This document shows, piece by piece, positions 1 to 64,000 of a stretch of 64,000 bases of DNA; within the stretch, counting starts at the first letter, position 1; each line of letters begins with the position of its first letter. Source of the stretch: Chrysoperla carnea (taxonomy: Eukaryota > Arthropoda > Insecta > Neuroptera > Chrysopidae); assembly GCF_905475395.1 (NCBI RefSeq), contig NC_058339.1, positions 36,961,172 to 37,025,171 of the forward strand. The letters run 5' to 3'. The position numbers were made by a program, and so were the translations under genes. The notes under the pieces are model-generated. The model saw nothing but the letters and a program-made list of their open reading frames with translations. It made no database searches and had not been told where the DNA came from.

Positions 1-516
1 ACACTCAGATACATATTTTCCACCGGTTCCTATAAAAATTTAATGGAGCGGAGTTGATTCCTCAGTCAAATGTTTTATTTCCTCGATTATAAGCCATAAA
101 AACGACAATTCTTTACTTTACAAAGTAAACTGGAGTAAAACTTCTCTTGTATGAAAGAATTCCAACAATTTGGTACACTGACTGCTTCTTTTCTGGGCTA
201 GATACCGATTTAACACGATTGAATGATACCAGTCTGTTCTAATGTATTTAATAAAATGCAACGTTGAATTCATGATTATTTTAAAATAGTTATAGCCCAG
301 AATCAAACGTAGATATCCAATTAATACGTGTACACTTTGGTGGGTTTAATTAATGTTTTCACTCTTAAAGCCTTTTTTTATTCTTGATTTAGCTATAATA
401 TTTTAAGTTTATTAAAATTCGAATATTTTTAAAAAGTAGTAAAATTATTTTTAGAACCATTTTGAAAATATTTTTTAAAGTACAAATTAAAAAAGATTTA
501 AAAAAAGTTTGTTTTT

Positions 517-2292
517 TTACACCGAATACAAATAACTTTCAAGTTTAGTTTTAGGTGATGGTCGCGTAAATGGTGAAAACCATCCTAGTGAAAAACGACC
601 AAATACAGATTGTATACTTTTCCAACGTGATTTTTTCACCCATCTTGCTTCCTCTTTTTTTAATTGTTCAATACCAGTTTCATCATTCCATATTGCTTGT
701 AATTGTGTACCTAACATTACTGCTGTGAATATTGCAAATAATAATGCTTCAAATACCAAAAATAAGAGTAACACAACTGTTGCAGGTGGTGAATATGTTG
801 TACATTCTTTCCATTCATGTTTGATGCACATGATAAATTGATTTACGGATAAAAATAATGCATGAATTGATATTGTTGCAATGTAAAACTGTAAAGGAAA
901 CACGTTTTAGTAAACTTTATTCGAAATTTATGGGAATATTTATGAAAATTTAAATAGAAAGGTATCTCATGTTTCTTTAAAGCTATTTTTGGCTGAATTA
1001 TATCCATCATTATCCGTGAGTTCTCTCAAACAACAGAGTCTGGAGTGATGAATGAAAAAGATATTATGTCGTTTTGATAAAAGTGGCACAGTATCGATCT
1101 AGTTCCCAGGAGTCAGTTGACTACCATGTAAAATATAACGAAAATAATACTACTTTTCGATTCCTCGCTCAATTTTCGAGATATTGACACGTAAGCAAAT
1201 TAGTGGCATAGATTGTGCTAATTTTGTCGCTGTGAGTTTAAAGTATTTTGGGTTGAATTAATCTTGATTTAAAGGGTTTTGATACTCGTTTGGGTCGACT
1301 TAATACCTTTGAAAAATTCACATTAAAATTATACTACTAATAAGCAAAATTATGTAAGTGCGTATTTCTTCAGGGTACTATCAATTTTAGTCTTTATTTT
1401 CGCTTTAATTTAATCTGTTTGGAAAAACCTCAACATCACGGAAATCTTAATCGTATCAAATTTCTACTTACCGTGAAAAGAACGAAATATTTTTGATTGT
1501 TTTCGCCCACACAATTATTCACCCAAGGACAGTGATGGTCCATTTTACGTATACAACTGTAAAAAATAATTTGTGTTAAAAAACTGTAATCGAGCCATTG
1601 TTATGTTATTGTTATGTAATGTAAATAAAACTACGCAGTTTTTATCAAGAGTCTAATTTAAACGAAATTAATGTAAATAAAACTACGCAGTTTTTATCAA
1701 GAGTCTAATTTAAACGAAATTCTTATGTGTAATTTTCGAAGAATTCGTGTTTGTATAAATTTCACACCGTACACCTTCTTCTCAAGATCCTTTAAAAAAT
1801 GGGATACTCACCGCTGGCAAACTGAGCAATGATGAGCTCTTTCCGGTTTGATACTACAACATTTCTGACATTTAAATATCACTTGACCCTTCTTAAAGCC
1901 CATTTGTTGAATCATATCTTTTGTAGCATTGCCTTTCGGTACAGCCCCCTTAAAAAAATAAACTATTAGTGATAACGAACTTAAAAAAAATAGAAACTAT
2001 GTAAAATAATATGTACCGGATCTGTACACATGGTACGTATATGTGAAGCAATCGCCAAGAATGAGCCCATATTAAAAATGATCATATTAACGATGCTATA
2101 AATGGGATATGGGCTCGGTAAAAGCATTACACACATAACAACAAACTCTGCATACATAATAAGGAACCATGTTAATATTACACAAATTATACCACATATA
2201 TCACGAATACACCACAATCGACCTGCACAGCAACGATTATGCAGGTCGACTTCATGCCGAAATGCTTGATATTCATATTCCTCGTAATCCAT
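517..2292 (-). CDS. Zdhhc3: Palmitoyltransferase, ZDHHC3/ZDHHC7 (GODZ) type, complete, 4 exons
   Basis: Transfers palmitate to cysteines of membrane proteins; vertebrate ZDHHC3/7 act at the Golgi. Coding exons, in gene order: 2292-2017, 1948-1812, 1556-1472, 888-517. All introns are GT-AG, phases agree, and the product is 289 aa (human relatives are about 300). Exon 1 carries the first two membrane segments and ends with the TDP of the TDPG motif, whose G opens exon 2. Exon 2 carries the first half of the zinc-binding Cys-rich domain ([20 protein letters not shown]). Exon 3 carries [14 protein letters not shown], with the catalytic Cys at about residue 147. Exon 4 carries TM3 and TM4 and the tail [13 protein letters not shown], which matches the ZDHHC3 C-terminus. 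I cannot separate ZDHHC3 from ZDHHC7, since insects usually have one pro-orthologue. The start ATG at 2292 is the only one in frame with the family-like N-terminus. Confidence 0.93.
1619..1722. repeat. Two-copy 52-bp direct tandem repeat
   Basis: Two adjacent, essentially identical 52-bp copies beginning ATGTAAATAAAACTACGCAG (1619-1670 and 1671-1722). They lie inside the intron between exons 2 and 3 of the ZDHHC gene, about 60 bp upstream of the exon 3 acceptor. Near identity implies a recent slippage or duplication event. Confidence 0.9.
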
Positions 2293-2730
2293 TTCTATTG
2301 TAGAATTAACATAACCCTCTTTTTTTTACTTAAACATAACAGTCTTCTCATTTCTCAATGTTAAGATATTTTTATTTAACATTCATTGCTTTTACTTAAA
2401 CTTAACATTATCTTTCGTTAACATTTTCGAATTATCTTTAAAAAAATATTTTGAAAGGTGTGTCGGTCAATTGTATAGTTTTGTTTTGACAGTCATTGAC
2501 ATCTTCACAGAAATTGATTTACTTTGAAATATCACCAACAGGGTTTGTAAACTAGCATATATTCTTATTTCTTTCTATCACATTTACATTTTACGTTTAC
2601 AAAAGAGAAAGTAAACTATAATTTCTTTTACAACATACAACTTGCCTACAACGTGGAGTTGTAGAAAGAAATTATGCAGATGACTTTTCAGTATTTTAGA
2701 ATTATTTAAATTTTTTAACATATCGTAAAC
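2293..2730. promoter_or_regulatory. Shared intergenic region of a head-to-head gene pair
   Basis: These 438 bp separate the start codons of the ZDHHC3/7-like gene (minus) and TMEM208 (plus), so both promoters and 5' UTRs should lie here. I see no clear TATA box in a convincing position for either gene. A bidirectional promoter is inferred from the arrangement only. Confidence 0.6.
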
Positions 2731-4903
2731 ATGGCAGTGAGTATTTTTTAATAAATTATCTAATTTGTATTTATATTTATTGTTTTTATTTTATGTTTTA
2801 GCCACAACAAAAAGGAAAAGTTGGTACTAAAGGTGCTAAGCAAATTGTTGCCGAAAATATATCCACTTTAAACTATTATCGAAATATGGCTTTAGGAGCA
2901 AACACTATTAATTTGATTGGATTATGTATATTTTCGAATATATTTACATGGTCTGCAATTGTAAGTTTTGACTATTTTAGAGTTTACAAATTTTAAATAA
3001 TCTTGAACACCCTAAATTTGATATCAAAAAGATATTCATTCATCAATTAATGTTTGAAATTTGTTTAAATGCTGTTAGATATTGCTTTCCTACATTTTTA
3101 AGAAACACACAAGACTCTAAACTCAAACAGTGGGATACTAAAAATAATTTTGTACATATTTCAGTTACTTTTGATATTTTCATCCACTATTTACATCGCA
3201 GCTTTCCAATTTATGAAATATATAGCACGAACAACAATTGCAGAAAATGGTCAAATTTTGGATAGTGGTACTGACTTAAATATGGAAGGAGGCTTAGCAG
3301 AGTAAGTTTAATGAAATATAAACAGGGCGTTCTGTTATTGACTGCAGATCGTCATCCTGCAGAATAAGCTCATAACGACGAAGGAAAAAGTTATTTTCCA
3401 CTTTTGGATATGAAGCCTACTTTGCGAGATAATTAACAAAATAAATTAATATATCTTTAGCGAATCATAGTTCAATAAAATTTTGAATGAAACCAATAAA
3501 ACACTCCTTAAATAGAGGATGTGTTTTATCATAGTGGAAGGCGTCTCTAAATGTAAAATTATTACAAAAAAGCTCTATTTGGCTACTTATGTTATTATAA
3601 AAACTAACCCATTAAAACCTACACTGCTTTTCTTTGTAAATTAAGTGTTGTACGCAACCTATCGTGCGATATTACATACCGTAAGCATTAATTTAGCAAA
3701 ACGGACCAGTCCGTTTTGCTAAATTTATGCTTAGATACATATCTTCGAGACAAACCAAAGTATGTATGTTGTGTGTTGACGTTATAAAGTGAGACAATGT
3801 TTAAGATTTTGTGTTCTGTATTACACAATTTATTCCCCCAATATATTATATTGGTGAATCATATTTTTGTTTTCTTTATAAATAATAACAACAAAATATT
3901 TTTTTTAGTATTCACTACCTAACGCAATCAATTTACAATCAATTATTGTTTTATGATAGTCCACTCTATATTCTAAATTGACACCTACTAATTTAATGAA
4001 TTTGATAGGTCTGTGAATCCATAAATCTTTCTATTTTCCCATAGTTACATCTTCCGCCTCAGGCCTCAAATGGAAATTTGGTATAGAGCTTTTCCATTTG
4101 TCTTGATAAGCTTAATTTAGTGGTACAATTTTCTGCTATGAATAACAGAACACCCTGTATACAGTGTAAGGATTGTGGAAGAGATAATCCATAATACAGA
4201 GGCATTCACAATAAATTTCCACCATAAGAAAACTCCTGTTTATGTTACACCTCATAAATTTTGTGATATCTTCTTTTAGTTGGGATTTTCTTAGATTATC
4301 AATTCTTTTCTTTTGCACGTTTAAAAGTGATAAATTTTCATTTTACAATCCAAAACTTATAGGGCATGTAGACTTAAAAGAGTAGGTAAACATGAAATAT
4401 TAATTTTAAATCGGGAATTAGTACCTCTTTCTTGAATAGTGACTTGAACTGTCAGCTAATTCTAATAATAAAATGTTCAAAAATTCCTACCATCTCCCTA
4501 TCCTCTACGTAGGAACCCCGTAAATGCATTTAAATAGTACATAATATGCTCAAAGAAAAAACTACTAAACCGATTTTATTTTATCAATCGCAAATAAAAA
4601 TGGTATGAATTGCTCTTGTCATGAATGCCACAATTCGTAAAGAAAAATTAACTGCAACTAAATAAGATTATTTTTTGTAGGCACGTGAAAGATTTAATAA
4701 TATTAACAGCTGGCTGTCAATTATTAGCATTAATATCAAATTACTTTTGGCTATTATGGCTTCTTGCACCAATACGTGGTTTTTGGTTACTATGGGTGAA
4801 TTTATTATCACCATATTTCTTCCAACAAGCACCACCAAACGAAGAAGAGAAAAATGAAAAGAAACAAAAGAAATTAGAACGTAAAATGAGACGAATGCGT
4901 TAA
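2731..4903 (+). CDS. Tmem208: TMEM208 / hSnd2 homologue, ER membrane protein, complete, 4 exons
   Basis: In vertebrates and yeast this family belongs to the SND route that targets membrane proteins to the ER; human TMEM208 is also linked to ER stress and autophagy. Coding exons: 2731-2736 (only ATG GCA), 2802-2960, 3165-3301, 4681-4903. All junctions are GT-AG and in phase, and the product is 174 aa (human 173). The N-terminus reads MAPQQKGKVGTKGAKQI and aligns with the human KGKVGTRGKKQI. Then come LGAN (start of the first hydrophobic pair), DLNMEGGLAEHVKD (human MDLNMEQGMAEHLKD), WLLAPIRGFWLLWVN (human WLLAPGRALYLLWVN), and a lysine/arginine-rich tail. The 6-nt first coding exon is real by homology, although too short to detect by coding statistics. 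Intron 3 is 1.38 kb and holds a near-perfect hairpin at 3681-3734. Confidence 0.95.
3681..3734. repeat. Long near-perfect hairpin in TMEM208 intron 3
   Basis: Inverted arms of about 25 nt meet at 3707-3708. The inner part, from AGCAAAACGGAC to GTCCGTTTTGCT, is perfect with a 2-nt loop (CA), and the outer part (TAAGCAT/ATGCTTA) continues with few mismatches. It may be a remnant foldback MITE. No target duplication was identified. Confidence 0.8.
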
Positions 4904-7776
4904 AAATGTATGACTGAAACGTTTTGTTCATCCTTTTTTTTTGTTATTTATTTATTTTTGTTTTGGCTGGTCACGTAATTTAATAGATATTGGTTTATAA
5001 TTTTTGTTTTTAGTTTGAATATTACACATTGAGCGTATAATTTGAAAGACAAATTTATATACACAGTTTTTGATTTGACCCATTATTTTGCATATTTTTG
5101 GAAAAAATCAGTTTATTAGTGTGACTCTTAATTAATTTATTACTTATATTTCCAAAATTATTGGCAGCATTGTTTTTGTTAAATCTATAAAAATATCTAC
5201 GGAATATTAGAACAGCAGAATAATTTTTGACTGGTGAATTTTCGAAAAAAGTATTTTACAAACCAACCTTGTCTCTTTCTATGATAAGAATGTCAACGTA
5301 AAAACTTTCCATGAAAGAATAATTAGAATTTTGATTTAATTTCAGCCAAATCTATTGAATTCTCAAAACATTTTAGAACAAATGTTGTTGGATTTTTTAT
5401 GACGAACAACTTTTTAATTTAAACTTTTCCTCTTTCTCCCCTAACAGTAAAATTTTAGAATCTACATTTCAATGTTTAAGAAAGTTAAGGCCATCTTCAA
5501 CTTCAGAATTTATTCAACTTTTTTTTTCCTAAAATCATCATTTTAGTAGCTTGATTGCTGTTTCGGAATTTTTAACACCCGATATACTAAGTTATCGGGC
5601 TAAGTTATTGCACAACTTTTCGAATTTCCCAAAATTCGAAATAATTTACGAATAAATAACGGCAAATTCTTAGTATGGTAAAGTTGGAAAATTCGAAAAA
5701 TGGTTCGCTAACTTAATATAAGTTATAAAATTGATGTTATTCACTCTTTTAATGTGCAATTTTTAACTATTCCAAAGTTTTTTGAAATTATTAGACTATT
5801 ATTAATCATATTTGAAAAGAACTATCGCAAATATGTTTATGCAAAGAAAATTGTAGCAAGCGGTATTCATTTTTCTGCAAAATATGTTCAAAATGATCTG
5901 TGTTTGGTCGTTATTTTAATTCTTTTATCGTCTTCATCGACTAAGTGTTGGATTTCCTGAGGTTAGATGTTCGAAAATTTTAATATTTTATTATGTCTTA
6001 TCTTGATATTAAGATTGGTTTTCAAAATTGGAAAATATAATAGCAAATATTATAAATTAATCTGTTAAAAAATTATCTAATACAGTTTTTTTGTCCTTTT
6101 TACTAACATAATTATCTTTGCATTTTTATCTAATTTTAGAAATCTATTATTAGAAAGATCACCCTCTGTGTTATGATCCAATTTAATCATGCAAAATATG
6201 CTTATGAGTGAAGTAAAACACTGTTTTATTTATCCCCAATGGAGAACACTCTGATATAAATTTGTCTAACAAAATTATTACATAATGTCAATAAAAAAAA
6301 ACCTTCACTTTTCATGTATCGAGTAGTTAGAGTTAGATATTTTTATGTTGTTGTGTAGTTAATTGAATGTTTTTAATTATCCATCATTATCCATGATTGA
6401 TTAATGGTTATTAAATTAGTCTAAGAGTTGCTGAACAATTTATTCAAGATATTTTTTTGCCAATTCAAGATAATATACGGAAGAATTACGAGCAGGGTGA
6501 ATGGCAAAATTTAATGAAATTTACATCTTTTTACAACACTCAGAATGGACAAAATAGCTCATTTTATAAAAAAACCTTGCTGATCTTATTTTACTTAATT
6601 TATTATACCCCTCAGTGGGCTCAACAAGTTAACTTACTATAATTGAAAATATAACAAAATTTTTCGTGCAGGAGCTTAAAATTACCACTTGTTGAGAAAT
6701 TATACAAATTCAATATTCTAATTTACGAAGACGTTTCTTACTAAAAGTTCAGATGATAAAGTGTAGTAAAATTTATAGTTCAAAAATTCTTAGTAAAAAT
6801 TACATTTTTACTAATATTAATTGAGAAATTACAAAAAATGTGTTTCACCACCCCAATTAACCCCTATTTGCACGCTCCAATATTGCCCATTAATGAACTG
6901 AGCTTTTCTAATATTAAAAGCAATATATCACACTTTGTTCAGATCGAACGAAAATTGCAGTTATTAGAGCGCAGACCCAGATATTTAAAGAATTCTTCGC
7001 AAAATTACGTCATCGTAACAAAACTAATAAATCTTTTTTTTTTCGTGAAGAGGAAAAGATGGCTCTGGTATTTCTCAGTGGCAGTCCTAGGTTGATGAGA
7101 ATGGTGTCCTTGCACCAGGTGCTCTTTAAAAGAGACGTTAAAATAACAAAGAATGATCAGAACTTGAAACATTTATGAGTCTATGAAAAAAATTTTTTTT
7201 TAATTCACAATTTCGATACATCTGAAACTAAGATTCTAATGAGCTTAATAACCAATAAATCATTTTATTTTGTGAGACAAGGCCTGATAATGCTATGACC
7301 GTCCCTGATTTCACCGTTTATAATATCTTTAAATCCGTTTAAAATATTTAGAATAAATCGTTTATAACCTGGATTGCCAGTAGAGACAAGCTTTTTTATG
7401 CCGTTGGGACACGGAAACTCAAATCTTTTTATTACAAATCAAACCTTATTCCGAATCAAATCTGATTATATAATTTATTTATTTATCATTTTTAGTCACC
7501 TTTTAATTGTCCTAAATTTTAAACTATCAGTCTAGCCTCAAATAAACTATATTCCTTTGGCGGTAAATTTTTTTAACGCAAAGTTTAAATTTTTGAATTT
7601 CTATTTTTGTATCCAATTATACGAGGAAATCTAGAGTACGAGCTGGATACAGAAGATATACGAAATTATTCTGGTTTTGTATTCAATTATTCCATCTGGC
7701 AGTTATAACTCCCTGTTATATAACTCTCATTCTATAATTGTATGCATGTTTTTTTGTCATTAACAATACTTCTATA
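4904..7776. other. Intergenic AT-rich DNA, no supported gene
   Basis: The 3' flank of TMEM208 followed by unassigned sequence. One stretch on the plus strand, 6418-6645, reads as protein-like (includes QDNIRKNYEQGEWQNLMKF), and another is at 6838-7095, but neither matches a family I know and neither has clear splice context. I leave both unannotated as genes. Confidence 0.5.
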
Positions 7777-7784
7777 ATCTAAAT

Positions 7785-8078
7785 CAGGCATGGGCGAGTC
7801 ATTTTAAGTCGAAGTCACCATTGTTATAACTTTATTGTATGCAATTGACTTTATTGTGTGACTCTTTATCCAAGCTCATAGAGGAGGAAGTGAGACGGGT
7901 ATACGACTTTTCTACCTATCTCAGTTTTTCTAATAGTAATGAGATAGGAAGAAAAAAAATGTTGTCTCTCTGTCTTACTCGTATTATTGGTTCACACTAG
8001 TTAGGTTGTCGCTGTCTTGCTCGTTATTTAGTTACAGAAACCTGAGGGACTTCTCTGAGTCACATTTGCCCATGCCTG
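7785..8078. mobile_element. Non-autonomous hAT-like MITE with perfect 8-bp target duplication
   Basis: A 294-bp element with terminal inverted repeats CAGGCATGGGC at both ends (the right end reads GCCCATGCCTG). It is flanked by identical 8-bp direct repeats ATCTAAAT at 7777-7784 and 8079-8086. An 8-bp duplication with CAG-starting TIRs is the hAT signature. There is no transposase coding capacity. The perfect duplication suggests a fairly recent insertion. Confidence 0.88.
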
Positions 8079-8086
8079 ATCTAAAT

Positions 8087-8569
8087 AACATACTACAAGG
8101 TCTATAGAGGTAACAAGCAAATCAATTCATTGTGACTTTATATAATTATTAACACAAGTATTCAATAAAAAAAATGTTAAATGTTTTTAATTAAAACGAA
8201 ATGAGAAAACTGTAAATATTTTTCACTGTACTGATGAAAATTTCTACCGATTTTTTGGTAGTTTTTATAATATATTAAATTGTATATTCATAAAATAATA
8301 TGAATTATGTCCATTTTTTATTATAAAACAATTTATATGATTGTAAATATATGTTTAAATAAAATTCCTATACTTTTTATTGTGATAAATTTCTTTTCTT
8401 TCTTATAAATTTACAGGAATTGCACAATAAGCATAAAACCACAACTGATTGAACTCGTCAACCTAACTAAACAAACTTATTGTAATCGGGTAATCCCCGA
8501 TTTAAATGGTCTTAACTACAACGAAGTAGGAAATATATAAGGTAGGTAAGGATGGGAAAAGCGCATTTA
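8087..8569. other. AT-rich spacer
   Basis: I see nothing in it beyond A/T-rich low-complexity sequence. Confidence 0.5.
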
Positions 8570-9380
8570 TTTAAAGCTGGTGGCGGGTCCTTGCGCAGGA
8601 GTCGTCCAAGGAAGGGTTCTAATTTTTGTTTATCGTGTAGGGTCAGAACAATAAAAACAAGAAACTTTTTTTTCGAGTAAGAGAACATTTCATTATGTTA
8701 AAATGTGATATTCAGTCACTATTTTCCTATAACTTAATTCTGCGAAGTATAGAAACACCTCGATGTATATTGAGCGAGGTAAGACTTTTTAACAGTTCTT
8801 CAGGCATTGTTGACCTAAGGTGTGTTTTTAGACGACAAAAAGTTGAAAAAGAGAAATGTATCTTCATTGCAAATATACTCGAGTGCTTCGAGTTAATTTT
8901 TGACGTCCTGCCTGACAATGAGTTTTCGCCAAAGTTTAACCTTGTGGACACAGAATGTCATCGAAATCATCGTGCAAAATGGAAGAATGTGGTTCAAAAA
9001 GTTGAGCGCAAGAAAATTTTTATGTTGCTGGAAGAGCGAAATTTAGTAAAATATTACGATGATTCAAAAATCGATCTTATAAATGTGTCAGAACCAAATG
9101 GATGTACGGTATGTACGGATACTTACATTTTTGTTTTCAATAATTTCAATGCATGGTTTTTTACAGAAAAAGGGGGGAATATCCATGGCCTACAGTCTAA
9201 AGATCAATAAATGCAAATAAATGTCGAAAAAGCTTGAACAGCTGACTAGCCAGTGGAATGCGTTTCATAAATATTTGCATTTACAGAACTATTTTGTTAG
9301 TTCAGAACTCTTAACGTCAATGGTTCTTATGGTTGAAATTCTCAACGTATTTATTTGAACGTATCTATTGTATGCTGATT
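8570..9380 (+). repeat. Dispersed repeat family C, copy 1, with a 171-codon ORF
   Basis: Shares blocks in the same order with 18180-18800 and 58311-58665: CCTTGCGCAGGA, AAAAAGTTGAAAA, TTTTTACA...AAAAAG, CATGGCC, AAAGCTTGAACAGCTGACTA, GCATTTACAG and GAAATTCTCAA. This copy carries an open frame at 8695-9210 (171 codons). That is long for DNA this AT-rich, but I recognise no domain. The other copies do not keep the frame, so it may be a decayed transposon protein or chance. The element type is unknown. Confidence 0.6.
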
Positions 9381-9566
9381 TTTTTTTTTATAAATATGAC
9401 GTATCAGTTTTTTAGGAAGCTGATAGATATCTCGAGAACCAGTGTTCCATTTGATGAATGTAAATAACTAGTAATTAAAACTCAAATTTTTTTTGTTAAC
9501 CGCATTTATAGCAGTTGTTGCTCGTAGGCGGGTTGGTGAATAAAATAAAATAATGAATCATTTTAA

Positions 9567-9967
9567 AACAAGTAAAACAAACAATTGACTGAGTTAATTG
9601 TTGAAATACCATGTATAGACAATGTTTATTACGTAATCTTAGATAGCCCCATACATACATGTTTCAAGCAAAAGTCTGTTATATGTCTAACGGTTTACAA
9701 GACCCAATTGACTTATGTTGCTCATTTACAAACTCAAACTCATTTTTTACGTCCTAAGCACGCACGCTTTAAAAATTTCAGCTTGATATCTCTTTTCGTT
9801 TTTGAGTTATCACAGACGGACAAACAGACAACTGGAAATGGACTAATTAGGAGATTTTATGAACACCTATAGTAAAATTTTGTTTGTAGGATCAATATTT
9901 TTAAGCGTTACAAACTAAACAGACTAAACTTAGTATACCTTGATATATTTCATATATACATGTATAA
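9567..9967 (-). mobile_element. HINE-like (DINE-1-type) element, copy 1, internally deleted
   Basis: Carries the family 3' end (reverse complement of AACAATT-AACTCAGTC-AATTGTT, then ...ACTTGTT) at its left edge, and the family 5' end (TTTGTAACGCTTAAAAATATTG, GGTATACTAAGTTTAG in reverse) at its right edge, with most of the centre missing. See the full-length copy at 22962-23521 for the family structure. Confidence 0.75.
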
Positions 9968-10103
9968 TAGAGGAACATTGGAAATTAAAAGTTTTGCCAT
10001 ATCTACTTTTTGTTCGACTTACCTTGATAATTATTGTAAATATTATAATTAAAATATTTGTTTATGTCAGCAACTTCAAAAAAATGCATATAAAAACAAT
10101 TAT

Positions 10104-10310
10104 TAAAAAATCAGAAAACCCGAGTTAAATATAAACTGAAAAGAAAACAACAATTACAGCAGTTTACATAGCGACTTTAACAGTCCTGACAAATTAAAAT
10201 CTACACCGGCTCGAATTTTCACAATAATGGGTCCCGACTGTTAAAGTCGCTATGTAAACTGCTGTACTTGTTTTTTCTTTTCTGATTCGGGTTTTTTGAT
10301 TTTTTAAATA
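10104..10310. mobile_element. Foldback element with perfect 30-bp inner arms
   Basis: Arm 10156-10185 (ACAGCAGTTTACATAGCGAC... ) is the exact reverse complement of 10236-10265. Outer flanks continue the inverted symmetry: AAATCAGAAAACCCGA on the left matches TCGGGTTTTTTGATTT on the right. The loop is about 50 nt. It is most likely a MITE or foldback transposon; no coding. Confidence 0.82.
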
Positions 10311-10435
10311 ATTTTTTATTTATTTTACCCTTTTTAGTTAGGATTTTCAAATACCTATTCAATGATACCTCATTTACCATAGTTTGTCGACTTTCATTTT
10401 CATTCTATGGTATGTATGTTTGGTCTTTTGAGGCG

Positions 10436-10654
10436 CTCTAGAGACCGAACGCCTGAAGCGATTTTAATGATTATTACGTTAATCGATTTGTCTATCTACT
10501 AGCTATTCAATGATACCCTACTTGACAAAGTTCGCCGAAATTGATTTTTTTCTTTTTTACAATATGGCGTCTGGTAGTCGCCACATTGGATTTTCTAAGA
10601 CAAATCGATTGACGTAAGAATCATCAAAATCGACAGACGCGTTTGGTATCTAGT
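10436..10654. mobile_element. Imperfect foldback MITE
   Basis: Arms of about 50 nt in inverted orientation: CTAGAGACCGAACGCCTGAAGCG on the left against its diverged reverse complement ending TTTGGTATCTAG on the right, continuing through ...ACGTTAATCGATTT / AAATCGATTGACGT. The motif ATTCAATGATACC occurs both inside (10503) and just upstream (10358), so two related copies may be nested or tandem. Confidence 0.6.
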
Positions 10655-11039
10655 GTTTCACATAGGAACAGACATAGACTGAAAAACACATTACCACTCC
10701 TTTGCTTTACTCAGTTGGGTAATTAGTGTAATTTTTATATGAAAACACAACAGCATGAACTCATTTTGCATTATAATCGGTTAAATAAAGGTGATCCAAT
10801 TTCATTTTCCTGCTTGCAACTGTGTAAATTATAATGCTGTGAATACTTTCGCTTGTTTCAAACGTCAAATTGTTTTGTAAGAGCTGTGTATAGTCTTTTA
10901 AACGATTTTATCGTCCTTCACATTCGAAAATTAAAAACTAACTTTCTAAAAAAAATTCTAAATTAAAAAAAGTTATTAATTAATTATTCTAGCTATCTAG
11001 AGATAGAGAGAAAAAACAATACCAAGACCATAGTTATCT

Positions 11040-11245
11040 TGACTATTGTATCTTGATAGTCGTTTTGCATTATTAGTTTTAGTCTTGGTCTTAATATCAA
11101 TTGGTATTGATCTTGCAAAAATATGTCTTGGCCTTGCAAAATAGAATTTTGGTCTTGCAGAGATGTGCCTTGGTCTTGGTCTTAGTTTTACAAAATAATC
11201 TCAGTCTTGGTCTCGGTCAATCGAGTCTTGTTTTTGATCTTGCAT
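11040..11245. repeat. Degenerate CTTGGTCTTG array, left
   Basis: Many diverged copies of the CTTGGTCTTG motif. A similar array sits at 12975-13185, and the two bracket about 1.7 kb holding a hAT element and a foldback MITE. The arrays could be the terminal regions of one older element that was later invaded. Confidence 0.6.
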
Positions 11246-11396
11246 CAAGCATGTTTTCAACTTTTAAGTATAAGTAAGTCTTGTAGGTATTATTTCAGAA
11301 TTTTTGTAGTTTTAGTTTTAATAATAATTATACAAAGTTTAACAATTATTTACTTATATATTATCTATAAAATAGAACGAGAATAGATATAATCAG

Positions 11397-11989
11397 CAGG
11401 GCCGGATTTAAATTTCTGCCGCCCTGGGGCACTTTAGAAAATGCCGCCCTATGACTGAAATTTTATTTTAATAGTTTTGATATCTTATTTAAAAAAAATT
11501 AGAATAACTAATTAATTGCAGAAAATTTATTATGTATTACATATTATTATTACTGTTCTTTTAAATTAAAATTAATTAGTATTATTTGATAATTCTCCAA
11601 TTTTAGGAAAATTCATTGATCAATTAAAGTTTCTGTTATCAAAAAGACATACATAATTTGAAAATATTTTTAATTCTTCAAAAAAACTATATTAATTTAT
11701 CAATTCCAGAAAATAAAAATATCAAATTTTATTTTTGCAAACCTTTATGGAAATAAGTAAACTATTTTAATAGTTTTCACTTAAATTTCCTATATTATAA
11801 TATACAAAATTTTGATTTGATACATAATGCATAAATTATATTTCTTGAAAAATAAAATGTTTATTTAAAAGAATTAGTTAATTATATATTGTATAGAAAA
11901 TATTTTCTCACATTCCAAATTTTGCCGCCCTAGAAAATTTGCCGCCCTGGGCACTAGCCCCGACTGCCCCTAGTGTAAATCCACCACTG
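11397..11989. mobile_element. Non-autonomous hAT element with perfect 8-bp target duplication
   Basis: A 593-bp element with imperfect TIRs: CAGGGCCGGATTTAAAT at the left, and a right end whose reverse complement is CAGTGGTGGATTTACAC. Perfect 8-bp direct repeats ATAATCAG flank it (11389-11396 and 11990-11997). Subterminal TGCCGCCCT motifs recur at both ends. There is no transposase coding capacity; the centre is AT-rich. Confidence 0.92.
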
Positions 11990-12346
11990 ATAATCAGAGT
12001 CTTTCACCCAAACTGTGTTATATCGAAAGTTAGAAGATTGGTTGTTTTTTCTTTATTTCTCTGGTTTTAATTAAAATACGAAAGAAAATTTTATTTTATT
12101 TTGTTTTTTAACGCATTAAAGAAACGTAAATGTATTAGAATTTATATACGCATATTGTTATTGGTTATTTTGTGTCATTGTAAATAAATGTTTTGAAGAA
12201 AAATTATTGGAAATAATAAAAAAAATTATTTGCAAAAATATTTTAATGCATTGTAATGTATCGTAATTTGTAATGTAAGAATTTACTTATAAAATTCTTA
12301 AAATATTTGCTTAGAAATATTATATTTTTTTATTTTTATCGCTCTA

Positions 12347-12657
12347 AGGTTGTACTATCGGTAATTATAGACTTTGTATTCAGAATTTAATGAAACTTGG
12401 CATAGTTCTCCATTATTATATCATAATTACCCAGTTAAATTTTTAGGGGCCTTCAGAGAACTGAAAATCTGAACGTCCAGTTTTGTGAAATAAAATAAAA
12501 TCTGTGATTTCCCATGAGTATCAATGTTAAAATATCTTTTTCTCAGTTCTTTGAAGGCCCCTACAAATTTAACTGGTTAATTATGATATAATAATGGACA
12601 ACTATGCCAAGTTTCATTAAATTCTGAATGCAAAGTCTATTACCGATAGTACTACCT
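12347..12657. mobile_element. TA-flanked foldback MITE (AGGT-GTACTATCGG termini)
   Basis: A 311-bp near-palindrome: arms of about 115 nt are inverted copies with a few mismatches. Termini are AGGTTGTACTATCGG and its partner CCGATAGTACTACCT. TA dinucleotides flank both ends, which fits a Tc1/mariner-type target. The unpaired centre, about 80 nt, lies near 12465-12540. Confidence 0.85.
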
Positions 12658-12974
12658 TACAAAGAAATATAAATGTAAGAATTTATATACACATGTTATT
12701 AATTATTTTGTGTCATTGTAAATAAATTTTTTGAAGAAAAATTATTGGAAATACTTAATTAAAATATTATTTGAGAAATCATTTTAATGTAAGAATTTAC
12801 TTATAAAGTTCTTTAAATATTTGTTTATAGAAATATTATATTTAGATTAAATTGCTTATTTTAGTGTAAAATATTCAGATTTATTAGAATATTGGAAAGT
12901 TAGAATTTATTTTATTGTAAAATTATTATTATATTTTTTAGAATATAGAATTATTTTCGACAATAAGTTTGGTA

Positions 12975-13185
12975 GAAGTCTTGTTACGAGTTTTAGTGTT
13001 ACAAAAATAAGTCTTGGTATTGCAGAATTAGGTCTCGGTTTTTACAGAGTTGCGTCTTGATCTTGGTCTTGAATCTTGGTTGCTTGGTCTTGTTATTGGT
13101 CTTGTCGAAGTGATAAATATATTGTTTTTGGTTTAGTTCTTAAAAAATTGGCAAGACCAAGACCAACACTGCGCAAGACCGAAAA
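12975..13185. repeat. Degenerate CTTGGTCTTG array, right
   Basis: Partner of the array at 11040-11245. The motif appears mostly as CTTGGTCTTG on this strand. Near 13150 it switches to the inverse AAGACCAAGACC, so the array ends in an inverted orientation. Confidence 0.55.
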
Positions 13186-13734
13186 TAATTTTGCTTATCA
13201 TTGTTTGTCGATCAATCAATCAGTAAAAGTAAAAAGATTTTAGCTTAGATTATCTCAAGATTTACGCATGGATAAGTTGTTATGAAATGATTAAACTTAA
13301 ATTACCTATAGAAAGTAAAAAATAATAATTTTGACGAAAACGAATTAAAAGTATAACATATTATGAAAATTGCATTGCGTGATTCATTTTTTTCCGGTAT
13401 TTACCTATCATATCAGTTTTAATTCGCAATGGGTCCACAATAATTTAAGTATATCCGCATTGTCTTAAAATTAATTTTTGTATAAAAATTAATGAAAAAA
13501 AAAAATTATGATGCATTTTTTTAACTTCCTTTCTCTAAACTGATTCAATTACATAATTGGACAAGAGAAAAAAATGTAATTTAGAAATCAGTGAGCTGAT
13601 CATAGATCATAGTTAGATAATGTATGATTTGTTTGATTTACCTATAAGTATATTTAATCATAATTGTTAAACAAATTTTTATTTTATATTTGTTAAGAAC
13701 TAATTTACTGTAACAAATAATGTCGAAAAAAGGT

Positions 13735-14343
13735 CAAAAAGTTGTAATTCTATGGAACAATATAACTTTTGATGAGATACGGCTCAAAATTTTCATATGG
13801 GTGTGTAGAACAAAGTCATATTGATTGGAAAGTGTGTTCAGAATTTTACCCAAGCTAACTCTGCTGAAAAATCATGAAATTTGAGAAAACAGTTATTGGT
13901 TCTTATATTTTAGAGTATTCTAAGCATTTTTTTATAACGCTTATATCTCAAAAACGGTGACATGAGGGGAAAAGAGTTCAGATATTAAAATTGTTTATAA
14001 TCATCCAAAATATGAGAAATAATAAGTTTCAAGTCAAATATTTGATCGCAATAACACAGTAATCTTTAATTTCGACAATTTCAAATTTTCATCAAAATTA
14101 GTTTTTTTTTTTCAATCACTTGTTTCACAAAAATGGTGATTTTTAGAAAAAAAATCACGGCATGAAAAATGCTTAGAATACCCCGAAGTAAGATCCAATT
14201 ACTGTGTTTTCAAATTTCATGATTTTTCATCAGAATTAGTTTGGGCGAACTTCTAAGCGCGCTGTGCGCATAGAAAAGCATACATCCGAACATTTTGAGT
14301 CGGATCCCATAAAAAGTTATATTATTTCATGGAAGTGCAACCT
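13735..14343. mobile_element. Large foldback element, about 190-bp diverged arms
   Basis: The left arm (from about 13738) reads GGAACAATATAACTTTTGATG, CGGCTCAAAAT, then TGCTGAAAAATCATGAAATTTGA and TATTCTAAGCATTTTT. The right arm repeats the same blocks in reverse order as reverse complements, ending ATTATTTCATGGAAGTGCAAC. The blocks match in order across the whole arm, so this is a true inverted repeat. No coding was seen. Confidence 0.78.
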
Positions 14344-14759
14344 GAAATGCTCCATTTCCTACAGTAATTAGGTACTAAACCATTAGAGAAATTTGATGAT
14401 ACAATTAATAAAATTTTAATTTACATGAAGTGTAAATTACATGCATTACATTATCTTTTAATTCTGTTAAAATATATTAACACAAGAAAACATTTGAACC
14501 ATGACCATCTCTGTTGTTTTGAAATTCAAATAGAATTACACGTGAACTTTGATTTTATTTTCATTTTTTAGTTGTTAAATTTTTGTAGTTATTGCGTAGA
14601 GTTTATAAACAATTGATTTGCATTTATTTACAAATCGTACGCAATAAAATTTTTGTTGGTTAACCATGTCGGACGAAATTTAGTTTTATATTAATATTCA
14701 AAAAATGCATGCCGCACACACATAAACTTGATGTTTCTGATGCGGAAAATAAAGATTCA

Positions 14760-14990
14760 AGGCTATTTTAACAAATGCCGGAACATCTGCCAGGCAACCG
14801 GGGACCGTAGGTCTGAGTGGAGTGCCAGACATACAAAAAAAAACAATTTTTTTTTGCAACGATTAGGCACGTGGCTGTTGTTTTGAAAGAATGTTAAAAT
14901 TGTAGTTAAAAACAGTTTGCCAAAACATCAGCCAGGTAACCGGGGACCGAGGATCTGAGTGGCGAGAAAAAATTTTCCCCGTTTTTGCAG
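14760..14990. repeat. Direct repeat pair containing a GCCAGG-AACCGGGGACCG motif
   Basis: Two direct copies of about 50 bp. The first, near 14776, runs through CAACCGGGGACCGTAGGTCTGAGTGG. The second, near 14919, runs through TAACCGGGGACCGAGGATCTGAGTGG. Spacing is about 143 bp, which suggests a two-unit tandem. Confidence 0.7.
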
Positions 14991-17631
14991 TTTCGGTTCT
15001 ACCCTCTATTGTTACCTCTCCTACTCTTCCAGTCTACATAAGTAAACCCCCTAAATAAGTAATACCATTTTTTTTTTAAATTTAAGCCTTTTTGAGGCAT
15101 CTAAGGATGTTTTTGAAGTTGCTGTTCTTCAAAAAAATGATATTTTTTATTTCGGTGGAATTTTTAATTCGATATCAGTGACCCCAAAAACACCATTATA
15201 CGTACGTCATTAAAAGTCTTTAATTGTTTTTTAATAAAAATATCTTAAATTTCGGGTGATTTTAACATATTGACGTTCTTAAAATGTTTTATGGTGTTTT
15301 ATGTTTGAATTCTTTGTGAAATTCCAACACCATTTTTTATTTGAACGTTGGCTTAATCGAGATGATTTTTGGCTTCCTTTTTAACGAAAATCTGTTAAGC
15401 GGCTGATAATGGCAGCGCTAATCAGTGAGTACATATATATATGTATATATATTCTTTACGCAAGTTTACCTCAAAAATGCATTTCTTTCGGTGTATTTCT
15501 AATTCATTAAACGTTCGTTGTCTTACACCAAGGAACGTTTAAAATTTTCTTGAAAAAGTGAACACCTACCTTCGAAAGAACTTCTGAATTTTTTCTTCTT
15601 TGCCTCATCATTGAAAATGTAGGTATGCTATAACAGCTTAGAGTAATATAAAAGATAATTCGATTCTTTGGTAGGTAAATATTATTCATTATCTGTAGCT
15701 AACTTGAACTTTATTATATTTATACCTTGATCCACTTTTTACTTAAATTTTCTAGAACAAATATAAGATTTATTAGAATTACATATATCTCCCACTAAAA
15801 CATATAGTTCTCTTGATTTAATAAATTTACTATACTTGAATCAATAAGTACGATTAGAAAAATCATTAATTGAAAATCTAGTTCTGGTATCTATTTAAAG
15901 TAATCTAGGTCTTTAGTAATCAATACAGCATTTTTAAACCACGCAAATGAAATTTACTTTCTACTAATGTATGTATTGAAAAATTTGGTGTTATAAACTC
16001 ATATGCCCTCTATTCACGAAAAATGTTTTTCTCCCCTTTCTTTTTCTAGAAATAGTAGGTAAAACAAGTAATGAGTATAGAAGAAAGGCATTGAACATCT
16101 GCGATATAAATAAAGAAATAAAGGAAATTATTATAACACAAGTTTGAATGATTCTGAGTAATTTACGAAATCAGGACTTTTTCTCAAGAATAGATAATTT
16201 TTTTTCATAAAACAAGTAATAAACAAATGTTCCCTATGGTGCCTGTATAAGTCTTAATTGTATATACTGTATAAGTTTATTTACCCTAGCTGGAAACTTA
16301 CGTGAATTGCACGAGATAATATACAAATACAAGGTAATCAAGAAGTGTATATGCTTGTTTCTGGATTTATTGAAGACATAAAAATTACAAAAAATTGAAG
16401 TAAGATGCGTTGCTATTGTTATAATAATTATAGCTGGGAAATTATTGTCATTAAAAAATATTTCTTTTAAAAGAAAATTTTAATATTTTTTGTGAACATT
16501 TATTTTATAATCAGTGAAAACCAATTATAATAATTTTTACCAATTTTCTATCCAAAGAGGCTTTTGAAGGCAGCAACTACAAATTAATCCTCAAATAAGT
16601 GATAGAAAAGTTTCGAGTTAAAACTTTCTGATTTTTTGACTAGTTCCAACAAGCAAAAATTATGTAAACAGCTAAAGCTATGATGGTAACACAAAATTAT
16701 AGTTAATCTTATAAAACGGGAAAAAATAGTAATTACACTTCGAAACTCATCGATTTATAGACTTACTTATAAACTAGAGAGTAAAGATGATTAATTTCAA
16801 TTTTACGATATACTTTTTATTATTTTCAAACACTAATATCATAGTTTTTCTATTAAAAAGTGTTCATAACCATTTTTAATTCAGTTAATTTTAATCTTTT
16901 TTTTTTTCTATGAATGGTTTTTTTCATTCAAACCTACACAGATTATTTTCGTAATTATTTAGCCAATTTCGATTGGCTAACAGACCGGTGTAGTTATCTA
17001 TATTGACTTACTTATTCATATGGTATGAAAAGATCTATACCGATCTATTAATCAATCGAAGTTAGTATCAGAAGAAATATAATTTAACTACGAAAATAAT
17101 GGTATAGGCTTGCCTGAAAAAAGCTATTCCTGTAAAAACTTGATTAAAATTAATTTAATTAAAAATATCCATGAACAATTTTCGATATAAAAACTATGAT
17201 AGGCATGTTTAAAAATCAATAAAATTTCATAAAAAATATGTCTCATCTGATTATCAGATGGGTGAAGATCGACCTTATACCGTCTTGTGTACTATTTGAT
17301 GCCCAGCCATAATGCAATATTTTATGAACGTTTCTTTAAGATTTTTCAACCGATTTTAATAAAATGCCATCATTGTAACCTTGAATGGAATTGTAAAGTT
17401 GATTTTTATTATTCTGTAGAATTGCATACGTTTTTGCAGCACGTAATATTCATATCGCGTATTGTGGTTAGCAACTCTGGGTTGGTCAACATTTAGAAAA
17501 ATTGGTATAATTTAATTATTTTAAATATTGTATGAAAGGAATCTTATCAAATGATAAAATGATCGTAGTCTTACAAAAATGTAGAAACATTTAGAAACAT
17601 GTCCGTAGGTTATCGATTTATTATTTAATTA
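14991..17631. other. AT-rich intergenic DNA
   Basis: No supported gene and no clear repeat boundary. There is an (AT)n-like patch ACATATATATATGTATATAT at 15430-15450, and many A/T homopolymer runs. Confidence 0.5.
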
Positions 17632-18133
17632 ACGTAGTTCCAGCATGGTATTTGCAGTTTCTATGTTAAAGCAATGGTACAATTTTTTTTTCGACAGAAT
17701 TTAACGAAAAATTAAATTTAAGAATTTAATAATGCTTACTATTAATTCCCAAAGTTTCAGAAATTTTGACCGTTTAAAATGGGAAATAATTATGCCAACG
17801 TCCCAATTTCGATCAATTTACGTCAAAATTAATATCTCGAAAGTGAAAATTAATTTCTAAATTTTTTTTTTAGAATTGTATTGTATAAACATTTTTTTCT
17901 ACTTTTTCTTCAATATATAATAATATCATAAAAAATAGTTGGAGAGACCGGACATTTTACATGCTTTAAATGGGACATGACCCTCAAAATCGCGAACTTT
18001 GTCTTTAAATATCTCGCGATCTAAACGGTCAAAAATTATGAAATTTTAGGAATTCATAAATAAAGCTATTATAAACCCGAGAAAAAAAATTCGGCCAAAT
18101 CTGTCGAAAAGTGATTTCATGCTGGTACTACCT
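17632..18133. mobile_element. TA-flanked MITE related to the AGGTAGTA-terminus family
   Basis: Left end ACGTAGTTCCAGCATG pairs with the right end CATGCTGGTACTACCT. TA flanks both ends. The interior holds a second, diverged inverted repeat, AAATTTTGACCGTTTA against TAAACGGTCAAAAATT. Length 502 bp, no coding. Confidence 0.72.
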
Positions 18134-18179
18134 TAAAGAATCGATCGACAATTTTCGTATAGAAACCCCCAGTTATTAG

Positions 18180-18800
18180 CAGCAATCGTCTATTCTTCCA
18201 TATTTTGCAAGCTCTCCCTTATATCTTCAGCACTGGCCCTTGCGCAGGAATCATTTAAGAGGAGATTTCAAACTTTTATTCATCATGTTAAGTCATCAAG
18301 ACCAGAATTTTTGTTGTTGATTTTATAACAAATTTTTAGCGACATATATTGAGCGTTCCTAATATTGAGCGACATATATTTCGAAGTAACGACCTTGATT
18401 TTCGGATTCAGGTATTTCATAGGTATTTTTCGTTTAAGTCAATCGGCCACGAAAACCGGCTCAACGGCCGGAGTTTAATTGATCTTCAGACATTCTCGAT
18501 CTAAGGTATGTTTAGAGATGGTAAAAAGTTGAAAAGGAGCACTTGTCTTAAATTGAGTCTTAAATTTTACGTGAAAGCTTGCAATTTTATAGTTGAAAGC
18601 AATTGAAGTTTTCAATACATGGTTTTTACACAAAAAGAATGTCCATGGCCAATGTCGAAACAGCTTGAACAGTTGACTAGTCATTAGAAATGCGCTTCAT
18701 GGATGGTTGCATTTACAGGACTTTATTGTTAGTATAAATTTTTGTGGAGAAATTCTCAATGAGGAAGAGGGAATAGTGGACTCTCCCAAACCCCATATGA
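18180..18800 (+). repeat. Dispersed repeat family C, copy 2
   Basis: Matches 8570-9380 block by block: CCTTGCGCAGGA at 18239, GTAAAAAGTTGAAAAG, GTCCATGGCC, then CAGCTTGAACAGTTGACTAG, GCATTTACAGGAC and GAAATTCTCAA. It lacks the long open frame of copy 1. Confidence 0.65.
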
Positions 18801-20796
18801 GCAAATTTTATTAACATTAGTTGCGGAGTCCTTTTCGTACGTAAGCATTAAATATGAATTAATAATATTATTATAATTAGATATTATTATTAATAAATTT
18901 ATGGTTTATTTGTTTGCCAATTGGTTATAAAGTAATTATGAATATTGAAATCACTTGTTGGGTGTGTAATAAATCGTTAATAACATTATAATAACATTAT
19001 TGAACTTTTATAAAATTATAAAATAACAAAAACAAAATTCAATTACCTATTTATTACACAGTGCTGTTGCATTAGAATCAGACTGTCTGATAAGCTATAG
19101 CAGGGTTGGGTAACTAGATTAAACCCAAGATCTAATGGTTACTCATGAAACTCTGTGTCCATCCTATTTCTTTATATATGGATGTATATTTTTAATTCAA
19201 GTTGTCATGAATTTTGAGAATATGCAAAAAATCTTTTAATAACTATCATTTTGTATTTTTTTGTCCAAATTTTATGTTTTATTATGTAAAAAATTGCGTT
19301 GTGAAAGTTATCAGAAGTTAAAGAAAAAGAGATGATTTAAAGTAAGTACAATACAATTTTTATGTTATGTCATAATAAATATCTTGATCAAACCAAACGT
19401 ATTGTACTCACGTATTGGGTTGACTACTCAATCAGAAGTATGTCGTTTTTAAACTAATATTACAATTATTTCATATACAGTAAAAACTGTCAAGTATCAA
19501 GTATTTGACTTCTAAAATTAATTAATTCAACTTAAATTTTCAGAAAAATCAATTTGGAATCCAACTTTTTCGAGATATTCATTTTGTAATCATGACGGAT
19601 GGGTTTGTAATGTTATCAAAAACAAAAATCCATAAAAGTAGATCTTTTTTGGCGGATTTTTTGAAACATTCTGAAAAAATGCTGTTTTTGGGGAAAACTA
19701 TTGATTTTTACTGATAACCTTAAATGAGAAAGTTGATGATAAGTTGAATACGTATTTTGATACGACCCTGTATTTTTATCCGTTCTCTAGATGGTAATGA
19801 GAAATTGAAGTTTTGCAATTGAAAATTTTTTTGCTCGGAAACGGCGGGGAGGGGAGGATATAATAATAGTATGAAAATGTAGTACTTTTTATGTACTATT
19901 TATGGTATTTTTAACGAATTTGTATTAGGTTATGATAGAAACGGACCTATACCTGTTTGTTTTTGAAAATTGATGGACCGCCGCTGACAATTGTAAGGGG
20001 TAAGCGACCAAAATTGAACCCCTCAGGTCGAATTATGACTAAATATCAAAAAAATGTAATTTTTTTTTTTGATTTTTGGAAACTTTGTTAATCTAAAAAT
20101 GTATTTATAAAGTTTTATTTAAATCTCTAGTGTTATCCAATCCTTGCATATCTCCTTAACAACTTATTTCAAAATTGTACAAATTGTGCAATAACAACTC
20201 AATTTTTCATTGATTTTATTATACCGCGTATTTTTAAATAAAATAAAATACAATAATTATAGCATTGACTTAATTATGTTTAATACTATGGTAAAATTTT
20301 ATTGCTTTAATATGACCTGTGCAGGATACCTATTTGATCTATAGGTACGTGACTTGGAAAATTTAATGATCGCATCTCTATTTGTGTATGAAGTTGTTGA
20401 CATATTGATATATGGAAAAATATAAAAAAGTTCAGTTCAAAATACAAAATATAAAATGGAATATTTATTTAACAGCTCTATTATTTCAAGTGTTTTGTAT
20501 TAATTTAAATATAAATAAATCTAAACATAAAATATTAAAATTTTTCGAATGATCTTTAAGACTTAATTTATTTTCATAATATAAGTATCAATAAATATTT
20601 ATAATTTTATTTATAGAAGAATTTGCATTTATATCGCACAGGAAGAACGTTTTTGGAGACCTTTATATATAATTTTGTATGAGATAATATTTCTACATCT
20701 GATCTAAAAGAAAACAGTATTTAAAATTAGTACTTTAAATTTGACGTGACTTCCGGTAGCATTTTTAAAACGCTTTGTGAATGAATGTAATTTTTA
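18801..20796. other. AT-rich intergenic DNA
   Basis: I see no gene, no RNA gene and no repeat with clear ends here. Confidence 0.5.
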
Positions 20797-21467
20797 TACC
20801 CTGTTATATAAATAATATATATCAAAGTGTACTAAGTTTAGTCCCAAGTTTGTAACGCTCAAAAATATTAATGATACGAACAAATTTTTGCATAGTTCAT
20901 TTCCGGTTGTCTGTCTGTCCATCTGTCAGCCTGTCTGGCAGCACGATAACTCAAAAACGAAAAGAGATATCAAGCTGAAATTTATATTTATAGCGAGCTC
21001 AGGACGTAAAAGTGAGCTTAATTTCGTAAATGAGCAACATAGGCCAATTGTTTCTTGCAATTCCTACGGATCCATCTTCTAAATCGTAAGAGATAGAACA
21101 AAAGTTTAAATGTTTAAAATGTTCTTCATAAAAAATAAACAACTTTGTTTGAAATATTTCTTCGTAAATATCACTGTTTGGCGGCGAGGACGCAAATTAG
21201 GACGAAATTTTGGTATCTATTTTCTCCAAAACTATAAAAGATAAGAGTCAAACAGTCGTCTTATGATACATTATCGTTAAATGAAAATTCTAGAAAATAC
21301 TTCGAAATTTTCGATAACCAAATAAATAGTGGCCGAAATGCTGCCATAATTTTGTTGATTTTTTAAACTATTCTAATTTATAAAATAATAATGCAAGCAC
21401 TGGCATTTAACACTTTCTATACAGGATATTTGAACAATTAACAGTCAATTGTTTGTTTTCACTTGTT
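20797..21467 (+). mobile_element. HINE-like element, copy 2, variant 3' half
   Basis: Starts ATACCCTGTTATATAAATAA, then has TACTAAGTTTAGTCCCAAGT, the GTCTGTCTGTCC region and CGATAACTCAAAAACG. It ends with the family AACAATTA...AGTCAATTGTTTG stem-loop and ACTTGTT. Between 21190 and 21400 it differs from copies 4 and 5 but matches copies 8 and 11 (ATAGTGGCCGAAATGCTGCC type), which defines a second subfamily. Confidence 0.82.
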
Positions 21468-22278
21468 CAATTGAGTTTTCATCTATAATTCTGGATTCAG
21501 AATCATCTTAATTTTCGCAGGTTTATTTAGAATATGAAATACTATATGAAATAAGTACAGAAGAGATACGTTTGGGAAACGTGGGTGAGGGGTTTTTAAA
21601 AAATAGTCTATAGAAAAGCTATAATAAACATACACTTTGCACTGAGATGCTTTGAAACAAAAGGCTTTTGTTATTTGAGCACACCTTTTAATTAAATGTT
21701 TAAAAAGTGACTACAAAATGCAAAAAACACTAAAGTGCTTTGAATCAAATAATTTAAAAAAGATTTGCAGTGCGTCTGCATTAAGTTTGTAGTTTAGAGA
21801 TAAAAGCAAAAACTTGTAATTTATATTTTACGCTTTTTCTTATAAAAAAAATAATGTTATTGTACTTACCAACTTGATAAGAGGTTGATAAATCAGTAAT
21901 CATAAATTTATTAAAAATTATTAATTTTTATTCTTTTAAAATTAATATCATTTTAAAAACAATTAATTTAAAAATAGATACAAAATTTCCCATTCTACTT
22001 TCAAAATTGGATTTACCTAATTTACATAAAAATAATAATACTTAGAATTCTGTATTTGTAATTAAGGTTTCCAAAGAATTTTTGTGTTTGCTAAAATTGG
22101 AATCGTATATTTAGGAAAGTTTTAGCCTTAAAGAATGAAAGAATGCGTACTCTGATCTCTTGAAACATTATAATGACAAATAACAGATGCAAATGTCACG
22201 AACATTTATAGTATGATAGTCACATTAGTGAATATTATAATTTTTGTTAATTTTTAATTAATTGAAATTCATATCAAA
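21468..22278. other. AT-rich spacer
   Basis: Nothing recognisable. It separates two elements of the same HINE-like family that lie in opposite orientation. Confidence 0.5.
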
Positions 22279-22756
22279 AACAAGTGAAAACAAACAATTG
22301 ACTGAGTTAATTGATGAAATACCATGTATAAGTAATGTTGATTAAGCAATAATTTGTTTTTTAAGTCATGAAAGTAAAGAAAGTTAGTCAGTCACTCGTA
22401 GATAGCCACACATATATAACTAATATTCTTATACAAAATATATTATTTAATTTACGCCCTCACGGGTAAACAGTGATGTTTACGAAAAAATGTTTCAAAC
22501 AAAAGTTATTTATTTTTTTCTAAAAGATATTTTTTACATTTAAACTTTTTTTCTATCTCTAACAGTTTACAAGATGGATCCTACTTGATATTTTTTTTCG
22601 TTTTTGAGTTATCGTGATTACAGATGTACAGACAGACAGACAGACAACCGGAGATGAACTAAAAATAAAATTTTGTTTGTAGTATCAATATTTTTAAGCT
22701 TTACAAACTTGGGACTAAACTTAATATACCTTGATATATTTCATATATGCATGGCA
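22279..22756 (-). mobile_element. HINE-like element, copy 3
   Basis: Read on the minus strand it ends with the family stem-loop (left edge AACAAGTGAAAACAAACAATT) and begins with the family 5' end (right edge near ATACCTTGATATATTTCATA). The centre is shortened. It is separated by about 200 bp from a plus-oriented copy. Confidence 0.8.
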
Positions 22757-22961
22757 TTATAACTAGCTTAAATTATGTTTTCTTCATTAAATCTTCCGCC
22801 AATGTTTTGTTATCTATTATTTATTCATTATAAACTATGTAGGTAATTAATTTAATTTTTCAACCTTTTAAGGTCCACTTAACTTTGCATTTATGATTTC
22901 GCTAATTTGATTCTTAATACATAGATATTATTAGTTATTCATATGAAGATTTTTTGTTTTT

Positions 22962-23521
22962 ATACCATGTTTCTATGTATATATGAAATATACATAGTAT
23001 ATTAAGTTTAGTCTCAAGTTTGTAACGCTTAAAAATAATGATGCTAGGAAAAAATTTTTGTCATAGGTGTTCATAAAATCACCTAATTAGTCCATTTCCG
23101 ATTGTCCGTCCGTCTGTGGACACGATAACTCAAAAACGAAAAAAGATATCGAGCTGAAATTTTTACAGCGTACTCAGAACGTAAAAAGTGATGTCAAGTT
23201 CGTAAATGAGCATCATAGGTCAATTGGATCTTGGGCCCGTAGGACCCATCTTGTAAACCGTTAGAGATAGAACAAAAGTTTAAATGTAAAAAATGTTCCT
23301 TATCAAAAAGTAAACAACTTTTGTTTGAAACATTTTTTCGTAAAGATCACTGTTTACCCGTGAGGGCGCCAATTAGGCGGAAATTTTATAATATGTACTA
23401 CACTTGATTATCAGTTATGTATGTGTCACATGTTTGTATGTGTAATGTGATAAAGAAATCAACACTGACTATGCATGGTATTTCAACAATTAACTCAGTC
23501 AATTGTTTGTTTTCACTTGTT
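22962..23521 (+). mobile_element. HINE-like element, copy 4 (full-length reference copy)
   Basis: Structure in order: 5' subterminal motif ATACCATG, GTATATTAAGTTTAGTCTCA, TTTGTAACGC, a GTCCGTCCGTCTGT stretch, CACGATAACTCAAAAACG, TAAACCGTTAGAGATAGAAC, TTTACCCGTGAGGGCGC. The 3' end has GCATGGTAT (inverse of the 5' motif), then a stem-loop with arms AACAATT / AATTGTT around AACTCAGTC, then TGTTTTCACTTGTT. Inverted subterminal motifs, a 3' stem-loop, a GTCCGTCTGT tract and no coding match the described architecture of DINE-1/HINE elements (non-autonomous Helentrons). Assignment to that class is inference. Confidence 0.85.
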
Positions 23522-24282
23522 AATAATTTACATTTAACATTTGTATTTAATTTTCTACTCTGGCATAATAGTTACCTTGAACACCCGAATTTATTTTGTT
23601 CAATTTTTTTTTTTTTTAAATTTTTTTACTAATCAGTATTCGTCCACCAAGGTACCTACTTTAAAAACAAACACTGCTACGTAATATTATCCTTCACTCC
23701 TCGGTACGTTATGTCAGAGGTTTGAAAACACAATAAGACTTTTATATTTGTACTTTGGATAAATTGATGAAAACTAAGCCCCGTTGATGGTCAACACACA
23801 TTGTCATTAATAAGTACACCGTTAGAAATTGTTGTGTGGCTTAATTATGCTTAGCCTAACAACTTTTTTTATCTATGTTAGTTCTTGCAAAAGAGGCGTT
23901 CTAATCCACGTGGCATGGGAAATAAGCGATCGCCTTCATCGTTGAAATTTAACGGATGCTCGCTTTTTTGATATGTCATTAGGAAGATACTTAAATAATA
24001 AATTCAAAAATAATTTATTCCGACGATGATGCATGAAATTCCGACAACATTTTGCATAACATGGAAATTTTGAAATTGTTGCATAACATAGCGATTTTCT
24101 TGTTGTTCTCAAGAAGTAACGCACGGGATGTTGTATGATACGTAAGGATGTCCCAAGAACTTTGGTTTTCTCTCTCAGGTTCCAAAACAGGTGAAATTCC
24201 GTATACATAATTTGAAATTTTTGATTTTACCTGTATATAGTGGTCTTGTGAGCTTTGTCCCGGAATTTTTATGGTTCATTAT
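23522..24282. other. Spacer between two HINE-like copies
   Basis: No gene supported. A minus-strand open frame of 90 codons at 23936-24208 has no recognisable domain and a skewed composition; I treat it as chance. Confidence 0.5.
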
Positions 24283-24835
24283 ATACCATGTATATTTGAA
24301 ATATATCAAGGTATATTGAGTTTAGTACCAAGTTTGTAGGTGTTCATAAAATCTCCTAATTAGTCCGTTTTCGGTTGTCTGCCCATCCTTCCGTCTGTCG
24401 ACATGAAACCTCAAAAACGAAAAGAGATATCTCGCTGATTTTTATGGCGTGGTCATTACGTTAAAAGTGAGGTTGGATTAGTAAATGAGCAACATACGCC
24501 AATTGCGTCTTGGGTTCGTAGAACCCGTCTTCTAAATCGTTAGAGATAGAACAAAAGTTTAAATGTAAAAAATGGTCCTTATAAAAAATAAACAAATTTA
24601 TTTTTAAACATTTTTTCGTAAACATCATTGGCTAACCGTGAGGGCACAAAATAGGCTTAGAAACATTATAGTAACTTTTGTTTATATTTTTAATTTATAC
24701 GTCACATATATTATGTATGTGTTTGTTTGTATATCTTTCTTTACTTACATGGCGTAATAAAACAAACAAATGCGTAATCCACACTATCTATACATGGTAT
24801 TTCAACAATTAACCCAGTCAATGTTTTCACTTGTT
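24283..24835 (+). mobile_element. HINE-like element, copy 5
   Basis: Starts ATACCATGTATATTTGAAAT and ends TACATGGTAT plus the stem-loop and ACTTGTT region. It has a short deletion after AGTTTGTAGG relative to copy 4. Internal blocks AAATCGTTAGAGATAGAACA and CCGTGAGGGC are present. Confidence 0.85.
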
Positions 24836-26582
24836 CTAATTGATTTCAAAACTCCCACTTTTCCATTTTGTGACAAAATGCAATTCTAAAAATAAAAAGT
24901 ACATTTGATCACATGATATTTTTTGATGGTTTTTACCACCACCCCCCCAAAACTAAAAATCATATTTTGTCTGTTTATTTAAACCTACGGTATAATCTAT
25001 CACATGTTTATATAAAAATTTAATGATTACAGTGCGTTTATATTTTATTTTAAAATCACTTGATTGTAAACAGGTACCACATACAGTACAGGTGGTATTC
25101 TTTTAGTTACGTTTATTCAGTGTTTGAAATTATATTGTTGTTGAAAGTATATAGGTAGAGACTTTGATTAAGTCACTACTTTAAGTCATTTTATATGTTT
25201 TAAAGTTATCTAATATCTAACAGAACCAGTTCATATTTCAAATACAGTTTTCACGTTTGTTTTCTTTTTTTTTAAAGTAAAAATTTTTACTATATTTGTG
25301 CTAAAAGAATTTATTTTGTGTGGTATGTTGAAATTTTTATTTATTTTATTACCTTTTTTTTTTATTTTTAGGAAAATTGTTTTTAAAAAAATGTGCAGTT
25401 TTTTGCTTAAATTATTCATAATATTTTGAAGAAAATTAGCGATTTTTTGTTAAAAAGAAAATTTATGCAAATTAAAAAAGCAGTTTCCAAAAGTTTAAAG
25501 TGTTATTTTTAAACTTTAAATAATTTAAAAACTTAAATTATTCATAATATTTTCGATTATTTGTTTCCAAAAGTTTAAAGTGTGATTTTTTAAACTTTAA
25601 TTGAAAAACATTTAATAAAATGTGCATTTTTTGTTTAAAATTTTGGAAATAATTTAATATTTTCGCATATTTCATTAAAAAGAAAACTTTATTTATTAAA
25701 ATTTTGTGAAAACTTATATCAAAAATTGACATATTTGAAAAATTAAATTTATCTGATATTATTTTCTTATAATTTTATTTTTAAAAGAAAATTGGTAGAA
25801 ATAGTAAATGTGAATAACATTAAATTTCATAGATCTTAATTTTTTATTTTAAATACGAATTTCAAGTAAATTATTTAGAATCTTTGTGATAAAGGCACAA
25901 AATTAGCGACTAGTAATAACCAATTTTCATGTCTTTCCACTCATACTGATGAGGACTAAATTGTAGTCGGATAAAAACCTTTATTTGACGAAAATTTTTA
26001 TTTTTTTATTTTTATTATAGTTAAACTTAATTATTCTAGAACTTTCATGCTTGTTTAACTATGTATTAATTTATATTGTCCTGGAGGAAATGGATTACGA
26101 AAAACTATCTTATAATACATAAATATTATTATGACTTTGGAAAAATGTCAAAAATTTAGACACTTTTAATCCGTTGATTCTTTTACTTGTACGTATTCGA
26201 ACAAAGAATTTTCGATTGTTTCTTATTCAAATTATTCAAAAATGTAAGATGGAAAGAAATTCCAGTCTCTATAATACAAATATAGAAATAATTTTGGAGT
26301 AAATAATCCCAAAATTGCAAATATCAAAATGATTATGGTGTAAATAAGTTTTCTAATTAAAAATAGCTCTAGTATATATTTTCTTATTTCATTTAATTAG
26401 TAATCTTTTTAAGAAGCTTGTATATATGACAATATTTAAAAACAAATTTTAGGAAAAAGTTTTCTTTTTAAAATCTTGTATTACATTGATTTGTAAACAT
26501 TGTGAATTTATCGTTAATGATAAAAACAATAATATACTGCCAAGCTAATCTCAAGAAAATTTGTCACGAAATATAAATTTAG
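24836..26582. other. Very AT-rich stretch with short inverted patches
   Basis: Low complexity. The motif CCAAAAGTTTAAAGTGTTATTTTTAAACTTTAA and a close variant occur at 25487 and 25567, giving an 80-bp-spaced direct repeat. No coding supported. Confidence 0.5.
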
Positions 26583-26642
26583 TTAAAGAGAATTGAAAAA
26601 ATACACTCGAACCCGGACACGAATCCAAGAAGTCCGGGTTCG
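26583..26642. repeat. Left copy of a repeat found inverted at 30986-31022, plus hairpin
   Basis: TTAAAGAGAATTGAAAAAAT followed by ACACTCGAACCCGGAC (26583-26618) is repeated as its reverse complement at 30986-31022. Both copies have TTAA at the outer edge. Immediately inside, GAACCCGGAC pairs with GTCCGGGTTC 12 nt further on. The pair could be the ends of one 4.4-kb element or two independent insertions. Confidence 0.6.
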
Positions 26643-27152
26643 TGTTCTGGTTCTATTGAAATTAAAAGTTCTATTGAAATTAAAAGTGAGTTTTTATTTA
26701 CAATTTTTTATTTATCAAGATTCACTTTTAAAGATAGTTTTAAATAATTTATGTTTATTTTTTGTTTTTTTAAATCATTTGTAATTATAGCTTGTGATTT
26801 TTGAGACTAATTTTTTACTTGACATAATCCTTTAGGGTAAAAATATGCATATTTATTAAACTTGAAAACTTGAATTATGCGATCACTCGTTATTCCACCT
26901 AATCGAGGTCGAGGTGTTACTGAAATTCAATTATATAACTATATTTAATTTTTATAATGTTAATGGTGCTAGATGAACTTTTAAATCTAGATCACAGGCA
27001 GGTTCTGAAAAAGATTTTTAAAGTAATAAAAGATGTTTAACGTAATAAAAAATTTAGAAGTTTAGACGAAAATTCTTCAAAAAAATTATATAAAATTTAT
27101 TAATAAAAGACGCAAATGTTTAAAAAAAATATATTAGTATGTTGCAAAAGCC

Positions 27153-27500
27153 ATGAACTCTTCGACTAATTCAAATATAAAGGTAATGACCTTTAAAAAT
27201 TTGCATAATATCTTGACCATATTATTCGGATTAATTTTATATTATGTTGGATTCACAGTGAATCATAATATGCCATTTTTTTTTTCATATTCTAAAATTT
27301 TCTATCAAATTCCTGGCGAGTTTTCTCAAATCTATTGTCTGCTTTTTTCAATATCATATTCAAATTCTATATTTTTATACCTCGTGTATATTTTTGCCTG
27401 CCCGCGGAACGTGATAAAGTTCATTATCTCAAAAGGAGTTAAGGTAGTATGGGTAAAATATAAAAATAAACTTAAAACAGTTGGCCTTTTATTATATTAA
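27153..27500 (+). pseudogene. Open frame of 115 codons with several hydrophobic segments, possible GPCR-like fragment
   Basis: The frame has three hydrophobic stretches: ILTILFGLILYYVGFTV, a loop, then IYCLLFSISYSNSIFLYLVY. The end, SISYSNSIFLYLVYIFACPRNVI, loosely recalls a seventh transmembrane helix of a rhodopsin-family receptor (SNS followed by a Y and a basic tail), but the NPxxY proline is missing. The last 20 codons are supplied by a TA-flanked MITE starting at 27442. No confident splice site upstream. It could equally be chance in AT-rich DNA, where hydrophobic open frames are common. I do not assign a function. Confidence 0.2.
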
Positions 27501-28112
27501 AGATAAGCATCTAAATAATGTTCTATTCAAGGCTGAGGATGCCACAGCAACTTTTTTAATGGAATATTGAAAAATCGTAGTTTTTACTTTGACTCATCAT
27601 CCAATATCATATTTCCAAAAAACTATGTTCACATAATAATGCACCAAAAAAGGTTTTAAGGTTTAAAGAATTTATATATATATGTATAAAAAAATACATG
27701 TTATCGATCATTATCAAAAAATATTAACAATTAATCATAATTCATATTTTAATTTCCGTATGTTTCATTATGAGTATGATAGCTTATAAAATCATTAACA
27801 TATATCCTTGACATCGGTTGACAAGTTTAATTAATATGTCACAAAAAATTGTTTTTATAAAATGGACAATCGACTCCGAAAATAACCATTACTCGGCGCT
27901 TTAAACCATTGTAACGTTGCCAAATCTATTATTTTCATTATGATACAGAAGATTTCTAGAGTATAATATGTCGATAATATAGGAATTATAACTACAATAA
28001 CTAATCAAATGAATGGTCAGTTTAATTATTATGATAAATTATGGTGATGTGTGTATTAAATTTTGTACGCTATTTAAAAAAAAAGATGGTCTGTTGACGA
28101 CCCATACTACCT
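27442..28112. mobile_element. TA-flanked DNA element with AGGTAGTATGGGT termini
   Basis: Perfect 13-bp terminal inverted repeats AGGTAGTATGGGT / ACCCATACTACCT, with TA at both flanks, spanning 671 bp. The termini resemble those at 12347-12657 and 17632-18133. No transposase is seen, so it is non-autonomous. Confidence 0.78.
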
Positions 28113-28681
28113 TAAAAATTTCAAAAACTGTTTTTCATTCATAAAACAAAAAACTTTTGTTTGAAACTTTTTTGTACAGTAGATTTTAGTACATAAAGAT
28201 TACTAAAACACCTAATTAAACGTTTAAAGCTTTATATATAAAAATTTCGTTTTCTATAATAGCTCTTGTAAATAAATTTACACGACATTCAAATAATTAA
28301 TTTTATAGAAATTTATTTAAAAGTTGATCTGACTTATGAGATATCCAGTTCACATCCTTTCTTTGTCTGAGGTCGTCTATTAAAAATTCTTTAAAACTTT
28401 AAAACCTTGACATTCGACAAAATCGTTTATAATTTTAAATACTTGTATTTCAAGTTAACAAAAAAAATTGAAAAAGTTCGATGGAATTCTATTTTTATAA
28501 AACAAACATATTTTTATACCTAAAAGGAAATCCTTTTGTTTTGAAATACTTTTAGATTAAAATAGAAGAAAATTGCATGTTCTATAAAATATTATGTCAT
28601 TAATAATTGCTTAGATTAATATTATTGTATCATTTATTTTGATAATTATGTAAATGAATTATTTTAACGTCGCAAAGACTT

Positions 28682-29695
28682 AGGGGAGAGTAGTAAAATC
28701 GTACCAATTAAAAAAAATCTTTTGTATCAAATAATTCATTTCTCTCTATACGTTCCAATGCTAAAAAGTAACTGAATAATCAATCATTATTCATATTTTC
28801 GCTGTTTTTCTTTTAAATACATTAAAAAATACAATTTATAAGCTGGTTAACAATTGTCAGCTTTAATAAATTCATTTAAATGCCACGGCAATGATAATTG
28901 AATCTCATTTATTTATTGTACAATCATAAGGGCTGACTGACCAGCCCTGTTCTAACGCTCAACTGGCTGACAGTCATAACTGTTATTTATATGCAATTTA
29001 CAATCTGTATAACAGTTTTCACTATCGTTCGCTTGATTGACCGCAGTATGTGTGTGTACATAACTACTATAACCAATCCTCAAATGATCAGCTTTAGTAA
29101 ATTCAACGAATTCTTTTTGGCCTGGCACTTCCATTATACGTAATTTGAAAGTAATTTCCTAAATTGTATCGTTACGATTTTGCTACTCCATAACTGGTAA
29201 TCGATAGATAGACACTTTAAATGAGAAAGTTATTATTGATTAAAAAAGTAACATTTTTCCGCATTAAGACAAAAGCGAACTGAAAAGTTTCACCCAAAAT
29301 TGATTTTTCGTATCAAAATTGTTATTTCGTATAGTTGTTTCTACAAAATCTAGGCACTCTTTACAAAGACCATTTTTGATCAAATTGAATGAACAAACTT
29401 ACAAAAAGCTGCATTTTTGCTAATATGTTTCCAACAAAATTTTTTTACATATTTATAAAGAACAACTTTCTAAGTTAATGCGTCCATCTTATGTTTGTCA
29501 GTTATGAATCAGAATAAGGTTTTAATTGAACTTGAAAACTTTATATTTATTTATCGAGTTTCAAGCTTATGTAAACTTAAAAAGCACCATGTATATTAAA
29601 GATTTATCTTCTAGTTTATGAATTACTCTTGGGATTTCCCAAAACTACCATCGGTGAGAAAATCACTAGGTACGATTCCCTCTTTCCCCTATATA
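28682..29695. mobile_element. Candidate 1-kb DNA element with GGGGA-type inverted ends
   Basis: The left end GGGGAGAGTAGTAAAATCGTACC and the right end (read in reverse complement) GGGGAAAGAGGGAATCGTACC are similar, and both are next to TA. A second inverted piece, CGATTTTGCTACTCC at 29174, lies inside. A 60-codon minus-strand frame (28952-29134) of unusually balanced composition is internal. The boundaries are uncertain. Confidence 0.45.
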
Positions 29696-29702
29696 GTAGA
29701 AA

Positions 29703-30148
29703 TATACACAGACAATTATGGCCTGAGGGAATACCATTTTTTAACAAAATTAGAATGCAATCTATAATTTTCATGTTTGAAAATCATTGACACTCAATGT
29801 AAGGTGTTTTTCAAAAACATAGAAACAACTTTGCTAATACGTAATAAATGCATAATATACAAGTAATGGCCTGAGGGAAGACAAAATTAGAATGCAATCT
29901 ATAATAAATTTCTTATTTGAAAATCATTGACGCATAAGGTAAGGTGTTTCTCAAAAACATAGGTACAATTTTGCTACTACCTATTAAATGCATAATATAC
30001 ACAGACAAGTTATGGCCTCAGTGAAGACAATTTTTTTAACAATATTAGAATGCAATCTATAATAAATTAATTTAAAAATCATGGACACATAAGGTTAGGT
30101 GTTTTACAAAAACATAGGAACAATTTCGCTACTGCGTATTAATTACCT
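29703..30148. repeat. Minisatellite, three units of about 140-153 bp
   Basis: Units start near 29703, 29856 and 29996. Each runs: TATAC...ACA, TTATGGCCTGAGGGA, TTAGAATGCAATCTATAAT, AAAATCATTGACAC-like, AAGGTGTTTTTCAAAAACAT, and an AATTTTGCTACT-like block, ending ATAAATGCATAA. Units differ by small deletions, so the array is old or was homogenised only partly. Confidence 0.85.
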
Positions 30149-30288
30149 ACGTATTATATTTCAAGAACACAATTTTTTTTTGTATTTTTGTTAGAATTTC
30201 CGTTTACTGTTATATACATAAATTTTTCAAAACAACTTGTTCATATAAAATAAACAAAATTTGTTGTCCAGTATGGCGTGTTCTTTTT

Positions 30289-30570
30289 ATACCATGTATA
30301 TGAAATATACCAAGGTATACTAAGTTTAGTCCTAAGAGATATCAAGCTGAAATTTTTATAGCTTTCTTAGGGCGTAAAAGTGAGGTCGAGTTCGTAGCAA
30401 CATAGGTCAATTGCGTCTTGAGTCCGTAGGACCCATTTTGTAAGCCGTTAGAAATAAAACAAAAGTTTAAATGTAAAAAATGTTCCTTATCAAAAATAAA
30501 CTACTTTTGTTTGAAACATTTTTTCGTAAAAATCACTGTTTACTCGTGAGAGCGCAAATTGTATAGTATG
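30289..30570 (+). mobile_element. HINE-like element, copy 6, with internal and 3' truncation
   Basis: ATACCATGTATATGAAATAT, then AGTTTAGTCCTAAG fused directly to AGATATCAAGCTGAAATTTT. This deletes the TTTGTAACGC to CTCAAAAACG part. It stops after the GTGAGAGCGCAAATTG block, so the stem-loop end is missing. Confidence 0.78.
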
Positions 30571-30985
30571 AAGTTATAACAAAATTCATCATCAAAGTTG
30601 AAAATAAGGTACTACAAATAATTTCAACCCTAAATCTAAAATTGCCATGGCAATCGTACTACCTTAAGTGGAAAAATTAGTCTATTTATCTCTTAGATCT
30701 ACGAATAATAATTTGCATTTTTAATTTTTTAGTTAGATACCTGACCATCAATCATGCACATAAATTATGCATAATCTGACAATAACATTTTATTTTCAAA
30801 CCATACCGTGCTTGAGCAAACAATTTTATGATTATTACTTTTTGGTTTTTGTTTACTTTTAATCATGCATACGATATTTATTTACATCATGGTCTCTTCG
30901 ATTATAATTGATGTTTTTAATATGATGCACACAGTGTAAACTAAATATTGACAAGTATATTTATTGTCTAGTAATCTTAATTAAA

Positions 30986-31022
30986 GTCCTGGTTCGAGTG
31001 TATTTTTTTCAATTCTCTTTAA
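30986..31022. repeat. Inverted partner of 26583-26618
   Basis: GTCCTGGTTCGAGTGTATTT and the following TTTTTCAATTCTCTTTAA is the reverse complement of the left copy with two differences. The two copies are 4.4 kb apart. Confidence 0.65.
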
Positions 31023-31639
31023 TTAAGACCCTTGTTTTGAATACATGAGATCCAAGTTTGATTTCTATTAATAAAAACATGATTATCTAGCTTATTTTAA
31101 TATTATTTCCATAAAATTTACACATTTTAAAATATATATATAGTTAATGTATTTATAATTATGTCTTTAAAAATGTTAACAATTTGTCTTCAGGCATATT
31201 TGGTAATTAAGAATATTATCATCACAAATGCTCAGAAATTTTGTGGTAACCACAGGTTTCTTGTACTTTTTTTCAAAGTGACAAAAAATTGATTATTATA
31301 AATCATAATTAAATTTTACCGTAAATTTTGCCAGAAAAATGGCAAATAGACAAAAATTTTTTCACTTTTCATCTGATTGTCATCATTTTCTAGCTGCCCA
31401 AATATAATAGGTTCACATTACAAGCGCTTTAATGTGAAATCAATTGAATTTTGTGCAGTAAGTTTGGACATACATTCTTTCTACTGACTTTCTACCTGTT
31501 TCCTTGTCAATAATTATTATTTTGAAGATAATTATGCGTTTATAAAAAGTTTAATAAAAATAATCTTTAAATAAATAAGACAGGCTTACATTATAATGTA
31601 ATGGAAATTATAATTATACAAGTGAAATTTACAAAATTT

Positions 31640-31955
31640 TAAAAATCCCCCACAAATTTTTCGCATACGGAACCCTAAACTCGCACTTGAAATATATATA
31701 AGAACACTTTCTATTCAATTCTATTTTTCATTAAAGCATTTTGAAGATCGTAGCCAATTTTTTAGTTTTTTTGGGTACGTAACCCTAAACTTGGACTTGA
31801 AACATAGCTAAGAACACTCTCCGTTAAATTACCTTTCAAAGGAAACCAAAAAATTAAAATCGGTTCATCCGTTTAGGGGCTACGCACAGACAGACTCACA
31901 CACACATAGCGGTCAAACTTATAACATCCCCTTTTTTTTTAGTTCGGGTGTTAAA
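31640..31955 (-). repeat. Dispersed repeat family B, copy 1
   Basis: Contains GGAACCCTAAACTCGCACTT and a variant GTAACCCTAAACTTGGACTT, TAAGAACACTCTCCGTTAAA, AATCGGTTCATCCGTTTAGG, an AGACAGACTCACACACAC tract, and ends near CCCCTTTTTTTTTAGTTCGG. The same blocks appear in the other orientation at 57700-58110. Internally it looks partly duplicated (two CCCTAAAC blocks 105 bp apart). Confidence 0.75.
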
Positions 31956-32670
31956 AATATCTTAAGTCGCCATTATGTGATTTCTGATTTAGAAAGCCTT
32001 GGGACACTCAGGTTTGATGGATATGTCATACTGATGGATGATCTGTAAATATTGTCTCAATGATTCCGTATTATTCAACTAAACCATTATATCAGAGAAT
32101 TTTAGACATTAGACGTTGCATAGCCCTGATCTTAAATATTTATTCATGAACTATTAATATTCGTTTTTATTCAAAAATATAATTAAAGAAAATGAAAGAG
32201 GATAAATTATTCAGTTATTAGAATTAAATAAAAATTTTTTTTTGTCAGTAATTAAATTTAAAATCCATTAATCACAAAACAAAAATTTAATAAAAGATTA
32301 ATCAAATTTCTTATGCTTTTCCTTCACCTTAGCCGTCATGCTTCGTTTTAAATATTAAATGATTGAAAATAATAATAAAAAAAGAACATAAAAATACTTA
32401 AGTTTTTATTCATGAAATATGTGATAATTACTATTGTATGCAATATTTTATGATATTATAATTATTACCTATATTTTAGAAGTTATTATTACCGAATATC
32501 CTCCTTAATTCTTCAAGGAAAACGAGCTATTCGTTTTGTAGAGATGACTCAGAGTCATTGCTTCTCAAAATGGATGGGCTAGTGTTCGATCTTAAGTCAC
32601 ACCTCTGAATATTTTTTTTTTCGACTAATGAACTAGTTACAAGGTGTTTATCAATAATTAATCAATTTTT
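31956..32670. other. AT-rich spacer
   Basis: Nothing supported. Confidence 0.5.
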
Positions 32671-33132
32671 ATACCATGTATATGAAATATACCAAGGTAT
32701 AATACTAAGTTTAGTCCCAAGTTTGTAACGCTTAAAAATATTGATACAATGAACAAAATTTTATTCTAGGTGTTCATAAAATCACCTATAATTAGTCGAT
32801 TTCCGTTCGTAAATGAGCAACATAGGTCAATGAGCAACATAGGGCCTTTAGTCTTGTATCTTGTAAATTGTTAGAGGTAGAACAAAAGTTTAAATGTAAA
32901 AAATGTTCCTTATAAAAATTAAACAACTTTTGTTTGAAACATTTTTTTTTGTAAACATCACTGTTTACCCGTGAGAGCGCAAATTATGCGCAAATTGTAT
33001 AATATGTATTATATGGGAATATCAGTTATACATGTGTAACATATATATATGTATGTGTAATCAGAGTAATCAACACTGTCTTTACATGGTATTTCAACAA
33101 TTAACTCAATGAATTGTTCGTTTTCACTTGTT
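32671..33132 (+). mobile_element. HINE-like element, copy 7
   Basis: ATACCATGTATATGAAATAT at the 5' end, AAGTTTAGTCCCAAGTTTGT, an internal deletion after ATTAGTCGATTTCCG, the CCGTGAGAGCGC block, then TACATGGTATTTCAACAATT and ...TTCACTTGTT at the 3' end. Confidence 0.85.
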
Positions 33133-34201
33133 TTTGTTTAATGGTAGTTATCATTGTTATATTTTGGAATTTCTTTGCTCAAATATTATTAAGAGGAAAT
33201 TTGTTTAGTTTAAGCAGCTCTTATGCATCGAATTATTTTTCAATTAAAAGAGGTCAATAAATTTGAAAAATGCAAAATATAAATTTCGTCTTATTCCATT
33301 TAATAATATTATTTAATTTTTTTATATATTTCTTCTTAACCTTAGCCGTGTCATGATTTTTCATTGTAAAAAATAAAAAATAAAAACATTAATTTTATTA
33401 TAAATAAAAAAATATTACAAAATATCAAAATACGGAAATGATGAATTGCATTTTTAAAATAAAAAATAATTTTTAAAATATTTATTTTTCAAAAAAACTT
33501 TTCATGTTAATGTTATTATTAATAGGTATGCAATTTAGAATAAAGAAATGCACTGACACGTAAGGTTTAATTAATTAATTAATATAATTGAATAATTAAT
33601 TTAAATGTTTATACTTTGTATTGATACCCATCGGCGACGATAAATTAACAGAATTTTCCTTGATGAAAGATTGATTTTAATTTTCATTGAATAAGAAAAA
33701 ATGAAAAAAAAAAAACTTCCTCTTTCTATTTAAATGAAGCTCAAAGATCTTTTCAATTTGTCCAAGGCTAGCATTATTACTACTACACTTTATACTACCC
33801 TCCAACTTTATACTCACAACCAGTAGAAATAGAAAAAGATAGTCTTATGATCCGGTGATGGCACTAGTCTTTTCTATGTATGCTCAGTATGGTAAACCAG
33901 CGTAAAAAGAACAATCTGATTAAAACGAACAAAAAAGTTTCAGAAGAACAATAGTTTTCTGTTTTGCCATGCTTCGTTTTTGCATGCTTCCTTGAATATT
34001 TTGCTATAATGATTGAAAGAATTGGCTTATAACGTCTATCTCGCATATATTTACTCTAGTAATAGGGTATTCTACTATATTTGAAAAAGTAGTTACTTCA
34101 AAATGTTGATTTTGCTAATAAAAAGCCACCAAAAATTTATTTTGGAAAAAAAATAGTCTTGGCAAAAACTTAAATTAAATAAATCTTTTTTTAATTGTCA
34201 A
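33133..34201. other. AT-rich spacer
   Basis: No gene supported and no clear repeat boundary. Confidence 0.5.
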
Positions 34202-34412
34202 AAACGCGGGCATCCAATTTGGTGACGTAATATCGGTATCATCATACGAAAATACAGATAAGTTTGACAGATATATTCATAGACAACTATATTATAATAA
34301 ATATAAATATTTATTGTCTATGGATATATTATACCCAGCTGTCTACACTGAACTAACTGATGGTCTATGGTTCATACGGATATGACATCACATCAGGGCT
34401 TTCCCGCGTTTT
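34202..34412. mobile_element. Foldback MITE with AAACGCGGG ends
   Basis: Outer arms: AAAACGCGGGCATCC at the left, TTTCCCGCGTTTT at the right. Inner arms: ATATATTCATAGACAACTAT against TATTGTCTATGGATATATTA, around a TATTATAATAAATATAA loop. The inverted symmetry covers most of the 210 bp. Confidence 0.72.
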
Positions 34413-35713
34413 AGGTCACATGATATACAGTTTAACAGTTACGATTTTTAATTTTAATATTATAAAAGAAAAATGTGTTTTTATGACTCGAAATCAGAAT
34501 ATTTAAGTATATTTTTACATAAATTTTAACCTTTTTTCAAATTTCATAATTTATTTTTCACTACCGAAAGTTTTCTAAATTTTAGGTAAACAAGAGTAGA
34601 GTAGAAACTCCAGAACGAGTAAATTAAAGAATTTCAAAATTGATTATTTAAAAAAAAGTTTTTTAGTTAATTTTTTGATTGGACATTATTTCAATTAAGT
34701 GGTTGAACTGAGTGTTGCAAGAGCAATAACAATAAATATCCCTAGGAGACAATTAATGTCATAAATAAACAAATAATAAAAACTCCTATTTGGTCATTTT
34801 ATAAAAAAAAAAACCCAAATATTAAGCAATCACAAATTAGACAAAGGCCCCAATCAATTAACAATAAAACGTATTTTACAAGTTTTTACGAAATTTCTGT
34901 TAAACTAATAATAAAATTTTATGATTTGTAGATCTCATTAACAACGGATCCACTATTAGATAAATGTCTAATAACCAAATATCTTGCGTAATATAATTAC
35001 CAAAAAAATGTATAAACAAAATTTACGCAATCAAGGTTGCATTTTTATTAATCTAACGGTTTTTTGAAATGCTGTTTAGATTTTTTTTTCTGGTTTATTT
35101 CATGTTTCAAGTTCATTGACTCAAATTAAAAGATATATTTTTGCTTATTAAGTATTAACAAAAGATGAATATACCTTTAAATATCAGACTAATAACTTTC
35201 TGATTTACTAAATTATTTTGTATCTATGAAATTTTATTAAATTATGTATAATAAATTCAAATAAAATTGATTTATTACAACTTTGGCTATGGTAAATATT
35301 TTCATCTTACTGATAAATAGAGAAATTCAAAATTTTGTGTTGGACTCATAAAATTTGGTGATAACTTTTTAGAAAAATTGACTTTTTACAATGTTTTACT
35401 GTAAACTTTTTTTATTTGAGTACAAGACATTCAAAATTATGTCATTGTCTTTTACTGATACTTCGAGTGTCTTTTTATAAGAAATTTATTAAAGTTATTA
35501 GAATGCAAAGGTTTCTTAGAATAATATTTAGAAGTGCACTTAAAAATAATTCATAATCATTTTTACAAATACTTAATGTAAGGTGGTTGTCCTTGTATTT
35601 GACTCTTAATAATTTATAAAAATTTAAGTGAACAACCTCATATAATTATTTTTAGTAGGTATCATTAAATTCAATAAGTATGCTTAACTTACTTAAAACC
35701 TATTCAGTTTAAT
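34413..35713. other. AT-rich intergenic DNA
   Basis: Nothing supported beyond homopolymer-rich sequence. Confidence 0.5.
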
Positions 35714-36686
35714 CAGTGGCGTTACTGCCAGTGCTTACTTCGTTGAAGACACAAATGCGATTTTTTGTTGTTGTATAAATTATAAAAATTTCAGACTTTT
35801 TCCCAATAGAATTTCCACATCAGAAATTTTAGATAGTTTTAATTATCAGGATCTCTTTTCTGATTGAGTTTTAGTCTTTGTCAGTTTGAACACAATAAAT
35901 CATTGCTGAAAACTTATCTTTCATAAGCTCTCTAGTTCGCTTTCATCGTGAATTAGAATTGCTGCTATTCAAGGTAGAAAGAAGAAAACGTATGTTCTTC
36001 TTTCTACGTTCTTTCTAAGAATGGCGTCAACTAGACGCCATGCTTGTAGTATATTCTCTTATTTCTCAATTTAAAAGAGAGAGTGGGAAAAATCTAATCT
36101 AGCGGCAAGTTGGCGATGGTAGTTTATTCTCTTATTTCTCTACTGAAACGAGAGAGCTGGAAAAATCTAATCTGGCCGCAAGTTAGCGATGCCCAAACCT
36201 GACAAAAATGAGCCCGCCTTGTCTTTTTTCTATGACAGATTCGAATAAGTTTGTTTTACGTAGGATTGATGGAGCAGAGTTCGTGCATATGTCACAAACA
36301 AGAATACTAGTAAAGAGGTTAACTGTGGACCTTGGGCAATGCATTTGATGGACCCATATATGCCCGGCACTTGTAAGTTCGCGAATCTGAAATTGACGAC
36401 GCAGATTGTATCTCACGACCATGCGTATTGGTTCTGCGCAACTTCGTTGCATCTGTCAACTGCAGAGCAAAACCCATATGCGTTGTTTGTTTAGTTGTTT
36501 ACATTTTATAATTATCGGATATTAAAGAACAAAATGTACAAAAATCGACAAAAGTCTCAGTACAAAATAAAATTATTTTTGTCCTTGTTGTAGAATTGAA
36601 AGGAGGGGGGGGGGAGGCCAATAGAGAATAAGGGTCCCCATTTTTCTCGATAGAACACGTCTAATATGACAGTAGTTACGCCACTG
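35714..36686. mobile_element. hAT-like element with CAGTGGCGTWACT termini, decayed
   Basis: The left end CAGTGGCGTTACTGCC and the right end, whose reverse complement is CAGTGGCGTAACTACT, form a TIR. The 8-bp flanks AGTTTAAT and AGTATAAA match at 6 of 8 positions, as expected for an old target duplication. Inside, 36040-36190 holds two tandem units of about 80 bp (each with TATTCTCTTATTTCTC, a GAGAGAG tract, AAAAATCTAATCT and GCAAGTT-GCGATG). A 90-codon minus-strand frame at 36183-36452 lies inside it and is more GC-rich than the surroundings; I cannot match it to a transposase. Confidence 0.72.
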
Positions 36687-38599
36687 AGTATAAATGCAGT
36701 TTATTTATTTTATATTTTTATTAAAAATAAATCTGGTTTGAATATAAGATTAATTGCTGTCCCACCTTTAATATTAAGTCTTATTAACCATGAAAAATGT
36801 TTTACGTAGTTTTTTTTTATAAACCGTAAGATATTTTCAAGTTGAAAAAACCTGTTCCACAAATTTTTGTTTTTATTATCATATGATAAAAAACCAATAC
36901 TCCGTGAATACTTGGCTTTTTTTTTAAAAAGGAAGCACCACTATATGTTGGATGTCTAGATTTTTCTTAAACTAAAAGTATATAATGATCACTAAATTTA
37001 CAGAGACAGGGTGTTAGGTATATAGACCTTTTCATTTAAAAATTACGATTAAGTTTTGTTAGATCTAAAAGATTGAAATGTGATAAAATAAATAACAAAT
37101 TTTTTATTTTATTTTATTTTTTTTACTTTTTATGGGCTCTATAAATACTGTCTAATAATCTGAGATAGTTTTCAGAAACAAGTGAAATTCTCTATTAACA
37201 ATAGCTCTACAAAATCTAATTTAAACAATAATTTTAATGTTTTAATAATAATGAATCTAAATTATTAACATTAAAAGTAGTCACGCACGATCTGTAATTG
37301 TTTTATCATTTCTTTTGACATAAATTGAGGAAGAATTAAGTAATCAAAATCAGAAATTTTTGTATAATATGTAATGAATTTACGTGCGTGCAAAATTGAC
37401 TTTATTTTTCTCATGATAATAAGACAGTGACAATAAATAAGAGCATAAAAATATATAAAGCATGTAATAATATAAAAAGACTGTATGCCCATAATGATGA
37501 AAAAATTCTCTGATGGCGAAAAATCTCTTCGTACTGCCTAATAGTCAGTGAATGTCGTGTTCAGCGCAATAACTATAAAAACAACACCACCGCGCTATAA
37601 CCTTCACTTACCCTGCACTCCTTATCTCCTCTTTTGTTCACAATTTTATGGGTTTTAATTTTTTGGTGTGAAACTGTAATGTTTTAGAAACATTAGGGAA
37701 AGCATGACAAATTTGACAATGTAGCATTCTATAGGGAAAGCCTTTTTTAAAATTGCTTTAGTAGTGGATTCAAAAATCACGGATTTTAAAATTTTCATCC
37801 CTCTGCTTCCGCAATAATTTAGGTCATTAATTAAGAAAAAAAACTATCATATCTTTTAAATGTACCAAATTACTGATAATTAGGAAAATTGATTAAAATA
37901 GGTTCTGTAAACTGTAATGTATCTTATCATAGTGTTGTACATGACAGAATACATGCGTTAAGCAATTCATCTAAGTGAGTGCTATTATGTACATGTGTTA
38001 AAGCTTTGATATGCGTTGAGATAGTTGTAAGACGCTTGGAGACTGGGAGCCGAATAGATGAACTACAACAGATAAGCCACGATATAAGTCACTTTTGCAA
38101 TATCAATCCTCAAAATAGCAGATAAAAGGAATCATAGAAATTTCACTTCATTGGGCTTACGGTCTAAAAATAGTTATTATATTTATTACATTTAATGTAT
38201 GTAAATGTAACATATTACATTATTTAATAACAATATTTAATTGAAAAAAATTGATGAGAGAAATACTTTCTCTATCAAAGAACCTATTTTTTTTCTTTTT
38301 AAATAAATGCCCTTCAGCAATATTTTATTTTATTTTATGTAATAATTATTAATATGAAATGCAAAAAAAATGTTATAAAATTAAGTAAAAATTTACATTA
38401 ATTGCATCTTGATGTAACCGTCTACTAAAATTATTTTAAAGTTCAAATTAGTTGCATCCTGATGTAACAACCGAGTTCCGGTTTTCAATTTATATAATAA
38501 ATACACTTAATTATTGCATATCGTCTAGTTTTCCTAATGAAGTGTCCGCATATCGTCTAATTTTCCTAATGAAAATTTGATATCGTGTTTTGCTTAATT
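36687..38599. other. AT-rich intergenic DNA
   Basis: No supported gene. A direct repeat of about 30 bp, GCATATCGTCTARTTTTCCTAATGAA, occurs twice at 38515-38575, and TGCATC-TGATGTAAC occurs twice at 38402 and 38453. Confidence 0.5.
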
Positions 38600-38777
38600 G
38601 ACTGCGATATGTTAAAATTTTGGAAATTTTTGAAAACCAAATAAAAGGCGGCCACAATTGTGTTGGTTTTTTAAATCCTTCTAACTTATAAAAAATAATA
38701 CAAGCATTGTGATTCAACGCTTTTTTACAGGGAATTTCAACAGTTAACTCAATCTCAGTTGCTTTTTTTTACTTGTT
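38600..38777 (+). mobile_element. HINE-like element, copy 8, 3' end only
   Basis: Contains GAAAACCAAATAAAAGGCGG, ATAATACAAGCATTG and the 3' end TTTCAACAGTTAACTCAATC...ACTTGTT. It matches the subfamily of copies 2 and 11. Its 5' boundary is unclear. Confidence 0.6.
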
Positions 38778-39028
38778 AATTTATAAAAAAACATTTTGTT
38801 TAAACTTAATTGATAAAATGTCATTTAAAAATCAAAAATTACTAATTTATTTCCATCTGTTCGCCTGTCTTAAAACATTTGTTTGTTTATAGATTATCGG
38901 GTGACATCATCAAAATAGACAACGGTGTTTTATCGATAATTTAAATTTTTGATCAGTGAGACGTAAAAGATTTGAATAAAATTCATAAAATATATTGTAT
39001 TTATAATAAAATGTATTATATTTATAAC

Positions 39029-39695
39029 TAGCTGACCCCGTGAATTTCGTTTCACCTATAATAAGTTTATTTATGATTATAACTTTTATCATCGATTATT
39101 AATCTATATTAACACCTTCAGCTCTAATTATTTATGAATAGCTAGTACCATGCTTAGCTCGCCCAACTAGCCTACCCGCTAGACCGCCACTCCGCCCCAC
39201 TTAGCCTGCCCGCTAAACACAAAATTTACTTCTATTTCTATGACAATTACATTTATGTCCCATTTGCTTGGCTTAGGGGTTGAAATGCAAAATATCTTTT
39301 CTTATATTTTACAATTTACAATAATAGATGAAATATTTATTTAAGTTTCCATTTTCGATTTGTAAAGAAACTGCTTGTGAGAAGAATAATTCGAATTTTC
39401 TTTTGTAAATATTATAAACCACATTAAGTTAAGAGAACCTTAGTAATAATGAAATTTTAGCAAACATTGATCTGTATTTGCCCATAAAATTATTAACATA
39501 TACAAACTATCATTTCGTTTTTCACCATTTTAGAGCTGGGCAGGAGGGTGAAAAATACTTTACGACCTATTGTCATACCTATATACTAAATGTACAAAAA
39601 CATTTCATTAAAATAGGTCAAGCCGTTTCGGAGGAGTTTAAATACAAACACCGTGACACTAGCTTTTTATGTATTAGAAAACTTTTTGATATTTT
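39029..39695 (+). repeat. Degraded widespread insect-type dispersed repeat
   Basis: Begins ACTAGCTGACCCCGTGAATT and ends with AAAATAGGTCAAGCCGTTTC, GGAGGAGTT, ACAAACACCGTGACACTAGC and TTTTTATGTATTAGA. I know this pairing (CTAGCTGACCC at the head and a GCCGTTTCGGAGGAGTT...AACACCGTGACAC tail) as a common interspersed repeat in insect genomes. The class is not determined here. The 87-codon frame at 39478-39741 is part of it and is not a gene. Confidence 0.6.
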
Positions 39696-40831
39696 TGATA
39701 GTGACAAATACTCTTTTGCGGCAAATCTATTCAGTTTATGACTAAAATTGTTTGTTTTTACCATTCACGAACTTAAAGTTACATTATTGTTCTGGAATAT
39801 GAAATTATAATATCAGCTCGAAATCGCTTTGTAATTTTTAGCTTGGGTGGCATCTATATAAAAAATTTATGATCAACAATTAATAATTTCCGTGACCATC
39901 ATCATGTACATGATTATTGTGTTTGTTAGCTGTAGACGTCTACAGCCAACACATAGCAATTACTGTCGGAAATAAACAAATGAACCAGAATTAATAACCT
40001 GCATTCATGTAAAATTATAACTACCTTTAATATATTAAAGTAGTTACCCTTGATGGCTGTGTTTACGAACACAATTATTTCCTTGAATTTCTTTTTAAAA
40101 ATTACGTTTTACGTAGTAGATAATCTAGACGCTAGCGGATGTTTTGTGCACACTGAAAGATTTGTGCCAAACATAATATTTTATCTGTGAAATAAATTCT
40201 ATTTTGACATAAATCAGAGTGCTTTTGAAGCTTCAAGTGGTGTAAAAGTGGAGGGTTCAAAATCATCTACGGGAACAAGATAAATGATCTGAATCTAGAC
40301 TCTAGAGTAAGCTTTTTACAATCCACATAATCTCTACTAGCGCCTACACTAGTAATAAAAATAGTAAAAATGTTTTATTTTATTATTTAAGTTTAAATTG
40401 GTCATTAAAATTGTTTTTCTAAGGGTCAAAGTATAAAGCATTAATAGTGACTAACACCATTTTTAAAACAATCTTAAAATTTCCATAAATATTTCAAAAG
40501 AATACGTGCGTATAATTAGCATATGCATCTCATTAGAGAAAACCACAAAATTTCTAGTAAGGTCATGGTATTATTGCCTCTACTGGGGAATTTTATACAT
40601 TGATTATGGAATTTTTACACAAATAGTTGACAAAATAAAACGATTATACATATATAGAACAGTTAGAGATGGCACAAATAAAGGAAAATAAAAGAAACCG
40701 CTCTCATTTTACTAAAAAAACCTCATAAATGTATTTCTTTGGTGCCAAATATCATCAGTAACGCATGAGATAGTGGCGCAAATGTTTCTATTTGTTAATT
40801 TGCTAATAAATTGCTAATTCAATGAAATGGT

Positions 40832-40992
40832 TAATGTTAAAGTTGACTAACAAAATTAATAAATAGGCAACTTGAATTACGTATACGTTATACATGTATA
40901 AAAGTTTTCAATTATTTGACAAACACTTATCATTTACATCATACAAGTTGCCTAATTACTAATTTTCTAAGTTAACTTTAACATAGATCGTT
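40832..40992. mobile_element. Foldback MITE
   Basis: Left arm TTAATGTTAAAGTTGACTAA followed by ...AATAGGCAACTT; right arm AAGTTGCCTAATTACTAATT followed by ...TTAACTTTAACAT. The arms are about 42 nt, inverted, with few mismatches. Confidence 0.7.
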
Positions 40993-42020
40993 TAATTGGT
41001 TATTAATGTCCTCCTAATTCTATAAAAAGCCGTAGGGTATGTCATTTGATTCCAAAAAACCTATTTTTAAAGCTGTTACGTCAATGAGATTTTATCTATT
41101 TCTATTTTCTACACAACAGCGTTTAAATGCACTTCTTTGATTTTTTTATGTACTTTACACTTCTCTACACAACACTTGTTGGATTTACGTCAATTGGATA
41201 AAATCCTATTGAACTGAAGGGCTTATCAATTATTATCGGCTTAAATTGTAATCAATATTATAATTTTAGCGAATTGCCGAAGGAAATGGAGCTATTGCTT
41301 TTGTTCTGGTGCTGGAATTTTGGAAAAATTTCTTCAAATGTCCAATGATATTTTTTAGGCATTTATGATTGAATTTTTAGAATAATAAGTACCTACTTAA
41401 AATTAAAAACAAATATGAAACCGAATTATGAAAAAATATGTTACAAGGCCTGGGTTATTTTACAAATTAGGTATGCTCTTGGAAGCTTAGGGCTATAAGC
41501 ACTCTTCTTGCATGTATGTCATCGTTGGGACTTCGAATGAAAACACAACAATCTGGTACTTTCAAATATGAAAACAACGTATTTAATTTGTTGAAATTTC
41601 GTGAGTATCTATACTATCTCCCAATCAGTTAATCCTGATAAAAATTCCCTCTTGTTTGGTGAAAGGTAATTGAATACAAACAAAACTTATGATATAATCA
41701 TCAATCAAAAAAATAATATGCATTTATACGTCCTAAATAACAAACAATCAGTCTTGATTAGTGGTGTCTTTTAAAAATGGACCGTCTGCCCATAATGAAT
41801 CTAAATTTCCATGATTCTATTCATCTGTCATTTTGAGGATTGATAAAGATAAGTTACATTATAATGAAATTTTAAGTTTTAACTATGACTCGAGTGATAA
41901 ATTATTGGAAATTGTTATTTTCGTTTTTCAACAGTTTGTTTTCTTTGTCTGCTGTATATGTTATAAAGAAAATCATTGACAGTCAAACCGTAGAAAATGG
42001 AATGGAATTTTTCGATTTTT
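40993..42020. other. AT-rich spacer
   Basis: Nothing supported except a short direct repeat, CTACACAACA, near 41110 and 41166. Confidence 0.45.
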
Positions 42021-42355
42021 ATACCTTCTATATATGAAATATCAAGGTATATTGTTTTTTGTCCCAAGTTTGTAACGCTTACAAATATTGATGCTACGAA
42101 CAAAATCTTGGTAAAGGTGTTCATAAAATCACTTAATTAGTTCATTTCCGGTTATCTGCCAGCGTACTCAGAACGTAATAAGGGAGCTTGAGTTCGTAAA
42201 TGAGCAACAAAAAAATTTAAAATTTTTGTTTGATTGTATATTTTTCATGTTTAAACTTTTTGAATTTATGAAAAATAATGCAAACACTAAAAATCAACAC
42301 TGTCTTAACAGGGTATTTCAACAATTAACTCAGTCGAGGTTTTTTTTCACTTGTT
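42021..42355 (+). mobile_element. HINE-like element, copy 9, internally deleted
   Basis: 5' part ATACCTTCTATATATGAAAT, CCCAAGTTTGTAACGC and TGTTCATAAAATCACTTAAT; 3' part AGGGTATTTCAACAATTAAC and TTTCACTTGTT. The middle, including the CCGTGAGGGCGC block, is missing. Confidence 0.8.
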
Positions 42356-42994
42356 TTAATTGATTTGTCTACCCGATCGATAATTTCAAACATTCTGCCC
42401 TTTGTTTCTACGTATTATATTGTCAATGCCTTTCAATATATAGATGGCAATCAAAATAACATCGACACTTTGTTATGAATTCAACTTTCGAATCGCAGTT
42501 AAAACATTATTTTTCTTTATTACAAAAACTCATCGTTATCAATCGTCCAATAGGTAGACAAAAATAATCATAAAGATTTCGCTTCATTATAAGCTCACGG
42601 TTTATTAGTGTCTACTTATATATTGAATAGATAGGTATACACACAAAGGTGCTCAGTTATTTAGACAAAAAAACGCAATTATAATATGAAATTTTTTTGT
42701 AGCTGTTTCTTTGTCATTTAATAGTGAAAGTATTTAACTACACATGGTTTTTGTTGTATTACGTTTTATCTAAATAAGATGTTGTTCTTTTTCAAGTACA
42801 TTGAATGTTTAGAGACAGTGGGTTATTAGTGCTATTACAATACTTAAAACCTCCATGTATACCTTCAAACTTGAACAACTTTAAGTACTCCCTTTTAAAC
42901 TCCATCAACTTTATGTGAGTGCGATCCTTATCACACACTCAACTTCTCAGAAGATAAGTTTCCTTAACTTCTCAAAACACGGTAATATTAATTA

Positions 42995-43400
42995 CTAGCC
43001 CCACTTCGCTGGGTTTAAAAGTCAACACTGATAACGAACACCGCGTTATAGCGTACATCTCTCTTTCTCTCACTTATCCCACTTCCGAAATACTCAAAAT
43101 TAGGGGATAGCTTTACACAGGTAAAATATATGTACAGTTTTCAATTTTTTTAAACGTAAAATAATTCATTGAGTATATCTGAACAGATTGCCACGAATTG
43201 TATCTTGTTTACCATTTTTACAGAGATAATTAATTTATGGTTCAGAATGATGCTCATAGATAGTGCAATGAAGAGGTTTTGTCAAATTGCCCTGGCCATG
43301 AAACGTAAATATACGCAGAAAATACCGATTTGGATTTTGGATTACAAGAACCTTCCTATACTGGAAAGTTAAAATTGGAATTGTAACTAGTATATATAAA
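42995..43400 (+). repeat. Degraded dispersed repeat with ACTAGCCCCACTTCGCTGGG head
   Basis: The head, ACTAGCCCCACTTCGCTGGG, resembles the start of the widespread repeat at 39029. It ends near AACTAGTATATATAAAAAC at 43386. The 67-codon frame inside is not a gene. Confidence 0.5.
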
Positions 43401-43653
43401 AACTTTAACGATGCGATTTTACTAACATTGTCTATACTACGATAATGTTAGTAAAATTTCTTATTTATTAAAAAAAAAAAGATAATCATTCATAAGGACT
43501 GTCGACGGATGTTAAAACTTAAAACTGTGTAATAACTGTGTTTATTTTTATTAAATTTTTTAATTAATTATAGTATAAATAATTAAAATTTCATAATTTG
43601 TAATTGAAATTATTAGCGAATGTATAAAAAACTATTATGAATAATAAAAAAAA

Positions 43654-43771
43654 GCAACAACACATAGTGTTTTCAAGCGGTCACCCTTCCTAGAGCAAAG
43701 TATGCTCAATGTTGCTTAGCTTCAGCGATCTTGGGTGACCGGGCGTTGTATGGAGCAATGACGCATAACGA
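43654..43771 (-). pseudogene. 5S rRNA-derived pseudogene or SINE head
   Basis: Read on the minus strand, this aligns end to end with eukaryotic 5S rRNA: CCATACAACG near the start (5S CCATACCACG), GATCGCTGAAGCTAAGCAAC (5S GATCTCGGAAGCTAAGCAGG, internal box A), GTGACCGCTTGAAAACAC (5S GGGACCGCTTGGGAACACC, box C), ending TGTGTTGTTGCT. About 9 nt are missing in the 5' half and many promoter positions differ, so I read it as a non-functional copy. It could be a lone pseudogene or the 5S-derived head of a SINE3-type element. I do not see a clear SINE tail. Confidence 0.75.
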
Positions 43772-45253
43772 TTAATAATGATGACGCGAGTTACATGATT
43801 TTTGATCACCCAACGCGCCTAAAGAAGTTTTCACTTGACCGATATTTTAATTATTATTTCAGCTTGATTTAGCTTTTCCTTATAAAACTATTGTATGGAG
43901 GTATTCAATTTAAGTGTGTTATGTAAATATATAACTACCTAATTTGATAAAAAGATATTTGCTTGATGGGAGGGAAATAGAATATGGTTATTTCGTAATA
44001 TTTAATTTTTATTCCGGTATATAATACAGTTAATTATTTGATACTTTACAAAGTGTATCAGATGAAATATGCAAAGAAATTACATATTTATTTTGTATTT
44101 AGCTTTATGTTTAAACTATTTTGTATACACTTGTAATTTTCTGATTGATTCCTTCGAAATAAGATTGTACCTAAGGGTTCATTCAATCGTGTGATAGAGA
44201 CAGAGCCCATAATGGTTAGAAAATACATAAATCGTTTTGCCTGCCTTGTAAAGAAAATTCAAGATTTAACTTTCGCGGTAGCCGTGGTTTCTAGTTGGAT
44301 TTTGAAAAGCTTTTTTCGTGACTATTGTAAACTAATATAGACCTTTTTAATTAGCGTTCTGCTAACTGTTTTCAATTTTCAGTTGTTAAATGTTCAAAAT
44401 TGCAAGAACTAGGCTATAATGAATGGAATTTAATTAAACGACCTCACACTAATCTGGATGATGAAATTTGGATCTTGGTTAAATTTTCTCATATTGTGAG
44501 ATTTTGTATATTTTTCGGACTGTTTTTTCCCAAATCCGTGCAAGTGTAAAAATCCGCATACTTAAACTCCAAAATCAGAAAAAAAATTTCCGTTCATATT
44601 TTATTTGTTTGAAAAGTGCAAATATTCTTGCACAGTGATCATTAACATTCCTACGCCCGTAACTCGGAAAATTCAGACCATGCATCGTTTGCATTGCCAA
44701 ATTTACTCAAAGTATTTCCGAAGCACCTTGTAGTAGATATCTTTTAACATTGTATTTTAAAATCTTATACATATTCAATCATTTTACCTTTATAATAAAT
44801 TACATAACTAATTCTCATAGATTCACTAATTTTCTTGATTTAATGAAAGTTTTTTTTGGTACCAAAAAAAAAAATCAAAACTTAACCTAGCAATACAAAC
44901 ATTTTAATAAAGTGTGTGAAATTATTATGAAATAAAAAACCATTCTTTTATAATATATGTAAGATATAGAAAGATTTTTTGTTTAAATTTAAAATTATTT
45001 TTAATTGCTCACATATTTTGTTTAAATAAATCAACACAAAAAATAATATTTATTTTAAAATCTATTTTAATGAATTCATATAATATTTTAATATTTAAAA
45101 AATGAAAATATTATTTCTATTGATTTTTGTTTATTACTTAATATATTTAGGAGTTATTTGTTTATAAGAAGTGTTAAAATTTACCAAGGTTGAATGTTAA
45201 TTTAGGAATAAGATATATAAAAAATTAAAGAAAAACTGGATTTATCTGTTGTT
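43772..45253. other. AT-rich intergenic DNA
   Basis: Nothing supported. GC content is somewhat higher at 44160-44720, without a recognisable feature. Confidence 0.45.
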
Positions 45254-45536
45254 CCATCTTGTAAACCGTTAGAGATAGAACAAAAGTTTAAATGTAAAAA
45301 ATGTTCTTTATAAAAAAATAAACAACTTTTGTTTGAAACATTTTTTTGTAAACATTAATGTTTACTCACGAGGTATGTATTAATATGGGAATATCAGTTA
45401 TATGTGTGTGGGCTATTTAAGAGTGGATATCTTTCTTTATTTACGTGACGTCAAAAAACAAACTATTGCGTTATCAACACAGTCTATACATGGTATTTCT
45501 ACAATTAACTCAGTCAATTCTTTGTTTTCACTAGTT
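45254..45536 (+). mobile_element. HINE-like element, copy 10, 5'-truncated
   Basis: Begins abruptly at CCATCTTGTAAACCGTTAGA and continues through AACAACTTTTGTTTGAAACA, ATACATGGTATTTCTACAAT and CACTAGTT. The whole 5' half is absent. Confidence 0.8.
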
Positions 45537-46042
45537 GTATATAAGTTGTGTTATAATCTTTTAAATTACCCATATATTTTCATAAAAAACTAATTAATGG
45601 TATATTTTTAATGGGGATTCGAACCACAAACTTTAATGAAAATTTATAATTTATGTATTTACAATTGTAATACATAATAATATTATATATTTTTTAATTG
45701 TACGTGATTATATACTTTCTCTAAGATTTGTATGTGTGTTATATATACAATATACATTTATGTTTTTTAAAGTATTACGACATAACAAAACATATTAAGG
45801 TATATTTACTCAGGATTTAAAGTGTTATACTAGGCATCAAAGAAGCTTCCGGGATAATAATAGTACGAAAATTATATATCACGAATTTATAAAAATGGAA
45901 ATACCTAATTACTTATGTTATCATAAATTGAATAATATATTTGATGTAGGTACTATCAAAGGAAAACGTTTTTTAATACGAAATAAAAATGCAAAAAATA
46001 AAACTGATTAAAAATGCACAAAAAAGTAATAATTTTAAAGTA

Positions 46043-46179
46043 CCGACTCCAATCGATAATTTTCTTGAGAGCAATTACGCTTTGTAGTCGACGCTTACCA
46101 TATCCTTCGCTAATAATCGATTCATGGGCGTCTGCTTGAATGAGTAATTGCTCACAAGCAAATTATTGATTGGAGTCGG
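46043..46179. mobile_element. Foldback MITE with CCGACTCCAAT ends
   Basis: Arm 46043-46078 (CCGACTCCAATCGATAATTT... ) pairs with 46144-46179 (ends GATTGGAGTCGG) with about 33 of 36 positions matching. The loop is about 65 nt. Confidence 0.78.
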
Positions 46180-46814
46180 CTCATTTAAAATTTTTTTACA
46201 TTTATTATGTAAACTTTGCGTCAGTTTTATTTTCTGCAAAAAATGTTGTACTTTTTATTGAGATTAGGTCTACCTTCGTATGTAATATATAAAGTCAGTT
46301 ACACATGTTGCCTTTAAAACTAAAGAACCGATTTTGGTAATATCCACTCAATGAAAAAACATTTGGTGGAGAAATCGGTGGTCATAGATATGAGAATTTG
46401 TTTACAGATGAAAAAGTCACTGGATGAACAATCAATTAATGTCCATTTTTCACCCTTTTCCCTTAGGGACAAAATTATTAAAATAATTTAATTATAAGAG
46501 AACAAAATTTTACAGTTAAATAAGAAAAAAAATTTTCTGCATTAGCATAAAATTTTTGATTTTTAAATGCTTTTGAAGTGTAAAAGCTTTTCTACTTCTA
46601 ATGTGGAAACTTTGTGTTTATTTTAATATAATTAATGCTTGTAATTAATAATACATCTAAAAACAAATAACATGTGCTTTCTATGATTGCAAGATTTGAA
46701 ATTTTTATTTATTTTTTGGCCGTTTTAAATGTTGGTACTACAATATAACTATTGGTAGGTACTATAATGTTTTGCCTTCAAACAAAAAGAAATCTGATAT
46801 ATATTATAATCGTC

Positions 46815-47275
46815 CAAGTTTGGGTGGATAGATGGATCGATGGATGGATGTTTGTTACTCTTTCAAGCAAAAACTACTTACCGGATTTGGATGAAATTTG
46901 GCACAGAGATATATTATAGTTTGGAATAGCGCACTTTTTATCCCGATAAAATGTTTGGCTCTCGTGGGATATATTTGTTTTAATTTTCCATAGGCAGAGG
47001 ATCGATATGATTTTTTGCATAGTTCTGGTTTCAAAAGTCAGGTTTCAGATTTGCATGGGTCAGAAAATGACATATGCTAATTTTTATCTCGGAAAAATGC
47101 ACGATTTTTATGAGATACAGGAACCGTGTTTTTTATAGGGTTTTGTAAAAAGTTCGTGAAATAAACTTTAGAGCATTTTTCGCAAGAAGGCTTGATTAAT
47201 TTACACAGTAACGACAAAAACTCACCAAATCTCTTTTTATAGCGGGAAACAACGCAAAGCGTAACTAGTAAATGC
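46815..47275 (+). repeat. Dispersed repeat with GGATGGATGTTTGTTACTCTTTC head
   Basis: Holds GATGGATGTTTGTTACTCTT, AACTACTTACCGGATTTGGA, TGAAATTTGGCACAGAGATA and TTTTTATCCCGATAAAATG. I know this order as a widespread insect repeat that ends in GCGGG-AACA-GCTAGT; here the end is the similar GCGGGAAACAACGC...AACTAGTA. The minus-strand frame at 47077-47277 is not a gene. Confidence 0.65.
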
Positions 47276-47280
47276 ATATG

Positions 47281-49680
47281 TCAATATATTCTAATCATCA
47301 AATAAGTGTGCAAGAATTTTCCATGAACGAGTTTTTAAAGAGTCTTCAAAATATAACTTGAACTAAAAGTAATTTATATTTGAAATATTTTAATGACGTT
47401 GTCTGTATTCTGTAAGACTTTTCAATAGTAATTAGATATTCGAAGTATTATTTACATATTAGAATTAGACACACTTAAACTATGTAATTTGTTAATATTT
47501 GCAATTGCCAGTCATTCATATTTCATTCTATGTAATTACTTAAACTAACAAAAGAAAAAATTATTAATTGCAAAAATGTTTCTTTATATTAAATTTCCAT
47601 TACCGATGAATAAATTGAATTTACATTAATTTATTTAAATCCGAAAAATGATTGAATTTTTATTGTGCAACACTTAAAAATCAAATGTGTTTAATGGATT
47701 TTGTTTCTAAGATAAAAGCTTTTAATAGAATATAGAAATATACAACGGGATTGTAGTAACAGTGTACGTATATGTCACAGTCAAAATTCTTAGCTGACCA
47801 AAAGTACTTTTAATTAAATAAGCAAAGTACTTTTTACTGCACAGGTTGGTTTGTAGTAGTTTTGCCTAAAAATAATTTTGGGTAGTGCTTTTGATTGTAA
47901 ATTTGAATCAAGAAATCGAGGGGAACCGTCATGAATAACTCGGTATTTAACAACTCTGGTAAAAATAACGCGGCCATTACAACTCCGATAAAAACTACTA
48001 GGCACAACAACAACTCGGTGCCAAAATAACTCGGTACAAAAACAACTTACGTTAACTCTACGACTGCGTTCACTCACTGATCCACTAGTTGACCATGCCT
48101 TCAATGGGGTCTGCGGGTTTTTTGACTTTTTGGTTAACTCAGAGAATTTCTTCATTCACCATGGTTGGCCATGCTTTAAATGGGATAGACCTATCTCGGG
48201 CATATTTTGTTAAGAAATTCGAAAAATAAATTTCATGCAAATACCCAATTCTTATCTCACAGATAGAAAACTATTTGAAAAGGTCTTCTATCTATTGCTC
48301 TCTTACGAGCCAAAATTGATTTTCAAATAATTCCAGATATCAAAGTCAAATTTCAAACCTTTTTTAAACGTCCTCATTGGATCCTAAAAGCTTTTTTGTG
48401 AACTCTATGTTGTTCCTCCAAAAAATCTGTTATTTTGAATTATGTTAGAACTAACTAATCAGAATTTATCTTAACTAAAAATGATTGTTTAATAAAAAAA
48501 ATTTGCAATGTTTTATATTTGAAAGAAAGTTGAAAGTAATGAGTAATTGTAAAAAAAGGAGATTACATAATTCAAAATAATTGTTCATTTATTAAACTAA
48601 GTACCTATCTAAACAAACTAAAGGCCAACAGGGTCACTCATACATATCAACTGTTACAATAATAAAATAAACTAGTACATACCTACTTTTTTTATAAATG
48701 GGAAATTAATAAATTATATTTATTTCCTATTTTGGACTATTATTTAATCTTATATATCGTGAGCTCATAAGAAAGAGAAATTTTTATGATTAATTTTGTA
48801 CCATTTTTACCAGAAGGAGGCAAGTTTATTAACTAAGAAACCTGATATTATAACCATTGCTGCTGTGTCGAATTTATGGAAATTGTTTTTCTTAAATTTT
48901 CGTCTGTCGGTTATACATATATGTTAAAAGAAAGTTGATGATTACATATGGAGTGCAAACTATTTTTTGTCAAATTCGACAGTTTCAAATTTATCTTTTA
49001 CTATTATATGCCAGACAAAGTAACAGTCGTAGAAAAACACAAAAATCGAAAACTTTGATTTACGTTAATTTGAGCCACGGATAAAAAAAACCTCAGTTAT
49101 CTTTATAAGAAAATGTATCTGTATCAATCCTCCAGTAGACAGGCAAACATAATTATGTAAATTTTGCGTCATTATGAGTCCACGGACTATTATTTCATGT
49201 CACATGTAATCTAGCAATCTATTTAAGAAAAATATAAAATAGAAATGGTATATAGGTTATTATAATTAAATAATTTAATTTTTTTATTTATCATAAATAT
49301 TTAATAATAATCACTTAAAATTTATGTAACTATTAATTAAATCGTGAAAAGAGAGAGGTGTAAAAGTTCCCATAAAAGACAAAATAATAAAACAGTCTAA
49401 AAATATATTTACATAAGCTTTTTATGAATATACAGAAAGTTATTAAAAAATTTAAGGTGGGATTGAAGTAAAATACATTCTGAAATGTCTCGAATGGTAT
49501 TCAAAATGATGCACAAAAAATTTCATAAGAGTTCAAACTCAATGATACTTGATTTGCAAGAATGAAGTTGCTTTTTGTCTGCATTTTAAAGACTCAAAAA
49601 TTGAAGCTTTGACTGTGACCATAATTTCACTTTAATGAAAATGAAATTCTTTGATTATTTTGATTTTAATGATTATTTTA
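47281..49680. other. AT-rich DNA upstream of the CRAL-TRIO gene
   Basis: No gene supported. At 47935-48050 there is a degenerate tandem of AACAACTCGGTR-like units, which produces a chance minus-strand frame. Somewhere in or beyond this stretch a 5' non-coding exon of the CRAL-TRIO gene must lie, because a good acceptor (TTTGTTACAG) ends at 49690, ten bases before the ATG. Confidence 0.5.
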
Positions 49681-49700
49681 TTTGTTACAGGTGATTCAAA

Positions 49701-52700
49701 ATGAGTTCAACTCCAGATATAATGTCCTATGCGTATATTGATACCAAAGAAGAATTAAAAGAGAGACAAAAATTAGATGATGAATTATGGGAACGAGCTA
49801 AGACAGTAGCTAAGAAAGAATTACGTGAAGATGAAGAAACTAAAGAACACGCTTTAAGACATTTACGTGAATGGATCAACAAAAATACTGACATCGAAAA
49901 TTGTCGAACAGGTAATGTTGAAACTAGTGAGATTTGTAAAACATTAAATAGGAAATTTTTGTGTCAAATCATGGGTTTACCAAGGTTTTGACCTTAAGGT
50001 GGAGAGAAAAATGGGTTAAACTTATTTAATTGTATTGTAATGTTGTATTGTAACTCAAATTAGTTATAATTCTTCAAAGAGACGAAAACAGGTAAACATA
50101 TGGACGTTTCAAATTTTTATGCTCCGATAGACGTTGTTTTCCATCATAGAAAGGTTTAAATATTAAGTTTAAAGTTTTTGTTATTCAAGTGCCACTTAGT
50201 AAAATAGCATATATTTTCGTTTTTTTTTTTTATGATTATTTTTAATTTTTTGTTTTGTGGTTTTCAGATGATGGATTCTTATTAAGATTTTTACGTACCA
50301 AAAAATTCAGTTTACCAATGGCCGAACAAATGATCTTAAAATATATAAATTTACGTCAAAAAATGTCAAATTATTGTTGCAACTTAGATTATTTATCACC
50401 TTCAATTAATGAACTTATCAACGATGGGTAAGTAATTTTAAGTTTTGGTCAAGTGTAGACTAAATCGTAAAAATGTTCTATGGTTTGAATGAAGTATACT
50501 TTTCTCGCTTCTATTGTGAGTTTTTTGAGCTTCCTTTCTATTTGTTGACGAAATAATTAATTCTTTTCGAAGTGGATAATCGAAAATCCCATCTTTGAGC
50601 CTTTTTCACTATTTTTTATGATTTCATCCAGATTAGTGCTATTTTAAAAATAAAGTCAAATTCTGAATATCATCGGTGCATAATGTTTAAAAAATATTAT
50701 AGTTCCTTCGCTTCTGTTGTTTGTTTTTTGGGCTGCTTTTCCATTTATTGACACTTTATCGATATTTTTCGCAAGAGATCATATAATTTCTCTTGACACT
50801 ATGGCACTCTCTATCAAATTTTGAATAAAATAACGTTTGAAGAATACGATATGGTCTACTCTTTTTAAAGTTAATTCATAAATAATTCGATAACAAAAAT
50901 TTTCTAATATTTATTTATTTTTAGATTTGTTTTTGCATCACCGAATCGTGATGCTAAAGGGCGTCGCGTGGTTTTCACGATAATGAGTATGTTGTTAATT
51001 TAATATTCATGTAAATTTATCTTTTATTACTTACATTATAATTACAAGTTAATTATTAATTATAATGCAATTGTTTTCCAAATATTCGATTACGTTAATT
51101 TCCTTAAAAAAATGATTAATATAATAATTTAAAATTAAAATAAAAAAAAAAAATTAAAATTACCCTATAAAAATTAAAATTGCAGCGTTGTAATTAGAAA
51201 ACTGAATTAAAAATTACACTGCATATGCATCAAATTAAAAACATTAATGATAATCGAAGAGATGATGATGTAAATAAATATCGTATGCATGATTAAAAAG
51301 TAAACAACAAAAACATAAAGTAATGAATTAAAAATACTTTTCTTTTCACTGAAGTTAGTTGGGCTGAGTAAAGGAATTCGAGTTAAAAAGTCGATTACTC
51401 AACGGGGAATTCAAGGTCCTCATAAAATTCTCCCTTTTGAATTTGTTTGAAACATTTTGACATTATTTATGTCTAATAGATTATTTATTTATAGATAAAT
51501 TTTTGTCTTTTAGAAAATTTCAATCCGTACAAATATACAAGTGTTGACATGGCCAAAATCCATGCAATTACATATGAAACCTTATTGGATGATGAAAAAA
51601 CACAAATCTTTGGATTTACTCATATTGGAGATGGTGATGGCGCAAGTGCAGCTCATGTAACATTATGGAATTTTACAGATTTTGCAACATTATTTAAATG
51701 GGGCGAGGTATGACAAAAATTTTGTTTCCCAAACTTTTAGCCCACAACAAAATTAAACATTTTTGCAAGAAATAAAATACTCTTTTTATTTCTTACTAAA
51801 TTTCAAAGATGGAGTGGGTGGGGCGAAGGAATAAACCTAAAATTTTCTAGGTGTCAATTTTTAACTTCCCCGCCGACACCTTAATCAAGTGTTTGCACTC
51901 AAAACAATAATCACATCAAGTCAAGAGTTATTAAGGGTGGAACAGAAAGAAACAATGTGTAATTTAATGATCTCGAATTTAACTTCATTTTTGTCTCAAG
52001 AAAAATAAATATTTCAAAAAATTTCCTAATTTATTTTTAATTTTACAAAATTAAATTTGTTCCAGCAATCTTATCCAATGAGGCATAAAGAAGTTCATAT
52101 TGTTCATTTATTGCCCGCTTTCAAATTCGTTGTGGATTTCGCTCGGACTCGCGTTAGTTCAAAAATGAAAGATCGTTTGAGTGTAAGTATTATAGAAGAT
52201 AGCTCATTTTTATGGCACCAAAAAGGTGTTATGGCACCAGAAACATAAAAATTGTGTTCATTTTACAAATGAAAAACGGGTTTTGGGGACAAAAGAAAAA
52301 ACCTTTTTCTTGCAAAAATATGAGTTGCATATAAAAAAGTTAATTATAATAAGTGAAAACAAACAATTGTTCAAATACCCTGTACAGAAAGTGTCAAATG
52401 CCAGGGCTTGCATTATGTTTTTATAAATTAGAAGAGTTTAAAAAACCGACACAATTATGGCAGCTTTTCGGCTGCCATTTATTTGGTTTTCGAAAATTTC
52501 ATAAATTTTCGAAAGTATTTTCTAGAATCTGTTTTTGTTTTTTGAGGATGTATCACAAAGCTACTTGTTGAAGCTACCTGAAAATTTTCAACTCTCTATT
52601 TTTAATAGTTTTGGAGAAAATAGAAACCAAAGTTTTGCCCTAATTTGCGCCCTCTTGGGTAAACAGTGATATTTATGAAAAAAAGTTTCAAAAAAAAAAT

Positions 52701-53317
52701 TGTTTATTTCTTTATAAGGAACATTTTTCTACCTTTAAACTTTTGTTCTATCTGTATCTCTATTTTGTTCTATCAGCTTTATATTTCTTTTCATTTTCGA
52801 GTTGTTGTGTTGACAGACGTTCAGACAGACAGGCGGACAACCGGAATTTGGCTCGTAGCATCAATATTTTTTTGCGAAGGGGCCAAACTTTACTTAATAT
52901 ATGTTTCATAAATAGAGGGTACAAGACAAATTTGGGACTAAACTTATTATACCTTGGTATATATTTAATTTATACGTGGTATAACGATTATCGTTTTATT
53001 TTCTGTTTTAGAAATAAATATCATGTTTTTTTTTCTTCTAGTTACATAACGATTGGGCATCATTAGCAAAAAAAGTGGATCCAAATGTATTACCAAAAGA
53101 ATATGGTGGGAAAATACCAATGGCAACAATGATTGAAATGTTTAAAATGGAATTAGATTCAAAAAGAGAACGTTTATTAGCATTAGATAAAATGAAATTA
53201 TTAAGTGATCGTGGTATTATTTGTAGAAGAAATAAAAGTTATCATAGTACACCTAATGCAGAGCAATTCGGTATATCAAGTTTACCTGGAAGTTTTCGTC
53301 GACTTCAAGTTGATTAG
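49701..53317 (+). CDS. CRAL-TRIO (Sec14-like) lipid-binding protein, clavesin/alpha-TTP type, complete
   Basis: Soluble carrier of hydrophobic ligands; family members bind tocopherol, retinal or phosphoinositides. The ligand is unknown here. Coding exons: 49701-49911, 50268-50427, 50925-50986, 51514-51707, 52066-52182, 53042-53317. All are GT-AG and in phase, 339 aa. The CRAL-TRIO N-terminal domain covers about residues 10-105 (RQKLDDELWERA, then FLLRFLRTKKFSLPMAEQMILKYINLR). The lipid-binding domain covers about 110-290 (DAKGRRVVFTIM, IGDGDGASAAHVTLWNFTDF, SYPMRHKEVHIVHLLPAFKFV, DPNVLPKEYGGKIP). The C-terminal tail, about 50 residues, is basic and low in similarity. KEVHIVH and LPKEYGG are the diagnostic family motifs. 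The start is the first ATG after the acceptor at 49690, so the 5' UTR is split by an intron. The last intron (859 bp) contains a HINE-like insertion. I cannot assign orthology to a named subfamily. Confidence 0.92.
52350..52982 (-). mobile_element. HINE-like element, copy 11, in the last CRAL-TRIO intron
   Basis: On the minus strand it ends with the family 3' end (left edge AAGTGAAAACAAACAATTG) and starts with the family 5' end (right edge ATACCTTGGTATATATTTAA). It contains CGGCTGCCATTTATTTGG and GCGCCCTCTTGGGTAAACAG. It matches the variant 3' half of copy 2. It is antisense to the host gene and lies 59 bp upstream of the last exon. Confidence 0.85.
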
Positions 53318-54390
53318 TGTCTAGCTTATAATTAAACAAATTTTTTTTATTTTAATTGTTTTTTAGTTTAATTTTTCTTTTTTGTTTACATTTTTACGTT
53401 GATAAATATGTACACTGATTGGCAAAGAATAAACAAATGAAGTCGCATTTAAGATGAAGACACTTTCGTATTTTCGTTATTTATGGGAATGTCAATTTGA
53501 ATTTGATTAAGTATCTTTTAAAAAGTAACCCATCACCCTGTATGACTGCGCTAAATTCCAAATCGATATTCTTATAAATAACCAAATTATGAGGATGTCT
53601 TCATCTTAAATGCGGCACATTTTTTTTACATTAAGTACTATTGGAGAATCTAAATTGTTTTAATTATGATCGAATCTATAAAGTCGTTTTCAACTGTAAC
53701 TAAGATCGTTACTTGAATCTCGCTCCAACAATGCTGTTAAATTTCCCAAAACTTACATAATCAGTCCACGACCATTTTTTGTAAACAATTTTTTTCTTAA
53801 AATTTTGCATAATTGGGAATCTTTAGAAATTAAAGAATTAAAAATGAAAGCAAACTAGCAGCTAATTTCCAAAACATATTATAATAATTTTGTTACTACT
53901 GAAATCTACTGGCGTGGAAGAAAATGGGATTATACAGGACGTGACTGTCTTTTTAATCAAAACAATATCCATTTTGTAAGGAAAGTTAGTTTTTCCTTAG
54001 TTTGATTTATTAATTTTGAAATTATAAAGAAAAATACTAGCGGAGAGACTACGATTCGACTAAAAACTTTCAATTAAGTTTAAAGCTGTAGAAATTATAT
54101 TCCATTTTTTCTGCCTCTCAGTGTATATTGAAAATAGATCGAAATTATTATTGTTTGTTAAATTTTTTTCTTACCTTTTATAATTATTTTAATTAATTTT
54201 AAAATAAAGAAATTTTAGGTTTTAAAAATTCAGGGACAATTAAATATGTAAAATTATTTTTCTCTGAATCACTACAAAAAACACTTGGTATCTTTGAGTC
54301 ACAACGGTTAGGTAGGTCAATTTTTCATCGCAAATGTACATAATATTACCCCTGCGCACTTATTTCTTTTATAGAAATGCGGGTTTCTTA
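53318..54390. other. 3' flank of the CRAL-TRIO gene with a small foldback
   Basis: A 21-nt inverted pair (53442-53462 GTCGCATTTAAGATGAAGAC-, and 53596-53616) with one mismatch sits 125 bp after the stop codon. It may lie in the 3' UTR. The rest of the stretch is AT-rich with no feature I can support. Confidence 0.6.
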
Positions 54391-54860
54391 AAAATAATCG
54401 AAACAGTTCCTAATTATGGGAAGTTATTTATAAGTCAAAATATGAGGTGTATCAAAAAAAAAGTATCTTGATTATTCATTTTTGGATTTCTCGTATCAAA
54501 ATCAATTCGTGTCATAAATATTATTATTTATTACTGTTCGAATGTACAGAATATTCAGGAAACCTTTTTATACACCTGTTAAAAAAAATTTTAATTGTAA
54601 AATTGTGATCTTTTTTTATTTCATATTAAAATTGTTTTACAGTAAGGTTATTCGATTTTTGGTTTTATAAAATGATAATTTTAATAAAAGAAAACTTAAA
54701 AAAATATATAAAATAAAATTAAAAAAAAAAAAATAAATTTTCAATTTGTTATAAGAAGTTATTCATATTCAAAAAAAATTAATTTTTCATATATAAATAA
54801 AAATTCATTATAAATAACTAATTGTTTTTTTTCTTACCTTATTATTCTATCTAATCTATG
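54391..54860 (+). repeat. Duplicated block D, copy 1
   Basis: From TTCTTAAAAATAATCGAAAC through CCTAATTATGGGAAGTTA, TATAAGTCAAAATATGAGG, GTATCTTGATTATTCATTTT, TATCAAAATCAATTCGTGTC to ATAAAAATTCATTATAAAT, this matches 57045-57550 in the same order. Copy 2 starts inside the last codons of the repeat-exon ORF, so copy 1 may be the tail of an earlier, lost exon copy. Confidence 0.82.
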
Positions 54861-54892
54861 CAATTTTTCCTTGAAATTTTGGGTTAAAGTTT

Positions 54893-55367
54893 CCATAAAT
54901 TCAATAGAATTCAGCATTAACACATACTTAGGCAAATAAATCTATCATAAGTCTATGGCCAGGAGAGGGAAAGCTGCTCCCTCTCGGTATGCCCACGTGC
55001 CCAACGGATTACACATACTCAATTATTGTCTTGTAAACTTGAAGCACAAAACTGAAGCCGAAGTATAATCTTAAGTGAAACAATCTAAATGAAATTTGTA
55101 TCAAAAAATTTGCCTAACATTTATAAAGGCATGTGTATTGTAATCAAAAGCATATCTATTCATTATTTTTTGTACACTCAATATATATTTTATTCACAAG
55201 CAATGAGACATTTTAAAATTAGCATATTACTACATTTCCTTATAAAAATAATCGAATTTCATAATGAGACCTTAGTTAGAAATTTATTATACAACAGTTC
55301 AATTTAATATTTAAGTCAACCACCGCCGTGGTCAATTTGATAAACAATACGTAGAGACTGCTTAATT
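54893..55367 (+). promoter_or_regulatory. Duplicated promoter / 5' UTR block, copy 1
   Basis: Strongly similar to the DNA before the second exon copy at 60097. Shared blocks: AAATCTATCATAAGTC, CCAGGAGAGG, TACACTCAATATAT, AATGAGACATTTTAAAATTA, and a long conserved 5' leader ending CTGCTTAATT just before the ATG. A TATA-like TATAAAAA at 55241 lies 127 bp before the ATG, exactly the spacing seen in copy 2 (59970). The promoter role is inferred. Confidence 0.65.
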
Positions 55368-57065
55368 ATGTTAAAAAATACCTTTGTTTATGTGATCTAT
55401 AGTGCAATCATTTTTGAGTTAGCAATTAGTGCAACTTTGAAGAATGGCATTTTTAGTGGTACTGCTGTTTTGGATACAAGTGAAAGTTTAACAGAATTAA
55501 CAAATTTGGAATACAATGAAAAAGAAACAAGCACATTTGATTCAATAATCAAAAAAGAAATTCTTGCAAATTTAATGGGAATCAAAGGTGGAACGCATAC
55601 CAAACCTAGAATTGATGACGGTTTAGGTATTAAGAAAATAATTCCAACCATTCATCACCATCCAAAACCAGATGACTCAGGAATTAAGAAAGTAACTCCT
55701 ACTATTGAACATGATAACAAGCCTAGAGTTGATGACGATTTAGGAATTAAGACAAGAATTCCAACCATTCCACACGATCCAAAACCAGATGACTCAGGAA
55801 TTAAGAGAGTAACTCCTACTGAGGAACATGATAGTGATCCAAGAATCGATGACGATTTAGGAATTAAGACAAGAATTCCAACCATTCCACATGATCCAAA
55901 ACCAGAAGACTCAGGAGTTAAGAAAGTAACTCCTACTGACGAACATGATTGTGAGCCTAGCATTGATGATGATTTAGGAATTAAGAAAATAATTCCAAAC
56001 ATTCCACACGATCCAAAACCAGATGACTCAGGAATTAAGAGAGTAACTCCTACTGAGGAACATGATAGTGATCCAAGAATCGATGACGATTTAGGAATTA
56101 AGACAAGAATTCCAACCATTCCACATGATCCAAAACCAGAAGACTCAGGAGTTAAGAAAGTAACTCCTACTGACGAACATGATTGTGAGCCTAGCATTGA
56201 TGATGATTTAGGAATTAAGAAAATAATTCCAACTATTCCACACGATACAAAACCAGATGACTCAGGAATTAAGAGAATAACTCCTACTACTGAACATGAT
56301 AGTGATACTAGAATTGATGACGATTTAGGAATTAAGAAAATAATTCCAACCATTCCACACGATTCAAAACCAGATGACTCAGGAATTAAGAAAGTAACTC
56401 CTACTGTTGAACATGATAATGATCCAAGAATCGATGACGATTTAGGAATTAAAACAATAATTCCTACCATTCAACATGATCCAAAACCAGATGACTCAGG
56501 AATTAAGAAAGTAACTCCTACTAAGGAACATGATTGTGAGCCTAGTGTTGATGATGATTTAGGAATACAGAAAGTAATTCCAACCATTCAACACGATCCA
56601 AAACCAGATGACTCAGGAATTAAGAAAGTACCTCCTTCTATTGAACACGATAGCGAGCCTAGAATTGATGATGATTCAGGCAATAAGCACGTTACTCCCC
56701 CTTGTGAACAGGATAGCACTCCTAGAATGGATGATAATTCAGGAAATATGCACGTGCCACCTATTATTGAACATGATGATAAACCTAGAACTGATGATGA
56801 AGCAGGAATCAAGACAGTAACGCCTGCTATACATGAAACATTTTTTGGCCATGATCATAATATTTGGTTTGATCATTTAAAATTATTTTCAATTGTTTTT
56901 GCACGATCGCCATATAATAGAAATACCTTTTGTGGACAAGATTTAGAAAATTTTTTTAATGAATTGGCTGCATTTAAATTATGGGCTGTTCAAAGTAAAA
57001 GCTGCTTTACAATAGGTCATGATGGACTTTACAATATTCTTAAAAATAATTCAAACAGATCCTAA
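55368..57065 (+). CDS. Paralogous first exon of an NRF-6-like protein with expanded PDDSGIKKVTP repeats
   Basis: A 565-codon frame. It has a signal peptide (MLKNTFVYVIYSAIIFELAIS), a short spacer, then about 21 alternating modules from residue 77 to 485: an 18-residue type (KPDDSGIKKVTPTxEHDx) and a 21-residue type (xPRIDDDLGIKxxIPTIPHDP). After these comes the start of the NRF domain (WFDHLKLFSIVFAR, FCGQD, LAAFKLWAVQ). This matches the first exon of the gene at 60097. At the same place as that gene's donor there is GT (CAAA|GTAAAA, splice position 56994/56995), also phase 1, but a weaker donor. Read through, it stops after 22 more codons and lacks the rest of the NRF and acyltransferase domains. 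It is either an alternative first exon spliced to 61164 or a truncated duplicate secreted as a repeat protein. Confidence 0.8.
   Translation: MLKNTFVYVIYSAIIFELAISATLKNGIFSGTAVLDTSESLTELTNLEYNEKETSTFDSIIKKEILANLMGIKGGTHTKPRIDDGLGIKKIIPTIHHHPKPDDSGIKKVTPTIEHDNKPRVDDDLGIKTRIPTIPHDPKPDDSGIKRVTPTEEHDSDPRIDDDLGIKTRIPTIPHDPKPEDSGVKKVTPTDEHDCEPSIDDDLGIKKIIPNIPHDPKPDDSGIKRVTPTEEHDSDPRIDDDLGIKTRIPTIPHDPKPEDSGVKKVTPTDEHDCEPSIDDDLGIKKIIPTIPHDTKPDDSGIKRITPTTEHDSDTRIDDDLGIKKIIPTIPHDSKPDDSGIKKVTPTVEHDNDPRIDDDLGIKTIIPTIQHDPKPDDSGIKKVTPTKEHDCEPSVDDDLGIQKVIPTIQHDPKPDDSGIKKVPPSIEHDSEPRIDDDSGNKHVTPPCEQDSTPRMDDNSGNMHVPPIIEHDDKPRTDDEAGIKTVTPAIHETFFGHDHNIWFDHLKLFSIVFARSPYNRNTFCGQDLENFFNELAAFKLWAVQSKSCFTIGHDGLYNILKNNSNRS
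55600..56825 (+). repeat. Coding minisatellite, 117-bp double module
   Basis: Alternating 54-bp and 63-bp modules. A 234-bp higher-order unit (two double modules) is repeated almost exactly at 55782-56015 and 56016-56249, which points to recent unequal exchange or slippage. The frame is kept throughout, and the antisense strand is also open for long stretches because the modules lack reverse-strand stops. Confidence 0.92.
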
Positions 57066-57560
57066 TTATGGGAAGTTAATTATAAGTCAAAATATGAGGG
57101 AATTAAAAAAGGTATCTTGATTATTCATTTTGGAATTTTTCGTATCAAAATCAATTCGTGTCATAAATATATAACTATTTCTGTTATTTTCAAAATATTC
57201 CACAGATATTCGAATTTGATTTTGGATTAAATTTTTTGTGTTTACTACTTTACGACAAGGAAGTACAATTCGAGGTTTCATTATTAAATTATGTTCCAAT
57301 GGTCAGAATTTCAACTTGAATATTCAGAAAGATTTTTGAAACACCTCTTAAGAAAGAGAGTTTTAATTGTAATGTATTGTCATCTTTTTTTTTATTTCAT
57401 ATTAAAATTGTTTCAAACCACAGGTTATTCGATTGGTTTTATAAAATGAAATTTTTAATCAATTCTTTAAAAAAATTATGTATTCATATCAAAAGAAATT
57501 AATTTTTCATAAATAAAAATTCATTATAAATTACTGTTTGTTTTTTCAATTTTTTTTTTA
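57045..57560 (+). repeat. Duplicated block D, copy 2
   Basis: See copy 1 at 54391-54860. It begins within the 3' end of the repeat-exon frame (TTCTTAAAAATAATTC-AACAG-TCCTAATTATGGG) and continues through TCAAAATATGAGG and TATCAAAATCAATTCGTGTC. Confidence 0.82.
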
Positions 57561-57699
57561 CCTTTTTGGTCTTTTCGACGCAATATATTTTTCCTCGACC
57601 TGTTCTCAACTTTGAACAATTATCACCATTACTTTGAAAGTCATAGCTTGGGTAGATATATTTAATTAATTCTGTCAAGCGTTAATTTGTGAAATTCCA

Positions 57700-57752
57700 T
57701 GGACTGTTTTTAACCCCGTAATCAAATAAAGGGATATTATAAGAGACCGCTA

Positions 57753-57812
<60 letters not shown>

Positions 57813-58110
57813 TGTGTGTGTGTGTCGCTGTGTGTCTGTCTGTCTGTGGCATTGTTGTGCCTGAACGGATGAACCGATTTTGATATTTTTTGTTTCGTTT
57901 GAAAGGTAATTTAATCGAGAGTGTTCTTAGCTTTGTTTCAAATGCCTGTGTGCTATACCCCGAACAACTAAAAATAGGTCATTATCCTCAAAATTGGTTT
58001 GGAAAAACCTCTAAGGAAAAAGGTTATTTAATGGAGACTATTCTTATATATAGAGTATATTTCAAGTGCGAATTTAGGGTCCCAATTTTTAACACCATAA
58101 TTCACTTCAA
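57700..58110 (+). repeat. Dispersed repeat family B, copy 2, with (TG)n expansion
   Basis: In reverse orientation to 31640-31955: TTTTTAACCCCGTAATCAAA, a (TG)n tract at 57754-57841, CGGATGAACCGATTTTGA, AGAGTGTTCTTAGCTTTGTT, and TTTCAAGTGCGAATTTAGGG. The TG microsatellite occupies the position of the CACACACA tract in copy 1, so it grew from within the element. Confidence 0.78.
57754..57841. repeat. (TG)n microsatellite, about 88 bp
   Basis: Nearly pure TG dinucleotides with single interruptions (TATG, TCGC, TCTG). The 3' end grades into TGTCTGTCTGTC. Confidence 0.97.
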
Positions 58111-58310
58111 GAAACTCTGTAATTTACTAAATACATTTGGAAACCAAATCCAAATTTTAACTCGTTGACCAAGATTTTACGGAAATTATCCTGTAAAATT
58201 TAAAAGTTAGTTTGGTTCAAACAGTTCAGAAAAAGTTTTCCAAAAGTTTTTTTTGGGGGGGGGGGGGGGGTAAAAGGTGAGCCAAATTGGATAAAAAATT
58301 TCGTTGATAC

Positions 58311-58665
58311 AAAAATCGATCCGGTAAATGTGTCAGAAACAAATCGATGTATGCAGATTGTGATCCGAAAATAATCTTCAACTTAATGGGTCTGTACATT
58401 CGAGCGTTGAGTTTGTTTTGACGTGAGTCATGTTATATTAATCGCAGAGTTTTTTTACACAAAAAGCGACGAATATCGATGGTCTCAAGATAAAAAGTGA
58501 ACAGTCTCAAGATAAAACTCAATAAAAGACAAATGTCAAAAGCGCTTGAACAGCTAACTATTCAGTGGACATGCTTTTCATAAATTGCTGCAATTATAAG
58601 AACTATACTTATATATATTTTGTTAGTATAAATTTATGTGGAGAGATTCTCAATAGGGGCATTGT
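58311..58665 (+). repeat. Dispersed repeat family C, copy 3
   Basis: Shares AAATCGATC-AATGTGTCAGAA, TTTTTTACACAAAAAG, CGATGG-CTCAAGAT, AGCGCTTGAACAGCTAACTA, GCAATT-AGAAC and GAGATTCTCAA with the copies at 8570 and 18180. CTCAAGATAAAA is internally duplicated. It is preceded by a 16-nt poly-G run at 58255-58270. Confidence 0.65.
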
Positions 58666-59384
58666 ATATTACCCATTCTTTAATAATCTGTTAACCCCCA
58701 GTAAGACAGTTCTTAAAAATTAGCAAATTTTGAACTTGTTACTCAGGCCTTCCCCCTTAAATACATTAAATACCTACAAAATTTACTTACACAATTGAAG
58801 ACGTTAGAATTAAGAGTCATTTAGATCAATTTTATATCCTTGAGAAAGACGGAATGTATTTATTTATTGTTGATTAATTAATTATGAATAGATTTGTTTT
58901 ATAATAACAATGTAATACATAAAATTAATACTGGGTGAGAAAAACTTTATTACCAACAAAGTAGTTTAATCGACGGAAATTGCCATAGTGGATGTTCAGT
59001 TCATTGGATATTTCTGTACTACTGAATAAAAAAAAAGCCATCAAATATATACTAGCATCTGTGCTTGGTGGTTTGTATTCGAGCCACTGCCGCGAGCGTT
59101 TCCGCTTTTGACCAAAAGCAGGAAAAAAGCAGTTTGGCCAGCCTTAGAGGGTCAAATCAGACAATTTTTGGATGAAAGTTTCATAAATTAAATAGTATGT
59201 GGCGTAAACACATTCTTAGCTAAGTAAATCTATCATAAGTCCAAGTCCAGGAGAGGAAAAACTGCTCTCCTTCGACCTGCCAATGGCCTTAGTCTAAACG
59301 CATTACACATAGTCAAATATTGTCTTGCACGGGACACATAATTTTTTCGCAAGACCGAAGTGTTCAAGAGAATGCTCGCTGCAT

Positions 59385-59675
59385 CGCCTTCTTTTTTTAA
59401 CCGCCTTCAAACAAAAAAGGAGGGCTCCCGTGTGGTCCCATTTCATTTTGGTCCAGTTCTGACAACATCATCCATGAGAAAACCATTAAAGTCTCGAATT
59501 TGCATTAAGTATGCACGACAAGAGGACAAATAACTCAATACCACGCCAACCGATTTCGATTATTCTTTTTTTAGTGACAAATTAGTTAGTATAATTTATA
59601 TTCAATAGAAATCATAAAATAAAATAAACTTTTAACAAAAAGAAAACCGACTTCAGAAGAAAAACTTTTCCAAAA
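59385..59675. mobile_element. Insertion with AACCGCCTTCAAA / AAACCGACTTCAG ends
   Basis: Left part TTTTTTAACCGCCTTCAAAC, AAAGGAGGGCTCCCGTGTGG; right part AAAAGAAAACCGACTTCAGA. The ACCG-CTTCAAA...GGAGG head is one I know as part of a common insect dispersed repeat. It is absent from the matching place in promoter copy 1, so it was inserted after the duplication. Confidence 0.5.
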
Positions 59676-59683
59676 TAAATGAT

Positions 59684-59885
59684 TATGCACTCTCTAAAAA
59701 GTAAAAAAATAACGATAATATAATGTAGTTAAAATTATTGTAATTTTTTGAGTCGGTGTCAGCCAAGCTAATGTAGCAAACTGTTCTATCCGAGTTGTTT
59801 CCTTGGCTGACACCGACTCCAAAAATAACAATAATTTTAACTACATTATATTATCGTTATATTTTTGCTTTTTAGTGCATATTAT
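59684..59885. mobile_element. Foldback MITE in the promoter block of NRF-6-like gene
   Basis: Arms 59684-59767 and 59802-59885 are inverted copies with few mismatches (left end GTCGGTGTCAGCCAA, right start TTGGCTGACACCGACTCC), around a 34-nt loop. Outer ends are ATGCAC and GTGCAT. Absent from promoter copy 1. Confidence 0.85.
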
Positions 59886-60096
59886 AACTATACATTCTTT
59901 TTTATACACTCAATATATTTTTAATAAGAAACAATGAGACATTTTAAAATTAGCATTATTGCATTTCCTTATAAAAATCATAGAATTTCATAAGGAGACC
60001 TTAGTTAGAAATTTATTATACAACAGTTCAATTTAACATTTAAGTCAATCACCGCAGCGGTCAATGAGATAAACAATACGGAGAGACTGCTTAATT

Positions 60097-63000
60097 ATGT
60101 TAAAAAATATCTTTGTTTATGTGATCTATAGTGCAATAATTTTTGAACTAGCAATTAGTGCAACTTTGAAAAATGACAATTTAAGCGGTGCTGCTGTTTT
60201 GGATACAATTGAAAATTTAACAGAAATAACAAATTTGGATTACAATGAAAACGAAACAAGCACATTTGAATCAATAATCAAAGAAGAAATTCTTTCAAAT
60301 TTAAAGGATATAAAAGATGGGACGGGTGTCAAACAACCCAGTATCGATGAAATACAGAAAGTAACTCCAACTAATCAACACGATCCAAAACCAGATGATT
60401 CAGGAATTAAGAAAGTACCTCCTTCTATTGAACATGATAGTGATCCTAGAATTGATGATGATTCAGGAATTAAGAAAGTTACTCCTATTATTGAACATGA
60501 GAGCGATCCTAGAATTGATAATGATTCAGGGATTATGCACATACCACCGACTATTGAACATGATGAGAAACCTAGAATTGATGATGATCCAGGAATCAAG
60601 ACAGTAACACCTTCTATCGATTACGATGTAACGCGTTCGTTGAATCGAACAACGGTTATGAATGTTGATGTTCCAGAAGTAATTGATAAACCAATACATG
60701 AAACATTTTCTGGCAAGGATCAAAATATTTGGTTTGATCATATAAAATTATTTTCAATTGTTTTTGCACGATCGCAATTACATAAAAATACATTTTGTGG
60801 TCAAGATTCAGAGAAATTTTTAAACGATTTGGCTGCATTTAAATTATGGGCTGTTCAAAGTAAGTGCTGCTTTTCAATATTTATTCTGAAATCCTGATAA
60901 AACATACTTTGATTACTCTCAGGACTTCATACATTATTACAAAGGAAACAAAAGTGTTCCTGTTCTTGACATTTCGCAAATCGAACTAGAACTTTTTCAA
61001 TTAGCGATTAAAATAAAAAATCTGTCCATTACGATTTACGCCAGGTCACGATCATGAAGACGCGTGCTACCCTTGTATTGCTTTTAAAAATATGTTGTTA
61101 TCTTTTGGGTTTCAAATTTTGCGATTAGTCAACCGCTGATAATTATTTGAACTTTTATTTCAGTGTATGACGCATCAACAAAAATTCCTGCTGGAGTATG
61201 GGATGGTGCAATATTTGATTTTGGAAATTTTCATAAATGTTTAAGAATTAATGCATACGAAAATGAAGAAGCTATCAATGGGAAATATTGTTTAATTGAG
61301 ATGGAATCAAAATTAAAAAATTCATCATGGTTAAAACAGGATCCGTTCACAATTAATTATGATCCATTAGAATCAGCTTGGGAAAAAATTCATGTAAATA
61401 AGTTTATTTTAATTAACTTATTAATCAGTGATTGATTAGAATTGGAAAAATTTATTTAAAATTCTAATTTTGCGTAATATATGCAGAAAACAATAATTCA
61501 TTCTTTGTAAAGAATGTTGCTTGATCAAGTTTTTTTTTTGCATTATTTTAAATAAATTTATTTTTAAGTTTCCAGAAAAATTATATTACACTAAGTAAAA
61601 TTTGGGCGCATTAATTTTTTGGATAATCAAAATTTAAGTTGAAAAAACAAATTTTAATTTGTTTAATTTTCGGACTAAATCTATCTGATAGTTCGTTCAT
61701 AGCTTTTAGTTTAACTAATTGGCAAAAATAATCATTAGATTGATATTATTCTCTTAAAAATATAACATAGGTGCCCAAAAAGAGTTAATAGTAAGTTTCG
61801 ACATTCTTTTAATCTTTCTTTGCCCAGAAATTTTAGAAATTTGAATCTGTAGTAGAATCGAATTAAAAAAAAAAAATTCCAAGACACAGAACGCTTCTGG
61901 TTCGTTAAGAAATTTCTAAGAAATTAAGACTCGATGTCGAAAAGAAACTCAATATTTTTTGAAGTGAAAACTTCTTTAGCCGCGTTGAGCGGTTGTATTA
62001 TAATAGTTTTTAGTAGGGGTAAAAACGTGATATACGTACATACCATGTTGAAACAATGGGCGCAGTCAATACCTGGATGGGAGGCCGCTTGAGCATACAG
62101 TGCTGTTGCCTTTTTATTTTTTATAATAGTTTTTTATATTCATTGTATATCGTATACATATAAATTTATTTTCCGTATGTTTACGGCTGCAAACCTCGAA
62201 AGGTAGGGATGGATTGATTTTAAATTCATCATCAAACTCGGCAACTTTTGTTGAAGTTATTTTCTGATTGGTTAACTACAAAACGAGATATTAGCGATAA
62301 TAGAATAAAATGGTCCATACCCTGTTTATTTATCATCCTAAGTATAGAATTGTTTTTGAAAATATAAAAGATAATTTTTCGTATTCTTGTTTAAGTATCA
62401 AGGCGACAAACGAAAAGTTCGTAGAGACACGTTCACTTTGGCATTATGTTTGCCTTCATCCTGTACTGAGGAGGATATTGTAAATGGTATATCCACAGAT
62501 ACCTTACCGCAACCCGACCAGGATAACTTAGACATATCTGTGAGAATATCTCGATATGGTTGTACAGTCAAAGAAGAAAAATTACCGACTACCGGTGATT
62601 ATATATTTTGGTAAGTTTTAGAAATCATAACATTGTTTGAAGATTCATCAAATTGAATTATTTTCAGGGCCATAACATTAGGTATGCTAATATTAATTAT
62701 AATATCTACAATTTGGCTGCATAACGAAGAAAAAAAATTAGAATGTGAATTAAAAATTACAACATTTTGGCACAAAGTTGCAAAATCATTTTCAATTATT
62801 GAGAATTTTAATGCTTTAACAAAATACAAACATACCAAGCCATGTTTCAACATTTTACATGGTGTGAAATTTCTGTGTATGGGTTTGATAATTCATGGCC
62901 ATCGTTTGTTGCACTATTTTGGAAAACCGTTACAGAACAATGAAGTTGTGGAAGATGTAAGTTTTATTGATGCCATATGGCGAATGCCAAGCTGGGTAGA

Positions 63001-64000
63001 AAATGAATTTATGTAAAGTGAGTTGCAGAATTTTTCCTGGTTTAAAAGAATGCACTTGGTCGAGAGTAGGAGAAGAATGTACCAAAATTTTTAGTTCCTA
63101 GACAAATTTCTGCTACTTCAAAAGAAATTTAAATTTTCTACCAGCTTATGATAATGACCAAAATATTACTTACCTTTTTTCTTTCAGACATATATTTATA
63201 AAGGCTACATGGTTATTCATAACGGCTTAATTGTGTTGGACGCCTTCTTTTTAATGACTGGATTCATAATGTCTTATAGTTATTTGGAATCGTTTGAAAA
63301 ACGTAAAACAAAATTTTTACAGCTACCGTACTCGATCCTATTACGATTTTTGCGATTGATACCGGCTTATATGTATGTAGTATTTTTTATTGCCACAGTA
63401 TGGGCAAGATTAGGTAGTGGACCACTTTGGAACACAGTGGCATTAATTGAAACTGAAAAATGCTCCCAAACTTGGTGGACAAGTTTATTATTGATAAATA
63501 ATTATGTTGAACCAGAAAATATGGTAAGAATTTTGGATCGTTTGGGTACTTTGTAAATTGAATATGTAAGATATTATTTTAGCCTAAAGTTTGTTCATCT
63601 ATTTTAGTGTATGATGACGACATGGTATTTGTCCTGTGACTTCCATATGTTTATTATTGGGACCGTAATTATGTTTATTATATCAAAAACTAGAAAAATT
63701 GGATATACAATTTTAGGGCTTTGTACGATTATATCGTTGGTGATACCATTTGTTATTGTTTACAAAGATGGAACTAATCCTTTACTAACTATCTTCCCTG
63801 GGTAAGTTATTGATTGCATTGGTTAAATTTGAGATTCTTGATATTAAATGTATAAACAAGAATTCGCCACATTAAAGATTTGGAAGTCAATTTGGTTTTC
63901 TTTAATTAACAAATTAAATTTTTTTCAGCTTAACCGATGTTAGAGAAAATGAAGTATTCATTAATTACTACATAAAAACACATATGCGAATGTTTCCATA
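60097..64000 (+). CDS. NRF-6-like acyltransferase-3 membrane protein, 3'-partial (runs off the window)
   Basis: Member of the nose-resistant-to-fluoxetine family: a secreted N-terminal NRF domain joined to a multi-pass acyltransferase-3 domain, thought to act in lipid or sterol handling. Exons: 60097-60859, 61164-61393, 62396-62610, 62668-62956, 63188-63523, 63608-63801, 63929-64000 and beyond. All junctions are GT-AG and in phase, about 699 codons so far. Order: signal peptide; about five PDDSGIKKVPP modules (residues 85-185); NRF domain across exons 1-3 (FCGQD, LAAFKLWAVQ, MYDASTKIPAGVWDGAIFDF, and LALCLPSSCTEEDI, the family's hallmark); TM1 (LGMLILIIISTIWL); LHGVKFLCMGLIIHGHRLL, the conserved AT3 segment, where K replaces the usual R but the H remains; RFLRLIPAYMYVVFF; WYLSCDFHMFIIG; and further TMs. 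Exon 7 is cut by the window end. The first exon has an upstream paralogue at 55368. Confidence 0.93.

Follow-up and report, generated by a model that had tools for sequence, protein, structure and literature searches.

Two related first exons lie in front of one set of downstream exons at this locus, and the question is whether both serve a single NRF-6-like acyltransferase gene. The downstream copy (E1b), joined to nine further exons, encodes an intact protein of 868 amino acids (isoform b). Substitution of the upstream copy (E1a) for E1b keeps the frame and gives 1156 amino acids (isoform a); each isoform is a single unbroken reading frame. The gene ends at 64935, beyond the 64-kb window (the whole stretch of DNA that was analyzed), and this position is given in extended coordinates. 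Judged from the sequence, the likeliest reading is that E1a is a genuine alternative first exon of this one gene, though perhaps a minor one, and we give this a probability of about 0.5. The features of the locus are:

54385–54830 (+): start of duplicated unit 1, intergenic T′; a copy of 57037–57546 in three collinear pieces at 85%, 80%, and 87% identity
54874–55367 (+): sequence preceding E1a, with TATA box (55241) and 5′ leader; collinear with 59163–59327 and 59884–60096
55368–56994 (+): E1a, encoding a predicted signal peptide and leader, some 21 stalk modules, and the first NRF part; from its open frame and alignment with E1b
56995–57000 (+): upstream donor GTAAAA (AAA/GTAAAA), phase 1
57001–57065 (+): read-through tail of the unspliced E1a frame, with stop codon 57063–57065; contains the duplication junction
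57037–57546 (+): start of duplicated unit 2, intergenic T; counterpart of T′ at 54385–54830
57570–59150 (+): insertion of high-copy repeats in unit 2; 4876 candidate genome places at first look, 40 scored
59163–60096 (+): sequence preceding E1b, with TATA box (59970) and 5′ leader; split by an insertion at about 59328–59883 with a palindromic element
60097–60859 (+): E1b, with a leader as in E1a, about 5 stalk modules, and the first NRF part; phase 1
60860–60865 (+): downstream donor GTAAGT, phase 1
61164–61393 (+): exon 2, preceded by TTTATTTCAG; Pfam NRF 6.5e-13
62396–62610 (+): exon 3, in which the NRF domain finishes
62668–62956 (+): exon 4; beyond the signal peptide, the first hydrophobic segment crosses the exon 3–4 border
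63188–63523 (+): exon 5, inside the acyltransferase-3 domain
63608–63801 (+): exon 6, inside the acyltransferase-3 domain
63929–64067 (+): exon 7, which crosses the window end (extended coordinates)
64133–64325 (+): exon 8 (extended coordinates)
64601–64743 (+): exon 9 (extended coordinates)
64831–64935 (+): exon 10, with stop codon 64933–64935 (extended coordinates)

The initial annotation described two paralogous first exons with a common signal peptide, leader, and NRF start, an equal TATA-to-ATG spacing, a phase-1 GT in each, and about 5 against about 21 stalk modules. All of this was borne out. The exons lie at the positions claimed and their ends align gap-free, with 59 identical residues in the first 75 codons and 43 in the 55 codons directly ahead of the donor. 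A TATAAAA stands 127 bp upstream of the ATG in both copies (55241 and 59970), the leader is present in both, and the GT is found at 56995 and 60860. E1a comprises 542 codons plus one base, which gives phase 1. It carries 21 stalk modules (19 pieces listed, two of them double) and a tandem array of 9.3 units of 117 bp; E1b carries 5 modules (four listed and a diverged first one, counted by eye). The length differences between the copies preserve the frame. The predicted signal peptide is a hydrophobic segment within residues 1–24 (hydropathy only). The E1b protein matches E1a at 4.3e-58, far above chance, and all eight of its matches in the 559-Mb genome at E ≤ 0.001 fall within this locus. Against PDB sequences, E1a gave no known repeat or solved structure at E ≤ 1, and against Pfam it gave DUF3913 and PD40 alone, both under the curated cut-offs. 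No relatives were found in viral contigs, and Rfam gave nothing above the gathering score in the window.

Isoform b contains an NRF domain (PF20146, 2.7e-28, profile positions 1–118 of 121) and an Acyl_transf_3 domain (PF01757, 1.1e-19), with eight hydrophobic stretches after the signal peptide (hydropathy, overlapping ones merged). The further claim, that exon 2 starts at 61164 and could be joined by either first exon in a compatible frame, agrees with the in-frame 1156 residues of isoform a. Among the matches listed, 61164 is the sole NRF exon-2 match in the locus and its neighborhood; the other 22 of the 23 listed do not exceed 51% identity and are either on different contigs or some 32 Mb distant. 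No second exon 2 for E1a was found between 57065 and 61164 among at least 56 NRF matches and at least 23 exon-2 matches. The exon upstream of exon 2 was read in three paralogs. In two of them it has an open stretch of 51 codons and lacks a stalk; the third yielded no match.

The E1a/E1b pair evidently arose by tandem duplication of promoter, first exon, and donor. The duplication junction lies at about 57015–57036, some 20 nt into intron 1, and exon 2 was not copied. Since the copy ends inside intron 1 without exon 2, its layout is that of an alternative first exon. A transposon origin of T was ruled out; a genome search with 57037–57560 matched the two units alone (the search skips very common words).

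The upstream donor had been expected to be the weaker of the two, and it is: compared with GTAAGT of E1b, GTAAAA has lost both +5G and +6T. The E1a donor is derived and weak; of the 3184 GT sites in the window, 3.6% score at least as high. No better donor was found near the end of E1a (56900–57125). The junction WAxQ/M-DAS is the phase-1 intron of the NRF family; of 29 other NRF loci scanned, 16 carry this pattern at an exon end, each with A at −1. The paralog donors have G at +5 in 14 of 16 cases, T in two, and A in none, and in 6 of 16 the U1 pairing at this junction is no better than that of the E1a donor. A transcript from the upstream promoter has to cross 4.2 kb with eight AATAAA sites, about as many as base composition predicts (estimate).

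E1a lacks an exon 2 of its own because the duplication stopped in intron 1, and it would yield a full protein solely by skipping E1b and joining 61164. The E1a array probably expanded about fourfold after the duplication, from some 5 modules to some 21, because the last five modules align one-to-one and the units are 117 bp long. Promoter choice would then place either 233 or 521 residues ahead of the NRF domain's first cysteine in the membrane protein. The weakness of the E1a donor points to a minor or tissue-limited long isoform. We propose only tentatively a promoter-driven switch, in which the choice between the duplicated first exons sets a short or a long extracellular stalk on one membrane acyltransferase and a coding repeat that is still growing adjusts the long form.

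It is somewhat unlikely that E1a is instead a dying or silent duplicate, either used until recently or never used and open by luck. The exon contains no stop or frameshift over 1626 nt, which argues against decay. Noncoding divergence between the copies is 0.126 per site (58 of 502 sites differ, with 10 indels per 502 sites). In neutral simulations the frame of the whole exon remained open in 0 of 4000 runs, and that of the non-expanded parts in 0.0005 of runs. Without indels these fractions were 0.004 and 0.08, and without indels at half the divergence (0.03 substitutions per site) they were 0.065 and 0.30. The E1a frame looks protected by these measures, and openness without use is unlikely. 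The changes in the last two donor bases, however, favor decay. The dN/dS between the copies is 0.65 (0.38–1.15, 220 codons), which is not clearly under 1, and a fraction of 0.079 of the bootstraps reaches or exceeds 1; the NRF part alone gives 0.78. Promoter and leader (118/128 identical) are kept no better than intergenic T (124/135). Within the E1a array, pN/pS is 0.61, with 13 silent variants (8.0 expected), 28 replacement variants (30.9 expected), and no stop variants (2.1 expected), which hints at selection there.

We consider it improbable that E1a is a separate short gene whose donor is mostly ignored, so that a secreted repeat protein of 565 amino acids with half an NRF domain ends at 57065. 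The leader and frame of E1a are intact, the donor is weak, and the unspliced frame runs 23 codons beyond it to the stop at 57063–57065. AATAAA follows at 57512, and ATTAAA at 57102, 57226, 57283, and 57401. However, E1a retains the opening portion of a split NRF domain along with its cysteine and WAVQ/GT, which are sensible only with exon 2, and the tail past the donor crosses the duplication junction into formerly intergenic DNA. At this base composition, chance would leave 23 codons open there in about 1 case in 7 (estimate), which we count against this product. Tandem copies can assemble wrongly, but an assembly artefact or collapsed haplotypes can hardly be credited for copies that are set apart by 58 differences in 502 noncoding sites, by two insertions, and by a 26-residue gap, on a 94-Mb contig.

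If E1a is used as an alternative first exon, the isoforms would differ mainly in spacer length, and the role of the extracellular stalk in an NRF-6 protein would become testable. The NRF-6/NDG-4 family (nose resistant to fluoxetine) is described in PMC3919970 and PMC7379565 as having a worm role in lipid and xenobiotic uptake or distribution. The present protein resembles it in its NRF and acyltransferase-3 domains and several hydrophobic segments; it differs in the long acidic repeat stalk of the first exon. We found no variable-first-exon case for this family in the open-licence literature. The layout itself is a known style of gene arrangement, as in UGT1A and Gr39a. In Drosophila hydra, initial exons were repeatedly duplicated next to a transposon; the passage concerned classes them among UTR exons and mentions no repeat stalk (PMC9013439). 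Drosophila Gr39a has large 5′ exons with a donor, each spliced singly to a common block of small exons, and both isoform expression and relaxed selection on the duplicated exons are reported for it (PMC2204066). The first-exon layout is alike, in another protein family. The UGT1A/UGT1 cluster, as outlined in PMC9013439 and PMC3325998, has homologous tandem first exons, every one of them under a separate promoter, and downstream exons in common. Our locus shares the homologous tandem first exons, the phase-compatible donors (that of E1a being weak), and the single shared exon block. It differs in having two copies alone and a variable part that differs mainly in repeat-stalk length; its splicing and promoter use are predictions from sequence. 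It would represent a variable-first-exon arrangement at the two-copy stage, in which breakpoint, promoter copy, and donor are all readable.

The window lies at G000:C3:36961172-37025171 of a 559-Mb genome in 337 contigs, and the NRF-6-like acyltransferase gene was modelled on sequence extended beyond the window end. Joining the downstream first exon, E1b (60097-60859), to the nine exons after it yields an intact predicted protein of 868 amino acids with NRF and acyltransferase-3 domains (stop at 64933-64935), and all introns are GT-AG. When E1b is exchanged for the upstream first exon, E1a (55368-56994), the frame stays open and the predicted protein has 1156 amino acids. The reading frame is compatible with the proposal in the initial annotation that either first exon could join exon 2 (61164-61393). 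Upstream on the same strand lies a multi-exon gene (49695-53317), SEC14-like by eye, with no Pfam match in three pieces examined. On the minus strand, exons at 517-2325 resemble those of a DHHC palmitoyltransferase; of three pieces examined, 517-906 matches Pfam weakly, under the curated cut-off, and the other two have no match.

The two first exons align without gaps over the first 75 codons (59 of 75 residues identical; dN 0.098, dS 0.189) and over the last 55 codons ahead of the donor (43/55 identical). The equal TATA-to-ATG spacing noted earlier was found again, with TATAAAA 127 bp 5' of the ATG in both. In noncoding sequence, four duplicated pieces agree at 444 of 502 aligned sites and differ by 10 indels. 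The promoter and leader (118/128) are no better conserved than the surroundings, as judged from the intergenic stretch T, 57037-57546 (124/135). The E1 duplicate is simply a fairly young copy.

Unit 1 (54385 to ~57014, now ~2.6 kb) is collinear with unit 2 (57037-60879).

Collinear pieces, forward strand (unit 1 / unit 2)
54385-54556 / 57037-57200
54549-54688 / 57318-57462
54760-54830 / 57481-57546
54874-55033 / 59163-59327
55152-55871 / 59884-60603
56506-57014 / 60356-60879, aligned separately; outside the chain because it overlaps the preceding piece within the repeat array

A genome search found T only in the two duplicated units. The similarity of E1a and E1b stops ~20 nt past the donor, and ~22 nt further on T begins; a tandem duplication thus started in intergenic DNA and reached ~20 nt into intron 1. 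It took along promoter, exon and donor and left out exon 2. Unit 2 carries an insertion at ~57570-59150 with high-copy repeats, and a second at ~59328-59883 containing a palindromic element. The repeat in the former has candidate copies at thousands of genomic sites, and part of that insertion is similar to 31669-31904. The palindromic element (59740-59880), upstream of E1b, is MITE-like by eye.

The upstream donor had been called the weaker, and the matrix scores agree (1.7 for E1a, 8.2 for E1b). The matrix was built from 25 predicted donors, 9 of this gene and 16 of paralogs; two of the 25 score lower than E1a, although as training members they are favourably scored. The paralog donors come from 30 NRF loci (L012-L041 of 56 matches, this gene included), each searched with ~1.5 kb upstream for the exon-1-end pattern. 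The pattern was present in 17, including 16 paralogs, and absent from 13; one paralog, L036, gave no exon-2 start by a second pattern. Position -1 is A in 16/16 predicted paralog donors, and position +5 is G in 14/16, T in 2/16 and A, as in E1a, in 0/16. With pairing not forced into register, the U1 pairing energy of E1a (-3.2) equals or betters that of 6/16 predicted paralog donors, and it betters the -1.7 of the exon-2 donor in this gene. By pairing and matrix scores the E1a donor is therefore weak, yet it lies inside the range that the family seems to use, as judged from predicted donors.

Neutral decay of E1a was simulated from its present-day sequence at two divergence levels: the measured one, with 0.0628 substitutions per site and indels at 0.01 per site (one in four assumed to keep the frame), and a lower one of 0.03 substitutions per site. 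With indels at 0.0628, the whole exon stayed open in 0/4000 runs.

Simulated neutral survival of the open frame (whole exon; leader, five modules and NRF part; leader and NRF part)
0.0628, with indels: 0; 0.0005; 0.0095
0.0628, without indels: 0.004; 0.08; 0.18
0.03, with indels: 0; 0.0005; 0.02
0.03, without indels: 0.065; 0.30; 0.43

These figures count for use of E1a, although the whole-exon one overstates the case because the simulation starts from the present-day exon and the duplication predates the array. Against use counts the dN/dS of E1a and E1b, 0.65 (0.38-1.15) over 220 codons, a figure that mixes both copies and is compatible with neutrality. E1a has probably been used at least until recently.

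The stalk, the repeat modules between leader and NRF part, has ~5 modules in E1b; the last five of E1a match these one by one, and the extra E1a modules are 117-bp dimers. The coding units 55848-55964 and 56082-56198 (117 bp each) have the same sequence, and 4/234 sites distinguish 55731-55964 from 55965-56198, so array growth continued recently; array length may vary between individuals. A 26-residue piece of E1b is absent from E1a. Ahead of the first NRF-domain cysteine are 521 residues in E1a and 233 in E1b. The stalk is acidic (net -37 in E1a, -12 in E1b), rich in D, P, I, K and T, with four cysteines in E1a and none in E1b, and is presumably extended.

At least 56 exons in the genome match PF20146, the NRF N-terminal domain. 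Clusters of NRF exon matches at G000:C5:32405569-32478492 and G000:C2:38812415-38857641 suggest tandem arrays of NRF-6-like genes. About 6 kb upstream was examined for three of 22 other exon-2 matches. Two, both among the 16 donor paralogs, show 51 open codons at a single exon-1 end and lack a stalk; the third has no match to the exon-1-end pattern in that ~6 kb. Across these three loci, stalk and duplicated first exon do not appear general among NRF genes.

The duplicated-first-exon structure is real and its origin clear; the stalk-length switch is a candidate reading. A krill study reports an enrichment of missense changes in the extracellular portion of NRF-6, which lends variable extracellular length some interest. 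Among the open-licence papers listed, no title concerned duplicated or alternative first exons in the NRF-6 family. The proposed mechanism is known from other families, and the layout is well established: variable first exons in UGT1A (PMC9013439) and Gr39a (PMC2204066), and duplicated initial exons in hydra (PMC9013439).
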